The notes below the pieces were generated by a model that did not search any database, was not told the DNA's origin, and saw only the letters and a program-made list of their open reading frames with translations. The position numbers were made by a program, and so were the translations under genes. DNA of 64,000 bases, taken from Rhodobacteraceae bacterium MED-G08. Lineage in GTDB: Bacteria; Pseudomonadota; Alphaproteobacteria; Rhodobacterales; Rhodobacteraceae. The DNA is taken from the NCBI GenBank assembly GCA_002457055.1, contig NTKT01000006.1:1-64000 (forward strand), in the 5' to 3' direction. Of this stretch, positions 1 through 64,000 are shown piece by piece (position 1 is the first letter of the stretch; each line of letters opens with the position of its first letter).

Positions 1-17
1 AAACCGGAGGTTACTGT

Positions 18-611
18 ATGGCTAGAAAATTAACGGCGTGGTTGTCAATTGGCAGCACATATTCTTACTTAACTGCGATGCGTATAAAAGAAGTTGTCAA
101 GGAAGAAGATATCAATCTTTCGATTATTCCTATAAGCATCAGACAAATAATGAAAAGTATGGACAATATTCCGTTTCCTCCCTCTAAAAAAACAAAGGTA
201 AATTATATGTGGCGGGATATAGAGAGAAGAGCGTCTCTGTACAAAGTGCCCGTTCCAAAAGTGCCCGCGCCTTATCCTTTAAAAGAGTTTGACCGAGCAA
301 ATTTAGTAGGGATAGTTATGAACGACAAAGGACTTTACTTGGATTACTTCAAGTGTACTTATGAGGAGTGGTTTTTAAACGGGAACGAAGCTGGTTCGAA
401 ACAAAACCTTGAGGTAACGCTGAAAAAATTAGGCTTGGATTTACAGGAAACAATTACTTTAGCAGACACAATGGAAGAGCGGTACATAGAGAATACTAAG
501 CAAGCTTTAGACTTTGGCATTTTCGGCGTCCCAAGTTTTTCTTTTTCAAACGAGATATTTTGGGGAGACGACCGATTGGAAGACGCAATTCGCCTAGCTC
601 CCCAAAAGTGA
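18..611 (+). CDS. 2-hydroxychromene-2-carboxylate isomerase / DsbA-family protein
   Basis: A 197-residue DsbA-fold protein of the 2-hydroxychromene-2-carboxylate isomerase (kappa-GST-like) family. The N-terminal strand-loop GSTYSYL around residues 12-18 sits where the family carries its glutathione-contacting Ser, and there is no CxxC, so it is not a thiol oxidase. The cis-Pro segment FGVPSF near residues 169-174 and the FWGDDRLED tail are family hallmarks. A GGAGG Shine-Dalgarno at 6-10 supports the ATG at 18. It faces the formate dehydrogenase operon convergently. Family known: isomerisation of hydroxychromene carboxylates in aromatic degradation. The real substrate cannot be inferred here because no aromatic pathway gene is nearby. 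Confident family call, uncertain role. Confidence 0.85.
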   Translation: MARKLTAWLSIGSTYSYLTAMRIKEVVKEEDINLSIIPISIRQIMKSMDNIPFPPSKKTKVNYMWRDIERRASLYKVPVPKVPAPYPLKEFDRANLVGIVMNDKGLYLDYFKCTYEEWFLNGNEAGSKQNLEVTLKKLGLDLQETITLADTMEERYIENTKQALDFGIFGVPSFSFSNEIFWGDDRLEDAIRLAPQK

Positions 612-634
612 TACGGCCATTGAATTAGCGTATT

Positions 635-760
635 CTAATCTAAACGTACCGCAGGTCCCGAATATACTTCAGGTGTGGAGAAACCACTGTTTGACAACAG
701 TTCGTCAGCTGCAAAAGCTATCACTATTGTAGCCGCGAACCCTATTAACATTACCTTCAT
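635..760 (-). CDS. Small membrane or secreted protein (41 aa) at the end of the formate dehydrogenase operon
   Basis: A short ORF of 41 codons lying 40 bases downstream of the formate dehydrogenase gamma gene on the same strand. It begins MKVMLIGFAATIVIAF, a single hydrophobic segment that could be a signal anchor, followed by a polar tail ending in AVRLD. A GTAGG sequence sits five bases before the ATG. The reading frame fills the only gap between this operon and the convergent gene upstream. I do not recognise a named family. It could be a small accessory subunit or membrane peptide of the formate dehydrogenase. Support is position, hydrophobic profile and a plausible ribosome site only. 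Confidence 0.5.
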   Translation of the reverse strand: MKVMLIGFAATIVIAFAADELLSNSGFSTPEVYSGPAVRLD

Positions 761-800
761 TTTTACCTACTCAAGCTAATACTATTTAAACAACCTAGAC

Positions 801-1979
801 CTATTCAGCAGGCTCTTTTGTTGAAACCTTACCCTTTACCTCGTCATACCAAATTGAGTGATGCTGATGGGCCCATTTCTCATCGACTTCTCCATTGCCC
901 ATAGCGCTGTAAGCACCTTCCATACCTACTGAGCCAATATAAATATGCGCTATTATCATCGCCATCATTACAAATGATACAATTGCGTGCCACGCTTGCG
1001 CTAATTGCATTTCTTGCTGCGGAGACATCTCAGTTTGTAAGGTGCCTAAGCCAAATGCTTGTGGTAAACCAGTATCATTCAAAATAGCAAACGTTTTAGC
1101 AAACATCGGTATCTCAAATGGAAATAATAGCGAAAGACCAGAGGCAGACACAGAGGCACCAAGCACAATAACCCCCCAAAATATAATTTTTTGACCAAAA
1201 TTAAATTTTCTTGCGGGCGGATGTGCATCACTAAAAATACCACCGCCCTGTTTTATCCACACCAGGTCAGTTCTATTTGGAATATTGTGATATACCCACA
1301 ACACAAAAACTATAACTAGAGCTATCATAAAAGCCCAGGAAACGTTGTTATGCACCCACTTAGAGGCAATTAAAACAACTGAATTTAGCTCTTTACCAAA
1401 ATAAGGCTGCAAGATAGCCCGCCCAAACAAACTCAGTAACCCAGTAAAACCCAAAAGAATAAAGGAGCCTGCAAGCAGCCAATGTGCAAACCTCTCAAAG
1501 GCTTTAAATCTTGTAATCGTCGTGCCAGCCATACCACCATCTACAGGTATCCTGCCTCTACCGAGATAAAATAGTAAAAGCGCTGCTATAGTACCAAGGA
1601 GTAGGAAGCCGCCATACGTGCGTAATGGACCCTCTCTAAATTTCCACCAAGGCATGCCAGCACTTTGAATTAATACAGGTCCCAAATCACCGTTAGAAGC
1701 ACTTTGCGCATTTGCGGATCCATATCGTATAGCTCTCCATAATTCTGGATCAGATGCTCCGCCCAAGGTACCCAGTTGATCTGTTATTCCCTTAGCGGAG
1801 CCGGGTCCACCGGTACTATTTCGACGATCGTTATCATCTACAGACAATCCCTTTTGCCTCGCCATTATGTCTTCCAAAGTTTGCGCACCACCTGTGGAAG
1901 CTCTATCAACTTTTTGTTCCTGTGCAACTAATGGAAACGCCAGAAAAAATACCAATATGAAACTCAATACTGAACGCAT
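801..1979 (-). CDS. fdhC: Formate dehydrogenase gamma subunit (cytochrome b)
   Basis: A 392-residue membrane subunit of a respiratory formate dehydrogenase, passing electrons from the Fe-S subunit to quinone through b haems. An N-terminal signal peptide (about residues 1-19, ending near VAQ) precedes a hydrophilic periplasmic stretch, then about five membrane helices from residue 120 onward (for example FLLLGTIAALLLFYLG). The RFKAFERFAHWLL segment carries a His typical of the cytochrome b561/FdoI fold, with further His residues in YHN, AQAWHAIVSF and IAHIYIG. It is last of the three core subunits, in the order alpha, beta, gamma. The long N-terminal extension compared with E. coli FdoI is usual for the alphaproteobacterial branch. 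A small 41-residue ORF follows. Confidence 0.9.
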   Translation of the reverse strand: MRSVLSFILVFFLAFPLVAQEQKVDRASTGGAQTLEDIMARQKGLSVDDNDRRNSTGGPGSAKGITDQLGTLGGASDPELWRAIRYGSANAQSASNGDLGPVLIQSAGMPWWKFREGPLRTYGGFLLLGTIAALLLFYLGRGRIPVDGGMAGTTITRFKAFERFAHWLLAGSFILLGFTGLLSLFGRAILQPYFGKELNSVVLIASKWVHNNVSWAFMIALVIVFVLWVYHNIPNRTDLVWIKQGGGIFSDAHPPARKFNFGQKIIFWGVIVLGASVSASGLSLLFPFEIPMFAKTFAILNDTGLPQAFGLGTLQTEMSPQQEMQLAQAWHAIVSFVMMAMIIAHIYIGSVGMEGAYSAMGNGEVDEKWAHQHHSIWYDEVKGKVSTKEPAE

Positions 1980-2061
1980 ATTTACCTCACCCTAAAATGA
2001 ATTAGCTGGAAAAATATAAAAGGGCAGACTTATTTCGTCTGCCCTCCAATGTTTAGATATA

Positions 2062-2655
2062 TTAGCCGCCTTTTTGCTCGTAAGCTGTTCCCCAGCCCCA
2101 AGCACCTGAGCCAAAACCACGCGCAACTACTCGCTCACGATACACAGAAGCGACGATATCGCCATCTCCCGCAAGTAGCGCTTTAGTTGCACACATTTCA
2201 GCACAAACAGGAAGCTTACCCTCAGCAATTCGGTTACGACCGTATTTAGAGAACTCCGCTGACGAATGGTTCTCTTCTGGACCACCAGCACAGAATGTAC
2301 ACTTATCCATTTTACCACGAGACCCAAAATTTCCTGCTTGAGGAAATTGCGGAGCTCCAAAAGGACAGGCATAAAAGCAGTATCCACACCCAATACACAA
2401 ATCCTTGGAATGTAATACAACACCTTCTTCATTTTGATAAAAGCAGTCCACCGGACATACAGCCATACACGGAGCATCGGAACAATGCATACATGCAACT
2501 GAAATAGAACGCTCTCCAGGATTACCATCTTGAATAGTAACCACCCTTCGGCGGTTAATACCCCAGGGCACCTCGTGCTCATTCTTACAAGCAGTTACAC
2601 AAGCATTACACTCGATGCAGCGCTCGGCATCACATAAAAACTTAGCTCTTGCCAT
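2062..2655 (-). CDS. fdhB: Formate dehydrogenase beta subunit (4Fe-4S ferredoxin type)
   Basis: A 197-residue iron-sulfur subunit linking the molybdopterin subunit to the cytochrome. It starts with Cys8 and the cluster CIECNACVTAC (Cys13, 16, 19, 23), followed by CMHCSDAPCMAVCPVDC, CIGCGYCFYACP and a final CTFC/CAEMC set, enough for four 4Fe-4S clusters as in the FdnH/FDH3B family. Unlike E. coli FdoH it has no C-terminal transmembrane helix, so it must dock on the gamma subunit by surface contacts. It is 12 bases from the end of the alpha gene and about 80 bases before gamma, in one operon. Confidence 0.93.
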   Translation of the reverse strand: MARAKFLCDAERCIECNACVTACKNEHEVPWGINRRRVVTIQDGNPGERSISVACMHCSDAPCMAVCPVDCFYQNEEGVVLHSKDLCIGCGYCFYACPFGAPQFPQAGNFGSRGKMDKCTFCAGGPEENHSSAEFSKYGRNRIAEGKLPVCAEMCATKALLAGDGDIVASVYRERVVARGFGSGAWGWGTAYEQKGG

Positions 2656-2667
2656 ATCTTATCCTCC

Positions 2668-5565
2668 CTACGCTGACCAGATTTTACAAAGCGTTGCTTT
2701 GGTTTCTTGCATTTGAGTAACAGAGTCATAGCCATAAGTTTGAGCAGTATTTGAGCTCTCACCAAGTACGTATGGATCTGCACCTTTTGGATACTTGTCA
2801 CGCAAGTCCTCACCCTGGAAGTGTCCTCCAAAATGGAACGGCATGAACGCGACCCCCTCGCCGACGCGATTTGTAATCATGGCCATAACCTTGACTTTCG
2901 CGCCTTCAGGACCTTCAACCCAAACCTGAGCACCATCGCGGACCCCCAAATTATTGGCGTCCCGAGGGTTTATTTCAACGAACATATCCTGTTGAAGCTC
3001 AGCCAACCATGGATTAGACCGCGTTTCATCACCCCCACCTTCATACTCAACCAGTCTACCTGACGTTAGTATCATAGGATATTCCTTACTAAAGTCCTGC
3101 TTTTGAATTGAAGCATAAAGAGTAGGAAGTCTGTAAAACTTACGATCTTCATAAGTTGGATAATCTTCCACGAGATCCCGTCTGTTTGTATAGAGGGGTT
3201 CTCTATGCAGAGGAACAGGATCAGGGAAAGTCCAGACAACTGCTCTAGCTTTCGCATTTCCAAACGGAGCACAACCATGCTTAATGGCAACCCTCTGGAT
3301 ACCACCGGACAAATCTGTCTTCCAGTTTGTCTTTGGCCCAGCAACGGCGTCGATTGCGGCACGTTCGTCCGCAGTTAAATCGCCATCCCAACCTAAATCC
3401 ATTAGCATCTGCATTGTGAATTCAGGATAACCATCTTGTAGTTCTGCTCCAGGGTTTGAAACACCTTCAGCCAGAAGATTATCACCATCTCGTTCGACAC
3501 CGAAACGTGCTCTAAAGGTCAATCCACCTTCAGCTACAGGTTTACTCATGTCGTACAGGTTTGGAGTTCCGGGATGGTTCATCTCAGGAGTTCCCCAGCT
3601 CGGCCATGGAAGTCCATAATAATCACCATCTGCTGGGCCACCATTAGCGCGAAGCGTTGTACGGTCGAATGTATGCTGGTTCTCCATATGCAATTTCAAA
3701 CGCTCCGGAGATTGCCCTGTATACCCGATAGTCCACATACCGCTGTTAATCTCGCGGAGGGTATCCTCTATATTAGGTGTAACCCCGTCGGCCTCAATCT
3801 TGATATTTCTGAAAAATCTATCATGAAAACCAAACTTTTTAGCAAACAAACCTATGATTTCATGGTCTGTCTTACTTTCAAATAATGGATCGACAACTTT
3901 ATCACGCCATTGAATTGAACGGTTAGAAGCTGTAACTGAACCATAAGTTTCGAATTGAGTACATGCAGGAAGCAAGTATACACCATCAGTTCGATCACTC
4001 AAAACAGCTGAAACAGTAGGATATGGATCAATAACAACTAGCATGTCTAGTTTTTCCATTGCCGTTTTCATTTCAGTCATTCGTGTTTGAGAGTTCGGAG
4101 CGTGGCCCCAAAGAACCATCGCGCGTACACGGTCAGGGTTATCCATATTATTTGGATCTTCTAGAACGCCGTCTATCCAGCGCGAAACTGGAATTCCGGT
4201 AAGGTTCATTAGGTTTTTATCCTTACCATCTGCTCCTTTAACCGTAGCAAATTGATTAGAAAGCCAATCGAAATCTTCACCCCAAACGCGAGCCCAATGA
4301 CCCCAGGCGCCCTTAGACAAACCATAATAGCCTGGCAATGTATGAGATAAAATACCTAAATCAGTTGCACCTTGCACGTTATCGTGACCTCGGAAAATGT
4401 TAGTACCACCTCCGGTTGTACCCATGTTTCCTAATGCTAACTGAAGCACGCAGTATGCACGCGTATTGTTGTTACCATTCGTATGCTGCGTTCCGCCCAT
4501 ACACCAGATAACTGTTCCAGGGCGATTGTTTGCCATAGTTCTAGCAACACGCTTAAGCTGAGAACCCGGAGTACCCGTGACTCTTTCAACTTCCTCAGGT
4601 GTCCACTTAGCAACCTCTTCCTTGATTTGGTCCATACCCCAAACGCGTGTTCGGATAAATTCCTTATCTTCCCAACCGTTTTCGAAAATATGCCACAAAA
4701 TGCCCCAAATAAGCGCTACGTCTGATCCAGGTCTGAAGCGAACATACTCGTCAGCGTGGGCTGCCGTTCTTGTGAACCTTGGGTCACAAACAATCAGAGG
4801 TGCGTTATTTTGTTCCTTCGCCTTCATTACATGGAGCAATGAAACAGGATGTGCTTCTGCCGGATTACCGCCTATAATGAAGATTGCACGTGAATTGTGA
4901 ATGTCATTGTAGGAATTGGTCATGGCGCCGTAGCCCCATGTATTTGCAACACCGGCAACTGTGGTTGAGTGACAAATTCGCGCCTGGTGGTCTACGTTAT
5001 TTGTACCCCAATAAGCGGCAAATTTTCTGAATAGATAGGCTTGTTCGTTATTTACCTTTGCAGAACCTAGCCAATAAACACTATCTGGGCCACTTTCTTG
5101 ACGGATCTTCATCATGCCGTCGCCAATTTCATCTATGGCCTGTTCCCAGCTAATTCTAATCCACTCGCCACCCTCTTTTTTCATAGGATATTTAAGTCTT
5201 CTTTCGCCGTGCGCATGCTCTCTTACAGCAGCGCCCTTGGCACAATGTGCGCCCAAATTGAATGGACTATCCCAGCCAGGCTCTTGGCCAGTCCAAACTC
5301 CATCCTGCACTTCAGCTACAACCGTGCAGCCTACCGAACAGTGAGTACACACTGACTTAATAGTTTCTACCGACTGATTAGCAGCTGATGCTGCTGCAGC
5401 CTGAGTAACAGCGCCACCTGTTGCGGCTATTGCTGTCAATCCTCCGATTGCCAAACCTGAACCACGTAAAAAATCACGTCTATCTACAGATTTATTGGCT
5501 ACTTCTGAAAGGATACTTGTCCTTTGGGAGCGTCGCGCAACCCCGTTGGTCTTTTTCCTAAGCAT
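2668..5565 (-). CDS. fdhA: Tat-exported formate dehydrogenase alpha subunit (Mo/W-bis-MGD)
   Basis: A 965-residue catalytic subunit that oxidises formate to CO2, probably on the periplasmic side. The twin-arginine signal is RRDFLRG at residues 29-35, followed by a hydrophobic stretch to about residue 60. A 4Fe-4S site uses Cys73, Cys76, Cys80 and Cys108. The metal ligand is Cys198 in RICHS, with His199, so this is a cysteine rather than a selenocysteine enzyme and reads through as one ORF. The molydopterin-binding C-terminal domain begins near residue 820 (ILTSGRLVEYEGGGDE). Downstream come beta and gamma, upstream the Tat mini-protein and the TorD chaperone. The tungstate importer in the neighbouring module suggests that the metal may be tungsten, an inference. 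Confidence 0.95.
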   Translation of the reverse strand: MLRKKTNGVARRSQRTSILSEVANKSVDRRDFLRGSGLAIGGLTAIAATGGAVTQAAAASAANQSVETIKSVCTHCSVGCTVVAEVQDGVWTGQEPGWDSPFNLGAHCAKGAAVREHAHGERRLKYPMKKEGGEWIRISWEQAIDEIGDGMMKIRQESGPDSVYWLGSAKVNNEQAYLFRKFAAYWGTNNVDHQARICHSTTVAGVANTWGYGAMTNSYNDIHNSRAIFIIGGNPAEAHPVSLLHVMKAKEQNNAPLIVCDPRFTRTAAHADEYVRFRPGSDVALIWGILWHIFENGWEDKEFIRTRVWGMDQIKEEVAKWTPEEVERVTGTPGSQLKRVARTMANNRPGTVIWCMGGTQHTNGNNNTRAYCVLQLALGNMGTTGGGTNIFRGHDNVQGATDLGILSHTLPGYYGLSKGAWGHWARVWGEDFDWLSNQFATVKGADGKDKNLMNLTGIPVSRWIDGVLEDPNNMDNPDRVRAMVLWGHAPNSQTRMTEMKTAMEKLDMLVVIDPYPTVSAVLSDRTDGVYLLPACTQFETYGSVTASNRSIQWRDKVVDPLFESKTDHEIIGLFAKKFGFHDRFFRNIKIEADGVTPNIEDTLREINSGMWTIGYTGQSPERLKLHMENQHTFDRTTLRANGGPADGDYYGLPWPSWGTPEMNHPGTPNLYDMSKPVAEGGLTFRARFGVERDGDNLLAEGVSNPGAELQDGYPEFTMQMLMDLGWDGDLTADERAAIDAVAGPKTNWKTDLSGGIQRVAIKHGCAPFGNAKARAVVWTFPDPVPLHREPLYTNRRDLVEDYPTYEDRKFYRLPTLYASIQKQDFSKEYPMILTSGRLVEYEGGGDETRSNPWLAELQQDMFVEINPRDANNLGVRDGAQVWVEGPEGAKVKVMAMITNRVGEGVAFMPFHFGGHFQGEDLRDKYPKGADPYVLGESSNTAQTYGYDSVTQMQETKATLCKIWSA

Positions 5566-5664
5566 TTTTTCCTCCCTTGGACCATTTGGCCCTAAGTACT
5601 AACATTTACTATCAACTGTCGGGCGTCACGCAACCAGTCGTCGATAGCGGTTTCAAATTCAGTA

Positions 5665-5862
5665 TCAAAACCGAATAGAGTCTAGATAAGCACGTGTGTG
5701 CTCAGTATCCTGAATTAATGTTTTGCTTAAATCAGGATCATTAGCTGCGTTTGCCACTGAACTTGATGCGGCTAAAGCAACGGTTGCAACCGGAGCACCA
5801 GCCCCAGCTAACTTGAGAAAATCTCGACGGCTTGTTCCATCCGTGTCGTTCTTCTTAGTCAT
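5665..5862 (-). CDS. Formate dehydrogenase region Tat-signal mini-protein
   Basis: A 65-residue protein with a twin-arginine motif (SRRDFLKLAG, residues 11-20), a hydrophobic stretch rich in Ala and a short polar tail with DPDLSKTLIQDTEHTRAYLDS. This matches the small family described as formate dehydrogenase region Tat target, regularly encoded just before the catalytic subunit. Its biochemical role is not settled; proposals include helping Tat export or assembly of the holoenzyme. It is first of the structural block here, 99 bases from fdhA, and 65 bases from the TorD gene upstream. Confidence 0.85.
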   Translation of the reverse strand: MTKKNDTDGTSRRDFLKLAGAGAPVATVALAASSSVANAANDPDLSKTLIQDTEHTRAYLDSIRF

Positions 5863-5927
5863 GAGAGTTCTCCTCCCCTCTTGTTATTGCGGCCAAGGGC
5901 CACATGGTTACGTGATCAAAAATCACA

Positions 5928-6578
5928 TTACGCAGATTTCTCCGCACTCATTCGAAACGCTTCAACCTCTATTTCCATGAATAGCCTGCCGACTGAACCG
6001 ACAGACGCATACAAAATAGAGGACTCCGCTGCTTCCAAATCTGTAAAAAAATGTCCTGCCCATGGACGAATATGTTTATCGAAAAACTTTAATTGCTTGC
6101 CTAATGAGACAGGCGAACCAAAGCGCCCAACAATCAGAGCAGCCATCATTTCCATCAAGCTAGCGATATTATCTTCTGGCTCATAAACATTACTCGCGCG
6201 GGAAAGGCCCGAATTAACCATATCTCGCCTTAGAGCAGCTAAGGGCTTCTCATTCAAAAAGCCTGTTAAATAGTAACTCGCATAAGGTAAAAGTTCACCA
6301 CGGCCAACTCCGATGAACAGTTTATTGAATTCAATTTCCACTGAGTTAGGCTTGGAAACCTTGGAAACCCGCTTGAGGGTTTCGACGGCCTTGCCTAACT
6401 CGGATTGATCACCACTGAGTTGCGACATTTGCTCCAATAGAATTTCGTCGGCTGGACGAGCCAAAACAAGCCCAAGAAAATTATACATATCAGCTCTACT
6501 ACGGTCTTCTTGAGAGACATCCGCCTTGTGTTTCAGGTCCATTCTTTCGTCCATTTCTATTCTATCCTGCCTGCTCAC
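5928..6578 (-). CDS. TorD/DmsD-family redox enzyme maturation chaperone
   Basis: A 216-residue all-helical protein of the TorD family. Such chaperones bind the Tat signal of a molybdoenzyme and hold it back until the cofactor is inserted. The YNFLGLVLARPADEIL start at about residue 32, the YASYYLTGFLNEKPL segment near residues 94-108, and the EPEDNIASLMEMMAALI block, close to the family E-PxDHhh motif, support the call. It overlaps the preceding DUF3306 gene by four bases, so it is translationally coupled. The likely client is the fdhA product encoded just downstream. No other Tat molybdoenzyme is present in the window. Confidence 0.88.
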   Translation of the reverse strand: MSRQDRIEMDERMDLKHKADVSQEDRSRADMYNFLGLVLARPADEILLEQMSQLSGDQSELGKAVETLKRVSKVSKPNSVEIEFNKLFIGVGRGELLPYASYYLTGFLNEKPLAALRRDMVNSGLSRASNVYEPEDNIASLMEMMAALIVGRFGSPVSLGKQLKFFDKHIRPWAGHFFTDLEAAESSILYASVGSVGRLFMEIEVEAFRMSAEKSA

Positions 6579-7243
6579 GCCGCTGCTCCGCCATAATCAA
6601 ATTTCATTCGCTGGCGAGGCACAGGGATGACCGGCTCCTCTTCGATGAAAACGGAAGCTTCAGAACTTTCGATTATCTCTTGGTCGGAATTTTGCGCATT
6701 CGACTTAAGTGGTAGCTCTGACAGGTCATTAATGCTTCTTGGGTCTTCGCTGACTTCTACATTTTCGGCTTCCTCAGTTTCTCTTGAAGCCTCAGCTAAT
6801 AGCTCATCATCTGCGACTTCGGGAGGCTTATCATTCTGCTTTTCTTGCTCTTTTCGAGCCAACTCCTCGATGTGCTTCAACATACCTTTACCAACCTGAT
6901 ACGTTGTCTCAACAAAACCAGCTCCAACGGCCGCATCTGTGAAATCTTCTCCGTAATCAACCAGACCATCTACATTTGCGAGCAACGGATTAGATAGCCA
7001 AAGTTTCTTCAAAGCCCTTCTCCTGAGACGCTCAGGAACAACTTCTTTCATGAAGACCTTAAAATCATCTCCCGGCTCGAGTGTATCAGGATCAGGCAGA
7101 CCAAGCTCTTTCAGAACCTCCTCATCAGTTTTTACATCAAGCTCGACCTGTATCTCCGAAGCTCGCTTTATCTCCGCCTGACGTCTTTCCTCTTCAAACT
7201 CTTCTTTTACAGCTGATTTGCGTCTGCTCCAAAAATCACTCAT
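6575..7243 (-). CDS. DUF3306 domain protein
   Basis: A 222-residue soluble, very acidic protein. The start MSDFWSRRKSAVKEEF and the block VPERLRRRALKKLWLSNPLLANVDGLVDYGEDFTDAA (cited in pieces: LRRRALKKLWLSNP and VDGLVDYGEDFTD) are the DUF3306 signature. The middle (about residues 120-205) is low-complexity, rich in Glu and Asp, and probably disordered; the tail ends in RMKFDYGGAAA. Family members are found beside Tat-type formate dehydrogenases with DUF3305 and a 4Fe-4S protein, but no activity has been assigned that I know of. Four-base overlaps with both neighbours indicate strict co-translation. Confidence 0.85.
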   Translation of the reverse strand: MSDFWSRRKSAVKEEFEEERRQAEIKRASEIQVELDVKTDEEVLKELGLPDPDTLEPGDDFKVFMKEVVPERLRRRALKKLWLSNPLLANVDGLVDYGEDFTDAAVGAGFVETTYQVGKGMLKHIEELARKEQEKQNDKPPEVADDELLAEASRETEEAENVEVSEDPRSINDLSELPLKSNAQNSDQEIIESSEASVFIEEEPVIPVPRQRMKFDYGGAAA

Positions 7244-7809
7244 TGGATGAACCCCACTTTTCTTGAGGAGGGGGCGCGGTAAACATCAGATATCTGCTCA
7301 ATCCGAGGATCACCGATTCCATCTTGGTGAATGTCTACCCTTTTTTTATCTCTTTTGCGTTTTACAAACGCTTCTTCAACGTGATGATTCTCTATAAAAT
7401 CTCGGACCCATGCGATTAAACCGACCGGCATAGGCACCTTTTCAACAATTTCTTCACCACTATCAGTATAATCTTGAGCTTCGTATGGAGAAGCCGTTAC
7501 GAGCAAAACTTCCAGAGGAATTTCAGCTCCAACTTGCTCTCTCAGGACAACATAAACACTTGGAATTTTGGAGGCGAGGCCAGTCATATAGGCTTCTGTT
7601 TCAGCACCGTGAAGTTCAATATTTACTGTGGAAAAGTGATATTCAGTGCAATCTCCCTCAGTTCTCAAGATACGATTTTCTGCCGGTCCGGCACCAGGAA
7701 GCACAGCACTAACTGCCCATGACCATTCAGACCATTTTGTCACTCCTGGTGTCTTTCTTACCACCACCCCAACTGGCATGGATTGGTATCGCTTTGGGTT
7801 GAAGTACAC
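7240..7809 (-). CDS. DUF3305 domain protein
   Basis: A 189-residue soluble protein with the DUF3305 signature: MPVGVVVRKTPGVTKWSEWSW near the start (residues 11-31), then GETEAYMTGL-like and PSVYVVLR segments, and a VTASPYEAQDYTDSGEEIVEKVPMP region (cited in part). The tail is rich in Lys/Arg (KRKRDKKRVD). It is the first gene of the minus-strand formate dehydrogenase operon and overlaps the DUF3306 gene by four bases. Function is not established; conserved linkage to formate dehydrogenase suggests a part in cofactor insertion or enzyme assembly, which is inference. A candidate promoter lies at 7877-7905. Confidence 0.85.
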   Translation of the reverse strand: MYFNPKRYQSMPVGVVVRKTPGVTKWSEWSWAVSAVLPGAGPAENRILRTEGDCTEYHFSTVNIELHGAETEAYMTGLASKIPSVYVVLREQVGAEIPLEVLLVTASPYEAQDYTDSGEEIVEKVPMPVGLIAWVRDFIENHHVEEAFVKRKRDKKRVDIHQDGIGDPRIEQISDVYRAPSSRKVGFIQ

Positions 7810-7876
7810 TCAGGTCCTCCACTACCTTAAAGTGTTTCTATTCCTAATTGCGAACTGATTATTGTCCCTAAAAAAA

Positions 7877-7905
7877 GAGTAACCCCCATAATACTCATCT
7901 GTCAA
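7877..7905 (-). promoter_or_regulatory. Candidate promoter for the formate dehydrogenase operon
   Basis: On the minus strand a perfect TTGACA (7905-7900) is followed after 17 bases by TTACTC (7882-7877), about 68 bases before the DUF3305 start. The -35 is consensus, the -10 is weak. The 275-base divergent region 7810-8084 that holds it is AT-rich and contains no gene-like frame. No known operator was recognised in it. Confidence 0.35.
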
Positions 7906-8084
7906 TTTTTTAAATCCAAAAAAAGAACATTTTCTTAATTTTTATTTGATCCGGAATTTGTAAAAAATTTTAAAGCTGGTAAATTCAACGGAAAAGGCTA
8001 CTTTCTCCCCATTAAAATCGAATAGCCAAGTGTTTTGTATCTTTCCAGAGAAACTATCAGAACGTTAAGCAAGGGATTGAAAAA

Positions 8085-10049
8085 TTGGTTGATAAAATTG
8101 AAAAACTGCTGCTTTGCGATTGCGAAGGATCGCAAAAAGTTGACAGTGCAGCCTTAGCAGACGCAACTGGCCTAAAATGTTCAAAGGTATACTCTGAATT
8201 ATGCATAAAAAATTTAGACATAGTTGAGAAAGCTATTCAATCAGGTGACACAGCTATTTGCTGCGAACAACAATCTAGTATTTTTGATGAAATTGCAGCC
8301 GATATTGATAAAGACCCACCGATAGTATTTGACATAAGAGATAGGGCTGGCTGGACCGTCGATAAGAAAACATTGGTGCCAAAAATGGCCGCTCTGACAG
8401 CTGAAGCATTGATGGAAAAACCTATCCATAAGACAAAAGACGTTACATCGCAAGGTCGGTGCTTGATCTTTGGTGATTGTGAATCGGTTCTTGAAGCAGC
8501 TCAAATTTTACAAGAAGCTTTATCTGTTACGGCATTGCTTGATCCCAAAGATGGCGATGAAATTTTAAATGTTAATGGTTTCGACGTAGTGCTTGGCAAG
8601 ATCAAGAACGCCAAAGGTAGTTTTGGAAATTTTACTATTGTTTTTGATAACTTGCAGGAATTAGTTCCTTCTGGGCGCGGACCCTTCAAATGGACACACG
8701 CACAAGATGGAGCAACATCATCCTGCGATATAATACTAGACCTTTCCAAAGATGATGCATTGTTTCCAGCTTCGGAGAAAAGAGATGGATATATTCGTGC
8801 AGACATTGGTCAAAAAACCAAATTTACTTCAGCAATTCTAAATGCATCACAGCTGCAAGGGACATTTGAAAAAAGTTTATACATCAAATACGAGGCTTCT
8901 GTCTGCGCGCACAGTCGAGCCGAGAAACCTGCTTGTTCTAACTGCATAAACGTTTGTCCAACAGGAGCTATTCTTTCGAGTAGTGAAACCGTGACCATTG
9001 ACCCAGGCATTTGTGCTGGATGCGGAGCTTGCGCTGCTGTTTGTCCATCTGGGGCTATCGAGTATGAGCCAGGACCAATTTCTTGGATTTTAGCTCGGTT
9101 GGCTGTGATTCAAAAATATTATAAAGACGCGGGTGGAAAAAATCCTTTTCTTTTAGTTCACGACGGCCATGGAAGAGAATTGATTTCTTTTTCGGCCAGA
9201 TACGGAGACGGCCTTCCGTCAAACGTAATTCCGATGCAATTAGATGCGATCGCCACATTTGGTCATGCTGAAGCACTCGCAGCACATGCGTCCGGCTTTG
9301 AAGAAGTATTTCTACTTACAGGCCCAAAATCTGATACAGACACAATTTTAGGCGAAGCAGAAATAGCAAATGCTATATTTGAGAACGCCCTTCGAGTAGT
9401 TGAGGTAAACGATCCATTAGAACTCTCCAATATATTTGAGGGGCTGGCTAAGCGAGCTAATAAAACTCAACTAAGCAAACCAATGGGAAGCAGGCGGCAA
9501 GTTACGAGGGTAGCGTCCAAAACACTAAACCCAGAAAAAGAAATTTTGCCCTTACCCGATCATGCACCGTACGGCGCCGTTCTTCTCGATAATGACAGTT
9601 GCACCCTTTGTTTATCTTGTGTCTCTCTATGTCCTTCTGGAGCTTTGGGAGAAAACCCAGACTTACCACAACTTCGATTTCAAGAAGATGCATGTTTACA
9701 GTGCGGATTATGCTCAAACATTTGCCCTGAAAACGCAATCTCTTATGAAAAACGCCTTAATCTATCAAACGCCGCTCTGGAGCAAACCATTCTAAAGGAA
9801 GAGGAGCCGTTTGCTTGTATAGAGTGCGGCAGCTTGTTTGGGGTAAAATCATCCGTTGAGCGCATAATTGATAAGCTTGCAGGAAAGCACTCAATGTTTT
9901 CAAATTCAGATGCAACAAAACTAATTCAGATGTGTGATGATTGTCGGATTAATGCCCAGTACCATTCGGACAATAACCCGTTTGCCGGCGGTGAGCGCCC
10001 AAGAGTGCGGACAACAGAAGATTACCTTTCAAAGCGCAAAGATCACTGA
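8085..10049 (+). CDS. Poly-ferredoxin (4Fe-4S) protein linked to formate dehydrogenase
   Basis: A 654-residue cytoplasmic protein with at least four 4Fe-4S motifs in two pairs: around residues 284-315 (CSNCINVCPTGAI and CAGCGACAAVCPSGAI) and around 506-550 (CTLCLSCVSLCPSGAL and CLQCGLCSNICPENAI). It also has an N-terminal CDC motif and a tail CIECG/MCDDC set at about 578-619 that may bind another cluster or zinc. The start is TTG at 8085 with AAGGG nine bases before it. Proteins of this build sit beside DUF3305/DUF3306 in alphaproteobacterial formate dehydrogenase loci. It may supply electrons or sulfur for cofactor maturation, or carry electrons from the enzyme; neither is shown. It converges on the cytochrome gene with a seven-base overlap. 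Confidence 0.82.
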   Translation: MVDKIEKLLLCDCEGSQKVDSAALADATGLKCSKVYSELCIKNLDIVEKAIQSGDTAICCEQQSSIFDEIAADIDKDPPIVFDIRDRAGWTVDKKTLVPKMAALTAEALMEKPIHKTKDVTSQGRCLIFGDCESVLEAAQILQEALSVTALLDPKDGDEILNVNGFDVVLGKIKNAKGSFGNFTIVFDNLQELVPSGRGPFKWTHAQDGATSSCDIILDLSKDDALFPASEKRDGYIRADIGQKTKFTSAILNASQLQGTFEKSLYIKYEASVCAHSRAEKPACSNCINVCPTGAILSSSETVTIDPGICAGCGACAAVCPSGAIEYEPGPISWILARLAVIQKYYKDAGGKNPFLLVHDGHGRELISFSARYGDGLPSNVIPMQLDAIATFGHAEALAAHASGFEEVFLLTGPKSDTDTILGEAEIANAIFENALRVVEVNDPLELSNIFEGLAKRANKTQLSKPMGSRRQVTRVASKTLNPEKEILPLPDHAPYGAVLLDNDSCTLCLSCVSLCPSGALGENPDLPQLRFQEDACLQCGLCSNICPENAISYEKRLNLSNAALEQTILKEEEPFACIECGSLFGVKSSVERIIDKLAGKHSMFSNSDATKLIQMCDDCRINAQYHSDNNPFAGGERPRVRTTEDYLSKRKDH

Positions 10050-10783
10050 TGTTTTACAGGTTCACCTAAATCTGCGGGAGGGATATTTTGCACATATGCA
10101 ATTATCGCCTGGAGTTCGTTTAGATCTAATTCGATCGGCACAATTGGCGCCGGTCTACTATCATCGAATGGTTCAGTCACATCGGGTATTATTGTAAATG
10201 CTGGATGAGGCCGAAGGAGATAAAAACCACTGAACCTCAAATCCCAATCATCAAAAGTTCTTAGAGCAAAGAATGACGGCGTTGATCCGATAGAGTTTTT
10301 ACGTCCTTTTTCGACAACGTGACACCGCGCACATTTTTGCTGAGATTGCTCCAAGCCTAGTTTTGCATTACCAGAAAGTCTAACTTGCCTTGTCGCCTCT
10401 TCTTCAATTTCTAATGAAACAAAAACGGGCGCATCATTTTCTTGAATAGATGAAATAGTTTTCTTACCAACGTCACTTTTTAACCAATTAAAAAACCTCT
10501 GTGAGTAGTTATTTTCTTCGATAATATCAATTTTAAATACTATATCACCCATCTGAAGAAACGCCCGACCTGAATTCTTCGAAATTGCGATCATTGCAGA
10601 GTCGGGAACTAATTTAACCGATATTTGAGTTTTTAACTTGAAGCGAGGAATAATATAATCGAAAAATCCGGAGGCAATCAACGAATTCGGGGCGCTTATT
10701 GTGACAATGCGTTCTTCGGCATTTGCATAGCTGAGGCTTGTAACCAGCAAAATAACAGAGCATATATATTTTACTATTCGCAT
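10043..10783 (-). CDS. c-type cytochrome with an N-terminal solute-binding-like domain
   Basis: A 246-residue exported protein: a signal peptide to about residue 22 (SYANA), an N-terminal domain of about 120 residues, and a C-terminal monohaem domain with CARCH (Cys151, Cys154, His155). No Met follows the haem motif, so the sixth ligand is not the usual one; His in LLRPHPAF is a candidate. The N-terminal domain resembles the first and last parts of the tungstate-binding protein encoded nearby (IASGFFDYIIPR against NSGLSDVLLPR; NWLKSDVGKK against NWLTSTTAKS), as if the central lobe had been lost. Convergent with the poly-ferredoxin gene, seven-base overlap. Likely a periplasmic electron carrier. 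Confidence 0.75.
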   Translation of the reverse strand: MRIVKYICSVILLVTSLSYANAEERIVTISAPNSLIASGFFDYIIPRFKLKTQISVKLVPDSAMIAISKNSGRAFLQMGDIVFKIDIIEENNYSQRFFNWLKSDVGKKTISSIQENDAPVFVSLEIEEEATRQVRLSGNAKLGLEQSQQKCARCHVVEKGRKNSIGSTPSFFALRTFDDWDLRFSGFYLLRPHPAFTIIPDVTEPFDDSRPAPIVPIELDLNELQAIIAYVQNIPPADLGEPVKHQ

Positions 10784-10861
10784 GAAAACCTTAAATGGCT
10801 GTAATTGGCTATGTTTAAGATTGGTATTCGAATTAAAAAGCGAGTAATTTGGGAGAATAAA

Positions 10862-11047
10862 ATGAACGATGATTTCAATATGTCAATGCGTAAATTTTTG
10901 AAGCAGGTGGGAGTAACCTCTCAAAAAGCCATAGAAGATGCATTGCGCGATGCAAATAATGGTGAATATATAGTAGAGGCCAAAATTACTATTAAAGATA
11001 TTGGGATGGAGCATACGGTTTCCGGCACAATTAAAAATGGAGATTAA
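10862..11047 (+). CDS. DUF6494 family small protein
   Basis: A 61-residue protein, MNDDFNMSMRKFLKQVGVTS at its start, with a C-terminal beta-rich half (YIVEAKITIKDIG and HTVSGTIKN). It fits the DUF6494 family of small alphaproteobacterial proteins. I chose the ATG at 10862 because GGGAG lies at 10851-10855 at ideal spacing; a longer in-frame start at 10805 would add 19 residues with no support. The stop is three bases before the GTG of the mrp gene. Function unknown; genomic linkage to Mrp and to tungstate transport is the only hint. Confidence 0.78.
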   Translation: MNDDFNMSMRKFLKQVGVTSQKAIEDALRDANNGEYIVEAKITIKDIGMEHTVSGTIKNGD

Positions 11048-11050
11048 AAA

Positions 11051-12112
11051 GTGGCTCTTACCAGAGAAAGTGTTATCGAGGCATTAAAGACCATTCAGGG
11101 CCCGAAGGGTCAGGATATCGTAACTGGCGGAGAAGTGCGAGCTCTTGATGTTGGTGAAAAAGATGTGCGTTTTGTTTTAGAAATTGATCAGGCGCTTGCC
11201 GATGAATACTCCAAAATTAAGGACGCATCTGAAGTTGCACTTAAAAAACTTGGTGCCAGCGAAGTTTCTGTAGTGCTTACGGCACATGCTTTACAAAAAG
11301 CCCCTCCTGACTTGAAGCCAAACAGAAAATCGGAACCAAAGGGTCCAGAAAAAATACCTGGGGTAGATCGCGTTTTAGCAGTCGCGTCAGGAAAAGGTGG
11401 CGTCGGCAAATCTACTGTAAGCTCTAATCTTGCCTGCGCTCTAGCAGCCCAAGGCAGGCGCGTTGGTCTGCTGGATGCCGATGTTTATGGGCCATCCCAA
11501 CCAAGGATGCTTGGAGTCTCAGGAAGGCCTTCCAGTCCTGATGGAAAAACTATCCTCCCACTTCGGAACCACGGCGTTACTATGATGTCAATCGGCCTGA
11601 TGACAAATGAAGACCAGGCAGTTGTATGGCGCGGTCCAATGTTAATGGGGGCACTCCAGCAAATGATGATGCAGGTTCAGTGGGGAGCTTTAGATGTTTT
11701 AATTGTTGACTTGCCACCAGGAACTGGTGATGTGCAAATGACCCTCGCCCAGAAAACAGAAGTAAGCGGTGCAATAATCGTTTCTACTCCTCAAGACGTT
11801 GCTCTCATTGATGCCAGAAAAGGCATCGATATGTTCAACCAGCTTAATGTACCCATTCACGGTATGATTGAAAATATGTCTACTCACATATGTCCTAAAT
11901 GCGGGCATGAGGAACACGTGTTTGGACATGGTGGCGTGCGAAAAGAAGCTGAGAAAATAGGTGTGCCCGTACTTGCAGAAGTGCCGCTACATCTAGATAT
12001 AAGATCTGCCTCTGACGGTGGGGTTCCAATAGTAGTGTCTGACCCAAGCTCCCCACAAGCTAACGTTTTTAACGCATTAGCAAAATCAATGATCGAACAA
12101 GGGCAAGCTTGA
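11051..12112 (+). CDS. mrp: Mrp/ApbC-type iron-sulfur cluster carrier ATPase
   Basis: A 353-residue P-loop ATPase that carries and hands over Fe-S clusters. The N-terminal MIP18/DUF59 domain (about residues 1-85) is followed by the deviant Walker A loop GKGGVGKST near residues 115-123, the switch DVYGPSQPRM, the LIVDLPPGTGD motif and the bridging cluster motif CPKCG near residue 280, with VFGHGG after it. GTG start at 11051, three bases after the DUF6494 stop. It overlaps the TTG/ATG region of the next gene. Its place between formate dehydrogenase accessory genes suggests service to those Fe-S rich proteins, although Mrp usually serves many clients. Confidence 0.93.
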   Translation: MALTRESVIEALKTIQGPKGQDIVTGGEVRALDVGEKDVRFVLEIDQALADEYSKIKDASEVALKKLGASEVSVVLTAHALQKAPPDLKPNRKSEPKGPEKIPGVDRVLAVASGKGGVGKSTVSSNLACALAAQGRRVGLLDADVYGPSQPRMLGVSGRPSSPDGKTILPLRNHGVTMMSIGLMTNEDQAVVWRGPMLMGALQQMMMQVQWGALDVLIVDLPPGTGDVQMTLAQKTEVSGAIIVSTPQDVALIDARKGIDMFNQLNVPIHGMIENMSTHICPKCGHEEHVFGHGGVRKEAEKIGVPVLAEVPLHLDIRSASDGGVPIVVSDPSSPQANVFNALAKSMIEQGQA

Positions 12113-12114
12113 CA

Positions 12115-12822
12115 ATGTCTTTAGTGTTTCCCCCTCTAATGCATGGTTACGAGTTGGACAAACCTGGTCATGACCCATTTGAGGTAGCTAAAAGCAAGGC
12201 AATCCAAGGGGTTGAGGCTGGTCTTGTGGTCTATAATCTTACTCATGAGGCTCTAAGAGCCACTTTTATTTTTACTCCAGAAGTTTCACTCAACCAAGCA
12301 ATGATTATGTTGCCAATATGCGGTATTGGCTTTCAAAATGCTCTCGGGGCTCTGGCTCCCCCTGAAGTTGCTGTTCACTTGCTTTGGAGTGGAGGTGTTT
12401 TAATCAATGGAGCTCGTTGTGGGAAATTAAGGGTTTCAGCAAACCATCAAGATCCAACAAAGGTACCAGATTGGCTTTGTGTTGGGTTAGAATTAGACTT
12501 ATGGCCAGCTTCCGAGAATATGGGGGAAACTCCAAACGAAACAGCACTATACGCTGAGGGATGCTCAGAGGTTGACGCTTCGACCTTGCTCGAAGCTTGG
12601 GCGCGCCATACTTTAAACTGGTTGACCAGATGGGAAGCAGATGGGGCAAGAACGGTTCACAACGAGTGGCGCGGCCTTGCACATGGGATTGGAGAAAAAC
12701 AAACCTACATGAAAGATTCAAACGCAGTCTTTATGGGAGTGGATGATAATTTTGGTATGTTGTTAAGAGATGAAGACGGAACGACATCAAACATACCTTT
12801 AACAGCCTTACTTGAGGAATAA
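12115..12822 (+). CDS. Biotin/lipoate-protein ligase-like protein (DUF4444), active site eroded
   Basis: About 235 residues with the fold signature of the biotin/lipoate ligase family: HLLWSGGVLINGARCGKLRVS (shown here as LLWSGGVLINGARCGKL) matches the strand-turn that carries KWPNDV and KxxGIL in true ligases, and a C-terminal domain (about residues 170-235) matches DUF4444. The Gly-Arg rich nucleotide loop GRGRxGR of active ligases is absent and the catalytic Lys of KWPND is replaced by Ser/Gly. The protein is therefore probably not a standard ligase. ATG at 12115 is preferred to the in-frame TTG at 12109; both overlap or abut the end of mrp. It may bind a protein or cofactor in the formate dehydrogenase module. 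Confidence 0.72.
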   Translation: MSLVFPPLMHGYELDKPGHDPFEVAKSKAIQGVEAGLVVYNLTHEALRATFIFTPEVSLNQAMIMLPICGIGFQNALGALAPPEVAVHLLWSGGVLINGARCGKLRVSANHQDPTKVPDWLCVGLELDLWPASENMGETPNETALYAEGCSEVDASTLLEAWARHTLNWLTRWEADGARTVHNEWRGLAHGIGEKQTYMKDSNAVFMGVDDNFGMLLRDEDGTTSNIPLTALLEE

Positions 12823-12824
12823 AT

Positions 12825-13304
12825 ATGAAATTAGCTAGAGCCATTCATTTCGATGAAAGTGATACACGTGTATACAGTAACTCTGCTCGTACCGGTGAAT
12901 GGTGTGTTTCAGGTGGGTTCGAATTTTCTAATTGGTCGGAAGCTGATTTAGACGGAAAGGCTAAGCAAGCTTTTTCAAATGGATGGTTTGGACTAGAAAC
13001 TTCAGGGCGAGTAACCTTTGTTGCTGTTGCAAAGGTTACCTCACAAGAAGTATCACATCTTGAAGAGCTTTTAGCTGATCATTTTGTAACATACTATGGC
13101 GCTCCTAGTAAGGAGCTTGCACTCCCCGTAGCAAGTGCTGAATTGCAGGCTATGGCTGATCTTTGTGACGAACATGACGACAATACTTTGTTGGTCGTTT
13201 CTCGAGAACTGACCGAAGCAGGAGTAAAAGAGACATTTCGAATAATAGATCCTGAAGACGCCGGGCTGGATCAATTTGCTATTCATGGAAGCCTCGATGA
13301 ATGA
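12825..13304 (+). CDS. DUF6505 family protein
   Basis: A 159-residue soluble protein beginning MKLARAIHFDESDTRVY, with GEWCVSGGFEFSNW and a later GWFGLETSGRVTFVAVA segment that match DUF6505, a family seen beside the DUF4444 ligase-like protein in alphaproteobacteria. It starts two bases after that gene and ends overlapping the first codons of tupB, so the three are one transcription unit. No catalytic motif can be named. Function unknown. Confidence 0.78.
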   Translation: MKLARAIHFDESDTRVYSNSARTGEWCVSGGFEFSNWSEADLDGKAKQAFSNGWFGLETSGRVTFVAVAKVTSQEVSHLEELLADHFVTYYGAPSKELALPVASAELQAMADLCDEHDDNTLLVVSRELTEAGVKETFRIIDPEDAGLDQFAIHGSLDE

Positions 13305-14001
13305 TATATGGTACGGTATCTTACAGGCGTGTCAGCTTATATACACTCTAGACCAAGATTTAATTGAAATCTCCGTAAGATCTCTTCAAGTTACACTTTC
13401 AGCCTTGGTGATAAGTTCATTATTTGCATTGCCACTTGCAGCAGTTTTAGCTGTAAAAAGATTTAAATTTAGACGATTTATAATAGCACTCCTGAACGCT
13501 CTGATGGGACTTCCACCTGTAGTAGTAGGCCTAATAGTATACATACTTTTATCTCGTTCAGGACCTTTTGGCGCTTTGGACTTACTCTACACAACAGCAG
13601 CCATGGTTATTGCACAGATAGTTATAATAACGCCATTGATTACCTCAATTGCACACCAGTCGTTACGAGAATTATGGTCAGAATATCATGACCTGCTGAT
13701 TTCTATGAATACCTCTCACATACAAAGAATTAAGACATTGTTATGGGATGCCCGCAGAGCACTTTTAACAGCTTCCCTGGCGGGGTTTGGGCGTGCAATA
13801 GGAGAAGTTGGTGCAATTATGATCGTGGGTGGCAATATAGATAACGCGACGCGCGTACTAACGACAGCAATAGCGCTAGAAACATCTAAAGGCGATTTTG
13901 CATTAGCGCTCGCATTGGGATTTGTTCTTATTCTAATTGCTATTGCGTTAAACTTGGCGACGCATTGGCTTAGTAAAACAGAGAGAGAGGGCCGTTGGTA
14001 A
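13297..14001 (+). CDS. tupB: Tungstate ABC transporter permease
   Basis: About 234 residues with five to six membrane helices. It has the inner-membrane permease pattern of the TupB/ModB group, including the EAA-like loop near FGRAIGEVGAIMIVGGN (residues about 162-178) which contacts the ATPase. I place the start at ATG 13297, which has GGAAG seven bases before it and overlaps DUF6505 by eight bases; in-frame alternatives exist at 13276 and 13285. The stop TAA shares its last A with the ATG of tupC. With the binding protein downstream it makes a complete tungstate importer, which fits the metal need of formate dehydrogenases in this window. Confidence 0.85.
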   Translation: MNDIWYGILQACQLIYTLDQDLIEISVRSLQVTLSALVISSLFALPLAAVLAVKRFKFRRFIIALLNALMGLPPVVVGLIVYILLSRSGPFGALDLLYTTAAMVIAQIVIITPLITSIAHQSLRELWSEYHDLLISMNTSHIQRIKTLLWDARRALLTASLAGFGRAIGEVGAIMIVGGNIDNATRVLTTAIALETSKGDFALALALGFVLILIAIALNLATHWLSKTEREGRW

Positions 14002-14705
14002 TGTTCCCTCTAATTGCAGAAAATTTAGTCGTGGAGTTCAATGGAAAACACATTCTTGGCCCTCTAGACCTTACTGTTAACAAAGGCGATATTTCGTTAA
14101 TTCTTGGGCCTAATGGATCTGGGAAAACCACTCTTTTGAAAAGCTTACATGGCATTATGAAACTAAAACGCGGCTCAATAAAATGGTCTTGTTCAGATAA
14201 GTCTAGCATGCAAAAACAAATGTTTGTTTTCCAAACCCCAATCATGCTCCGCAGATCAGTTCTTGAAAACTTAACTTACCCACTTTTACTTCGAAAAGTT
14301 TCAAACTCAAAAGTACATAGATTAGCCACTGAGTGGGCAGAAAAGATTGGTTTAAAAGAAATCATGCAACTTTCCGCAACCAGATTATCAGGTGGAGAAA
14401 AACAAAAATTAGCGCTTGCGCGAGCATTAATTACAGAACCAGAAATGTTATTTCTAGATGAACCCAGCGCCTCATTAGACGGCAAAACAACCGTAGAGAT
14501 TGAGAATCTGCTAAAAAGTTGCACAAAAAACGGAACAACTATTATGATGTCGACGCATGATATTGGTCAAGCAAAACGATTGGCAAAAAATATCCTCTTT
14601 TTGAATAAAGGAATTTTAGAAAGCAATCAATTAGCCGAGACTTTTTTTCTTGAGCCAAAGTCTCCGAATGCCGAAAAATTTATAGCAGGTGAGATACTTG
14701 AATGA
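14001..14705 (+). CDS. tupC: Tungstate ABC transporter ATP-binding protein
   Basis: A 234-residue ABC ATPase with Walker A GPNGSGKTT (about residues 33-41), the signature LSGGEKQKLALARAL (about 131-145), Walker B MLFLDEPSASLDG and the switch His in MSTHD. There is no C-terminal TOBE/molybdate regulatory domain, which ModC usually has and TupC usually lacks. Start ATG at 14001 overlaps the tupB stop (TAATG); an in-frame TTG at 13995 is less likely. Ends with an ATGA overlap with tupA. Confidence 0.88.
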   Translation: MFPLIAENLVVEFNGKHILGPLDLTVNKGDISLILGPNGSGKTTLLKSLHGIMKLKRGSIKWSCSDKSSMQKQMFVFQTPIMLRRSVLENLTYPLLLRKVSNSKVHRLATEWAEKIGLKEIMQLSATRLSGGEKQKLALARALITEPEMLFLDEPSASLDGKTTVEIENLLKSCTKNGTTIMMSTHDIGQAKRLAKNILFLNKGILESNQLAETFFLEPKSPNAEKFIAGEILE

Positions 14706-15514
14706 TGGGATTTTTTAAGCTAATTTGTGTGCCAATTTTTATACTTATTGCGACAACTTCTATTGCGGATAATATTAAGTTGGCTGTAACCACTTCATTT
14801 AATAATTCTGGTTTAAGCGACGTACTGCTGCCAAGAATTAAGTCTGATATTGGCTTGAACATTAAGTTACTTGTGGTGGGAACCGGGCAAGCACTCCGAC
14901 TTGGAGCTGCAGGTGATGTTGATGCAATTTTAGTGCACTCAGAAAAAGCCGAAGAGCAATTTGTTACAGATGGATATGGCCTTCACAGGCGAGAAATTAT
15001 GTACAACGACTTCGTAATCATAGGGCCAAAACATGATCCAGCAATTGTTAGAAATTCTAAAAGTGTTCATGAGGCATTAACTTTAATAAGCCAAAACTCC
15101 GCCTCGTTTGTAAGCAGGGGCGATGATAGCGGAACCCATAAAATGGAAGTTGGTTTATGGAAGTATAGTGGTCTTGATCCAGACAAATTTGGGAAATGGT
15201 ATAAGTCTGTCGGGTCAGGGATGGGAGCTTCATTGAACGTAAGCGCGAGCTTGGGTGCATACATTCTTTCTGACAGAGCAAGCTGGTTAAACTTCAAAAA
15301 TAAATCTGATTTAGAGATTTTGTTTGAAGGGGATAAGCTTTTATTCAATCAATACTCTTTCATTCCTATAAACCCAAGTCTTCATACACATGTAAACTAT
15401 CACTTAGTAGAAAAGCTCGAGAATTGGCTAACCTCTACGACAGCTAAAAGTATGATAAACGGCTACGAAATTGATGGACAAGCCTTGTTTAAATTTAATG
15501 CTACGCCAAAATAA
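14702..15514 (+). CDS. tupA: Tungstate-binding periplasmic protein
   Basis: A 270-residue periplasmic solute-binding protein with a signal peptide (residues 1 to about 22, ending TTSIAD). Diagnostic segments are TTSFNNSGLSDVLLP near the start (TTTSTxxSGL pattern in TupA), GTGQALRLGAAGDVDAILVHS (given in part), YNDFVIIGP and SRGDDSGTHKME, the last an oxyanion-contacting loop shared by TupA and WtpA-like proteins. Tungstate over molybdate is inferred from these TupA-type motifs and the absence of ModA motifs. Translationally coupled to tupC. Last gene of the set; no clear terminator was seen after it. Confidence 0.87.
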   Translation: MMGFFKLICVPIFILIATTSIADNIKLAVTTSFNNSGLSDVLLPRIKSDIGLNIKLLVVGTGQALRLGAAGDVDAILVHSEKAEEQFVTDGYGLHRREIMYNDFVIIGPKHDPAIVRNSKSVHEALTLISQNSASFVSRGDDSGTHKMEVGLWKYSGLDPDKFGKWYKSVGSGMGASLNVSASLGAYILSDRASWLNFKNKSDLEILFEGDKLLFNQYSFIPINPSLHTHVNYHLVEKLENWLTSTTAKSMINGYEIDGQALFKFNATPK

Positions 15515-15584
15515 AATCTAACAATTTGGGTCCTTTTGAGAGGCACATAGGTCAAAAAATAATGCTTTTATTTCAAATTAAGCT

Positions 15585-15614
15585 TTGTACAAATCAAGTA
15601 AGCTTAAGTATACT
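15585..15614 (+). promoter_or_regulatory. Candidate promoter with palindromic operator for the XRE-cupin regulator
   Basis: TTGTAC (15585-15590) and TATACT (15609-15614) are 18 bases apart and end 22 bases before the regulator start. The -10 lies inside a perfect 10-base palindrome AAGTATACTT at 15606-15615. A palindrome covering the -10 of a regulator gene suggests self-repression. No Shine-Dalgarno better than AATAAGAGACC precedes the ATG. Confidence 0.45.
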
Positions 15615-15636
15615 TTAGAAAAAATAAGAGACCATA

Positions 15637-16278
15637 ATGCCAAAGGTGGAAATAAACTCTGTATCGAAACAAAACCCTCACTCTTTGAGTGAATATCGAG
15701 AAAACGTTCTCGAAGTTGCAATTGGGCGTCAGATACGGATCTATCGAAAACAAATGGAGATAACGGTATCTGATCTATCAAAGATGACAGGCTTATCTAC
15801 TGGCATGTTGTCGAAAATTGAAAATGGCAATACGTCTCCGTCACTTTCTACATTACAAACATTATCCAATGCCCTCTCAATTCCAATGACTGCTTTCTTT
15901 AAGCAATTTGAGCAAAAGCGGGAATGCATTCATACCAAAGCAAACGAAGGTGTTGAGGTTGAGGGAGAAGGAACTAGAGCGGGGCATCAGTACAATTTGC
16001 TCGGTCACTTAGGATCTAATGATAGCGGTGTAATCGTAGAGCCGTATCTAATTGAGCTGACCAGTGAAACCGACACATTTAAGACATTTCAGCATGGCGG
16101 CTTAGAAACTATTTATATGTTAGCTGGTGAAATAACTTATCGGCATGGTGATGGGGAGTATAAACTTCAGCCGGGAGATACATTGTTCTTTGATGCTAAT
16201 ACACCGCACGGGCCTGTAACTCTTGATAAACTTCCAGCTCGATTTTTATCAATTATCTCGTATCCGTTAGATAAATAA
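15637..16278 (+). CDS. XRE-family transcriptional regulator with cupin domain
   Basis: A 213-residue regulator. The helix-turn-helix is at about residues 28-85 (GRQIRIYRKQ, then DLSKMTGLSTGMLSKIENG), and the C-terminal cupin at about 140-210 contains GGLETIYMLAGEI and LQPGDTLFFDANTPHGP, with His residues able to bind a metal or a small ligand. Such regulators often sense metabolites of polyamine or amine pathways. The gene lies between the tungstate importer and the ammonium transporter/methylamine genes, so either may be a target; the methylamine genes seem the better guess. It converges on the small membrane ORF at 16376-16540 across a hairpin region. Confidence 0.88.
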   Translation: MPKVEINSVSKQNPHSLSEYRENVLEVAIGRQIRIYRKQMEITVSDLSKMTGLSTGMLSKIENGNTSPSLSTLQTLSNALSIPMTAFFKQFEQKRECIHTKANEGVEVEGEGTRAGHQYNLLGHLGSNDSGVIVEPYLIELTSETDTFKTFQHGGLETIYMLAGEITYRHGDGEYKLQPGDTLFFDANTPHGPVTLDKLPARFLSIISYPLDK

Positions 16279-16311
16279 CAAAAAAAATACAAATTAAAAG
16301 ATTTTGATTTT

Positions 16312-16331
16312 ACAACTTGGAGAAAAGTTGT
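16312..16331. terminator. Hairpin downstream of the XRE-cupin gene
   Basis: A 7-bp perfect stem ACAACTT/AAGTTGT around a GGAGAA loop, 34 bases after the regulator stop. No long U-run follows, so it may act only with the neighbouring GC-rich stem at 16346-16364. Confidence 0.35.
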
Positions 16332-16345
16332 TTGGTTAGTTGAGA

Positions 16346-16364
16346 CCGGGCTAACAAAGCCCGG
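16346..16364. terminator. GC-rich hairpin between convergent genes
   Basis: A 7-bp stem CCGGGCT/AGCCCGG with loop AACAA, followed on the plus strand by an AT-rich tract (CATTAATTTTAAAATTTT). It lies between the regulator (plus) and the small membrane ORF after amtB (minus), where a bidirectional terminator is expected. The stem stands out against AT-rich surroundings. Confidence 0.55.
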
Positions 16365-16375
16365 CCTCATTAATT

Positions 16376-16540
16376 TTAAAATTTTGAAGATTTCTTTGCT
16401 TCTGAGCTTTGTCCAACAACTAGGACAAAAACACATATCGCTGCTGCAATCAAAGTCGTAATGCCTGGAAGGGCTGTTCCCCATCCCATAAACATTGCTC
16501 CATCAACAACAGACCATGAAGCTTCACTATATGGAAACAT
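16376..16540 (-). CDS. Small membrane protein (54 aa) downstream of amtB
   Basis: A 54-codon ORF, starting MFPYSEASWSVVDGAMFMGW and carrying one membrane helix, about residues 26-43 (GITTLIAAAICVFVLVVG), then a Lys/Ser tail (SEAKKSSKF). It begins 20 bases after the amtB stop on the same strand, with AAAGGA upstream of the ATG, so the two are probably co-transcribed. Composition is protein-like and the frame ends just before the GC-rich hairpin. I do not recognise a family. It occupies the partner position of an ammonium channel where a PII gene might be expected, but it is not PII-like. Confidence 0.6.
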   Translation of the reverse strand: MFPYSEASWSVVDGAMFMGWGTALPGITTLIAAAICVFVLVVGQSSEAKKSSKF

Positions 16541-16560
16541 TTCTTTTCCTTTCTATCTGT

Positions 16561-17952
16561 TTACTCAGCAGGCGGCGCTGATTGCGCAATGCCTTCTGGA
16601 TATCCTTGTGCTGGAACCTTAACGGTATCCATTCCGGCCTCTTCTGCTCCTGCAGGCACTCTAAGCATGCCAAACATATTTAGGATGTATGAAGCTATGT
16701 ATCCCGGAACAAAACCAAGCAAAAAGAATACTATCGCACCAACTATTTGCCCGTACAACGTGATTGTCGGAACCCCAACATCTCCTCCAAGAGCAGGAAA
16801 GCCAGATCCAAAAATTCCAAGCAATACCACGCCATATAGCCCGATCGTACCGTGGACTGTGACTGCACCAACTGCATCATCAATTCCTCTACGTTCTAAC
16901 CACGTCGCGCAGTATTTCAAAATCACACCGGCGGAAAAAGCAATTATAAAGGTTAGTGCTGGATAATAAATATCCAAGCCAGATGCTGTTGAGATAATTC
17001 CGGCAAGAGCACCTGACATCATCCAAAATGGATCCTTGGTCATTACCCATGCGCCAATTATACCACCTGCGATAGCCATCAATATATTAAACGCTAAAGC
17101 TGAAAAGGTTATCGGAGTGCCGTAAATAGTAGTAGGCATGTGCCCTAACCACGACCACGCTTCCCCTGGCAAAATAACGCACGCCATCAAGAAGCCCCAA
17201 AAACCCACGATAATGAACATAAGTCCGATAACTGTCAGCGGTAAATTGTGACCTGCAATATGGTTTGCAGTCCCGTCAGCATTGAATTTTCCAATACGTG
17301 GACCCAAGTTGATCAGCACTCCCAAAGCGAAGAAACCTGCAACAGCGTGCACTAAGCCAGCAGCTCCAAAGTCATGAACTCCAAACTGTGTCACTAACCA
17401 ACCGTCGGCATGCCAACCCCAAGCAGCTGCCACGACCCAGGCAAATGAACCAAGAATCACTGCTAGTATAACAAACCCAACAGTTTGAATTCGCTCAATT
17501 ACCGAACCAGACATAATCGATGCTGTTGTAGCTGCAAACAAGGCAAACGCTCCAAAGAAAACGCCAGAAGCCTGATCAGCAGCATTTGGCCCCATATACT
17601 GGGCAGATTCGCCCCATCCCCAGGCTATTGCGCTTGCATAGGCCGCACCAGAAATCCCATTGGGACCCTCGCTGAAAGTTAACCCTGTAGGAAAACCCCA
17701 GTACACCCACCAACCAAAGAAGTAAAAGGTTGGTATCATGAACGCAAATGCAAGCAAGTTTTTAGTACCTGATGACAATACATTTTTGGCCCTCGACGCC
17801 CCCATCTCATACGCTAAAAATCCAGCGTGAATTATGATCATAAGTGGGATCGACAAATAATAAAAAACTTCGGCGAAACTTGTATTTGTAACGCCTGCAC
17901 TACTCTGAAGAGCAGCGATTTGTGCGGTTAATTCCGCAATTTGACTTTCCAT
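16561..17952 (-). CDS. amtB: Ammonium transporter
   Basis: A 463-residue Amt/MEP/Rh channel with about 11-12 membrane helices. Family segments include FFGWWVYWGFPTG (near residues 80-92), HDFGAAGLVHAVAGFFAL with the first pore His, and VHGTIGLYGVVLLG with the second. The N-terminus has a short coiled coil (MESQIAELTAQIAALQSS) instead of a signal peptide, an extension found in some marine alphaproteobacterial members. Divergent from tmm across about 200 bases. Ammonium is a product or co-substrate of methylamine use (GmaS/Mgs turnover), and Amt channels may also pass methylammonium, so co-location with this pathway is sensible. Confidence 0.95.
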   Translation of the reverse strand: MESQIAELTAQIAALQSSAGVTNTSFAEVFYYLSIPLMIIIHAGFLAYEMGASRAKNVLSSGTKNLLAFAFMIPTFYFFGWWVYWGFPTGLTFSEGPNGISGAAYASAIAWGWGESAQYMGPNAADQASGVFFGAFALFAATTASIMSGSVIERIQTVGFVILAVILGSFAWVVAAAWGWHADGWLVTQFGVHDFGAAGLVHAVAGFFALGVLINLGPRIGKFNADGTANHIAGHNLPLTVIGLMFIIVGFWGFLMACVILPGEAWSWLGHMPTTIYGTPITFSALAFNILMAIAGGIIGAWVMTKDPFWMMSGALAGIISTASGLDIYYPALTFIIAFSAGVILKYCATWLERRGIDDAVGAVTVHGTIGLYGVVLLGIFGSGFPALGGDVGVPTITLYGQIVGAIVFFLLGFVPGYIASYILNMFGMLRVPAGAEEAGMDTVKVPAQGYPEGIAQSAPPAE

Positions 17953-18140
17953 TTTCAGCTCCCTATTAGCTCAAATTGTAATCACACCTATGGTATGACG
18001 TTCTCACTCAAACACTAAAAGTGGTAAAAGATAAAGTTTTTTTTTCCATAAATTCACTATTATTTCCTGAGAGTTGAAAAATTTTCATAAACGTGCATTC
18101 TAAGGAAACAATTGAGTGTATTAGAACATTTCAAATTGTC

Positions 18141-18156
18141 AGGAGGATGAAAATTG
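18141..18156 (+). promoter_or_regulatory. Shine-Dalgarno that fixes a TTG start for tmm
   Basis: A full AGGAGG at 18141-18146 is placed seven bases before TTG at 18154. No in-frame ATG lies in the first codons, so the strong site decides the start. The region 17953-18140 between amtB and tmm is AT-rich; I saw no confident -35/-10 pair in it. Confidence 0.7.
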
Positions 18157-19488
18157 ACAAAAAGAGTAGCTGTGATTGGAGCTGGCCCATCAGGTTTAGC
18201 GGTGCTCCGTGCTTTTCAAACTGCAAAGGCGAATGGCGATGAAATCCCAGAAATAGTTTGCTTCGAGAAACAAGATAACTGGGGTGGCCTATGGAATTAT
18301 ACTTGGCGAACTGGCCTCGATCAATATGGTGAGGCAGTTCATGGCTCTATGTATAGATATCTATGGTCTAACGGTCCTAAAGAGGGATTGGAGTTTGCAG
18401 ACTACTCTTTCGAGGAACATTTTGGGAAACAGATTGCAAGCTACCCTCCCAGATCAGTTTTATTTGATTATATTGAGGGCCGGATTAAGAAAACTGATGT
18501 GCGAGACTGGATTAAATTTTCTACAGCCGTAAAAAATGTTGAGGAGTCTGATGGTGGTTTTACGGTAACAACATGTGATTTAACAACTTCAAACACAAAT
18601 GTCGGATATTTTGATCACGTGATTGTTTGCTCAGGTCATTTTAGCACGCCAAATATGCCTAGCTTTGACGGATTTGAACGATTTCCCGGCCGTATCCTCC
18701 ATGCCCATGACTTCCGTGACGCAACAGAATTCCAAGGGAAAGATGTCCTCCTTATAGGCACAAGTTATTCTGCAGAGGATATTGGCAGTCAGTGCTGGAA
18801 GTATGGCGCCAAGTCTATAACAGTTAGTCATCGAACTGCTGCCATGGGGTATGACTGGCCCGCAAATTGGGAAGAGGTCCCTTTGCTGACAAAGGTCGAT
18901 GGTCAAACAGCTTACTTTAAAGATGGATCCTCAAAAACTATTGATGCAATTGTATTATGTACAGGATATTTGCATTATTTCCCATTCATGGAAGATAAGC
19001 TGAGACTAGTTACCGCGAATAGGTTAGCAACTGCCGATCTTTATAAGGGAGTAGCTTTCATTCATAATCCCAAAATACACTACATAGGAATGCAGGATCA
19101 GTGGTTTACTTTCAATATGTTTGACGCCCAAGCTTGGTGGTCGAGGGATGTAATCATGGGCAAAATTGACCTGCCTACCCAAGAAGTTATGATCAGCGAT
19201 GTAAACGATCGCGTGGCTCGTGAAGATGCTGGGCAGGATGATTATGACGCTATTTGGTACCAGGGCGATTATGTAAAGGAATTAATCGATGAGACTGACT
19301 ACCCGGCTTTTGATGTTGAGGGTGCGTGTAAAGTTTTTAAGGAATGGAAAGGGCATAAGAAGACGAACATTATGACCTTTAGAGACAATTCTTACAAGTC
19401 TGTAATCACAGGCTCAATGGCACCGATACATCACACTCCATGGAAAGATGCGATGGACGACACTATCGAAAGCTATTTATTGAATTAG
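18154..19488 (+). CDS. tmm: Trimethylamine monooxygenase (flavin-containing)
   Basis: A 444-residue class B flavin monooxygenase that oxidises trimethylamine to trimethylamine N-oxide using NADPH and O2. The FAD loop is VIGAGPSG at residues 6-13, followed by [10 protein letters not shown]. The FMO identifying sequence [11 protein letters not shown] lies near residues 182-192, and the NADPH loop [10 protein letters not shown] near 205. The segment [19 protein letters not shown] and the C-terminal [14 protein letters not shown] are specific to bacterial Tmm rather than Baeyer-Villiger enzymes. TTG start set by AGGAGG. Genes for N-methylglutamate synthase follow on the same strand after 157 bases. 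High confidence in family and substrate class; dimethyl sulfide is a known side substrate of Tmm. Confidence 0.95.
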
Positions 19489-19645
19489 GCAAATCATTTA
19501 AATCGATTAAAAAATAATCAGCATTAATTAACTCAAATGAAAATTTTATTCATGCCAATTGTTAATCCTGTACAGATGTTTATAAAGGTATCTGTCATTG
19601 TTCTGCGTTGTGGACAAGGTCTGGTTAAAAAAATGGAGCAGGTTG

Positions 19646-20542
19646 ATGTGTGGCATTGTAGGATTGTTTTTGAAAGATAACAGTTTAGAAGCTAATCTCG
19701 GTAATCTTCTAAGTGACATGCTGATTTCTATGAGTGACAGAGGGCCTGATAGTGCAGGAATCGCTATCTACGCCGATAAGGAAACTGGCAGATCTAAGTT
19801 CACCATTCAATCTGAAAACGCTAAAACAGATTTTGAGGCTTTACCAAATTATCTAAGCAAGCATCTGAATTGCAAGGTAGAGACCAAAGTTAACGATACC
19901 CATTCAGTAGTCATAATAGATGAAAGCGCAACGAGTAAATTCTCAGAAGCTTTAGCATCTTTCAATCCAGAAATACGAATAATGAGCCGTGGCTCGTCAT
20001 TAGAAATTTACAAGGAAGTTGGATTGCCTAAACAAGTAACCCAACGGTTCAATATTCCGCAGATGTCTGGACGGCACGGCATCGGTCACACCCGAATGGC
20101 GACAGAATCTGCTGTCACGACTATGGGAGCTCACCCATTCAATACTGGTCTGGATCAATGCTTAGTTCACAATGGGTCTCTATCTAATCACAACTCTTTA
20201 CGCCGAAGGTTGAGAAGAGAGGGTGTTCATATAGAGACAGAAAATGATACCGAGGTAGGAGCTGCCTATCTGACTTGGAAAATGCAAAACGGTGCAACCC
20301 TAGGCGAAGCGTTGGAAAGTTCTTTGGAGGATTTGGATGGGTTTTTTACCTTTTTAGTGGGAACAGAGGATGGATTTGGGGTTGTTCGAGATCCTATCGC
20401 TTGCAAACCAGCGGTTATGGCAGAAACCGATCAATATGTCGCCTTCGGCAGTGAATATCGGGCATTGGTAAATTTACCAGAAATTGAAAGTGCCCATGTT
20501 TGGGAACCAGAGCCTGCAACAGTATATTTTTGGAAACACTAA
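19646..20542 (+). CDS. mgsA: N-methylglutamate synthase subunit A (class II glutamine amidotransferase)
   Basis: A 298-residue class II glutamine amidotransferase. The mature nucleophile is Cys2 in MCGIVGLF, with GIGHTRMATESAVT and LVHNGSLSNH typical of the GltB/PurF glutaminase fold, and FGSEYRAL near the end. I chose ATG 19646, since it places Cys2 correctly; the frame extends upstream to 19598 with no support. It is the first of three genes that look like a glutamate synthase large subunit split into parts, which is the make-up of N-methylglutamate synthase (methylamine or gamma-glutamylmethylamide plus glutamate pathway). Gap to mgsB is one base. Confidence 0.92.
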   Translation: MCGIVGLFLKDNSLEANLGNLLSDMLISMSDRGPDSAGIAIYADKETGRSKFTIQSENAKTDFEALPNYLSKHLNCKVETKVNDTHSVVIIDESATSKFSEALASFNPEIRIMSRGSSLEIYKEVGLPKQVTQRFNIPQMSGRHGIGHTRMATESAVTTMGAHPFNTGLDQCLVHNGSLSNHNSLRRRLRREGVHIETENDTEVGAAYLTWKMQNGATLGEALESSLEDLDGFFTFLVGTEDGFGVVRDPIACKPAVMAETDQYVAFGSEYRALVNLPEIESAHVWEPEPATVYFWKH

Positions 20543-20543
20543 A

Positions 20544-21227
20544 ATGTTAGAATTTGACCTTCAGGAAAATGGACTCCGAAAGCTGAATAGTGCGTTGCAT
20601 GATCAGAAAGAGAATAGCAATCAGACAGTATGGAAAATAACAAATCCAAAGGGGAGCCATGCAATTGCTGTTGGAATAGACGCACCCATCGAAGTAAACA
20701 TTGAAGGCTCAACAGGGTATTACTGCGGCGGAATGAATAAGCTGGCCAACATTAATGTTAAAGGCTCAGTTGGCCCGGGTGTAGCAGAAAATATGATGAG
20801 TGGCAAAGTTGTAATTGACGGCGATGCCAGCCAGTATGCTGGGGCTACCGGCCACGGGGGCCTCTTAGTCATAAAGGGCAATGCCTCTTCGCGGTGTGGA
20901 ATTTCAATGAAAGGCATAAACATCGTCGTTCACGGAAATATTGGACACATGTCTGCCTTCATGGCTCAGTCAGGTACCCTTGTTGTTTGCGGTGATGCTG
21001 GAGATGCACTCGGCGACAGCCTTTACGAAGCGAAATTATTCGTAAGAGGGAATGTAAAAAGTCTGGGAGCGGATTGTGAAAAGAAGGAAATGCGGCCTGA
21101 ACACCTAGAGCTACTCGAACAGTTACTTTCCGAGGCTGAGTGCGATGCAAAACCCGAGGAATTTACTAGATATGGGTCTGCAAGAAAATTGTATAATTTT
21201 AATATTGATAATTCAGATGCATATTGA
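20544..21227 (+). CDS. mgsB: N-methylglutamate synthase subunit B (GXGXG domain)
   Basis: A 227-residue protein equal to the C-terminal GXGXG beta-helix domain of glutamate synthase. Repeats such as GSTGYYCGGMNKLANINVKG, GPGVAENMMSGKVVIDGDA and GGLLVIKGNASSRCGISMKG show the right-handed helix pattern. The start ATG 20544 comes one base after the mgsA stop; upstream in-frame ATG at 20484 would overlap mgsA. It has no catalytic residues and serves as the scaffold between glutaminase and synthase subunits. Confidence 0.92.
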   Translation: MLEFDLQENGLRKLNSALHDQKENSNQTVWKITNPKGSHAIAVGIDAPIEVNIEGSTGYYCGGMNKLANINVKGSVGPGVAENMMSGKVVIDGDASQYAGATGHGGLLVIKGNASSRCGISMKGINIVVHGNIGHMSAFMAQSGTLVVCGDAGDALGDSLYEAKLFVRGNVKSLGADCEKKEMRPEHLELLEQLLSEAECDAKPEEFTRYGSARKLYNFNIDNSDAY

Positions 21228-21238
21228 GGGTGGATAAA

Positions 21239-22585
21239 ATGAATAAAATTGGAAAAACAAAAATACCACATACAACTCCTAGATACTCTGCAACATTCTC
21301 AAACGACGTAAACAGCGATATACGCCGTGCTGCTGCCACAGGCATATACGACATTAGAGGTGGTGGAGCGAAAAGGAAACTTCCAACCTTTGACGATTTA
21401 TTATTTCTGGGAGCCTCTATTTCGAGATATCCACTGGAGGGGTACCGAGAAAAATGCGAAACGAGCGTAACGATCGGGACGCGGTATGCTAAAAATCCAA
21501 TTGAATTGGATATTCCAATAACAATAGCTGGTATGAGTTTCGGCGCCCTTTCAGGGCCTGCAAAAGAAGCTCTAGGTAGAGGTGCATCTGCAGCAGGAAC
21601 CTCAACAACGACAGGGGACGGTGGGATGACCCCAGAAGAGCGCGGACACTCAACGAAACTAGTTTATCAATACCTTCCATCACGTTACGGCATGAACCCA
21701 GATGACCTTCGGAAGGCTGATGCTATTGAAATAGTCGTTGGTCAAGGAGCAAAACCCGGTGGGGGTGGCATGCTATTAGGTCAAAAAATTTCAGATCGTG
21801 TTGCGGAAATGAGAAATCTGCCAACCGGAATAGACCAGCGCTCTGCATGCAGACACCCTGACTGGACCGGTCCGGATGATCTTGAGATTAAAATATTAGA
21901 GCTTCGCGAAATTACGGGTTGGAAAGTCCCGATCTACGTAAAAGTAGCTGGAGCACGTCCCTACTACGACACCACTTTAGCCATCAAAGCTGGCGCAGAC
22001 GCGATCGTCTTAGACGGAATGCAAGGCGGAACGGCCGCTACTCAAGATGTCTTTATCGAGCATGTAGGGCAGCCAACTCTCGCAATTGTGCGCCCAGCTG
22101 TGCAAGCACTCCAGGATTTAGGAATGCACCGTGAAGTTCAGTTGATACTTTCAGGCGGCATTCGTAATGGAGCCGATGTCGCCAAAGCACTAGCTTTGGG
22201 TGCAGATGCAGTAGCTATTGGTTCTGCAGCATTGATTGCTTTAGGGGATAATGATCCAATTTATGAAGAAGAGTACAATAAACTTGGAACAACTGCAGGA
22301 GCTTACGACGACTGGCATGAGGGTATGGATCCTGCAGGCATTACTACACAGGATCCTGAGCTAATGAAGCGGTTCGATCCTATAGAGGGTGGCCGAAGAT
22401 TGCGAAATTATCTTAAGGTCATGACTTTGGAAGCTCAAACAATAGCTAGGGCTTGCGGAAAAAATCATTTGCATAATTTAGAGCCAGAAGATTTAGTTGC
22501 TCTTACAATAGAGGCTGCTGCTATGGCTCAAGTACCTCTTGCAGGAACTGATTGGTATCCTGGAAAGCCAGGAACATCATATTAA
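21239..22585 (+). CDS. mgsC: N-methylglutamate synthase subunit C (FMN glutamate synthase domain)
   Basis: About 448 residues forming the FMN-binding TIM barrel of glutamate synthase. ITIAGMSFGALSGPAKEALG, GAKPGGGGMLLGQKI, IYVKVAGARPYYDTTLAIK (in part), DAIVLDGMQGGTAATQ and LSGGIRNGADVAKALALGADAVAIGSAAL (in part) are barrel motifs. ATG 21239 is preferred over the in-frame TTG 21224 because GAGGGTGG precedes it. Chemistry known for the family: gamma-glutamylmethylamide or methylamine plus a glutamate-derived acceptor gives N-methylglutamate. Followed by gmaS after about 50 bases, supporting methylamine use over ammonium assimilation. Confidence 0.92.
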   Translation: MNKIGKTKIPHTTPRYSATFSNDVNSDIRRAAATGIYDIRGGGAKRKLPTFDDLLFLGASISRYPLEGYREKCETSVTIGTRYAKNPIELDIPITIAGMSFGALSGPAKEALGRGASAAGTSTTTGDGGMTPEERGHSTKLVYQYLPSRYGMNPDDLRKADAIEIVVGQGAKPGGGGMLLGQKISDRVAEMRNLPTGIDQRSACRHPDWTGPDDLEIKILELREITGWKVPIYVKVAGARPYYDTTLAIKAGADAIVLDGMQGGTAATQDVFIEHVGQPTLAIVRPAVQALQDLGMHREVQLILSGGIRNGADVAKALALGADAVAIGSAALIALGDNDPIYEEEYNKLGTTAGAYDDWHEGMDPAGITTQDPELMKRFDPIEGGRRLRNYLKVMTLEAQTIARACGKNHLHNLEPEDLVALTIEAAAMAQVPLAGTDWYPGKPGTSY

Positions 22586-22636
22586 AGCTGATTGACAAGC
22601 AGATTGCAGCTGAATGAATTGGATTAGGAGAATATA

Positions 22637-23971
22637 ATGACGAAAGACTTAGCAGCATTTGCCAAAGAAAAAGGCGTAAAATATTTTATGATATCATACA
22701 CTGATCTGTTTGGAGGTCAGCGAGCTAAGCTTGTGCCAACTCAGGCAATTGCGGATATGCAAGATGAAGGTGCAGGTTTCGCAGGCTTTGCGACATGGTT
22801 AGACTTTACGCCTGCACATCCAGATATGCTAGCAGTTCCCGATCCAAATAGTGTTATTCAGCTTCCCTGGAAACCGGAAGTTGCTTGGGTAGCGGCAAAT
22901 TGTGTAATGGAGGGTGAGTATGTCGCCCAGGCTCCACGCAATGTTCTGCGTCGGCTTATAGATCAGGCTGCAGCCGACGGAATGCATGTAAAGACAGGAA
23001 TCGAGGCTGAGTTTTTCTTGTTATCACCGGATGGATCACAAATTTCGGACGAATACGACACTGCCTCTAAGCCATGCTATGATCAACAGGCGGTGATGCG
23101 TCGATATGACGTTATAAAAGAAATTTGTGATTATATGCTCGAGTTGGGCTGGGGTCCTTATCAAAATGACCATGAAGATGCTAACGGCCAATTTGAAATG
23201 AATTGGGAATTTGATGATACTTTAGCTACTGCAGACAAACATAGCTTCTTTAAATTTATGACAAAATCTGTGGCTGAAAAACATGGTTTCCGTGCGACTT
23301 TTATGCCTAAACCAGTTGAAGGTTTAACTGGAAACGGATGTCATGCTCATATATCCGTTTGGGATGCCCCGGGGTCTAAAGCAAAGACAAATGTGTTTGC
23401 GACGACCCCGAGTACGGATAGCCAAACGTCTGAACTAGGCCTATCAGAAAAAGGACGGCATTTCCTTGGCGGAATAATGAAGCATGCTTCGGCTTTTGCA
23501 GCGATAACTAACCCTACAGTTAATAGCTATAAGCGAATAAATGCCCCTAGAACTATGTCAGGAGCGACCTGGGCACCCAATTCAGTCACATGGACTGGGA
23601 ATAACAGAACTCATATGGTTCGTGTGCCAGGACCAGGCCGCTTTGAACTGAGGTTAGCAGACGGAGCGACAAATCCCTATCTGCTGCAGGCAGTAATAAT
23701 TGCAGCTGGTCTATCGGGAGTAAAATCCGAAGCTGATCCGGGTAAACGTTACGATATAGACATGTATGCTCAGGGCCATACGGTCAGAGGTGCACCCAAA
23801 TTACCGCTAAATATGCTTGATGCACTGCGCGCATATGACAAAGATAAAGGTCTTAAGGAGGCGATGGGTAAAGAGTTCTCTGAAGCTTATTTGAAACTTA
23901 AGATGGAAGAATGGAACTCTTTCGTTTCACATTTTTCATCTTGGGAAAAGGAAAACACCCTAGATATCTAA
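22637..23971 (+). CDS. gmaS: Gamma-glutamylmethylamide synthetase
   Basis: A 444-residue glutamine synthetase-fold ligase (type III-like) that joins methylamine to glutamate with ATP. Metal- and glutamate-binding segments include GIEAEFFLL (near residues 122-130), QFEMNW, NGCHAHISVWD with the metal His, NSYKRI and NRTHMVRVPGPGRFELRLADGATNPY (in part) near residues 322-348. The adenylylation site of GlnA is absent. The GmaS rather than GlnA call rests on the N-terminal MISYTDLFGGQRAKLVP and on placement directly after mgsABC. AGGAG upstream of the ATG (22627-22631). Confidence 0.94.
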   Translation: MTKDLAAFAKEKGVKYFMISYTDLFGGQRAKLVPTQAIADMQDEGAGFAGFATWLDFTPAHPDMLAVPDPNSVIQLPWKPEVAWVAANCVMEGEYVAQAPRNVLRRLIDQAAADGMHVKTGIEAEFFLLSPDGSQISDEYDTASKPCYDQQAVMRRYDVIKEICDYMLELGWGPYQNDHEDANGQFEMNWEFDDTLATADKHSFFKFMTKSVAEKHGFRATFMPKPVEGLTGNGCHAHISVWDAPGSKAKTNVFATTPSTDSQTSELGLSEKGRHFLGGIMKHASAFAAITNPTVNSYKRINAPRTMSGATWAPNSVTWTGNNRTHMVRVPGPGRFELRLADGATNPYLLQAVIIAAGLSGVKSEADPGKRYDIDMYAQGHTVRGAPKLPLNMLDALRAYDKDKGLKEAMGKEFSEAYLKLKMEEWNSFVSHFSSWEKENTLDI

Positions 23972-24018
23972 AATCTGAGTATCCAAGTCACCAATGACTA
24001 CAAATAAGGCGTCTGCTT

Positions 24019-24864
24019 ATGCTGTCTTTAACATTTGGCCTAGTAGCTGCTGTTTGCTGGGGTCTTCATGATTTTATTATCAGAATTCTTAAGCAACCAA
24101 GAGGGATTTATGCCTCTATAGCTGCTGTTCTATTTTTTGGATGTTTGTTTCAAAGTCCAGTGATAATTCTCTATGCGGATTTTTCTGAGATATCATATCT
24201 TGCCTTATCAGTTTCAGTAGCGTCCGGATCATTTTTTGCACTTGCTGGGATAGCTTTATACAAAGCCTTTGTAATTGGGCCAATAAAGCTAGTTGCACCG
24301 ATTGTTGGTGCATATCCCGTTTTCTCCTTAATTTTCTCTGGTCTAAATGGAAACCTACCAACCTATATACATTTTGGGGCAGTAATTATAATCGTCATCT
24401 CTGCAGGATACGTAGCTGCTTCTAAAGAAGAAAACCAAGGGTCGCTATCAAACAAAAAATCAGCAATTTTTTGGGCAATAGCATCAAGTTTTAGCTTTGC
24501 CTCAAGTTTTGCTCTAGGACAGTATGCTTCGAATTCAAGCGATCAATATGCACTTTTGCTCCCAAATCGCGTCTCTGCTCTTGTGGCTTTAATTTTTATT
24601 GCCAAATACCTAAATATGCCTATCGTCCCGGATTTGTCTGAATGGAGAACCTTTGCTTTTATGGCTTTACTAGATGCTATAGCTCAAGGCTTTGTAATCA
24701 GCTCAGGCAAACTAGAATTTCCAGTTTTTGCGTCTATCAGCGCATCGTTATTCGGCCTGGTCACAATCTTACTAGCGGCATTCATCTTAAAAGAAAGGAT
24801 TTCCCCTAAGCAGTGGATAGCCATATTGTTCGTGTTTTTTGGGTTGACTATACTGTCATATTAA
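24019..24864 (+). CDS. EamA/DMT-family transporter
   Basis: A 281-residue integral membrane protein with about ten helices in two EamA repeats (residues about 1-130 and 150-281). Its substrate cannot be read from sequence. It is 47 bases after gmaS on the same strand and is probably in the same operon, so export or import of a methylamine pathway metabolite is a reasonable guess. Its stop TAA shares the palindrome TTAA with the folD stop on the other strand, a four-base convergent overlap. Confidence 0.85.
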
Positions 24865-25754
24865 GCAGTTAAACCGACTGGTTCCTCAACATTATTTGCC
24901 CTACATGCAGCTGTTAATGTATTAGCTAGCAAACAGGCTATTGTCATTGGTCCAACGCCGCCTGGAACAGGAGTGACGGCACCTGCGACAGCTGAGCAGC
25001 TGTCATAGTCGACATCACCGACAAGGCGAGTACCACCTTCCGGTTTGTCAATACGATTGATTCCCACGTCAATTACAGTAGCACCTTCTTTGATCCAATC
25101 CCCAGGCACCATCTCTGCACGGCCAACGGCCGCAACTACGATATCAGCTCGTTTAACTACATCTTTTAAATCTTTAGTTCTAGAGTGAGCTATTGTGACA
25201 GTACAGCTGTCTCCAAGTAATAACTGTGCCATGGGCTTTCCAACAATGTTCGATCGACCAATTACAACTGCATCCAATCCAGACAAAGAACCATGATAAT
25301 CACGTAACATCATCAAACAACCCAAAGGCGTGCATGGTACCATTGATTTTTGGCCAGTACCAAGCATCCCAACATTAGAAATGTGAAACCCATCAACATC
25401 CTTTTGAGGAGCGATAGAATTGATGACCAAATCTTCATTTAAATGACCAGGAAGGGGTAATTGAACTAATATACCATGCACATCAGGATCTTCATTCAAT
25501 TTCGATATTAGCTTTAGCAAATCACTTTCAGACGTGGTAGCATCTAATGTATGCTCATATGAATTCATACCAGCTTCAACGGTTTGCTTGCCTTTAGATC
25601 GAACGTATACTTGGCTGGCTGGGTCTTCACCGACCAGAACCACGGCTAAACCTGGCTTTACACCATAATCTTTCTTAAGTTTTGCTACACCTTCGGCGAC
25701 CTTATTTCGTACTCTCAAAGAAAATTCTTTTCCATCAATCACATCCGCAGACAT
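24861..25754 (-). CDS. folD: Methylene-THF dehydrogenase / methenyl-THF cyclohydrolase
   Basis: A 297-residue bifunctional enzyme that interconverts methylene-, methenyl- and formyl-tetrahydrofolate with [18 protein letters not shown] holds the catalytic Lys near residue 56, followed by VQLPLPGH and DVDGFH near 98-122, the NADP loop [11 protein letters not shown] near 165 and [11 protein letters not shown] near 262. It follows ftfL on the minus strand, so together they link C1 units from demethylations to formate. Start ATG 25754 is usual for the family. Confidence 0.96.
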
Positions 25755-25810
25755 AGCTTATTTTCCTTTTTGATTTGAATTATTTGGTAAACTAAAATTG
25801 CTGGATTAGA

Positions 25811-27487
25811 TCAGAATAATCCCTCTATCTGACCAGTTTCATTCAGCATAATACTCTCTGAAGCAGGTTTTGATGGCAGTCCAGGCATAGTCATTATTTC
25901 ACCACAAATTACTACGATAAAACCAGCCCCCGCACTTAGTCTAACTTCGCGCACCGGTACAGAGTGGCCAGTTGGCGCACCTCTCCTGTTTGGATCAGTT
26001 GTAAAGCTATACTGTGTTTTGGCCATACAAACCGGCAAGTTGCCGTAACCAGCAGTTTCCCATTCCTTCAATTGGTTTCGGATTTTCGCATCGGCTAAAA
26101 CCTCATCCGCACGATAAATGCGTTTTGCTATTGTTTCGATTTTCCCAAGTAAAGACATCTCATCATTGTACAATGGTGCAAAGTTTCCAATTTCAGAGTC
26201 TGCTATTTCTGCTATCCGTTCAGCTAGGTCTACTGTTCCCTCAGAACCTTTCTCCCAGTGCTTGCATAAGATTGCTTCAGAACCCATATCCGATACATAG
26301 CCTTGCACAGCCTTCACCTCTGCGTCAGTGTCGGTAACAAAATGATTGATAGCCACAACAACTGGAACTCCAAAAGATTTAACATTTTCAATATGCCTTC
26401 CCAGGTTTGGACAGCCTTGAATAACAGCATCCACATTCTCATCTCCCAGGTCTGACTTAGCAACGCCACCATTCATTTTCATGGCTCTAATTGTGGCCAC
26501 AACAACTACAACCGATGGGGCCAAGCCTGCTTTTCGACATTTTATATTCATGAACTTCTCGGCGCCTAAGTCCGCACCGAAACCTGCTTCTGTTACTACA
26601 TAATCTGCAATTTTTAATGCTGTAGTTGTGGCCATGACAGAGTTACACCCGTGCGCAATATTGGCAAAAGGTCCACCATGAACAAATGCTGGATTATTCT
26701 CAAGAGTCTGAACCAAATTTGGCTGCATGGCATCTTTTAGCAGAACAGTCATAGCACCATCGGCCTTAATATCACGACAATAGATTGGGGTTTTGTCCCG
26801 TCTGTATGCAACTATTATATCACCTAGTCGGTTTTGAAGATCATCTAAATCAGTTGCAAGGCATAATATCGCCATGACCTCGGATGCTACAGTAATATCA
26901 AATCCAGTTTGCCGAGGAAACCCATTGGATACTCCACCGAGGGAAGTAACAATATCTCTCAGAGCCCTATCATTCATATCCATAACTCGCCGCCAGGCCA
27001 CTCGTCTCTCATCAATTTCTAGAGCGTTACCCCAGTAAATATGATTATCAATCATAGCAGCCAGTAAATTATGAGCAGACGTTATTGCATGAAAGTCTCC
27101 GGTAAAATGAAGATTCATTTCTTCCATTGGAACTACTTGCGCATATCCCCCACCAGCAGCCCCCCCTTTCATACCAAAACAAGGTCCAAGAGAGGCTTCT
27201 CTGATGCAAATAGCTGCTTTTTTGCCAATGCGATTTAACCCATCTCCTAAACCCACAGTAGTAGTAGTTTTTCCCTCACCTGCAGGTGTTGGATTAATTG
27301 CTGTAACTAAAATAAGCTTTCCATCATCATCTTTCTGCACCGAATTGATAAAATCTTGGCTAACTTTGGCTTTATCATGACCATATGGAAGCAAATGTTC
27401 GGATGGAATTCCAAGCTTAGACCCAATTTCTTGTATAGGCCGTTTTTGAGCTTCTCGCGCAATTTCTATGTCTGACTTATAACTCAT
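25811..27487 (-). CDS. ftfL: Formate-tetrahydrofolate ligase
   Basis: A 558-residue ATP-dependent ligase, the expected length for the family. The nucleotide loop is [18 protein letters not shown] near residues 67-84. [22 protein letters not shown] (in part), [13 protein letters not shown] and [14 protein letters not shown] (in part) are family signatures. In methylotrophs it runs toward formyl-THF for the serine cycle, or backward to gain ATP from methyl oxidation in marine methylamine users. It lies between folD and the NAD formate dehydrogenase on one strand, giving a complete folate-to-CO2 set. Confidence 0.96.
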
Positions 27488-27509
27488 CTCGAATATTCCT
27501 TTTGATTAA

Positions 27510-30275
27510 TTAGTTTGCGATGCTCTCAACTTTAACGGCGCTAAATTTGAACTCTGGGATTTTGCCATATGGATCCAAGGCAGGGTTTGTAAGAATGTTG
27601 GCTGCCGCTTCTACATAAGCAAATGGCAAAAAAACCATGTCTTCCGCTATTGCTCTATCTGCCCGGGCCATTATCGTTATACTCCCACGCTTTGTTGAGA
27701 GCTTAACATGTTCACCTGGCTGCACTCCGAGAAGATCCATTGTTTTGGGATTTAAAGAACAATTTGCCTCCGGCTCTACCGCATCAAGTACACTAGCGCG
27801 ACGAGTCATTGAACCAGTATGCCAATGCTCAAGCTGGCGACCGGTCGTTAAAACCATTGGGAAATTGGCATCTGGCACGTCATCTGGAGGTATTACACTA
27901 GCCGGAGCAAAACGGGCTTTACCACCACCTCTTGGAAATCCATTTCCAAAGACTATTGACTGTCCTGGATCATCAAATGATAAAGAGGGATAAGTCACAG
28001 CCCCTTCATTTTCTAGCCTTTCCCACGTGATATTATCCAGAGACTTCATATTCAATTTCATCTCTGCAAATATCTCGTCAGGTCCTTTATAATCCCAATC
28101 CAAGTCAAGCCTTTTAGCCAACTCTACTTCAATCCACCAATCCTCTTTAGCTTCTCCTGGTGGTGCGACAGCACGACGACCCATTTGAACTTGACGGTTA
28201 GTATTTGTGACCGTCCCAGACTTTTCATAAAAAGCTGACGCAGGAAGAATAACATCTGCGTAATTGGCCGTCTCAGTAAGAAATATATCTTGAACTACCA
28301 AATGATCTAACTTCGCTAATGCCTCACGAGCGTGCTCAACATCTGGATCAGACATTGCGGGGTTTTCACCCAGAATATACATGCCCAATATGCTATCGCC
28401 GTGTATTGCGTCCATAATCTCTGTGACTGTTAAGCCTTTTTCATTTGAAAAATCATCTGACTGCCAAACTTTAGTAAACGAATGCCTTATTTTTTGATCG
28501 GTAACGCTTTGATAATCAGGTAAAAACATAGGGATTAGGCCGGCATCTGATGCACCCTGCACATTGTTTTGACCTCTTAATGGATGTAAGCCAGCACCTG
28601 GCCTTCCAACATTACCTGTCATCAGCGCTAATGAAATTAAACAACGGCTGTTATCGGTCCCATGAACATGTTGACTTATGCCCATGCCCCAAAATATCAT
28701 TCCCGCCTTCCCTCTTGCAAAGGTACGCGCTGCAGCTCGCAATTCATTTGCAGGGATTCCACAAATGTCTTCCATTGCCTCTGGAGTAAAAGCACTCAAA
28801 TGCTCTTTTTCCGCTTGCCAGTTCTCGGTCTGATGGGAAATATAGTCATGATCATAAAGCTTTTCCTCTACGATAACGTTCATTATCGCATTTAGCATTG
28901 AGACATCGGCACCCGGTTTAAATTGTAGCATATGAGTAGCAAATCTTTTGAGAGCGGTGCCGCGAGGATCCATTACAATTAACTTTCCGCCACGTTTTGT
29001 AAATTGTTTAAAATACGTTGCCGCAACCGGATGGTTTTCTGTCGGGTTCGCACCAATTACAATTGCAACATCTGCATTTTCGATTTCGTTAAATGTTGCA
29101 GTGACTGCTCCAGAACCAACATTTTCAAGAAGAGCCGCAACAGATGAAGCATGACAAAGTCTTGTACAATGATCCACATTATTGTGTCCAAAGCCCTGAC
29201 GAATTAATTTTTGAAATAAATAAGCTTCCTCGTTTGAGCACTTTGCTGACCCAAAGCCTGCTACTGCAGCCCCACCCTTTTCATCTCGCAATCTTTTGAG
29301 ACCTGAAGCTGCAAAATCCAATGCTTCAGCCCAGCTAACTTCTTCAAAAACATTTTTATAATTGCCCGGATCAACATTTAGACCCTTTGCTGGTGCATCA
29401 CTTCGGCGAATAAGCGGTTTGGTAAGACGATGCGGATGATCTATATAGTCATAGCCAAACCGACCCTTAACACATAATCTACCTTGGTTTGCTGGCCCAT
29501 TAATCCCTTCGACATATTTTATTTTCTTATTTTTGACTTTGATACTAACCTGACACCCCACCCCACAAAATGGACAAACTGACTTCACTTCTTCATCAAA
29601 ATCCCCACTGTCACCAACTTGCTCATCATTAACTGCGCTTGAAGGCATCAAAGCACCCGTTGGGCATGCTTGAACGCATTCCCCACATGCCACACAGGTA
29701 CTTTCACCCATGGGATCATTAAAATCAAAAGTTGGAAAACTATCGTGCCCGCGACCTGCCATTCCTATTACATCATTGACCTGAACTTCCCTACAGGCTC
29801 TAACGCACAGACCACATTGGATGCATGCATCCAAATTAACGCTCATAGCAATGTGGCTATCATCTAAGATGGGTATTCTATCAGGCTCAATAGGAGGCAA
29901 TCGACTACTTTTAACATCGTTCATTTTTGCCATTTCATAAAAATGACTCGAACTGTCGTGCGCTTCAGCACTTTCAGGTTGGTCAGCCATAAGCATTTCC
30001 ACAACCATTTTCCTGGCCGAAGTAGCTCGGATGCTATTTGAATGTACCACCATGCCCACTGTAGGTTCACGAACGCATGATGCTGCTAAAGTACGCTCAC
30101 CTTCGATCTCTACCATGCAGGCTCTACAGTTTCCATCAGGCCGATATCCAGTTGTTGGTTTATGGCAAAGGTGAGGAATTACCAAACCTCCATCATTGGC
30201 AACATCCCAAATGCTTTGGCCCTTACTGGCAGTTACTTCTCTACCATCTAAAGTGAAGCGAACAATCTCAGACAT
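27510..30275 (-). CDS. fdsA: NAD-dependent formate dehydrogenase alpha subunit
   Basis: A 921-residue soluble catalytic subunit with a NuoG-like N-terminus: a 2Fe-2S domain (Cys37, 50, 53, 67), 4Fe-4S motifs CIQCGLCVRAC and CVACGECVQACP near residues 153-207, then CPFCGVGC that binds the proximal cluster and the bis-MGD domain. The metal ligand is Cys in TRLCHASS, so no selenocysteine is used. There is no Tat signal. This is the build of MeFdh1/FdsA cytoplasmic enzymes; MeFdh1 of Methylobacterium is a tungsten enzyme, and a tungstate importer is present in this window. It starts directly after the beta gene stop with no gap. Confidence 0.94.
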   Translation of the reverse strand: MSEIVRFTLDGREVTASKGQSIWDVANDGGLVIPHLCHKPTTGYRPDGNCRACMVEIEGERTLAASCVREPTVGMVVHSNSIRATSARKMVVEMLMADQPESAEAHDSSSHFYEMAKMNDVKSSRLPPIEPDRIPILDDSHIAMSVNLDACIQCGLCVRACREVQVNDVIGMAGRGHDSFPTFDFNDPMGESTCVACGECVQACPTGALMPSSAVNDEQVGDSGDFDEEVKSVCPFCGVGCQVSIKVKNKKIKYVEGINGPANQGRLCVKGRFGYDYIDHPHRLTKPLIRRSDAPAKGLNVDPGNYKNVFEEVSWAEALDFAASGLKRLRDEKGGAAVAGFGSAKCSNEEAYLFQKLIRQGFGHNNVDHCTRLCHASSVAALLENVGSGAVTATFNEIENADVAIVIGANPTENHPVAATYFKQFTKRGGKLIVMDPRGTALKRFATHMLQFKPGADVSMLNAIMNVIVEEKLYDHDYISHQTENWQAEKEHLSAFTPEAMEDICGIPANELRAAARTFARGKAGMIFWGMGISQHVHGTDNSRCLISLALMTGNVGRPGAGLHPLRGQNNVQGASDAGLIPMFLPDYQSVTDQKIRHSFTKVWQSDDFSNEKGLTVTEIMDAIHGDSILGMYILGENPAMSDPDVEHAREALAKLDHLVVQDIFLTETANYADVILPASAFYEKSGTVTNTNRQVQMGRRAVAPPGEAKEDWWIEVELAKRLDLDWDYKGPDEIFAEMKLNMKSLDNITWERLENEGAVTYPSLSFDDPGQSIVFGNGFPRGGGKARFAPASVIPPDDVPDANFPMVLTTGRQLEHWHTGSMTRRASVLDAVEPEANCSLNPKTMDLLGVQPGEHVKLSTKRGSITIMARADRAIAEDMVFLPFAYVEAAANILTNPALDPYGKIPEFKFSAVKVESIAN

Positions 30276-31952
30276 CTAACTCACCTCATCTGGGAAATGC
30301 TTAATTGTAAGTTTGATTGGATTGGAAGCCGCTTGCCCTAGGCCACAAATAGAAGCATCAACCATAGTGTCACCGAGTTCGTTTAAAAGATCTGCATCCC
30401 AGACTTCTGCTTGCATCAATTTTACTGCCTTTTCACAACCAACCCGACATGGGGTACACTGACCACAACTTTCATCCTCAAAAAAACGAAGCATATTTAA
30501 AGCAGCATCACGAGCTCTGTCATGGTCAGACAAAACCACAACCGCAGCGGAACCAATAAAACTACCGTGGGGCTGTAGAGTGTCAAAATCGAGTGGAATA
30601 TCATCCATTGAAGCTGGAAGAATACCGGATGAAGGTCCTCCAGGTTGATACGCCTTAAATTTATGACCTTCAGGCATTCCACCAGCCGCTTCAATTATAT
30701 CTTTAATGGTAGACCCAGCTGGTAAAAGATGGACACCCGGATTGTTAACGCGTCCAGACACTGAATAACTTCGCAAGCCCTTTCTTCCATTTTTCTCTAC
30801 AGAATTTAGAATTTCTGGACCTTCACGACAAATTCTTGCAATCCAATACAAAGTTTCTACGTTGTGCACTAACGTCGGTCGATTAAATATTCCTACTTGA
30901 GCCACAAATGGAGGGCGATGCCTTGGAAGACCTCGCTTGCCTTCAATGCTCTCAATCATAGCGCTCTCTTCGCCGCAAATATATGCTCCAGCCCCCCTAC
31001 GCAAATCAATGTAACCAGGGGATACTATTTTCTTTTTTTCGAGGGCGCTTATTTCAGTTCTCAAAATTTTCAATACAGCTGGATATTCATCCCGCATGTA
31101 AATAAATACCTTTTCAGCCTCTACTGCCCACGCCGCTATTAACATTCCCTCTAAAAATAAATGAGGTGACCGCTCTAAATAATAACGATCCTTAAAAGTG
31201 CCTGGTTCACCTTCATCGCCGTTAACCGCAAGATATCGAGGTCCAGAATTTGCCCTAACAAATTCCCATTTTTTTCCAGAAGGAAAGCCTGCCCCTCCTA
31301 ACCCCCTTAAACCTGCAGATAGAACTGTTTCCTGCACCTCTTGCCAATTGCCACTTTTCTCGAACGATTTGAGCTTTGAATATCCACCCTTCTCTAAATA
31401 CGTTTTTAAGGTTTCATAGTCCGGAATTTTTACGTTAGTATCGCCAGAAGATATTGCGGCCTGTACCTTTTCAATAGTAGCATTATCAATGTGGTTGTGA
31501 CCCAATTCCAAAGTTGGAGCAGTATCACAACGCCCCATACATGGTGCTCGAAGAACTCGGACTTGATCGACATCAAGCCCATTTTCCAGGGCAACCTTCA
31601 ACTCGTTACTACCAGCAAGCTCGCATGAAAGGCTATCGCAAACACGAATTGTAAGCGCCGGGGGTTCTTTTTCATCTTCTCTTATTACATCAAAGTGCGC
31701 GTAAAATGTGGCAACTTCGTAGACTTCAGCCATTGACATCTTTAATAATTCTGCCAATGCACGCAAGTGTCTCATGGATAGATGACCAAATTCATCCTGT
31801 ACCCGATGCAGATGCTCAATGAGAAGATCTGACCTTAATTCGAGATTGCTAAGTACTTCTTCAACTTCTTTTAGGGCGTTGTCGTCATACTGACGGCCCT
31901 TAGGCGTCTTCCTGCCCTTACCCGAACCATTTTTCCAAATGCCGTCTAACAT
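30276..31952 (-). CDS. fdhB: NAD-dependent formate dehydrogenase beta subunit (fused NuoE-NuoF type)
   Basis: A 558-residue fusion of a NuoE-like 2Fe-2S domain (about residues 20-165; Cys in RVCDSLSCELAGS and RAPCMGRCDTAP) and a NuoF-like flavoprotein (about 185-555; SAGLRGLGGAGFPSGKKW for FMN/NAD, and SCGQCTPCRVGC for a 4Fe-4S cluster). It passes electrons from the alpha subunit to NAD. The fusion of the gamma and beta parts is the organisation of Methylobacterium Fdh1B; in Cupriavidus they are separate (FdsG, FdsB). It lacks any accompanying fdsD/fdsC gene nearby. A 231-base spacer, 31953-32183, separates it from the LysR gene; I saw nothing distinct in it. Confidence 0.94.
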   Translation of the reverse strand: MLDGIWKNGSGKGRKTPKGRQYDDNALKEVEEVLSNLELRSDLLIEHLHRVQDEFGHLSMRHLRALAELLKMSMAEVYEVATFYAHFDVIREDEKEPPALTIRVCDSLSCELAGSNELKVALENGLDVDQVRVLRAPCMGRCDTAPTLELGHNHIDNATIEKVQAAISSGDTNVKIPDYETLKTYLEKGGYSKLKSFEKSGNWQEVQETVLSAGLRGLGGAGFPSGKKWEFVRANSGPRYLAVNGDEGEPGTFKDRYYLERSPHLFLEGMLIAAWAVEAEKVFIYMRDEYPAVLKILRTEISALEKKKIVSPGYIDLRRGAGAYICGEESAMIESIEGKRGLPRHRPPFVAQVGIFNRPTLVHNVETLYWIARICREGPEILNSVEKNGRKGLRSYSVSGRVNNPGVHLLPAGSTIKDIIEAAGGMPEGHKFKAYQPGGPSSGILPASMDDIPLDFDTLQPHGSFIGSAAVVVLSDHDRARDAALNMLRFFEDESCGQCTPCRVGCEKAVKLMQAEVWDADLLNELGDTMVDASICGLGQAASNPIKLTIKHFPDEVS

Positions 31953-32183
31953 TTCGTCCCACTAATTTTTTTTCCTAATATTAAAAATTTTTAACCACAG
32001 GTCAATTACTGAAAAAGTTTAAGCAATCATCCAAAAGTTAAATTTTATATATTCCCACACTTATGACTAATATCAGAATCCAATCATGTTGAGTTTATAA
32101 ATTCTCAGAAATTCATCAACACCTGAAAGCGACACAGAAAAATACAGATACGAATATGTTGCCAATTCGGGGTAGGTGAAGAC

Positions 32184-33149
32184 CTATGAAACAGATTTCA
32201 AGTAAGGTCTTTTTATTTTCATATTTGAAAAGGTATTCTCACTTTCTCGACTTATTTGAAGAAGCCAATTTCGAACTACGTCTCTTTCTTTTGAGCTTTT
32301 CGCATTCTTTGGAACTAAAAGGTAGTATCCATCAGAGGTTTTTACATGTTTATCACCAAGCGGGCATAACAACCTCCCAGATTCTAAATAACGGTCAACC
32401 AGATGCTGCCATCCTAGCGCAACTCCAAGTCCATCTACAGCAGCCTGAACTGCTAGAGGATAAGTGTTCACAATTGTTCGCCTACTACTTCGAAGGTTAT
32501 TCAGGTTGTGATTTTTTAACCAAGTGGTCCAATTCATCCACTCAAGATGGCTACTAGCAACATCAATTAAGTCCATATTTTTGATATATTTTTTTGATGT
32601 GACATCTGGGTTATTCGCTAAAAAATCGGGCGAACAAACTGGAAAAACAGTTTCCCCAAAGAGAAGCTCGCTGTGGAAATTCGGCCAATCTCCATTACCT
32701 CTAAGAATTACAAGATCATTACTTTCTGCCATACACTCTTCATCATCATCCGATGATACAATGGCGATATTTAAGTTTGGATTAACTGCTTGAAAGTTAT
32801 TTAAACGCGGCATTATCCATAGCGAAGCCACTGAATTTGTGGCTGCCAAAGTTATAGAACCAGACGACTCCTTCTCGAGAAGTCTAGAGGAAGCCTCCTT
32901 CAAAATATCGATTGCTTCTGATACAGATGACAGTAGTTCAAAACCCTCTGGAGTAATAGAAATAGACCTATGACCCCTATTAAACAATTGAACGCCATAA
33001 TGTTGTTCCAACAATTTAACTTTTCTACTTATCGATGACTCTGAGATATTCAACTCTTTGGATGCTGAAGTAAAACTTCCTGTTTTACCCGTAACCTGGA
33101 ACGCCAATAGATGGTCCAATGGAGGAAGACTCTTGCGACCGTTTAGCAT
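32184..33149 (-). CDS. LysR-family transcriptional regulator
   Basis: A 321-residue LysR regulator. The winged helix-turn-helix spans about residues 8-68 (LAFQVTGKTGSFTSASKELNISESSISRKVKLLE, cited here in part: FTSASKELNISESSIS), and a periplasmic-binding-like effector domain spans about 90-300. The GcvA-like start LPPLDHLLAFQVTG suggests that subfamily. It is transcribed away from the tmoXWV-tdm operon across 189 bases, the classic layout of a LysR activator with its target, so trimethylamine N-oxide or a betaine-like compound is a possible signal. Confidence 0.9.
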   Translation of the reverse strand: MLNGRKSLPPLDHLLAFQVTGKTGSFTSASKELNISESSISRKVKLLEQHYGVQLFNRGHRSISITPEGFELLSSVSEAIDILKEASSRLLEKESSGSITLAATNSVASLWIMPRLNNFQAVNPNLNIAIVSSDDDEECMAESNDLVILRGNGDWPNFHSELLFGETVFPVCSPDFLANNPDVTSKKYIKNMDLIDVASSHLEWMNWTTWLKNHNLNNLRSSRRTIVNTYPLAVQAAVDGLGVALGWQHLVDRYLESGRLLCPLGDKHVKTSDGYYLLVPKNAKSSKERDVVRNWLLQISRESENTFSNMKIKRPYLKSVS

Positions 33150-33203
33150 GTCATTACTCAGCTCCGTTAGAATACCGTCTTCATATTACAGAAGAAAATT
33201 TAA

Positions 33204-34292
<1,089 letters not shown>

Positions 34293-34315
34293 GACGATTA
34301 ATTAAATTAATCACT

Positions 34316-34340
34316 GCTCCCAGATCAAAAATCTGGGAGC
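34316..34340 (+). promoter_or_regulatory. Intercistronic hairpin after the binding-protein gene
   Basis: A perfect 10-bp stem GCTCCCAGAT/ATCTGGGAGC with a CAAAA loop, 23 bases after the tmoX stop and 22 bases before tmoW. Only a weak U-tract (TTACTACTTT) follows, so partial termination or protection of the binding-protein mRNA is likely. Such structures usually let the binding protein be made in excess over the membrane parts. Confidence 0.65.
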
Positions 34341-34362
34341 TTACTACTTTCTGGGGTAACTG

Positions 34363-35385
34363 ATGGCCAAAAAACCTGTAATATCGGCTAAGAATGTGTG
34401 GAAAATTTTTGGTGCAAACCCGAAAAAATATCTATCACAAATTTCGGCTGATTATTCTTTTGAACAGATAAAGGAAGATGGATATATAGCTGGCGTCAAG
34501 GATGTCTCAATCGATGTCCATAAAGGTGAAATGTTAGTCATCATGGGGTTATCTGGGTCAGGTAAGTCCACTTTGGTTAGATGCCTTTCCAGACTGCATG
34601 ATATAACCGGCGGCACAATATCGGTTGATAATCAAGATATTATGTCCCTAACAGAAAAGGAACTTATAGAGTTACGCCGCTCAAAAATGGGCATGGTCTT
34701 TCAATCCTTTGGGCTGCTTCCACATAGAACCGTATTAGAAAATGTTGCATTTCCACTCGAGATGCGTGGACAGGATAAATATACTCGCCGGGAGCGGGCA
34801 TTAGAGGTAATAAAGCTGGTTGGATTAGAGGGAAGAGAAGAATATTTTCCAAGAGAATTATCAGGAGGACAACAACAACGTGTTGGCATAGCTAGAAGTT
34901 TAGCCATTGAACCAGATATTTGGTTCTTAGACGAGCCCTTTTCCGCACTTGACCCGTTAATTAGAAGAGAAATGCAGGACGAATTTCTCAGACTGCAGGG
35001 CCTTCTTGGAAAAACAATTGTTTTTATAACTCATGATTTCGATGAAGCACTCAGGTTGGCCGATCGAATAGCAATCATGAAAGATGGAATGATAGAACAA
35101 TGCTCTACACCCGACCAAATAGTACTTAATCCAGCAACGGAGTATGTACGAAAATTCACAGAAGACGTTGAAAAAGCACGCGTTGTTAACGTTGAAGCTA
35201 TTATGGAGCCAACGGGGAAACCCCGATCATCCAAAAACGCACTTTACGGAAATAAGAAATTAAGAGACGTAGCTAAAATTCTCGCATCAGATACACGGGA
35301 ATTTATTCCGGTGAAAGACACTGATGATAAACTAGTTGGTCAAATAAATAGAAAAATAGCACTTGATATAGTGTTTGGCGAATAA
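34363..35385 (+). CDS. tmoW: TMAO/betaine-type ABC transporter ATP-binding protein
   Basis: A 340-residue ABC ATPase of the ProV/OpuAA type. Walker A is GLSGSGKST near residues 62-70, the signature LSGGQQQRVGIARSLA near 166, Walker B IWFLDEPFSALDP, and the switch His in FITHDFDEAL. The C-terminal part (about residues 265-340) is a shortened CBS-like region rather than the two full CBS domains of ProV. Its stop is two bases before the permease. Subunit letter usage follows the tmoXWV naming and is my assignment. Confidence 0.85.
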   Translation: MAKKPVISAKNVWKIFGANPKKYLSQISADYSFEQIKEDGYIAGVKDVSIDVHKGEMLVIMGLSGSGKSTLVRCLSRLHDITGGTISVDNQDIMSLTEKELIELRRSKMGMVFQSFGLLPHRTVLENVAFPLEMRGQDKYTRRERALEVIKLVGLEGREEYFPRELSGGQQQRVGIARSLAIEPDIWFLDEPFSALDPLIRREMQDEFLRLQGLLGKTIVFITHDFDEALRLADRIAIMKDGMIEQCSTPDQIVLNPATEYVRKFTEDVEKARVVNVEAIMEPTGKPRSSKNALYGNKKLRDVAKILASDTREFIPVKDTDDKLVGQINRKIALDIVFGE

Positions 35386-35387
35386 CT

Positions 35388-37358
35388 ATGAAAAAACTTA
35401 ACCAAAATGGCATGGACCTAAAAGCGATCGATACGAACACAGGTATCGCATCATTATTTTTACTGGTTGCCCTTGCATTTTTATTATCAAGAGGAATTTT
35501 ACCAGCTTGGTTAATACGCATTCCAGAGGCTTTGGTCCCTCCCTTAGCGGTTTGGTTGGATCTGATTTTCAATTTCATAAAAGATGACTTGCATCTTATT
35601 GATCTTACTCGCGCCATCTCAGGCGGCTTAGAAGTCCTATTAGACATTACAGCTAATCTTTTGTACGGAAGGAACCGATGGCCTAAATTGGGACCTATTC
35701 CATGGGCCGCTGTATGTGCGTCTTTTGTTGTTTTGGCTTATTATTTAGGCGGAGTGAGACTTGCACTACTTGCCCTGGTCACCTTCGTATGGACCGCGCT
35801 TATTGGTCAGTGGAAGATCGCGATGCAAACGATGTCCGTATTGACCCTAGCCGCACCTTTCGCTGTTCTAATAGGCCTGGGTTTGGGCATCACTGCCTGG
35901 AAATTTCGAACATTTGATAAGTCTATTCGGCCAATATTAAGTGTTCTCCAAACACTACCCTTTTTTACCTACCTACTTCCAGCGGTCATATTTTTTAAAG
36001 TTGGGCCAACTGCTGGTGCTGTAGCCACAATAATGTTTGCTGTACCGCCAATGATTTTAATGACGACACTTGGTTTAAGAAAGGTATCAACCGAAATAGT
36101 TGAAGCTGGGCACATGAGTGGATGCACTCGATGGCAAATGCTTCGCCGAGTTTACATACCCGCAGCACGAACAGAGATACTTGTTGGGGTTAACCAAGTT
36201 ATTATGTTGTGCCTTGCAATGGTAGTTCTTACTGCGTTTATAGGAATGCCTGGCTTAGGGGCTAAACTATTAGCTATGATGGGTTCATTCAAAATTGGCC
36301 GTAGTTTTGAAATCGGAATAACAATAGTTTTATTCGCTATTATGCTAGACCGAATGTCTAAGGCATGGGTCATGAAACAGCCGGTCCATTTTGACCGAGG
36401 CACCCAGTGGTGGCAGAGACATAAATATTTTTTGCTATCGCTTCTAGCTTTCGTATTTTTCTTGCTGCTGTCACAACTTATTCCAATCTTAGCAGAAGTC
36501 ACACGCAAACAAAGTTTCTCTCAGGGCAAAGAAATAGACAAAATCATAAAGGGGTTTTTAGCGATTGACAGCATAAAGAATACCACAGAGTGGTTGCGCT
36601 GGTTCCTAAACGTTAAGGTTTTGATACCATTTCGTAACTCTTTACTTTGGATACCCACACCTGCGTTTATACTAATTATAATGGGCTTGGGATGGTATCT
36701 TGCGGGCAAAAAAGAGGCACTAATAGCCGGGCTTTTCTTTACGATTGTCGCAATCACGGGATGGTGGGACCGCTCAGTAATCACTTTATATACAGTAATC
36801 TCCGCTGTGGTGCTGGCTACCTTTATTGGCATACCACTGGGGATAGTCGCGGCAAGATCAACCAAATGGTCATCAAGAATACTGCTTGCTTGTGACACTG
36901 CACAAACTTTTCCAAGTTTTATTTACCTTATTCCAGCGATTATGCTCTTCGGTGTCAATGATGTTGCTGTCGTATTTTCAATACTAATTTTTGCGGCGGT
37001 TCCACTAACAAGATATACAATCGAGGGGTTACGGGGAGTTCCTCCAGAAATGGTAGAGGCCGCCGATATGTCGGGGGCAACACGCTTCCAGAAACTTTTG
37101 ACCGTACAACTTCCTCTAGCATTGCCGACAATGGGCGTGGGTTTCAATCAGGCCATTAATTTTGCCTTTTTCATGGTTATCATCGCCGCGTTCATTGGGA
37201 CTCAAGACTTAGGTCAAGAGTTGCAAAGAACATTAGCAGGCACAGAACTCGGTAAAAACTTTGTTTTGGGCATGAATGTCTCTCTTATGGCACTCAGCTT
37301 CGACTTTATAATTACCAAATGGACCGAAACTCGAAAACAAGCATTGGGTTTGGGCTAA
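35388..37358 (+). CDS. tmoV: TMAO/betaine-type ABC transporter permease (two permease domains fused)
   Basis: A 656-residue membrane protein made of two ProW-like permease domains in tandem. Each holds an EAA-type coupling loop: EAGHMSGCTRWQMLRRVYIPAA (in part) near residues 240-262 and EAADMSGATRFQKLLTVQLPLALP (in part) near 560-585. Twelve or more helices are evident. One chain can therefore provide both pore halves, unlike the usual ProW homodimer. The stop TAA shares its last A with the ATG of the demethylase gene (TAATG), strong evidence that transport and demethylation work together. Confidence 0.88.
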   Translation: MKKLNQNGMDLKAIDTNTGIASLFLLVALAFLLSRGILPAWLIRIPEALVPPLAVWLDLIFNFIKDDLHLIDLTRAISGGLEVLLDITANLLYGRNRWPKLGPIPWAAVCASFVVLAYYLGGVRLALLALVTFVWTALIGQWKIAMQTMSVLTLAAPFAVLIGLGLGITAWKFRTFDKSIRPILSVLQTLPFFTYLLPAVIFFKVGPTAGAVATIMFAVPPMILMTTLGLRKVSTEIVEAGHMSGCTRWQMLRRVYIPAARTEILVGVNQVIMLCLAMVVLTAFIGMPGLGAKLLAMMGSFKIGRSFEIGITIVLFAIMLDRMSKAWVMKQPVHFDRGTQWWQRHKYFLLSLLAFVFFLLLSQLIPILAEVTRKQSFSQGKEIDKIIKGFLAIDSIKNTTEWLRWFLNVKVLIPFRNSLLWIPTPAFILIIMGLGWYLAGKKEALIAGLFFTIVAITGWWDRSVITLYTVISAVVLATFIGIPLGIVAARSTKWSSRILLACDTAQTFPSFIYLIPAIMLFGVNDVAVVFSILIFAAVPLTRYTIEGLRGVPPEMVEAADMSGATRFQKLLTVQLPLALPTMGVGFNQAINFAFFMVIIAAFIGTQDLGQELQRTLAGTELGKNFVLGMNVSLMALSFDFIITKWTETRKQALGLG

Positions 37359-39733
37359 TGAACGTGAAACCAATTTTTGAAACTCCATTTGAAAGAAAGG
37401 GCATCATAACGCCTGGTGTTCCCATCTTACCGAAAGGTACGGAACGCCACCCAATACCTGGAGGAGGTTCCAGAGCCTTAGCAATCTATGCAGGCGATCA
37501 AATTTGCGTCTTGGATTTTGATGGCTTGCAGCCTGGCGAGCTAGTATTTTTTGCACCAGATAAGACCTCAAGTGCCGGTTACCTGGGAGCAAAAGGCAGT
37601 GGAAAACCCAAAGGCATCATCGATACGCTAGCCAATGGTTCTGAATCAGGCCATAAAGTTTTAAATGCACTTCAAAAGTCTGGTTTTGATCTTTCCATCG
37701 GGGACGGCATTAAAGTTTTTTCTGAAGGCTCATATCCTGGGGATATGGTACAATTTACAGCCGAGTGTGATGGTCTTTTGATTGTTGCAACGGTTGGTAA
37801 TTATATGCCTGCTGACTCTCAAAAAACTTTAACAGATTTAATTGTCTACATAAAACGAAATGAACTTAAATTATCAGAGGAAGAAATTTTACCACCGGAA
37901 CCGCTGGCAAATCCGATCCTAGATATAAATATTCAACCAGGTGTAGCTGAAACTTACGAAGTTAAAAAAGGGCAGTTTATTCAGGTACTAGATGTAAAGG
38001 GAAGAGAGTGTAGTGATTTTCAAGCCTTTTCACTGAGAGCACTTGACCAAGGTTTGGAAAGAGATATCGATCCGACCACTACCCGTTCACTTATGGGTAA
38101 CCTTTATCCCGCTCCTGGAATATTCAGTAAATACTGGAGCGTAGACCAGGAACCATTAGTTGAAATAGTGCAAGACACCTGTGGACGGCACGATACATTC
38201 GGTTTAGCGTGTACCGCGCGTTATTACGAAGACCTCGGTTATCCAGGTCACTTGAATTGTTCGGATAATATAACTGAAAAACTCAATTCTTATAACGTAC
38301 ATCCACGAGCAGGATGGCCTGCTATAAATTTCTTTTTTAACACGATTTTAGACGACGCTAATGCAATAACAATGGATGAGCCTTGGTCCAGACCTGGTGA
38401 CTACGTTATGCTTCGCGCATTGACTGACTTAGTATGCGTTTCAACCGCTTGCCCGTGCGACATAGATCCGGCAAATGGTTGGGTCCCAACAGACATTCAG
38501 GTGCGCACATACAAAAGTGAAGAAACTTTCAAGAAATCAATTGGATACAGAAAATCAACGGAGGCCGCGGTGGAAGAAACAAAAAAGACCGGATTTCACG
38601 ATTGCTTCGCGAAACACACAAGAGATTTTGTAGAATACAATGGCTACTGGTTACCAAATACAATGACGAACCACGGCGCTATCCAAGAGTATTGGGCCTG
38701 CAGAGATGGCTTAGCAATAATGGACTTATCTCCTCTTAGAAAATATGAAGTTACAGGACCAGACGCTGAAGAACTAATGCAACTTTGTGTAACTCGAAAC
38801 GTAAAGAAGCTTAGTGTTGGGCAAGTTGTTTACACGGCGATGTGCTACGAACACGGTGGCATGATCGATGATGGCACGATCTACCGTCTGGGAAATGAAA
38901 ATTTCCGTTGGATTGGCGGCAATGATACATCAGGATTATGGCTTAAAGAACAGGCTGCGAAAAACAACTTAAACGCTTGGGTGAGGAATTCTACTGATCA
39001 GTTGCATAACATAGCCTTACAAGGCCGACATTCGAAAGCGGTATTATCAAAAGTATTTTGGACCCCTCCTAAACAACCAACTATAGATGAATTAGGATGG
39101 TTTAGGCTTTCGATTGCTCGCATTGGCGATGTACACGGAAAAGTCGTTGTAATATCTAGAACTGGATATTCCGGTGAATTAGGATATGAAATCTTCTGTC
39201 ATCCAAAAGATGCCACAGAGATTTTCGATTGTGTTTGGAAAGCAGGGGAAGAATACGGAATTACACCGCTCGGTTTAGAAGCGTTGGATATGCTCAGAAT
39301 AGAAGGTGGTCTTATTTTTGCTGGCAGCGAGTTTGATGATCAAACCGATCCATATGAAGCAGGAATTGGTTTTACTGTACCGCTAAAATCAAAGACAGAT
39401 AATTTCATTGGCAGAGCAGCTATAGAAGAGCGCAAAGAACATCCCCACAGAAAATTGGTAGGGTTAGAAATTACTGGGGGGTTAGTCCCCTCTCCCGGGG
39501 ATTGCATTCGAATAGGAAAGGCGCAAATTGGGGAAGTAACCTCGGCTATGAAATCCCCTATTTTGGGTAAAGTGATAGCATTAGGTCGTGTCTCTGCATC
39601 GCACTCTTTAGTTGGAACAAATGTTGAGGTCGGCCAACTGGATGGTCACCAAAAGAGGATAAAGGCGAGTATTTGTCCATTCCCGCATTTTGACCCATCC
39701 AAGGAGAGAGTAAAAGGTAACTATGGGACATAG
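37358..39733 (+). CDS. tdm: Trimethylamine N-oxide demethylase (DUF1989-GcvT fusion)
   Basis: A 791-residue protein with two parts: a DUF1989/urea carboxylase-associated region (about residues 1-400) with Cys218 in GRECSDF and Cys365/Cys367 in ACPCDID, which could bind Zn; and a GcvT-like tetrahydrofolate domain (about 420-791; YRLGNENFRWIGG, RTGYSGELGYEIFC, LGLEALDMLRIEGGL). This architecture is that of Tdm, which converts TMAO to dimethylamine and formaldehyde; the folate domain may capture the C1 unit. Start ATG 37358 overlaps the permease stop. Alternative: another DUF1989-GcvT demethylase acting on a betaine. The gene end lies inside a hairpin. Confidence 0.83.
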   Translation: MNVKPIFETPFERKGIITPGVPILPKGTERHPIPGGGSRALAIYAGDQICVLDFDGLQPGELVFFAPDKTSSAGYLGAKGSGKPKGIIDTLANGSESGHKVLNALQKSGFDLSIGDGIKVFSEGSYPGDMVQFTAECDGLLIVATVGNYMPADSQKTLTDLIVYIKRNELKLSEEEILPPEPLANPILDINIQPGVAETYEVKKGQFIQVLDVKGRECSDFQAFSLRALDQGLERDIDPTTTRSLMGNLYPAPGIFSKYWSVDQEPLVEIVQDTCGRHDTFGLACTARYYEDLGYPGHLNCSDNITEKLNSYNVHPRAGWPAINFFFNTILDDANAITMDEPWSRPGDYVMLRALTDLVCVSTACPCDIDPANGWVPTDIQVRTYKSEETFKKSIGYRKSTEAAVEETKKTGFHDCFAKHTRDFVEYNGYWLPNTMTNHGAIQEYWACRDGLAIMDLSPLRKYEVTGPDAEELMQLCVTRNVKKLSVGQVVYTAMCYEHGGMIDDGTIYRLGNENFRWIGGNDTSGLWLKEQAAKNNLNAWVRNSTDQLHNIALQGRHSKAVLSKVFWTPPKQPTIDELGWFRLSIARIGDVHGKVVVISRTGYSGELGYEIFCHPKDATEIFDCVWKAGEEYGITPLGLEALDMLRIEGGLIFAGSEFDDQTDPYEAGIGFTVPLKSKTDNFIGRAAIEERKEHPHRKLVGLEITGGLVPSPGDCIRIGKAQIGEVTSAMKSPILGKVIALGRVSASHSLVGTNVEVGQLDGHQKRIKASICPFPHFDPSKERVKGNYGT

Positions 39734-39740
39734 TTACCTT
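39714..39740 (+). terminator. Hairpin spanning the tdm stop codon
   Basis: A perfect 12-bp stem AAGGTAACTATG/CATAGTTACCTT with a three-base GGA loop; the tdm stop TAG (39731-39733) is inside the right arm. The following tract AATGCTATTTTATAAG is only moderately U-rich. It probably ends the tmoXWV-tdm transcript and also meets transcription from glyA. A weaker AAAGTTAA/TTAACTTT inverted repeat lies at 39770-39794 just after the glyA stop. Confidence 0.6.
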
Positions 39741-39796
39741 AATGCTATTTTATAAGTTTCCTGTTGTGTAAAGTTAACCTGTTAAATTAACTTTTA

Positions 39797-41092
39797 TTAT
39801 AGGTTTGGATACAATGGATAATTTGCACAGAGCTCTTTTACAGCCGCCTTTACACGTTTTTCGGCTGCTCCGTTGTTTCCTTCACCATGCTCCGCCAAAC
39901 CGTCCACAACTTCAATAATCCATTCACCAATTTGCCGAAACTCGACCTCACCAAAACCCCGAGTGGTTCCGGCTGGACTACCTAATCGAACGCCTGAGGT
40001 TATGGTCGGCTTTTCATCATCAAATGGTACCCCATTTTTGTTGCACGTGATGTTAGCTCTACCGAGTGCACTTTCAGTAGCATTCCCTTTTACACCTTTA
40101 GGCCTTAGGTCTACAAGCATGACATGGGTATCAGTACCACCAGTGACGATATCCAGACCCCCTGTCATGAGGGTGTCTGCCAGAGCTTTCGCATTTTTGA
40201 TAACTTGCTGTTGATAGAGTTTAAAGTCTGGTCGAAGCGCTTCACCGAATGCTACAGCCTTCGCAGCAATCACATGCATCAATGGACCACCTTGAATACC
40301 AGGAAAAATAGCTGAATTTGCTTTTTTAGCTATCGCTTCGTCATTAGTCAAAATAATACCACCCCTTGGGCCCCTCAACGTTTTGTGTGTTGTGCTAGTA
40401 GCAGCATGCACATGGGGGAATGGGGATGGATAAACTCCAGCTGCAATCAAGCCAGCAAAATGTGCTACATCAGCTAGTAAATATGCACCGACCTCATCAG
40501 CAATCTCACGGAATTTTTTGAAGTCAAGCTTACGGGGAATAGCAGAACCACCGGCAATTATCATTTGAGGCTTGTGCTCTAAAGCTAGCCGCTTCACTTC
40601 GTCATAATCTACGTCAAGTGTATCTCTACGAACACCATACTGAACAGCATTAAACCATTTACCAGACTGGTTCGGTTTGGCGCCGTGTGTTAAGTGTCCA
40701 CCTGCGTCCAAGCTCATTCCAAGTATTGTATCACCTGGTTTTAAAAGGGCCTGGAAAACACCCTGGTTAGCTTGGCTACCGGAATTCGGCTGAACATTTG
40801 CAAAGTTACAATTGAACAGTTTGCAAGCTCTTTCAATTGCAAGATTTTCAGCAATATCGACATATTCACAACCACCATAATATCTGCGGCCCGAATAACC
40901 CTCAGCATACTTGTTTGTCATCACGGAACCTTGAGCCTCTAACACGGCGCGCGAAACTATGTTCTCCGACGCAATAAGCTCAATCTCTTCTCTCTGACGC
41001 CCTAATTCAGACCTGATCGCATTGAATAAATCATTATCACTGCTATCCAACTGTTCAGTAAAAAATCCATCTTGTTTGTGAAGTACATTCAT
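39797..41092 (-). CDS. glyA: Serine hydroxymethyltransferase
   Basis: A 431-residue PLP enzyme that joins glycine and methylene-THF to make serine, the entry step of the serine cycle. [14 protein letters not shown] carries the PLP Lys near residue 245, and [22 protein letters not shown] and [11 protein letters not shown] (near residues 48-115) are family blocks. I set the start at ATG 41092, where AAGGA lies upstream, rather than at the longer in-frame ATG 41149, which would overlap ppc. It is the last gene of the minus-strand serine cycle operon sgaA-mtkA-mtkB-ppc-glyA. Confidence 0.95.
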
Positions 41093-41115
41093 TTGCGTTT
41101 CCTTACCTTTACTCT

Positions 41116-43761
41116 TTATCCTGTCCAACCCAGCCCTGCTGAAATACAATTCATACTTTGCATCAGCTGTATTCGGTGCTCATTAACATCATTTTTCCTC
41201 ACTTGCCGCAACAATTCTACCTGCGTCTTATGAGCCCAGTCTAATTGACCAGCATTCTTTTCTATATTCGCGACTATATTTGGAAATCTGAAGCCAATCT
41301 TACATTCAGTTAATTCCTCTACTACTTCAATACAAGATCGGTATTCTTGGTTAACCTTACTGTATATTACCTCGGCAACTTTATTATTATCCACCAACCC
41401 ACTATAAAGTAGCGCTATTTCCATATTTGCCAATAATAGAGACTTTTCGATTTCATCAATGCATAAATGGAAAAGTGGCACTCTACTAAAGGCCTTTCTC
41501 AGAACTTTTTTACTTGATGACCCTCTTATTTCACAAAACTTCTTAACAGCCTCTCCAAATCCATACCAGCTGCTAATCAAATGTCTATTTTGGCTCCATG
41601 CAAAAACCCACGGTATCGCCCTCAAATCTGATAAACTGGACGCCCCAAATCGCCTTGCAGGTCGAGAACCAATTTTCAACAGTGACAATTCATCAACCGG
41701 ACTTGCTTGATTAAAATAAGATACAAAATCACTGTGGTTAACTAAATTTAGATACGAAAGTTGGCTTAAACTTGAAAGCGCTTCCATAACGTCTTCTGCC
41801 TCTGGATCTACAGCTGAAACATTCGGCAGAGTAGAATGATGCAAAACTGAAGACGAAAGAAGTTCTAACTGAGTTGCAGCCGTACCGATATTAGCATATT
41901 TTGAGGTAACAACCTCGCCTTGCTCAGTCAGCCTAAGCGTACCATTAAGCGTTCCCTTGGGCTGAGCTGCAATTGCTCGATCAGTCGGAGCACCTCCCCT
42001 ACTTACCGACCCGCCTCTTCCATGGAAAAATTTTGGCTTTACACCATTTTCTGAAAGTGCGCGGGTTATAGCTCTTTGTGCTTTATCAAGTGTCCACGAT
42101 GAGCATAGGAAGCCACCGTCCTTATTACTGTCTGAATAGCCTAGCATAATCTCCATAAATGCGTCGGCATCCTTCAAACTTCGGGCTGCGATTGGAAATT
42201 CAAAAACTTGCCTCAAAATCTCAGGCGCCTTATCAAGATCCTCTATGGTCTCAAACAGTGGTACTACCTTCAAAGATAGTTTTTCCGAACCAAAACCTGC
42301 ATAACGCGCAAGCAGAAGAACGGACAAAATATCTGCAGCTGACCTGGTCATAGAAAGAATAAATGGTCCAACAGCTTCTGGGTCGGATCCATTTTGTACT
42401 GTCAATATTAACTCTAAAAGAGAAATCAATTCCAAAGACTCTTCAGTTAATTGGGATTTGTCTAATTTTGGAAGGTTAGGTTGCACTAGCTCTGTTTTTA
42501 TTTGTTTTAGCCAGCTTTCGGACTCAGGCTCGATTGATGTCCCAAGAGTGCTCCAAATATTTTCAAGCACTCTAGTGACGACTTCCGAGTTTTGCCGAAC
42601 ATCCAACGTATGGGCGCTAAAACCAAAAACAGAAACTTGCCATCTGAGAGGTCGAACAAGCTTATCTGAAATATTAACAGCCCCAATTGAATGTAATGCA
42701 GCCTCAATAGCTCTTAAATCAGCAATGAAATCTTTAACGTATTTATATCTGCCATCGTCCAAACATTGGTTCATTCCCGTCAGCGCTTGGCGAAAAGTTT
42801 CATTTGGATTTCGGCGTATTAAGCTCTCTGGATCACTTGATCGCACTCTGATTATTTCATTCAAAGTCATGAAATTACTTTCAGATAAGGGCATAATCTT
42901 ATTAGAAATGCTCAGTTGGGATGCAATTTCAGTTAAACTTTCTGAATAAACAGATAGAACCATTTCCTTTGCAGACTCGAGAGCAAACAAAGTTTTCTCT
43001 GAGGTAACATTGGGATTGCCATCTCGGTCTCCACCAATCCAAGAATGGAAACGAAGGTCAAAATGATCAATATCTTGCCTTCCAAAAACAGATTTAACAG
43101 CATCATCGTAACTTTCGAATACACGTGGCAACGCCTTGATAATACTGGTTTTATAAAACTGTAAACCCCATTCGATCTCTGCCTCTAATGAAGGTCTTTC
43201 TAATCGCAACTCTCCCGTTAGCCACAGTAAATCTATTTCTCCCTCAAGGTCTTTTTCTAGTTGCAGTATTTCTTTTGGGCCCCATCTAAAGCTGTCAAAT
43301 TTAACCAAAGTTTGATAGATACGCCTATGAATCTCTAGTACTGAAACACGTTTCGCCTCAGTGGGATGAGCCGTTATTGTAGGCCCAATCGAAAGTTTAT
43401 TTTTTCGAACGATCCCTAAAAGATGTTTTCTATTTTCTGGGTCACTCTCTGATAAAATTCCCCTAAAATCATACTGCGTAGGTTCAACACCGGTGGAACT
43501 TTTATAGCCTGAGCGCCTAGACCTTCGAATGTTTAGAATTTCATCCAGTATTTGAGACAGGTGAAACCAGATTGTCACCGCTTGAAACATGTCACAAAAC
43601 TGATCAGACCTACAAAGATAATTACCAGACCTTATTTCCTTAGAAACGTCAGGAGCACGATTATCCAAAACTTTAAACCATGAATCATGCAAGCGCTTTT
43701 GTAGAGCGCTTGCATAGGATTTATCTTGAATAGAGTGGGCCTGTTCTGCAACTGATAACAT
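41116..43761 (-). CDS. ppc: Phosphoenolpyruvate carboxylase
   Basis: An 881-residue enzyme fixing bicarbonate on PEP to give oxaloacetate. [11 protein letters not shown] carries the catalytic His near residue 130, and the mobile loop [13 protein letters not shown] is near residue 578. [22 protein letters not shown] and [11 protein letters not shown] are further signatures. The C-terminus reads AGLGWTG in place of the usual NTG, a small deviation. It belongs to the serine cycle cluster between mtkB and glyA, 23 bases from the latter, where the acetyl-CoA insensitive type is typical; regulation cannot be judged from sequence alone. Confidence 0.94.
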
Positions 43762-43792
43762 GGTTTGACCTATCTTAGCGTGCTTTTTTGAT

Positions 43793-44683
43793 CTAAGCTG
43801 CTTCCTTCATTACTTTTGCAATTGTGTCTCCTATTACTGCAGGATTAGGAGCAACGGTCACACCGGCAGCTGACAAAATTTCTACTTTTTCGCTGGCACT
43901 TTCGCCAAACGCAGAAATTATTGCACCAGCATGTCCCATAGTTCTGCCTTTTGGTGCAGTTAACCCGGCAACATAGGCAACAACGGGCTTTTTAACATGA
44001 TCTTTTATGTATGCCGCAGCCTCTGCCTCCTGTGGCCCACCTATCTCACCAATCATACAAATCACGTGAGTATCGTCATCTTCTTCAAAACGCTGCAAAA
44101 TATCCTTAAAAGATGAACCATTAATTGGGTCACCGCCGATACCTACAGATGTAGATACACCAATACCATGTGCCTTCAACTGTGCAGCAGCTTCATAGCC
44201 CAAGGTACCTGAGCGACCAACGATGCCAACATTACCTTGCAGGTAAATGTGACCAGGCATAATTCCAAGTAAGGCCTTGCCTGGACTAATTGTACCAGCG
44301 CAGTTAGGACCGGTCAGGACCATACGTTTTTCTTTTGGATATCTATACATATACCGCTTTACTTGTATCATATCTTGCGCAGGAATGCCGTCAGTTATGC
44401 ACACACAATATTTTATGCCAGCATCAGCAGCTTCCATTATACTGTCAGCAGCAAAGGGTGGAGGAACAAATACTAGGCTTGCTTCTGCACCAGTTTTCTC
44501 AACGGCTTCAGCAACAGTATCGAATACTGGCAAACCTTCTACTTCCATACCACCTTTCCCCGGAACAACTCCACCAACAACGTTAGTGCCATATTTTACC
44601 ATATCTGCGGTATGAAAACGGGCCATCTTGCCCGTAATACCTTGAACAATCACGGGGGTATTTCTATCAATTAATATACTCAT
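43793..44683 (-). CDS. mtkB: Malate-CoA ligase (malate thiokinase) alpha subunit
   Basis: A 296-residue SucD-like subunit with the CoA-binding Rossmann start [22 protein letters not shown] (in part) and the phosphohistidine His251 in [14 protein letters not shown]. Sequence alone cannot exclude succinyl-CoA synthetase, but the position between sgaA/mtkA and ppc, with malyl-CoA lyase close by, makes malate thiokinase the best call. It makes malyl-CoA with ATP for cleavage by Mcl. Overlaps mtkA by four bases. Confidence 0.9.
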
Positions 44684-45879
44684 TTTACTGCCCTCAATTT
44701 AGGTTCTCCAATGGAATCACTCTGCCAAGCTTGGACTGATCGTTCAGCTGCCTCCATCAATGTTGTCGCTCTGATAATTGGAAGCCCAGACTTTGCTAAA
44801 ATCTTCTGTCCTTCTTCCACATTCGTGCCCGCCAAACGTACGATAACTGGAACATTAACTTGGACTTCACGCAGTGCCTGAACAACACCCTCAGCGACCC
44901 AGTCACAACGGTTTATACCGGCAAAGATATTTACTAAGACCGCTTGTACATTGTCATCCGACATTACCAAACGAAAAGCTTTAGCAACTCGCTCAGGAGT
45001 AGCTCCACCTCCAATATCAAGAAAATTAGCTGGCTCACCACCGGCTAGCTTGATCGTATCCATCGTTGCCATAGCTAGCCCAGCACCATTTACTATGCAG
45101 CCAATATTGCCTTCTAATCCAACATAGCTAAGCCCTCTATCAGCGGCACGGCTTTCTCTTGGATCTTCCTGACTTTTGTCACGTAATTCCGAAATATGAG
45201 GGTGCCTAAACAGGGCATTATCATCGAATGTCATTTTAGCATCTAATGCCAGGATCCGGCTATCCCCAGTGACTACCAGAGGGTTTATTTCAACCATGGT
45301 TGCATCATGCTCTCTGAACGCACGGTAACAACCTTGCAGCGTCCTAACCATGCTTTGAGTTAAAGCCGGATCAATACCTAGTTTAAAAGCTATTTGCCTA
45401 CATTGAAAATCTTGCAAGCCAACTGCTGGCTCAACGGTTGAGCGCACGATGCTATCGGGTTTCTCCGCCGATATATCTTCAATTTCCATGCCTCCTTCTG
45501 CAGAGGCTACGATCATTACTCTTTGGGATGATCGGTCTAGAACAAATCCGAGGTAAATTTCCCTATCAATTGGCACACCACCTTCCACATATACACGGTA
45601 AACACCTTTACCGTTGGAGTCTGTTTGATGAGTGACTAATTTGCTTCCAAATAGGTTTTCACATGTTTCTACAATTTCTGTGTCGCTGTGACAAACCTTA
45701 ACACCGCCGGCTTTGCCGCGACCTCCTGCGTGCACCTGCGCCTTTACAACCCATGTATCGCCTCCAAGCTCTCGAGCCCGGTATGCAGCTTGTTCTGGAC
45801 TATATGCGAGAGCTCCCGGAGGCACGCCGACACCAAAGTTTGCCAGTATTTCTTTTGCTTGATATTCGTGGATATCCAT
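44680..45879 (-). CDS. mtkA: Malate-CoA ligase (malate thiokinase) beta subunit
   Basis: A 399-residue SucC-like ATP-grasp subunit. The ATP-grasp start is [17 protein letters not shown], with [19 protein letters not shown] (near residues 42-60), [10 protein letters not shown] and [15 protein letters not shown] with the CoA-ligase loop NGAGLAM near residue 260. FLDIGGGA follows. Paired with mtkB by an ATGA overlap. Substrate malate is inferred from context (sgaA upstream, ppc and glyA downstream, mcl across the divergent region). Confidence 0.9.
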
Positions 45880-45913
45880 CTGTTTTCTCCAACTAAAACT
45901 TTAAATTTTTCTC

Positions 45914-47161
45914 TTATTCAGCTGCAACGGCTACATTATACGAGGAATTCAGAGCCTCTTTGACAAAAGCGTCATCAATATTGCCACCTAAATCACGTAT
46001 CGCCTGCGCAAACCGATCTACTATCTCAGTCACAGACTCGCGTGTCAGTAGATTTAGAATACCGATCCTAACTTGAACAGGTTCAGATAAAGTCGGCCAA
46101 ATTCCAAAATTCTGCGCTCGGCAATGCTGTACAAGTTCCATTTCTCTACCGGCCAAGTCCTTTGGCAGATTTAATACAACTAAAGAAGTCATATTGGATG
46201 TTACTTCACACCCCATAGCCTCTACCGCTGACCGAAGTGCATTCTCATGGTATTCATATTCTGCAGAGCGTGCAGCTAAACCTTGCGCCAGAGTTATCCG
46301 CAATGCCTCGTGAAAGGCAGCTATTGCATAAGCAGAATGGGTTCGATGGTATGTACCTTTCTCAACATCTTTGCCTTCGACGATCCCCCAATGACGAGCT
46401 TCCATTACAGGGTGATGAACAAATGAACGAGCACCAGATGCAAGAACCGTTTCAATAAAACGATCGCTGAAAGACACTGGAGCATAGGTTACTGGCAAAC
46501 AACAGATACCCTTCTGGGGACACGAAGCCCAACCATGGATACCCGGATAGTCGTCAATTCTAAAGTTTGAAACACCAAGGGAAGATACAGCATCAACAAG
46601 GCCAAGAACGCCATACTTTTCGCAAGCGGCGCTGAAGCCCTCTATGTCATTAATTCGTCCTGAGCCAGTTTCCCAATGCGCCATTGCTGCCCATTTTGGT
46701 TTGTGCTCACTTAAAGCTTTCTCAATGATGTCACCCGAAACCGACTGTCCATGTGGAACATTGATCGTAATAACTGACGATGCTTCAGGGTTGAGAGAAT
46801 TTTGAGCCATCTCTTCCGCAGTCGCTGCTTTCATTCGAGCCGATAAAGCATCAATACCAGAAAAAGTCCCGTTTACGAACATGACAACTTTGTCGCCTGG
46901 CTGAACACCACTAAACATCATGTCAAGACCGCTCCATCCAGTGCCAGCGACTCCAAATGTATGGATATTGCTTGTGCCCCAAACGTCACGCAACATTTTT
47001 TTACATTCTATCATTCCTCGCAAAACGTCTGCATGCATGTGGTCCGCTAAGCCAGCGTTTGAAAAAGCAGCTAACACTCTCGCGTCCGTGTTACCCGGCC
47101 CTGGGCCAGCAGCTATTGTTTGAGGTATTTCTAGTTTTGGAAAAATATTTTCGTTTGACAT
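45914..47161 (-). CDS. sgaA: Serine-glyoxylate aminotransferase
   Basis: A 415-residue class V PLP aminotransferase that turns serine and glyoxylate into hydroxypyruvate and glycine. AAGPGPGNTDARVLAAF (near residues 18-34), FGVAGTGWSGLDMM, VDAVSSLGVSNFRIDDY with the PLP Asp, and CPQKGICCLP with the PLP Lys are family features. ATG 47161 is chosen because AAGGAG precedes it; the frame extends to 47221 with no support. First gene of the operon, divergent from the LuxR-type regulator across a region rich in inverted repeats. Confidence 0.94.
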   Translation of the reverse strand: MSNENIFPKLEIPQTIAAGPGPGNTDARVLAAFSNAGLADHMHADVLRGMIECKKMLRDVWGTSNIHTFGVAGTGWSGLDMMFSGVQPGDKVVMFVNGTFSGIDALSARMKAATAEEMAQNSLNPEASSVITINVPHGQSVSGDIIEKALSEHKPKWAAMAHWETGSGRINDIEGFSAACEKYGVLGLVDAVSSLGVSNFRIDDYPGIHGWASCPQKGICCLPVTYAPVSFSDRFIETVLASGARSFVHHPVMEARHWGIVEGKDVEKGTYHRTHSAYAIAAFHEALRITLAQGLAARSAEYEYHENALRSAVEAMGCEVTSNMTSLVVLNLPKDLAGREMELVQHCRAQNFGIWPTLSEPVQVRIGILNLLTRESVTEIVDRFAQAIRDLGGNIDDAFVKEALNSSYNVAVAAE

Positions 47162-47237
47162 GACTACTCCTTGCAACTGTTCTGCAGGGCTATTTAGATC
47201 ATTCAATAAAAAAGAAAACACCTCTAACTATTGCTTT

Positions 47238-47320
47238 TGGGTAACTTTAGGTATAGGATTTTACCTACCCATTTTTCTATATATACAAATGTATCCAGAA
47301 ATAACCACCTTAATGGGTAG
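47238..47320. promoter_or_regulatory. Inverted-repeat region between sgaA and the LuxR-type regulator
   Basis: The 177-base divergent spacer holds nested repeats: CTACCCATT (47265-47273) is the perfect inverse of AATGGGTAG (47312-47320); TAGGTA (47248-47253) is the inverse of TACCTA (47262-47267); and a third TGGGTA lies at 47238-47243. Several copies of a TGGGTA/TACCCA half-site between divergent genes look like an operator region for the serine cycle operon or the regulator itself. No defined promoter hexamers were assigned. Confidence 0.4.
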
Positions 47321-47338
47321 TTTTTGCAGAAGGACAAG

Positions 47339-47977
47339 ATGTCAAACTTAGATAATACCAAGCCAATTGATATAATATTGTGTGATAGCAATCCATTAGT
47401 ACTCTCAGCAATGTCTGAAACTTTTGAGGAGGATTCGCGATTCTCTCTCGTAGCGACCAGTGGCACTTCCGAAGGATTTTTAGCAACGATTTTACGCATC
47501 GATGTACAGCTCTGCATTATCGATTGGAATATAAGAGACCTTGGTGCAGAAAAATTAATAGATGTATTACGAAGCCAAAGTATTCCACCAAAAACAATAA
47601 TATATGGCGATGGGAGTGATCCGGATATTGCAAGACAGGCAATGGGAGCTGGAGCGGCTGCGTTTGTATCAAGATCCTCTCCAATAGAAACCCTTATTCA
47701 AACTTGCTTGGACGTCGCCAATGGTAAAATGGTATTTCCATTTTTAGATGTAAGGGAATTACGAAATGATCCAATCAACACACTATCCCGTAAAGAACGA
47801 GTAATAATCGAAGCACTTTCTGAAGGGTTGACAAATAAGCAGCTATCTACTCGACTGGAAATTTCAGCCAATACGGTAAAGTTTCACATATCAAACATAT
47901 TTGACAAGCTTAACGTAAAAAATAGAGCCCAAGCCATCGCACACTATTACAAGTCAAAGTCTAAACTAAATGAATGA
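47339..47977 (+). CDS. LuxR/NarL-type response regulator with atypical receiver
   Basis: A 212-residue regulator with a receiver-like domain (about 10-130) and a LuxR helix-turn-helix (about 145-210: LSRKERVIIEALSEGLTNKQ, then ANTVKFHISNIFDKL). Asp62 in CIIDWN is at the phosphorylation site and Asp16 in LCDSNP at the acidic pocket, but the usual Ser/Thr after strand 4 is Gly (IIYGDGS) and the usual Lys after strand 5 is Arg (FVSRSSP), so phosphorylation control may be changed. ATG 47339 has AGAAGGA upstream. No histidine kinase is nearby. It probably controls the flanking serine cycle genes. Confidence 0.85.
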   Translation: MSNLDNTKPIDIILCDSNPLVLSAMSETFEEDSRFSLVATSGTSEGFLATILRIDVQLCIIDWNIRDLGAEKLIDVLRSQSIPPKTIIYGDGSDPDIARQAMGAGAAAFVSRSSPIETLIQTCLDVANGKMVFPFLDVRELRNDPINTLSRKERVIIEALSEGLTNKQLSTRLEISANTVKFHISNIFDKLNVKNRAQAIAHYYKSKSKLNE

Positions 47978-48080
47978 AAGAACGTTGTGTACACTGGCAT
48001 GCATAATTTTTTATTGACAGTAAAAATTTTATAGTCAATGAGCACGATTAGACAATTTAATATGTAGGAGGAACCATAAA

Positions 48081-49058
48081 ATGTCTTTTTTTCCAATTGA
48101 GCAGGCGCCAGCCAGATTGAACCGATCCGAACTCGCGGTTCCGGGCTCTCAAGTTAATATGTTTCAAAAGGCAGCGGACTCCGATGTAGATATTATTTTT
48201 CTAGATTTAGAAGATGCAGTAGCTCCAGATGAGAAAGAGCAAGCACGTAAAAACATCATTAAGGCTTTGAATGAAATAGACTGGGGCACCAAAACCATGT
48301 CCATCAGAATTAATGGACTAGACACTCACTATATGTATCGAGATGTAGTCGACATTGTCGAGCAAGCGGGAGAAAGATTAGACCTAATAATGATCCCAAA
48401 AGTAGGAACCGCTGCTGATGTATACGCCGTCGACATGATGGTAACCCAAGTTGAAGATGCAATGGGCTATAAAAAGCGGATTGGCTTTGAACATATAATT
48501 GAGACGGCATTAGGCATGCAAAACGTTTCCGAAATTGCAGCGGCTTCGAAACGCAATGAAAGCTTACATTTTGGAGTTGCTGACTACGCCGCTTCTACCC
48601 GAGCTCGTACAACTAGTATTGGTGGTGTGCATCCGGATTACTCAGTGCTAACAGATAAAGTAGAGGGTGAGGAACGGGATACTCACTGGGGTGATATGTG
48701 GCACTATGCTATAGCACGTATGGTCGTTGCGGCTCGTGCAAATGGGTTAAGGCCAATAGATGGACCCTTTGGAGATTTCCAAGATCCGGATGGTTTCCGA
48801 GCAGCCGCAAAGAGGGCTGCTGTTTTAGGATGCGAAGGGAAATGGGCAATTCACCCGAGTCAAATTGCATTAGCAAATGAAGTAATGAGCCCATCAGATG
48901 CCGAAATACTTAAAGCAAACCGGATTTTAGAAGCTATGGCTGATGCGGAAGCAAGTGGTAAAGGTGCGGTATCTCTTGATGGACGGCTTATAGATTACGC
49001 ATCTATAAAGCAGGCTGAAGTCCTTGTTGAGAAAGCAAAGCAAATTGCCGGTCGATGA
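48081..49058 (+). CDS. mcl: L-malyl-CoA / beta-methylmalyl-CoA lyase
   Basis: A 325-residue CitE-fold lyase that splits malyl-CoA into acetyl-CoA and glyoxylate. IIFLDLEDAVAPDEKEQAR (in part) holds the metal Glu/Asp near residues 38-50; SIRINGLDTHYMYRDV holds the conserved Arg near residue 76; GFEHIIETALGMQN and FGVADYAAS follow. AGGAGG (48066-48071) lies well placed before the ATG. It completes the serine cycle with mtkAB, and glycerate kinase follows with overlap. A direct acetyl-CoA plus glyoxylate role in a 3-hydroxypropionate or ethylmalonyl-CoA route is possible but no such genes are here. Confidence 0.93.
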   Translation: MSFFPIEQAPARLNRSELAVPGSQVNMFQKAADSDVDIIFLDLEDAVAPDEKEQARKNIIKALNEIDWGTKTMSIRINGLDTHYMYRDVVDIVEQAGERLDLIMIPKVGTAADVYAVDMMVTQVEDAMGYKKRIGFEHIIETALGMQNVSEIAAASKRNESLHFGVADYAASTRARTTSIGGVHPDYSVLTDKVEGEERDTHWGDMWHYAIARMVVAARANGLRPIDGPFGDFQDPDGFRAAAKRAAVLGCEGKWAIHPSQIALANEVMSPSDAEILKANRILEAMADAEASGKGAVSLDGRLIDYASIKQAEVLVEKAKQIAGR

Positions 49059-50322
49059 CCTTAACGCATTAAAAGCCAACGCTGTAGAAGCCTATAGAGC
49101 TGCTGTTGAAAGGGCAAACCCTTTTACAGCAGTTCAATCTTGCATCAAAAAAAATGGTATACCAAAACCAAAAAACGGCGGACAGACACTAGTTATAGGC
49201 GTTGGTAAGGCAGCTCCAGCAATGATCAAAGGTCTACGAGAGCTACTGGATAGACCAAATAACTGTATTTGCATAACTCACAAAGAAAATGGAGAAAATG
49301 TTGAAAATTGTGAGATGTTTAAGGCTGGACATCCCGTGCCTGACCAGACAGGAGAATTAGGATCAAAACGCGTGATCGCTGCACTGGAACAGGTCGGTAA
49401 AGATGACCAAGTTCTTTTCCTAGTATCCGGGGGGGGATCTGCTTTGATGCCAGCGCCTGTCGATGGAGTTAACCTAGAGGACAAAATAGTCCTCAATGAA
49501 ATTCTATTAAGCAGTGGATTAAGTATTGATGAGATGAATCATGTTAGACAACAAACTTCAAAGTTGAAAGGCGGTGGCTTGCTGCATTATGCGGATCCAG
49601 CTCCAGTAACAAGTTATATTCTTTCGGATGTGATTGGGAATGACCTACGGGTGATTGCAAGCGGACCAACCGTAAGCCCGCTAGGTACTAAAAAAAGCGC
49701 TTTAGACATTCTTGCCAATAACAACCTATTGAAGTTAATTCCAAAAAATATACTAAACCACTTCGAAGCAAAAACATCTGAACGAAAAAGCAATGATGCA
49801 GTTAATTATTTGATCGGCGATAACCGAGAAAGTATTCACGCTTCAGCGGAGTTTTTAAGCAAAAGCTTTGTGACATTTGTTGAAGACGAGCCATTGATTG
49901 GCGATGTAAACGATGCAGCAAAAAAAATTCATCAAAAATTAAAAGAAATTGAGTCGAGTACTAAACCTACCGCCATAGTATGGGGTGGTGAAACAACTGT
50001 TAAAATCAAAGGCTCTGGCCTAGGGGGACGCAATCAAGAACTCGCGTTAATTGTTGCTGAATTAGCTCATCAAGACCCGATCAGAAAATCATGGACTTTT
50101 CTGTCAGGAGGCACAGACGGACGAGATGGCCCAACCGAAGCAGCCGGGGCTATTGTTGATCAAGAAACATGTAAACGTATTCTTAGCGAAGGTTATCAAG
50201 TTTATGATTTCTTAGCAGAAAATAACAGTAACAAAGCTCTGAAAATATCCAATGACCTCCTGCATACTGGAGCCACTGGTACTAATGTAGCAGATGTGCA
50301 GATCCTTATAGTTTCTCAGTAG
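49045..50322 (+). CDS. gckA: Glycerate 2-kinase (MOFRL family)
   Basis: About 425 residues, a MOFRL-type glycerate kinase making 2-phosphoglycerate for the serine cycle. GVGKAAPAMIKGL near residue 50, LVSGGGSALMPAPVDG, QTSKLKGGGLLHYADPA (in part), SDVIGNDLRVIASGPT and WGGETTVKIKGSGLGGRNQELAL (in part) are signatures, ending with FLSGGTDGRDGPTEAAGAIVD (in part). No in-frame ATG exists near the start; I prefer TTG 49045, just inside the mcl end, over TTG 49024. Start remains uncertain. The overlap with mcl implies coupling. Followed by a 33-codon ORF and a strong terminator. Confidence 0.9.
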   Translation: MPVDDLNALKANAVEAYRAAVERANPFTAVQSCIKKNGIPKPKNGGQTLVIGVGKAAPAMIKGLRELLDRPNNCICITHKENGENVENCEMFKAGHPVPDQTGELGSKRVIAALEQVGKDDQVLFLVSGGGSALMPAPVDGVNLEDKIVLNEILLSSGLSIDEMNHVRQQTSKLKGGGLLHYADPAPVTSYILSDVIGNDLRVIASGPTVSPLGTKKSALDILANNNLLKLIPKNILNHFEAKTSERKSNDAVNYLIGDNRESIHASAEFLSKSFVTFVEDEPLIGDVNDAAKKIHQKLKEIESSTKPTAIVWGGETTVKIKGSGLGGRNQELALIVAELAHQDPIRKSWTFLSGGTDGRDGPTEAAGAIVDQETCKRILSEGYQVYDFLAENNSNKALKISNDLLHTGATGTNVADVQILIVSQ

Positions 50323-50458
50323 CACGCTCTAATTTCATAACTTTTTTATTATGTTTTTTACTCGCGCTTACAAAATTAAATTTTGGTAATACTTTTATTT
50401 GGCTATTTTTGAAAGTTGTGATAAACACTCCAAAGCCAACTAGAGAAGGGACACTTTA

Positions 50459-50560
50459 ATGGCTGGAGCGCTACGCAGACTTCGGTCTGAATTGGAGTAC
50501 CAAAGATATGCATGGAATGTATTTTATCGTTGGTATGTATTAAGAGACTATAAAAAATAA
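50459..50560 (+). CDS. Micro-protein (33 aa) with its own terminator
   Basis: A 33-codon ORF encoding a basic, aromatic-rich peptide starting MAGALRRLRSELEYQRYAW and ending VLRDYKK. AAGGGA lies at 50446-50451, seven bases before the ATG, and the stop TAA (50558-50560) abuts the left arm of a strong terminator. The peptide is amphipathic with many Arg and Tyr/Trp residues and no signal peptide. It is 137 bases after the glycerate kinase stop. The arrangement (ribosome site, ORF, stop, terminator) is that of a real small gene or of a leader. No family recognised. Confidence 0.55.
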   Translation: MAGALRRLRSELEYQRYAWNVFYRWYVLRDYKK

Positions 50561-50596
50561 AAAAACCCTTTGGGAATAGCCTCCCAAAGGGTTTTT
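50561..50596. terminator. Strong bidirectional rho-independent terminator
   Basis: A perfect 15-bp stem AAAAACCCTTTGGGA/TCCCAAAGGGTTTTT with a six-base ATAGCC loop. The A/T flanks give a U-run in both directions, so it ends both the plus-strand transcripts (mcl, glycerate kinase, the 33-codon ORF) and the minus-strand MFS gene that stops at 50598. Confidence 0.92.
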
Positions 50597-50597
50597 T

Positions 50598-51962
50598 TTA
50601 ATTTGTCCTTGGCGGATACTTACTAAGGTATCGAGAAAAATAAAATAAACCTAGAATAGCAAGCGCTAAGATAAAAGCCGGTAGAATGGTTATTGAGTTT
50701 TGCAAAGCTCTGAGTGCTCCAGGAACTTGGTCCGTAAATCCCTCACCAGATTCTCTCCACCCAAACAGAGCAAGAATGAGCGATAGTATTAATGGTGCAA
50801 TTGCGTTTGAGACTTTTTGCCCAAATAACCAAATCGCGCTAAATGCACCCTCGATAGCATCTCCAGACTCGCTGCGAGTTATATCCATGAGATCGGGATA
50901 AATTGCCCATGGGATCTGTTGGTATGCGCCATTTGTCATTCCCGCGACGACAAACAAGATGGCTATCAGCATGATGTCTACAGATGGTAAACTTAAAAAA
51001 ATCGCAATAAGTAAAATTATATAAATAACGAGCCCAAAAATTAATGCACTAACTTTTCCTAAGCGAGCTGACATCCAAACCCAGAAAGCCTGACTTAGAA
51101 TAGACCCAAACACAAAGCAAGCGAACAGTAATGACAGTATTCCAAGCGCACTAGATGCGGGCGACAATAAGGAATTCCCACTATCAAAGATTAAATAGAT
51201 TGCAGCAAAAGGGAGCCCAGCGGTTATTAGTGCAATTGCTAGGGTCATGATTCCATAAAGGCAAACTAAAATAACAAATGGTTTGTTCTTAAACACCAAT
51301 AGCCAGGTTGACATAAATCCCCGAGCCGAAGGCGATAATATCCTTGGTGCTGTACGAGTTGACCATAAGGATCCCCAGATGGATAAAATTATAATTGGAG
51401 CAACGTATATTGCTGCTGTAAAATGGCCATCTCGTGTACCTCCGGCGAGCTGAGGAATTACCGCACCACCAAGTAGTATCCCCACACTTGCAAAAGCCAT
51501 TCTGAAACCCATCATTGTTGATCTTTCTTTGGGATCCTGCGTCATCTCACCGGCCGTGGCTCCATATGGAATTGCTACCATGGTAAAGCCAACTGTGGCC
51601 AATGCAAAGAAACCGCCAACCCAAATGAGAGTTCCTAAAAGGCTTAATGATTGGGGCACCCCAAATAATCCAATGATACCCCCAGAAAGAATTAACGCAC
51701 CGATGACCATCCACGGCACTCTTCTTCCCCAACGCGAGTGAGTTCGGTCAGAAAGATAACCTACTATTGGATCAGTAATTATGTCGAAAATCAAAACACT
51801 TGTGGTCAGTAGACCAGCAATTCCAACAGGAACGTTAAGATAATTTGTTAAAAATGATAAAACTAATAATTGTTTTACTATAACAAAGACTACGATACCC
51901 ATATCAGCCAGACCCCAGCCGGCTTTTTGACCAACCGATAATGTCCGAGTATGCGTTAGCAT
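50598..51962 (-). CDS. MFS transporter (GPH/MelB-like)
   Basis: A 454-residue carrier with about 12 helices and the sugar-cation symporter (GPH) pattern: SVGQKAGWGLADMG at the start, DPIVGYLSDRTHSRWGRRVPWM (in part) near residues 62-83, and the matching cytoplasmic loop of the second half. Substrate cannot be read from the sequence; glycosides, uronates and other organics are known for the family. It is a single-gene unit ended by the shared terminator. Confidence 0.88.
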   Translation of the reverse strand: MLTHTRTLSVGQKAGWGLADMGIVVFVIVKQLLVLSFLTNYLNVPVGIAGLLTTSVLIFDIITDPIVGYLSDRTHSRWGRRVPWMVIGALILSGGIIGLFGVPQSLSLLGTLIWVGGFFALATVGFTMVAIPYGATAGEMTQDPKERSTMMGFRMAFASVGILLGGAVIPQLAGGTRDGHFTAAIYVAPIIILSIWGSLWSTRTAPRILSPSARGFMSTWLLVFKNKPFVILVCLYGIMTLAIALITAGLPFAAIYLIFDSGNSLLSPASSALGILSLLFACFVFGSILSQAFWVWMSARLGKVSALIFGLVIYIILLIAIFLSLPSVDIMLIAILFVVAGMTNGAYQQIPWAIYPDLMDITRSESGDAIEGAFSAIWLFGQKVSNAIAPLILSLILALFGWRESGEGFTDQVPGALRALQNSITILPAFILALAILGLFYFSRYLSKYPPRTN

Positions 51963-52056
51963 TTTTAGTTACCTCAAATCTAATAATCTATATTTAAGTG
52001 AAATTAGTATGTTCGACCAGCATCACAGGCTTTGTTAAAATTTATTTAAAAACACA

Positions 52057-52470
52057 TTAGACTTTCTGATGCACTTCTACAATGTTGCCTTCGGGATCGT
52101 GAAAAAAGACTTGATGCCATTCCTTTGCAAATGTTGTCCCATAGTCGGAATATGGTATTTTTCTATCATCCAAAAGTTTAATAAACGAATTTATATCGTC
52201 TGTTCTGAAAGCTATGTGACCTCTTTCCACTGGATTGATGTGCTTATTATGCTTGTGGGCAACATCAAGGTTTCTTTCTGCAAGATGCATTTGCATGACC
52301 CCATCGGTCGCAAATTTTATTTCACCGCTATAACCTTTCTCTTCAGTTTCAGATGGTCTTGGAAAATTTGCTATGGGAACATTTTCTAAGCCCAAGACGT
52401 CCGTATAAAATTCATGCATTTTATTAACATCGGTCGAAACGAAATTAATGTGATGAAATTCAAGTCGCAT
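52057..52470 (-). CDS. VOC-superfamily (glyoxalase-like) protein
   Basis: A 137-residue protein of two beta-alpha-beta-beta-beta units. Metal ligand candidates are His6/His7 in EFHHINF, His80-region HIAFRTDD and Glu in DPEGNIVEVHQ near residue 130. This is the glyoxalase/dioxygenase/fosfomycin-resistance fold; the particular reaction is not evident. It lies between the MFS carrier (86 bases) and a membrane protein gene, on the same strand. Confidence 0.85.
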   Translation of the reverse strand: MRLEFHHINFVSTDVNKMHEFYTDVLGLENVPIANFPRPSETEEKGYSGEIKFATDGVMQMHLAERNLDVAHKHNKHINPVERGHIAFRTDDINSFIKLLDDRKIPYSDYGTTFAKEWHQVFFHDPEGNIVEVHQKV

Positions 52471-52552
52471 ATTTTGATCCTATTTTTAAAAATTTTACCA
52501 AGTAGATGCACTAATCAGCTAATATTGGAACTCGTATCGAGAAAGATTCTTG

Positions 52553-53221
52553 CTAGCCACCCTTTGCCAAGCCCCAAAAATGAGAAAGACAGATCCTATC
52601 AATTAACCAGAATAAAGCATAGAAAAATACGCCAGTTAATATAGAAATAACGTAAAACTCTAGTCTATCGGCAAGCACCATGTCATTAAGGAAAGGATAT
52701 GGAAGCCCAGCCGCCTTTGACCCAGCTGGCGAGTTATTTAAAGGACCAGTGACAAACTCAGTCCAGCCCACATAAGAGAAGCTGATTGACAGAGCCAATA
52801 TAATTCCAGACTTAAACTGCCTGAAAGACCTGTTTAGAAGGATCGAGTCTAGAAAAAGTAGTAGTGGCCCCAACAAATGTAAGTAGTATTCTTGAAACCA
52901 GACAATACTACCAGAATAATTCACTAATTTGGGATCAATGAAGTATAACCGCCAATAAAGAAAAACAACCAATACATTCAAAACACATACAGCAGAAACA
53001 ATCGCAAAGTGATTTTCTTTTTGTTCGTAAAAAGTGCGCCGAAATAACATTCCAGTCACAATTACATTACCAGTAAGTCCCCAAATAGTAAGATATCTAA
53101 ACTGGAGTCCGAACCCTTTATAATTTGCCACATAAAACTGATAAAACCAATAAAGTATGGCAATCACAAAGCAGAAACCCCTAAAATAAAGTAAGTTCCT
53201 ATGCGGCTTATTATTATGCAA
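52553..53221 (-). CDS. Polytopic membrane protein, possibly FAR-17a/AIG1-like
   Basis: A 222-residue protein with about six membrane helices: FRGFCFVIAILYWFYQFYV at about 12-30, then further stretches near 45, 75, 112, 137 and 195. The order of features (a conserved HLLGPLLLFLDSI helix, SYVGWTEF, then LPYPFLND and a final FFYALFWLIDRI helix) recalls the FAR-17a/AIG1-like family and the TIGR02206-type membrane proteins, but the match is weak. No catalytic role is claimed. No neighbour is clearly functionally linked. AT-rich region 53222-53419 follows on the upstream side with no gene. Confidence 0.5.
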   Translation of the reverse strand: MHNNKPHRNLLYFRGFCFVIAILYWFYQFYVANYKGFGLQFRYLTIWGLTGNVIVTGMLFRRTFYEQKENHFAIVSAVCVLNVLVVFLYWRLYFIDPKLVNYSGSIVWFQEYYLHLLGPLLLFLDSILLNRSFRQFKSGIILALSISFSYVGWTEFVTGPLNNSPAGSKAAGLPYPFLNDMVLADRLEFYVISILTGVFFYALFWLIDRICLSHFWGLAKGG

Positions 53222-53419
53222 AATGTTATTTTCTTTTTTTTGTAACTATTGGTCTTAACGCTCTTCAAAAAAAAGAGAGGCATTACATAGATTTCTTTTA
53301 ACCCATGAAATTGCTAACTAAAACGATTATTTTTTGTTTTAGAATTTTCACTGTAGCTTTTGCAAACGCAATCAATTTCGAAGAAACAGTTTAAAATTAA
53401 TGCCAATTACAGCTAGTTG

Positions 53420-53620
53420 TTAAGCTACTTTCAACACACGGTCGGTAGCTGCGAGAACTTGTGATAAAGAACGCCCAGAATCTGATAAGTCACCATTTGT
53501 CGTCAAATACCCACAACGAATAGCGATCTCGTGCACGTCTCCACGGGTTATTTGGCCCATTCTCAACCGGCAATAGTCCAGAACTAGCTGTTTTTTCTTA
53601 CTCTCGTTTACAGCGGTCAT
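53420..53620 (-). CDS. Hypothetical small protein (66 aa)
   Basis: A basic helical protein: MTAVNESKKKQLVLDYCRLR, then MGQITRGDVHEIAIRCGYLT and a Ser-rich region SDSGRSLSQVLAATDRVL. The middle part could be a helix-turn-helix, but no family is recognised. It is the last of three short minus-strand genes (with 53669-53827 and 53840-54031) spaced 48 and 12 bases apart, probably one transcription unit. Confidence 0.5.
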   Translation of the reverse strand: MTAVNESKKKQLVLDYCRLRMGQITRGDVHEIAIRCGYLTTNGDLSDSGRSLSQVLAATDRVLKVA

Positions 53621-53668
53621 CTAAAAAATCCTATAATTCTTTCTACTTTTACCCCGCGTGTCGAAGCG

Positions 53669-53827
53669 CTACTTCTCCAGTTCAGGAGCAAGATTATTGT
53701 AGAGAAATACCATGAACCAGATTGTTAAAAGTATTATAGGCACTATGCCAAGCAATAACATAGTTTCAATCTGCTGGTTAGACATACCCTCGCCAAGAAG
53801 TTTCTTCCATGTTAGTCCCATTTCCAT
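53669..53827 (-). CDS. Small single-span membrane protein (52 aa)
   Basis: A 52-codon ORF beginning MEMGLTWKKLLGEG. It has one membrane helix, about residues 24-43 (LLLGIVPIILLTIWFMVFLY), and an acidic tail NNLAPELEK. GAAGGGG lies six bases before the ATG at 53827; a second in-frame ATG lies at 53821. It is 12 bases after the zinc-ribbon gene stop. Family not recognised. The profile is like small subunits or regulators of membrane enzymes. Confidence 0.55.
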   Translation of the reverse strand: MEMGLTWKKLLGEGMSNQQIETMLLLGIVPIILLTIWFMVFLYNNLAPELEK

Positions 53828-53839
53828 TTCACGCCCCTT

Positions 53840-54031
53840 CTAACTAGCGATTGCCGGCACGCTCTGTACAAGAGTGAAGAATCCCGTGGCAATCGCAATA
53901 CATACGAGTGTAGCGATGCCTAAAATTCGCTGCCTATCATCCATAGAATAAAATTTGTCGCCGCAACTGGGGCACGAACTGCTCAGCGAATTAGCAATGA
54001 CATTACATTTCTTACAGCTAAAATTTTCCAT
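53840..54031 (-). CDS. Zinc-ribbon membrane mini-protein (63 aa)
   Basis: A 63-residue protein with a zinc ribbon formed by CKKC (residues 6-9) and CPSCG (residues 20-24), then one hydrophobic helix near residues 37-56 (GIATLVCIAIATGFFTL). The ribbon would be cytoplasmic with the helix C-terminal. It is first of the three-gene set. The 223-base region 54032-54254 upstream, before the aminotransferase on the other strand, is AT-rich and holds no gene-like frame. Confidence 0.6.
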   Translation of the reverse strand: MENFSCKKCNVIANSLSSSCPSCGDKFYSMDDRQRILGIATLVCIAIATGFFTLVQSVPAIAS

Positions 54032-54254
54032 ATATTATAAATAACTTCCAAGAAAAAAAAGTCAATAAATACAATAGTATACATAAAATATCTAGAAAAT
54101 TCAGTACACTAAATTTGTATTCAAATGTATGCCATAAGACAAAGCTCCTGGTACACCGTCTGTAATAAGTGATAACTCCCTAATTGATCTTTATCTCTCT
54201 TCCGGATTAAGCTCATTTTATTGAAATATCTCACAATCTGTAGACTGACTATTA

Positions 54255-55397
54255 ATGATTAATGCACTTTCAAATCGCTCAGCTTACCCCTGCCTCGACC
54301 AAAATATTTATCTTAATCAAGCATCACTAGGCTTACTGAGTGATGAAACAGTAAATGAAATGACAGAATTTCTCAGTACTGTCGCAAGGTACGGTAACCT
54401 TAAAATGACAGATAGAGAGGAAGCAAATTTTCTAAACCCCTTAAGGGGAAAAGTAGCAAGATTAGTGCAGGCGAAACAAAAAAATATAGCACTGGTATCG
54501 AGTGCCAGCGAGATATTGTCTCAGATCCCCGAGTTGTGTAAGCCAAGAATACGAAGTAACGTTATTCTTGTTTCTACAGATTTTCCAGCAATTACACGAC
54601 CTTGGCTACTTAAGGCTAAGACGAGCGATTTTGAAGTCTGCTTTATTCATGAAGTACCAGAGACTGATCTCACAAATGCTATTATCGAAAAAGTTGATTC
54701 CAACACATCTGTTGTATGCCTTAGTTACGTGCAATTTGCCTCTGGGACACAGATCAACGTAGAAAAATTAAGCCAGCATACGAAGGAAGTTGGAGCAAAA
54801 TTAGTTATTGATATTACTCAGGCCGCGGGCGCAGTGCCAATAAGCATAAATGACTGGGCCGTAGATATTCTGGTATGCAGTGGCTACAAATGGTTGGGAA
54901 GCCACGGGGGTATTGCCTTTGGATGGTTTTCAGACGAAATTTTAGAACTAGATCCTCCTGCAATCGGCTGGTTCGGTAACGAAAACCCTTTTGACATGGA
55001 AGCAACCAAGTTGAACTTATCGAAAACAGCAGCAAAATACACTCAATCAACTTTATCATATGTTTCGGTTGTAGGCTTGGATGTTGCGATAGAACAACTT
55101 TTGAAGATTGGAGTTGTAGAAATAATGAACCACTCTGACAAACTAGCAGAGCATTTATTCGCAATTATAGCTAACAGCGACTGGAAAGCATATAGACCAA
55201 CGAAATCAAAAGGATCCAGTTCCCATATTGTTTCACTAATGCATCCATCTAGCCATACAATCAGACGCAAGTTTGAATATTTATCTGAAGAAGGTTTGAT
55301 TTGCGGAATAAGAAATGACCGCCTTAGAGTATCAATTTCTCATTATAATGACAGTAACGACATTGAACAACTGGGGGCCTATTTACTTCGTGAATAA
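54255..55397 (+). CDS. Class V aminotransferase-fold PLP enzyme
   Basis: A 380-residue PLP protein of the cysteine desulfurase/kynureninase/isopenicillin epimerase-like group. VIDITQAAGAVPIS holds the PLP Asp and VCSGYKWLGSHGGIAFGW holds the Schiff-base Lys212. The N-terminus YLNQASLGLLSDETVNEM has the substrate-binding part. No Cys-persulfide loop is apparent, so it is not a classical desulfurase. It is 47 bases from the flavoenzyme gene on the same strand, and they may act on one substrate. Confidence 0.8.
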   Translation: MINALSNRSAYPCLDQNIYLNQASLGLLSDETVNEMTEFLSTVARYGNLKMTDREEANFLNPLRGKVARLVQAKQKNIALVSSASEILSQIPELCKPRIRSNVILVSTDFPAITRPWLLKAKTSDFEVCFIHEVPETDLTNAIIEKVDSNTSVVCLSYVQFASGTQINVEKLSQHTKEVGAKLVIDITQAAGAVPISINDWAVDILVCSGYKWLGSHGGIAFGWFSDEILELDPPAIGWFGNENPFDMEATKLNLSKTAAKYTQSTLSYVSVVGLDVAIEQLLKIGVVEIMNHSDKLAEHLFAIIANSDWKAYRPTKSKGSSSHIVSLMHPSSHTIRRKFEYLSEEGLICGIRNDRLRVSISHYNDSNDIEQLGAYLLRE

Positions 55398-55444
55398 TCA
55401 CTAGTGGCTACAATTTATAACTGTAATTTTTATCAGGAAAAGAA

Positions 55445-57412
55445 TTGACACAACACCAACTGAAAAAATTATTTGAGCCTTTAAATATAAGACAAAAGGT
55501 TTTTAAAAATAGAATTTTCTCGACTGGGCATATGGCTGTGATGCTTCAAGAGGGCTTCCCAACCGATGATATGATTGCGTACCATGAATCAAAGGCAAAA
55601 GGTGGAGCAGCTCTAACAATTATAGAAGCGGCGCGCGTACACCCATCGGGAAATTCTGGACGACCCGCAATACGCGCATACGACCCTAGATGTGTTTCTG
55701 GATATAAAAAATTGGTAACCAAGTGCCATAATTATGACTGTCTTGTCTTTGGTCAGCTCACACATCCTGGCCGAGAAATGACAAATTTGGAAGATGGAAC
55801 TATTCCAGTAGCATATGCTCCATCTGCAAGCCCGAACGAACGATTTCATATCATGCCTCGTGAAATGTCAGAACAAATGATTGATGAGATTGTAACAGGT
55901 TATAAAATTTCAGCCCAAAATTTAAGAACAGCCGGGCTCGATGGTATAGAAATTGTTGCATCTCACGGTTATCTTATCGGTCAATTTTTAAATAAAAACG
56001 TAAATCAGCGAAAAGACAAGTATGGCGGCAATTTTAGAAACAGGTACCGAATTTTAGATCAAATTATTGACGCCGTTAAAGATGGCTCAAGCCATGACAT
56101 GTTAGTTGGCGTAAGATTGTCGGGAAATGAAAAAGAATTCCAAGGGATGGAATTAAAGGGAACACTCGAGCTGATTGAGGAACTAAACAAGAATGAAAGC
56201 ATAGACTACATTAATGTAACAGCGGGAACTTCTGCAGGATTAAAAGGATCAACGCATATAGTTCCTTCAATGCGTTTTGAACCAGGATATACATTACCGC
56301 TTTCACAAGCCATTAAGGATGTCTCAGACAAACCAGTTTTTGTAGCAGGCCGCATTAACACACCCCAACTTGCAGATAAAGCATTGATACAAGGATCGGC
56401 AGACATGTGCGGCATGACAAGGGCAATAATTTCAGATCCAGAAATGCCCCTCAAAGCAGAAACTGGTAGATTTGATGAGATCATTGCGTGCGTTGGATGT
56501 AATCAAGCATGTATAGGACATATGCTTAATGGGCAGCCTATTTCATGTATTCAACGCCCTGAAACCGGTCGTGAATTGACTTTTAGTCATTTGAGCCCGG
56601 CCCCTGAAAAAAAGAAAATTCTCGTAATAGGAGGCGGCCCAGCAGGAATGAAAGCAACTGCAGTTGCAGCTTCGCGGGGGCATTCAGTAAAATTGATTGA
56701 AGCCACCTCTAAGTTAGGCGGTCAGGTAAATTTGGCAGAACGGCTACCCGGTAGATCCGAATTTGGAGGCATAACGACAAATTTGGAAAATATGTTACGT
56801 ACAAAGGACGTTGAAATTAAGCTGAATACAGAAGCATCTTTACAGCTTATTAGAGAAGAGGCACCAGAAGTTATCATCTTGGCAACAGGTGGAAAATCAT
56901 TTGAACCAAAAATAGAGGGCAAAGAAAGTGCTCACGTAGTTACTGCTTGGCAACTATTAGAGGGCAAAGCTAATGTAGGCTCACGAGTAGTAATTGCCGA
57001 TTGGCGTTGTGACTGGGTTGGTTTGGGAGTGGCTGAGCTATTAGCACGCCAAGGCTGTCATGTAAGGCTAGCATGCAACGGTATGGTTCCGGGGCAAACT
57101 ATTAATCAGTATGTCCGTGATAATTGGCTAGGCACCTTACATAAACTAAATGTAGAAACACTCACTCACTTGAGGTTACGTGGCGTTGACTCTGACGATA
57201 CTTATTTCCAACACACTTTGAGTGAGCAGCCCGTTATTTTAAATGATGTTGATACCCTTGTGACTGCATTTGGTAGTAAAGCCAAAAATACTCTCGAAAA
57301 AGACCTCAGAAACAAAGTTCAATCTGAGCTGTATGTGATTGGTGACGCATTGAGCCCGCGAAGCGTAGAAGAAGCTATTCTCGATGGCCTCAAAACCTCA
57401 GCCAAAATATAA
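55445..57412 (+). CDS. TMADH/2,4-dienoyl-CoA reductase-family iron-sulfur flavoenzyme
   Basis: A 655-residue fusion: an FMN old-yellow-enzyme barrel (about 1-345), a 4Fe-4S site (Cys349, 352, 356, 368), and an FAD/NAD(P) Rossmann part (from about residue 395, ILVIGGGPAGMKA). SHGYLIGQFLNKNVNQRKDK (in part) gives the active-site His/Tyr. This architecture covers trimethylamine and dimethylamine dehydrogenases, N-methylproline demethylase, dimethylglycine demethylase subunits and enoyl-CoA reductases. The TMADH cysteine that bonds FMN is replaced (FSTGHMAV), so FMN is probably not covalent. TTG start 55445 with AGGAAAAG upstream. Substrate unknown; an N-methylated amine or betaine is a reasonable guess. 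Confidence 0.82.
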   Translation: MTQHQLKKLFEPLNIRQKVFKNRIFSTGHMAVMLQEGFPTDDMIAYHESKAKGGAALTIIEAARVHPSGNSGRPAIRAYDPRCVSGYKKLVTKCHNYDCLVFGQLTHPGREMTNLEDGTIPVAYAPSASPNERFHIMPREMSEQMIDEIVTGYKISAQNLRTAGLDGIEIVASHGYLIGQFLNKNVNQRKDKYGGNFRNRYRILDQIIDAVKDGSSHDMLVGVRLSGNEKEFQGMELKGTLELIEELNKNESIDYINVTAGTSAGLKGSTHIVPSMRFEPGYTLPLSQAIKDVSDKPVFVAGRINTPQLADKALIQGSADMCGMTRAIISDPEMPLKAETGRFDEIIACVGCNQACIGHMLNGQPISCIQRPETGRELTFSHLSPAPEKKKILVIGGGPAGMKATAVAASRGHSVKLIEATSKLGGQVNLAERLPGRSEFGGITTNLENMLRTKDVEIKLNTEASLQLIREEAPEVIILATGGKSFEPKIEGKESAHVVTAWQLLEGKANVGSRVVIADWRCDWVGLGVAELLARQGCHVRLACNGMVPGQTINQYVRDNWLGTLHKLNVETLTHLRLRGVDSDDTYFQHTLSEQPVILNDVDTLVTAFGSKAKNTLEKDLRNKVQSELYVIGDALSPRSVEEAILDGLKTSAKI

Positions 57413-57429
57413 ACACAGTACTTAAACAG

Positions 57430-58434
57430 TTAGCAATACTTCTCAGGACCTATCCACTGTTTGTCAGAATATCTATCACCTTGTGCCCACCCAACTGGAA
57501 TTACTTCCTCAATTTGCAACATCTGTTTAGTTGAGAGTTTCAACCGGGCGCCATCACAATGCTCTCGGAAATGTTTAACGGAACGGGTTCCTGGGATTGG
57601 AATAATATGTTTGTTCTTATTCAAAAGCCATGCAATCGCAAGTGTGGCCGCAGCAACCCCATTTTGAGCTGCAAGATCCCTGAATTTTCCCGTAGCTTCA
57701 ATATTAAAGGTAAGATTGGGTTCATTAAAACGTGGATTTTTACTTAACCAATCCATTTTCTCTACTTCAACTGATGAGTGCGGTCTGTCGGTAAGCAAGG
57801 ATCTGCCCAACGGCGAAAATGCAACGAGTGCTGTGCCAAGCTCTGCAGTAGTTTGCACTAAACCTAATTCTGGACTTCGTACTGAAAGGGAGTACTCGGA
57901 CTGAACGGCCGCGACATGATGAATAGATGCCGCTCGCCGCAGTGAGGATGGCGCAATTTCTGAAAATCCAAATGACCGAATTTTCCCTGCTTTTACAAAA
58001 CTTGCAAGGGTTTCAGTTACCTCCTCTATAGGAGTATTCTGATCGCGGCGATGGATGTAGTACAGATCAATGCTTTCAACTCCCAAGCGTTTTAAGCTGC
58101 CATCCAATTCTTTTTTCAAATAATCGGGACTGTTGTCGAATTCCGTTTTGCCAGTTTGAATATTGCCTTTAATTCCTACTTTGGTCGCAATCGAGAAAAG
58201 AGTGTTTCGTTTTGAGCCTTGTTTGGCGAGAAAACTACCAATCGCAGCCTCTGATGCTCCACCTCCATAAACGTTTGCCGTATCTATATGCGAAATCCCC
58301 TGATCCAAAGCCTCAGCCAATATCTTATGTGACTCTTGTTCATTCGTAGGGCCATAAAAATTACTAAAAGACATGGCACCTATTCCGATAGCAGATACGT
58401 CAGCACCGTATTTACCGAGCTTTCTTTTTTCCAT
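57430..58434 (-). CDS. Aldo/keto reductase
   Basis: A 334-residue TIM-barrel oxidoreductase using NADPH. DTANVYGGGASE holds the catalytic Asp/Tyr near residues 51-62, IATKVGIKG holds the Lys and YYIHRRD the His; the C-terminal IPIPGTRSVKH binds the cofactor phosphate. It resembles the AKR11-13 type. Convergent with the flavoenzyme gene across 17 bases. The upstream region 58435-58569 holds no gene and includes a short hairpin. Confidence 0.92.
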   Translation of the reverse strand: MEKRKLGKYGADVSAIGIGAMSFSNFYGPTNEQESHKILAEALDQGISHIDTANVYGGGASEAAIGSFLAKQGSKRNTLFSIATKVGIKGNIQTGKTEFDNSPDYLKKELDGSLKRLGVESIDLYYIHRRDQNTPIEEVTETLASFVKAGKIRSFGFSEIAPSSLRRAASIHHVAAVQSEYSLSVRSPELGLVQTTAELGTALVAFSPLGRSLLTDRPHSSVEVEKMDWLSKNPRFNEPNLTFNIEATGKFRDLAAQNGVAAATLAIAWLLNKNKHIIPIPGTRSVKHFREHCDGARLKLSTKQMLQIEEVIPVGWAQGDRYSDKQWIGPEKYC

Positions 58435-58517
58435 AAGTAAAAATCCTTTTAAACGTCATGGAACATTCTTACCAAAACTACTGTCCCTAAATTAAAAAGA
58501 ATGGACAAAAATTCAAG

Positions 58518-58532
58518 TGGCCTCGGGGGCCA
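58518..58532 (-). terminator. Short hairpin after the oxidase operon
   Basis: A 5-bp stem TGGCC/GGCCA with a TCGGG loop, 38 bases after the SDR stop as read on the minus strand, followed by ACTTGAATTTTTG. Weak but plausible end for the operon that starts beyond 64000. Confidence 0.35.
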
Positions 58533-58569
58533 AAACAAACACAAAAGGTGTACTGAAAGTTATTTGAGA

Positions 58570-59361
58570 TCAAAAACGGCCACAATCAACCTTAATTTTA
58601 TCACCTGTAATTGCAGAGCTGAGATCGGATGCCAAATATAGAGCAGCCCGTGCCACTTCATCTGGATAAACCCAGCGTTTTAAGGCAGCTACTTCAGTGT
58701 AGTTATCACGCGCAATCTCTTCTACCGAGCGACCTTCAGCTAATGAGCGACGTTCTAATACGCCGTCCATATTCTCTCCAGCAACTGCACCTGGCAACAA
58801 AGCATTTACGCGAACATTATGTTTACCAAGCTCTCTGGCCATTGTTTCCGTTACGCCAACCAAAGCAAATTTACTTGCTACATAGGCAGAGCGCATTGGA
58901 TAACCCTGCACTCCCATAAGCGATGACATATTTATTATGGACCCCGCTTCTTGATCAATCATAATTTTAGCGGCTTCTTGAAGGCAATGCATGGCTCCAA
59001 CTAAGTTGATGTTGAGACACTCAACCCAAGCATTCATGTCCACATCTGCTACCTGAGCGATTGGACCTGGGCCACCGGCATTATTCACTAACACATCCAC
59101 CTTTCCGAAGACTTTAAGAGCCTCAGTGAACACGTGTTTAACCTGTGCATGATTTGAAACATCGCAAGCTATAGGGTGTCCATTTATTTCGTTGGCCACA
59201 CTTTTTAAGAGATCATTACGACGTCCAGTTACAACTACTTTCGCACCTGCATCTGCAAAAACCTTTGCAGTAGCTTTTCCTATCCCAGATCCACCACCAG
59301 TAACAATAGCTACCTTCCCATCTAAACGGCACAGTTCTTCAACTCTATTCTTCATAATCAT
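58570..59361 (-). CDS. SDR-family oxidoreductase
   Basis: A 263-residue classical short-chain dehydrogenase with the cofactor loop VTGGGSGIGKATA near residues 20-32, NNAGGPG near 91-97, a Ser-Tyr-Lys catalytic set in NMSSLMG and YVASKFAL, and a C-terminal loop. NAD or NADP choice is unclear. Translationally coupled (ATGA overlap) with the FAD oxidase upstream, so its substrate is probably in the same pathway. No specific substrate inferred. Confidence 0.9.
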   Translation of the reverse strand: MIMKNRVEELCRLDGKVAIVTGGGSGIGKATAKVFADAGAKVVVTGRRNDLLKSVANEINGHPIACDVSNHAQVKHVFTEALKVFGKVDVLVNNAGGPGPIAQVADVDMNAWVECLNINLVGAMHCLQEAAKIMIDQEAGSIINMSSLMGVQGYPMRSAYVASKFALVGVTETMARELGKHNVRVNALLPGAVAGENMDGVLERRSLAEGRSVEEIARDNYTEVAALKRWVYPDEVARAALYLASDLSSAITGDKIKVDCGRF

Positions 59362-60452
59362 ACCTCACTAAACTCACGTCCTGGGTCAAACAAAGGCAAT
59401 TCTGGCTCTTGCCCAAGAATATAGTCACCCATTAATCTACCCATGTAAGGGCCAATTGTATAACCTCCCCTTACACATCCCAGAACAAAAGCATTTTCAA
59501 TGCCCGGCAAAGCACCAGCAAGTGGATAAAAATCTGGTACATTTGCCTCGAAGCCAACCCAGCTACGTGTCACGCGCGCATTTGAAAGCTCTGGTAACAC
59601 ATGTTGTGCAAGGGATAAATTTGGGATTAGCGTTTTTGCTGTAACATTCCCGCGTCCGTCTTGCGGAACTCCCTGTCCCTGCCATCCGCCACCAATGAGA
59701 ATTGCACCATTGCTTTTCTGTTTCATGGTTAAAAGTCCAGTTGCGTGACCGACGATACTGGATATAAGAGGAGGCATTCTCTCTGTCACAGACACAGTAT
59801 TGACACGCGCACGGACCGGCAAATCAACACCTAGGTCAGCAGCTATGGGTTTAAGCCAGGCCCCTGCTGCTAAAAGCAGACGCGTTGCGTGGACAGTGCC
59901 ACAGGAAGTTGTTAAATTGAAGCCAGAGCTATTTCTAGTGATTAATTTAACATTGCATTTCTCACGAAATTGTACTTCGTTCTCTTTTAGACGAATGCGA
60001 TAATATTGACCGGTGAGTGATGAATTTGCGTAACCATCTTCAGGACAGTAACTTGCAGCCAGAACTTTATGGCTGAGATTTTGCTCCGCAGCTCGCAGTG
60101 CATTATTGGACACAAATGTAATCGGTGCGCCCGCATCGGCCTTCAAAGCCTGACGTTCGTACAAAAGTTCAGCCTCATGCTCCGTAAAAGCAAGCGTAAA
60201 ACCTCCCGTCTTTTTAAATCCAACGGCCTCGCCCATGGCTTCCCATTCACTATGACCTTTGAGCGCGTATGGCATAAGCTTAACACGCTTGATCTGCAGC
60301 GATAGTGTTCCCGCATTTACCCCTGATGCACCCTGCCCTAAATCCCCCTGATCTAGAACAATTGTTTTCATACCATCTTCAGCGAGTCGTAATGCGGTAC
60401 TGCAGCCCATAATTCCACCGCCAACGATGGCTAAATCATAAGTCTTAGTCAT
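59358..60452 (-). CDS. FAD-dependent amino acid oxidase-type subunit (HcnC/OoxB-like)
   Basis: A 364-residue DAO-fold flavoprotein: the FAD loop is AIVGGGIMGCSTALRLAE at residues 8-25, followed by DQGDLGQGASGVNAGTLS. GGGWQGQGVPQD and GAFVLGCVRGGYTIGP-like GCVRGGYTIGPYMG near the end are family motifs. Members act as the catalytic beta subunit of three-part oxidases for opines, D-hydroxyproline, proline or glycine (HcnC). The genes for the alpha subunit and 2Fe-2S subunit are adjacent, giving the complete set. Four-base overlaps on both sides. Confidence 0.85.
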   Translation of the reverse strand: MTKTYDLAIVGGGIMGCSTALRLAEDGMKTIVLDQGDLGQGASGVNAGTLSLQIKRVKLMPYALKGHSEWEAMGEAVGFKKTGGFTLAFTEHEAELLYERQALKADAGAPITFVSNNALRAAEQNLSHKVLAASYCPEDGYANSSLTGQYYRIRLKENEVQFREKCNVKLITRNSSGFNLTTSCGTVHATRLLLAAGAWLKPIAADLGVDLPVRARVNTVSVTERMPPLISSIVGHATGLLTMKQKSNGAILIGGGWQGQGVPQDGRGNVTAKTLIPNLSLAQHVLPELSNARVTRSWVGFEANVPDFYPLAGALPGIENAFVLGCVRGGYTIGPYMGRLMGDYILGQEPELPLFDPGREFSEV

Positions 60453-61870
60453 AGCGGAGCGGGTTTCGGTATTTGCAAATCTGTATATTCAAACTCGCCT
60501 GAAAGCGCAGATGCCGAAACAGGCCGCAAAGGAGGTCTAGGTGTGGGTGGTGCAATTTTTTCTTCAGACTGATTTTCCCTATCAGCTATTATTTTGGCTA
60601 TAGTTGACTGACAGTATTTTCCACCGCACGGCCCCATCCCCGCTCTCGATCCAGATTTGACGGCATTGGTTGTAGCCGCGCCTGTTTCAATCTCGTTTTC
60701 GATATCACAGCGCCGCAGACTCTCACATCTACACACGATTGTCTCTTGCGTTATCAATTTTTGAAAGCCCTTCCGCGGTATACTTAAACGAGTCATGGCC
60801 ATTCCAAACCTTGATGCTCGTCGATAGCTATTAAGCAGTGTCGAATTTGAGGAATTGACCTCAGGCCTTATAGACTTTGCAGCAGAAAGTCCTGCTAATT
60901 TCCCTTGAATTTCTGCAGCCGCCGCACCTCTGATACCAGCTCCGTCACCACAGATAAATAATCCGTTAATTTTCGTAATACCGTCTTCCTCAACTTCTGG
61001 CACCCACCCACCCAGTTCAAGTTGATATTTTACATCGATACCCAAAAGTTGAGAGGCATCACTTGCAGCTTGCAAACCATGCCCTGTGCAAACACTGTCT
61101 GCTTCTATTAAACGGGCCGGACCTTTCGGTGACCAATCACTGCTTACCTTGCTGACTTTCACCGAGTGAACTTTGGTTTCTCCATCAATCTGTTTTATAG
61201 CATGACGCCAAAAGATTGGAATGCCGGCTAGCAGAAGATCTGCAACCCAAACGAAACCACGCCTTAGAAGGTCTGTACGATACGACATGGAAGGCAACGC
61301 ACGAAGCCAGTCAGCACGACTATTTGGCGTTACAATTGCGGCCACCTCACCACCAAGACGTCGTATCTCGCTTGCTACAAAGAACACCAATGGTCCCGTT
61401 CCAGAGACAACAGTTCTTTTGCCAGGTGTGAGCAGATCTCGTTTCATCAATGCGGTTGCCCCCGCCAATCCAATAACGCCAGGCAAGGTCCATCCCGGTG
61501 TTGGTTGGACATATTCTCTTGCTCCCGTGGCTAAAATGAGCACCTTAGCTCCAATCTTTTCTGAGCGCCCATTTATAATGAAATGAAGAACCCATTCGTC
61601 CAATTCCCGCTCTATTTGCCAAACCTTAGCGTTAGCAATATGTGTTAAATTACTTTCGGCGATGGATACCCGGAGTTTATCGCCATCGATAATTTCAGGC
61701 GTCATAGGAGCCGATTTAATAGCCTCACTTTTGGCACGCCAAATCTGGCCACCAGGCATTGCTTGCTCGTCTATGATGATTGTATGGCAACCCTGGCTAG
61801 CCGCCATAATACCTGCATTTGCTCCGGCAGGACCAGCACCAATTATTGCGACATCGCAGGTCTTAATCAT
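60449..61870 (-). CDS. NAD(P)/FAD oxidoreductase alpha subunit of a three-part oxidase (HcnB/OoxA-like)
   Basis: A 473-residue flavoprotein: FAD loop AIIGAGPAGANAGIMAA at residues 8-24, a second Rossmann domain near residue 150 (TVVSGTGPLVFFVASE), LFICGDGAGIRGAAAA near 305, and a C-terminal BFD-like 2Fe-2S domain with CRCESLRRC and GPCGGKYC (about residues 380-430). This matches the alpha subunit of heterotrimeric amino acid, hydroxyproline or opine dehydrogenases. The gene lies between the 2Fe-2S gene and the FAD oxidase gene. Confidence 0.85.
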   Translation of the reverse strand: MIKTCDVAIIGAGPAGANAGIMAASQGCHTIIIDEQAMPGGQIWRAKSEAIKSAPMTPEIIDGDKLRVSIAESNLTHIANAKVWQIERELDEWVLHFIINGRSEKIGAKVLILATGAREYVQPTPGWTLPGVIGLAGATALMKRDLLTPGKRTVVSGTGPLVFFVASEIRRLGGEVAAIVTPNSRADWLRALPSMSYRTDLLRRGFVWVADLLLAGIPIFWRHAIKQIDGETKVHSVKVSKVSSDWSPKGPARLIEADSVCTGHGLQAASDASQLLGIDVKYQLELGGWVPEVEEDGITKINGLFICGDGAGIRGAAAAEIQGKLAGLSAAKSIRPEVNSSNSTLLNSYRRASRFGMAMTRLSIPRKGFQKLITQETIVCRCESLRRCDIENEIETGAATTNAVKSGSRAGMGPCGGKYCQSTIAKIIADRENQSEEKIAPPTPRPPLRPVSASALSGEFEYTDLQIPKPAPL

Positions 61871-61873
61871 GAT

Positions 61874-62164
61874 CTAGTGCCTCAAAGATTGGACAATCAG
61901 TCCATCGGTCGCTATCGTCTCACAACTTTCGACTAACTTTCCACCGACTGCAACAACGCACTCCTGACATAGACCCATACAGCAAAAAGCTCCGCGGGGC
62001 TTGCCATCGGTTGGCGCATCACGCAAATGGTGTATACCGTTTTTCATCAGCGCAACCAAAATTGTTTCGCCTTTATGGGCTTTTATTAGTTGATCATCAA
62101 ATTTGAAACAAATCTCTTCAGCGCGCTTAATCTGGTTGGCGCTATTTGGAATAAGGCGTATCAT
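61874..62164 (-). CDS. 2Fe-2S protein, gamma subunit of the three-part oxidase (HcnA-like)
   Basis: A 96-residue plant-type 2Fe-2S ferredoxin-like protein. Cys residues in GAFCCMGLCQECVVAVGG and the later CETIATDG form the cluster, with an N-terminal strand FKFDDQLIKAHKGETILVAL (in part). It is the expected small subunit of HcnABC/OoxABC-like or HypOx dehydrogenases. It overlaps the DapA-family gene by four bases and precedes the alpha gene by three bases. Confidence 0.88.
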   Translation of the reverse strand: MIRLIPNSANQIKRAEEICFKFDDQLIKAHKGETILVALMKNGIHHLRDAPTDGKPRGAFCCMGLCQECVVAVGGKLVESCETIATDGLIVQSLRH

Positions 62165-63060
62165 ACGTAGTGAATACCTAAGCTGTCAAAGCAGCGCTTG
62201 ATTTTATCAATATCGGCATCTGTTGCTTGGAGCACCGGATCACGGGGCACACCAGCTGGCTGACCAATTAAATTGAGTGCTGCTTTAAATGCGGCTGGCC
62301 AAGTTGCAGTACCCATCAAGAGCTCATAAAGTACCGTTAACTGATAATGTGTTTTACGATAGATTTTACCTGGCTTACCAAGCCCAACAGATGCCATTTC
62401 TGAAGGAAGCAAATCTGTAAATTCAGGACCAGTGGCGATAAAACCTTTCGCCCCTAAACCGAAAGCAGGCATGATATAATGACATGGCCCCGTCATTACC
62501 GACATCTTATCACCAAGTCGTTCAAGTAAATGCGTATGATAGAAAAAATCGCGCTGGCTCTCTTTAATCCCTATTACATGGTGATTATTCAGTAGGGTTT
62601 CAGTCTGTTCGATTGTTAGTGAGAAACCCATTCGACGCGGTGAATTGTATAGAACAAGAGGCTTATTAGTTGCCTCGGATACTTTATCAAATCTCGCCAT
62701 TAATTCTGCCTCAGAAGCTTTTAAGACGTAGGTTTGCGGCATAGATAGCAACACATCTGCGCCGTTTTCTTCCGCGGCTCTGATATAGGATAGTGAAGCA
62801 TCGATTGTCGCTGCAGAAATGCCCATCATAATTGGGACACGGCCCCGAGAAGTATCCTTTGCCAGGCGGACGAGGCGCCCTCGCTCTTCAGCGGAAAGTG
62901 CCCAGCTTTCACCATTATCACCTGCAATGCAGACGCATGTCGCACCGCGTTTTATAAGAAATTCGAATAAATCAATGAAAGCATCTTCCATTATTTCACC
63001 CTTTTTATTATATGGTGTGGCTATCGCCGGTACATACCCAAATAAATTTTCTTTTTTCAT
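62161..63060 (-). CDS. DapA-family lyase/deaminase
   Basis: About 299 residues, a Schiff-base TIM barrel of the dihydrodipicolinate synthase/N-acetylneuraminate lyase family. Lys166 in VIGIKES forms the imine and Tyr138 in LVLYNSP is catalytic; the usual GTTGE is GDNGE near residues 47-51, and RRMGF follows Tyr138. ATG 63060 avoids overlap with the upstream gene; an in-frame TTG at 63087 is possible. With the three-part oxidase this pairing matches D-hydroxyproline use, where a DapA homologue deaminates pyrroline-hydroxy-carboxylate; a sugar-acid lyase role would also fit the SMP-30 neighbour. Not settled. Confidence 0.82.
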   Translation of the reverse strand: MKKENLFGYVPAIATPYNKKGEIMEDAFIDLFEFLIKRGATCVCIAGDNGESWALSAEERGRLVRLAKDTSRGRVPIMMGISAATIDASLSYIRAAEENGADVLLSMPQTYVLKASEAELMARFDKVSEATNKPLVLYNSPRRMGFSLTIEQTETLLNNHHVIGIKESQRDFFYHTHLLERLGDKMSVMTGPCHYIMPAFGLGAKGFIATGPEFTDLLPSEMASVGLGKPGKIYRKTHYQLTVLYELLMGTATWPAAFKAALNLIGQPAGVPRDPVLQATDADIDKIKRCFDSLGIHYV

Positions 63061-63068
63061 TTCCCTAC

Positions 63069-63944
63069 TCAAACTGGAATTACGCAACTGAAAACTGAAG
63101 CATACTCCGCATCAATTATATATAATAACCGAGCATTATTGGGATGAAATGCTACTGAGGTTGTCCAAAGTCCTTCGGGCAATCTGATCTCAGCAAGTCT
63201 ATCTCCAACTTTATCAAACAAATAGGAACGCCCTGCTTGTGCTTGAGCAACTGCTAACCATCCCAAAGAGTTGCTAGCCAAACCGTCCGGACCTAAACCA
63301 CCAGAAAGTTGAATGAAAGTACCCACCATAGGTTGGCCAGCTTCTGAAAGGCTTGAGGAAAATTGCCAAACCTGATTTGCACGGGTAGCAGCTACGTAAA
63401 CCAAATTTCTGTCACTCGATAGGCAAATACCATTCGAATAAGGTACACAATCAATTAACAATCTTAGAGTTCCCTTTGGACATCGACGATAAACCCGACC
63501 ACTTGGATTACTAATTGAACTCCTGCCACTATCTGTAAACCATAAGCTTCCATCGTCATCAAGGCACATATCTGAGAGACCTAGAAACGGTTGATTATCA
63601 ACACCATTACTCAAAACCTTGAAACTATCATATCCCGTAAATTCGATCAGGCCATGCCTGTGATCGACGGCAATATGCCTCCCGTCTTTAGTAATCCGCA
63701 TCGAGTGAGGCTCTCCATCTATTTCATGCATCACCTCCCAGTGACCTTCTGGTGATATTCGAAAAACGCGCCCGTAGGGCACATCGGAAAGCCAAAGATT
63801 TTGGTCTACGTCAAAGAATGCACCTTCAAGAAATGAATGCATTTTATGTCCTGGCCGCGTCATCTCTGCCCAGGGAGACGGTTTGCCACGATGTCGAAAA
63901 GATTCTGGAAGTGTGTACAAGGGAACGGCAGTTAACTCGAGCAT
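63069..63944 (-). CDS. SMP-30/gluconolactonase/LRE-family protein
   Basis: A 291-residue six-bladed beta-propeller hydrolase. FLEGAFFDVDQNLWLSDVPYGRVFRI (in part) holds the metal Glu near residue 42; SDMCLDDDGSLWFTDSG (near 123-139), GLGPDGLASNSLGWL and YSNGICLSSDRNLVYVA (in part) are repeats with metal-binding Asn/Asp. Family members open lactones. ATG 63944 shares its A with the TGA of the upstream partial gene. A lactonase beside a DapA-type lyase and SDR suggests a sugar-acid or lactone intermediate, which competes with the hydroxyproline reading of the cluster. Confidence 0.85.
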   Translation of the reverse strand: MLELTAVPLYTLPESFRHRGKPSPWAEMTRPGHKMHSFLEGAFFDVDQNLWLSDVPYGRVFRISPEGHWEVMHEIDGEPHSMRITKDGRHIAVDHRHGLIEFTGYDSFKVLSNGVDNQPFLGLSDMCLDDDGSLWFTDSGRSSISNPSGRVYRRCPKGTLRLLIDCVPYSNGICLSSDRNLVYVAATRANQVWQFSSSLSEAGQPMVGTFIQLSGGLGPDGLASNSLGWLAVAQAQAGRSYLFDKVGDRLAEIRLPEGLWTTSVAFHPNNARLLYIIDAEYASVFSCVIPV

Positions 63945-64000
63945 CACTCCACTATCCTCTCCAAAAAAAGCAGATCAATTTCATTTTCATTCATGCCGAT
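63944..64000 (-). CDS. C-terminal end of an upstream gene (partial)
   Basis: The last 57 bases read on the minus strand as an open frame, ending NENEIDLLFLERIVE and a TGA that overlaps the SMP-30 start (TGATG). Its start is outside the window. The overlap suggests another coupled gene of the same operon. Too little for a family call. Confidence 0.4.
   Translation of the reverse strand: MGMNENEIDLLFLERIVE

Follow-up and report, generated by a model that had tools for sequence, protein, structure and literature searches.

Results

Genes of the locus

The window, that is, the whole analysed stretch of 64,000 nucleotides, contains a formate dehydrogenase (fdh) locus, a tungstate transport cluster (tup) and, between them, a gene for an unusual c-type cytochrome. 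The genes are listed below with the evidence for each assignment.

804..1979, minus strand: fdhC, membrane subunit with a long N-terminal extension (synteny)
2065..2655, minus strand: fdhB, iron-sulfur subunit (synteny)
2668..5565, minus strand: fdhA, catalytic subunit of formate dehydrogenase, with a Tat-type leader (sequence; synteny)
5928..6578, minus strand: TorD-type chaperone (domain matches)
6575..7243, minus strand: DUF3306 protein (domain match)
7240..7809, minus strand: DUF3305 protein (domain match)
8085..10049, plus strand: multi-4Fe-4S protein, 654 aa (open reading frame, domain match, synteny)
10043..10783, minus strand: half-TupA lobe joined to a Met-less c-type haem protein, CDS of 246 aa (list of open reading frames; homologues)
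11051..12112, plus strand: presumably an Mrp-type ATPase, in the divergent operon (sequence; conserved in synteny)
12109..13304, plus strand: LplA-like ligase (12109-12822) and DUF6505 protein (12825-13304) (domain matches, synteny)
13276..14001, plus strand: tupB, permease (domain match)
13995..14705, plus strand: tupC, ATPase (domain match)
14702..15514, plus strand: tupA, intact two-lobed tungstate-binding protein of the same cluster (Pfam and NCBIfam matches)

The multi-4Fe-4S gene, whose product has several 4Fe-4S domains, is convergent with the cytochrome gene and overlaps it by 7 bp. The extension of FdhC comprises roughly 110 residues after the leader and before the first clear membrane helix, and is a possible periplasmic docking site. 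The divergent operon encodes an 80-aa protein, the Mrp-type and LplA-like (PF16917 plus DUF4444) proteins and the DUF6505 protein; this block (10805-13304) lies beside fdh in 73-79 of 80 loci, is present in other families too, and looks like an uncharacterised maturation set for formate dehydrogenase.

Domain layout of the cytochrome

The 246-aa product of the cytochrome gene is divided as follows.

10718..10783, minus strand: putative N-terminal signal peptide, residues 1-22, MRIVKYICSVILLVTSLSYANA (judged by eye; predicted helix 2-19)
10574..10717, minus strand: first segment of lobe A, residues 23-70, homologous to the TupA N-terminus (profile alignments, PDB matches, predicted fold)
10520..10573, minus strand: junction, residues 71-88, site of the missing TupA lobe B (profile alignment; transitional homologue L160)
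10415..10519, minus strand: second segment of lobe A, residues 89-123, homologous to the TupA C-terminus, NWLKSDVGKKTISS (profile alignments, predicted fold)
10376..10414, minus strand: fast-evolving linker, residues 124-136 (21% mean pairwise identity)
10046..10375, minus strand: haem domain, residues 137-246 (Pfam match, homologue alignment, tree)
10319..10333, minus strand: CARCH haem attachment motif, residues 151-155 (sequence; CxRCH in 91 of 91 homologues)
10196..10207, minus strand: HPAF stretch, H193 to F196, with Phe where related cytochromes carry the ligand Met (PHPxM)

The first segment of the lobe has SAPNS in place of the TTTS of TupA and contains, at residues 46-52, a PRF(S/K/T)LKT motif specific to the cytochrome family. 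At the junction, the transitional homologue L160 retains the remainder of lobe A. The curated libraries Pfam and NCBIfam leave the first domain unrecognised apart from one weak TupA match, the only NCBIfam hit on the protein (residues 93-122, E 0.078). An artefact of frame or assembly was considered and rejected, as full-length frames occur in hundreds of genomes, and 382 relatives were recovered by a pattern scan.

The N-terminal domain is lobe A of TupA

By eye, the earlier note had aligned the first part of the protein with the start of TupA and a later part with the C-terminal helix of TupA. Profile-profile comparison confirms both alignments: in hhalign, residues 23-135, represented by an alignment of 91 homologues, match TupA in two separate collinear stretches at both ends of the chain, TupA 22-67 (E 2.2e-6) and 233-268 (E 8.6e-8), and the homology is confined to these two terminal segments. 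All controls for this comparison, 20 column shuffles and a reversed alignment, had Prob values of 2.1 or less. A separate comparison of 11 cytochrome homologues with eight TupAs gave Prob 96.2. An HMM of the lobe, run unfiltered at E<=1, matched 97 half-TupA cytochromes and 50 of 50 TupAs, and nothing else, among 16,972 open reading frames taken from the fetched loci; conversely, a TupA HMM found 96 half-TupA cytochromes and no other non-TupA frame. Chance similarity is rejected by the column shuffles and by this background. Searched against all PDB sequences, the family profile gave as its top three matches the TupA structures 3muq, 3lr1 and 5my5. In a class-wide genome search, many genomes also contained genes of TupA size that the same profile matched in two parts, query residues 5-73 followed by about 88-130.

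The predicted fold gives the same picture. AlphaFold2, run with 81 sequences, modelled the lobe with pLDDT of about 94-97 over residues 31-110 and the haem part poorly. In VIA-align, predicted residues 24-126 superimpose on the crystal structure of Desulfovibrio alaskensis TupA (5MY5) with Z 14.0 and 1.8 Å over 103 residues, spanning chain residues 2 to 251; further TupA and ModA structures follow with Z of 10-11.6. Structure prediction thus identifies a TupA-like lobe at the place where the earlier note had suspected one. Foldseek with the whole model lists 5my5 at just E 3.2e-3, a weak score that probably reflects the absence of one lobe and the poor model of the haem half. In D. alaskensis TupA, lobe A consists of residues 2-76 and 201-251 and lobe B of residues 91-200, and the likely oxyanion ligands are TTTS in lobe A and, opposite, R118, T124 and D170 (PMC5517513), which by these boundaries belong to lobe B. 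Since the cytochrome domain matches both ends of the TupA chain, the same boundaries make it lobe A minus lobe B. We regard its homology to TupA and its identity as this lobe as practically certain.

The earlier note was also right that the ligand-binding centre is missing. Lobe B is absent together with R118, T124 and D170, and the TTTS equivalent (VTTS or STTS in TupA) is replaced in 91 of 91 members, in most by APxA and in the others by related sequences. The two-lobed ligand cleft typical of TupA and other type II solute-binding proteins is therefore lacking, lobe A standing alone, and this lobe is not expected to bind tungstate. The PRF(S/K/T)LKT motif is nearly fixed in the cytochromes and variable in TupA. 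In the model it ends a helix whose start adjoins the old TTTS site, so that the motif itself probably points away from the former cleft. Five lobe residues, P46, R47, K51, W100 and G106, are invariant in the 91 sequences.

A haem domain with Phe at the Met ligand position

The CARCH motif and the lack of a downstream Met in the window protein, both pointed out in the earlier note, are family traits: CxRCH is invariant in all 91 aligned full-length members, and all of them have Phe (F196) at the position of the usual Met ligand, so that the PHPxM of Met-ligated relatives reads PHPxF. Met is also absent from all haem-only relatives examined. Besides CxRCH, virtually no variation occurs at S167, P169-F171, P192, H193 and F196; when the full and haem-only forms are taken together, invariance is limited to the haem motif, SxPSF, one Arg and PH. 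A CxxCH motif in a protein with a signal peptide, the latter judged by eye, places the protein among c-type cytochromes. It lacks the Met axial ligand of class I cytochromes c, there being no Met in the haem domain of the window protein, and its score against Pfam PF00034 (class I cytochrome c) is 16.4 bits, below the gathering cut-off of 21.3. The model of this domain, built without haem, is of low confidence (pLDDT 74.7), and Foldseek lists cytochromes 2cxb and 8gth for it only at E about 6.

H193 is the sole invariant His after CxxCH in the 91 members. It may serve as the sixth haem ligand, or the haem may be five-coordinate; the conservation of this His does not decide its role, because the same residue is found in Met-ligated relatives.

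Conserved neighbourhood and co-occurrence

Gene order was compared around the best 80 of the 382 relatives, a sample biased to close ones. The usual order is DUF6505, LplA-like, Mrp and 80-aa protein genes and, divergently, the cytochrome gene, the convergent 4Fe-4S gene, DUF3305, DUF3306, TorD and fdhA. The 4Fe-4S gene adjoins the cytochrome gene in nearly all loci (78 of 80; the remaining two end at contig edges), and fdhA is present in 74, the exceptions being mostly short contigs; in 31 of the 80, tupA is found no more than about 8 kb away. The survey of homologues proposed in the earlier note finds the same fusion widespread in Rhodobacterales and in Stappia/Roseibium, at one conserved formate dehydrogenase locus. 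The GTDB record of one such Rhodobacterales locus (L062) is titled Enemella evansiae, an actinobacterium, and is probably mislabelled or contaminated. Each of two genomes (G342:C13 and G052:C48) has two TupA-like genes about 1 kb apart.

Among 61 related genomes, the full or haem-only cytochrome occurs in 13. DUF3305, the marker for fdh, is present in 12 of these, and the remaining one is truncated by a contig end. Congeners without fdh that keep TupA have no cytochrome, so the cytochrome tracks DUF3305, not TupA. In the window's own genus the marker is found in only 2 of 16 genomes, both with the cytochrome; the remaining genomes have no cytochrome, though most keep TupA. Four genomes with the marker (G021, G028, G032 and G060) are without the cytochrome. 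Since some fdh loci do without the cytochrome and three relatives without the lobe, neither is strictly essential to formate dehydrogenase. Conserved neighbourhood and co-occurrence nevertheless agree in marking the cytochrome as an accessory component, and we hold its membership in the fdh system to be very probable. Of the two roles proposed in the earlier note, that of a partner of formate dehydrogenase is supported at the level of genomic context, namely neighbourhood and co-occurrence.

Six haem-only homologues (L143, L145, L197, L147, L026 and L162) have none of the queried fdh and tup genes in the fetched 12-20 kb, the stretch of L147 beginning at a contig end; the haem domain may have a role outside the fdh locus as well.

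Origin of the fusion and selection on the lobe

Haem-only versions occur in other Alphaproteobacteria; none was found outside this class among 398 sampled genomes of the phylum, a thin sample. In a haem-domain tree (115 rows, 111 columns, weak forks; rooted for reading on Met-ligated relatives), the haem-only forms of other families branch first, and the presence of the lobe needs three changes. Our reading of this weakly resolved tree is one gain of the lobe followed by about three losses (L139; L026 and L162). L139 occupies the identical syntenic spot without a lobe and keeps the loop and part of the tail of its clade, which is consistent with secondary loss.

Two loci show forms of particular value for the history of the fusion. 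In L160 the whole of lobe A is retained, with the helix that follows the third strand; the protein matches TupA HMM positions 15-101 and then 232-264, and even here the HMM path skips 102-231. In L198, an fdh locus, a haem-only gene (8165-8542) lies directly upstream of tupB (8605), tupC and tupA on the same strand, with a gap of 62 bp, an arrangement that shows how a haem protein and pieces of TupA could meet. A full-length TupA-haem fusion was considered as the ancestor and rejected: none occurs in 295 genomes of the family and 385 of the class, where the longest form is L160 with lobe A only.

Over 20 non-overlapping, independent close pairs, the lobe has a pooled dN/dS of 0.26 and the linker one of 0.36, against 0.18 in the haem domain. 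These pairs replaced a first estimate over all pairs, which was near saturation and gave 0.87 for the linker. The lobe is maintained under purifying selection. Of the two elements, the haem protein, which belongs to the fdh locus, is older and better conserved; the lobe is a later addition that is under selection, lacks a ligand site and can occasionally be dispensed with.

Discussion

Sequence, predicted fold, the transitional form and the haem-only relatives lend strong support to the suggestion of the earlier note that a solute-binding scaffold was cut down and fused to a haem domain. Given an older haem protein at the fdh locus and an added, selected lobe without a ligand site, docking on or regulation of a periplasmic partner is the simplest account. 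We propose, with a probability of roughly 0.55, that the protein is a periplasmic accessory cytochrome of the formate dehydrogenase system in which a TupA lobe is reused as a docking or regulatory module. The starting point would be a small Met-less c-type haem protein already present at the locus in other Alphaproteobacteria; the formate dehydrogenase system concerned probably depends on tungsten. In the Rhodobacterales line this protein would have gained, once and at its N-terminus, the first and last segments of TupA that form lobe A, without lobe B. The lobe has kept its fold, as predicted, and remains under selection, while it has lost the oxyanion site and acquired the nearly invariant PRF(S/K/T)LKT. 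The product would be exported to the periplasm and loaded with haem, which may exchange electrons with formate dehydrogenase or condition the enzyme or its assembly. Conservation and neighbourhood suggest that the lobe would place the haem on a partner, most likely the formate dehydrogenase complex; for docking on this particular complex we see slightly less than an even chance.

The other candidate partner is the permease. If the lobe still docked on TupB, the cytochrome would sit at the tungstate importer, where its redox or ligand state could modulate uptake or where it could compete with TupA. The binding protein that serves the importer is itself built from lobe A and one further lobe, TupA is encoded in 78 of 80 lobe-bearing genomes, and the gene of the haem-only ancestor can lie in one operon with tupBCA. 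This association is confounded, however: TupA is present in 16 of 16 fdh-marker genomes of the set of relatives, as a tungsten enzyme would need, and because TupA or TupABC accompanies the fdh locus almost always, co-occurrence could not separate docking on TupB from docking on formate dehydrogenase. The minority of loci with a nearby tupA and the related genomes that have TupA without fdh and lack the cytochrome also count against the permease, as does a lobe-bearing genome (G622, a fragmented assembly) in which neither TupA nor a close TupB was seen, and we judge it an improbable partner. The second role offered in the earlier note, an oxyanion sensor whose lobe would bind tungstate or molybdate and signal through the haem, drew on the homology to a tungstate-binding protein and the position beside tupABC and formate dehydrogenase. 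It is very improbable, since the lobe has lost TTTS and all of lobe B, and the TupA binding site is the cleft between the two lobes.

It is improbable that the lobe is a functionless relic and the haem domain alone matters. It is dispensable in L139, L026 and L162, and its dN/dS lies somewhat above that of the haem domain; yet the pooled value is low, five residues never vary, a motif of the PRFSLKT type has been newly fixed, and the lobe persists across Rhodobacterales and Stappia/Roseibium. Less easily set aside, but still unlikely, is that the haem is a five-coordinate, ligand-binding or sensory group and no electron carrier. The Phe for Met in every full-length member and the missing Met of the haem-only relatives fit such a haem. 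Against it, H193, invariant in both forms, could be the sixth ligand, although this His also precedes Met in Met-bearing relatives and its conservation is not specific evidence. Returning to the accessory cytochrome, a bolder version of our proposal, which we rate as rather improbable, would make the half clamshell a stand-alone docking module that couples the non-Met haem to formate dehydrogenase or to the TupB importer, and so links the redox state of formate oxidation to enzyme assembly or metal supply.

Receptors and enzymes are known that reuse solute-binding proteins, as a rule with the two-lobed clamshell intact. Here a lone lobe, derived from the transporter that is the probable metal supplier of the enzyme encoded nearby, has become a fixed part of an accessory cytochrome of that enzyme. 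Both domains are of known kinds; a limited search of the open-access literature found no description of their fusion. The fusion spans a large group of abundant marine bacteria in which ancestral, transitional and secondarily reduced forms are extant, and it points to a so far uncharacterised part of the formate dehydrogenase system of marine bacteria. Should the lobe prove to act in docking, it would illustrate how a binding protein can be cut in half and put to new use.

Comparison with known systems

With TupA (NF041772; PDB 5MY5, 3LR1 and 3MUQ), the cytochrome shares the fold of lobe A, its sequence signature and both chain termini, joined within residues 24-126; it differs in having no lobe B, hinge strand or oxyanion ligands and in the attached haem domain. 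The small Met-ligated c-type cytochromes with PSF...PHPxMP (for example L174, L177 and L178) align with its haem domain at CxxCH, PSF, PHPx and the C-terminal helix, whereas the half-TupA cytochromes have Phe for Met, a longer loop between PHPxF and the C-terminal helix and, in the Rhodobacterales clade, an added PADLG tail. The haem-only cytochromes of alphaproteobacterial fdh and tup loci (L139, L140, L141, L142 and L198) have a homologous haem domain, likewise Met-less, and are encoded at the same locus or one like it, but have no TupA lobe; they appear to represent the ancestral form except for L139, an apparent loss. The formate dehydrogenases of sulfate reducers have cytochrome c3-type subunits, in which a haem c protein is likewise genetically tied to a periplasmic tungsten formate dehydrogenase; in contrast to these, the cytochrome described here has one haem, while the c3-type subunits have no solute-binding-protein domain, and the folds are presumably unrelated.
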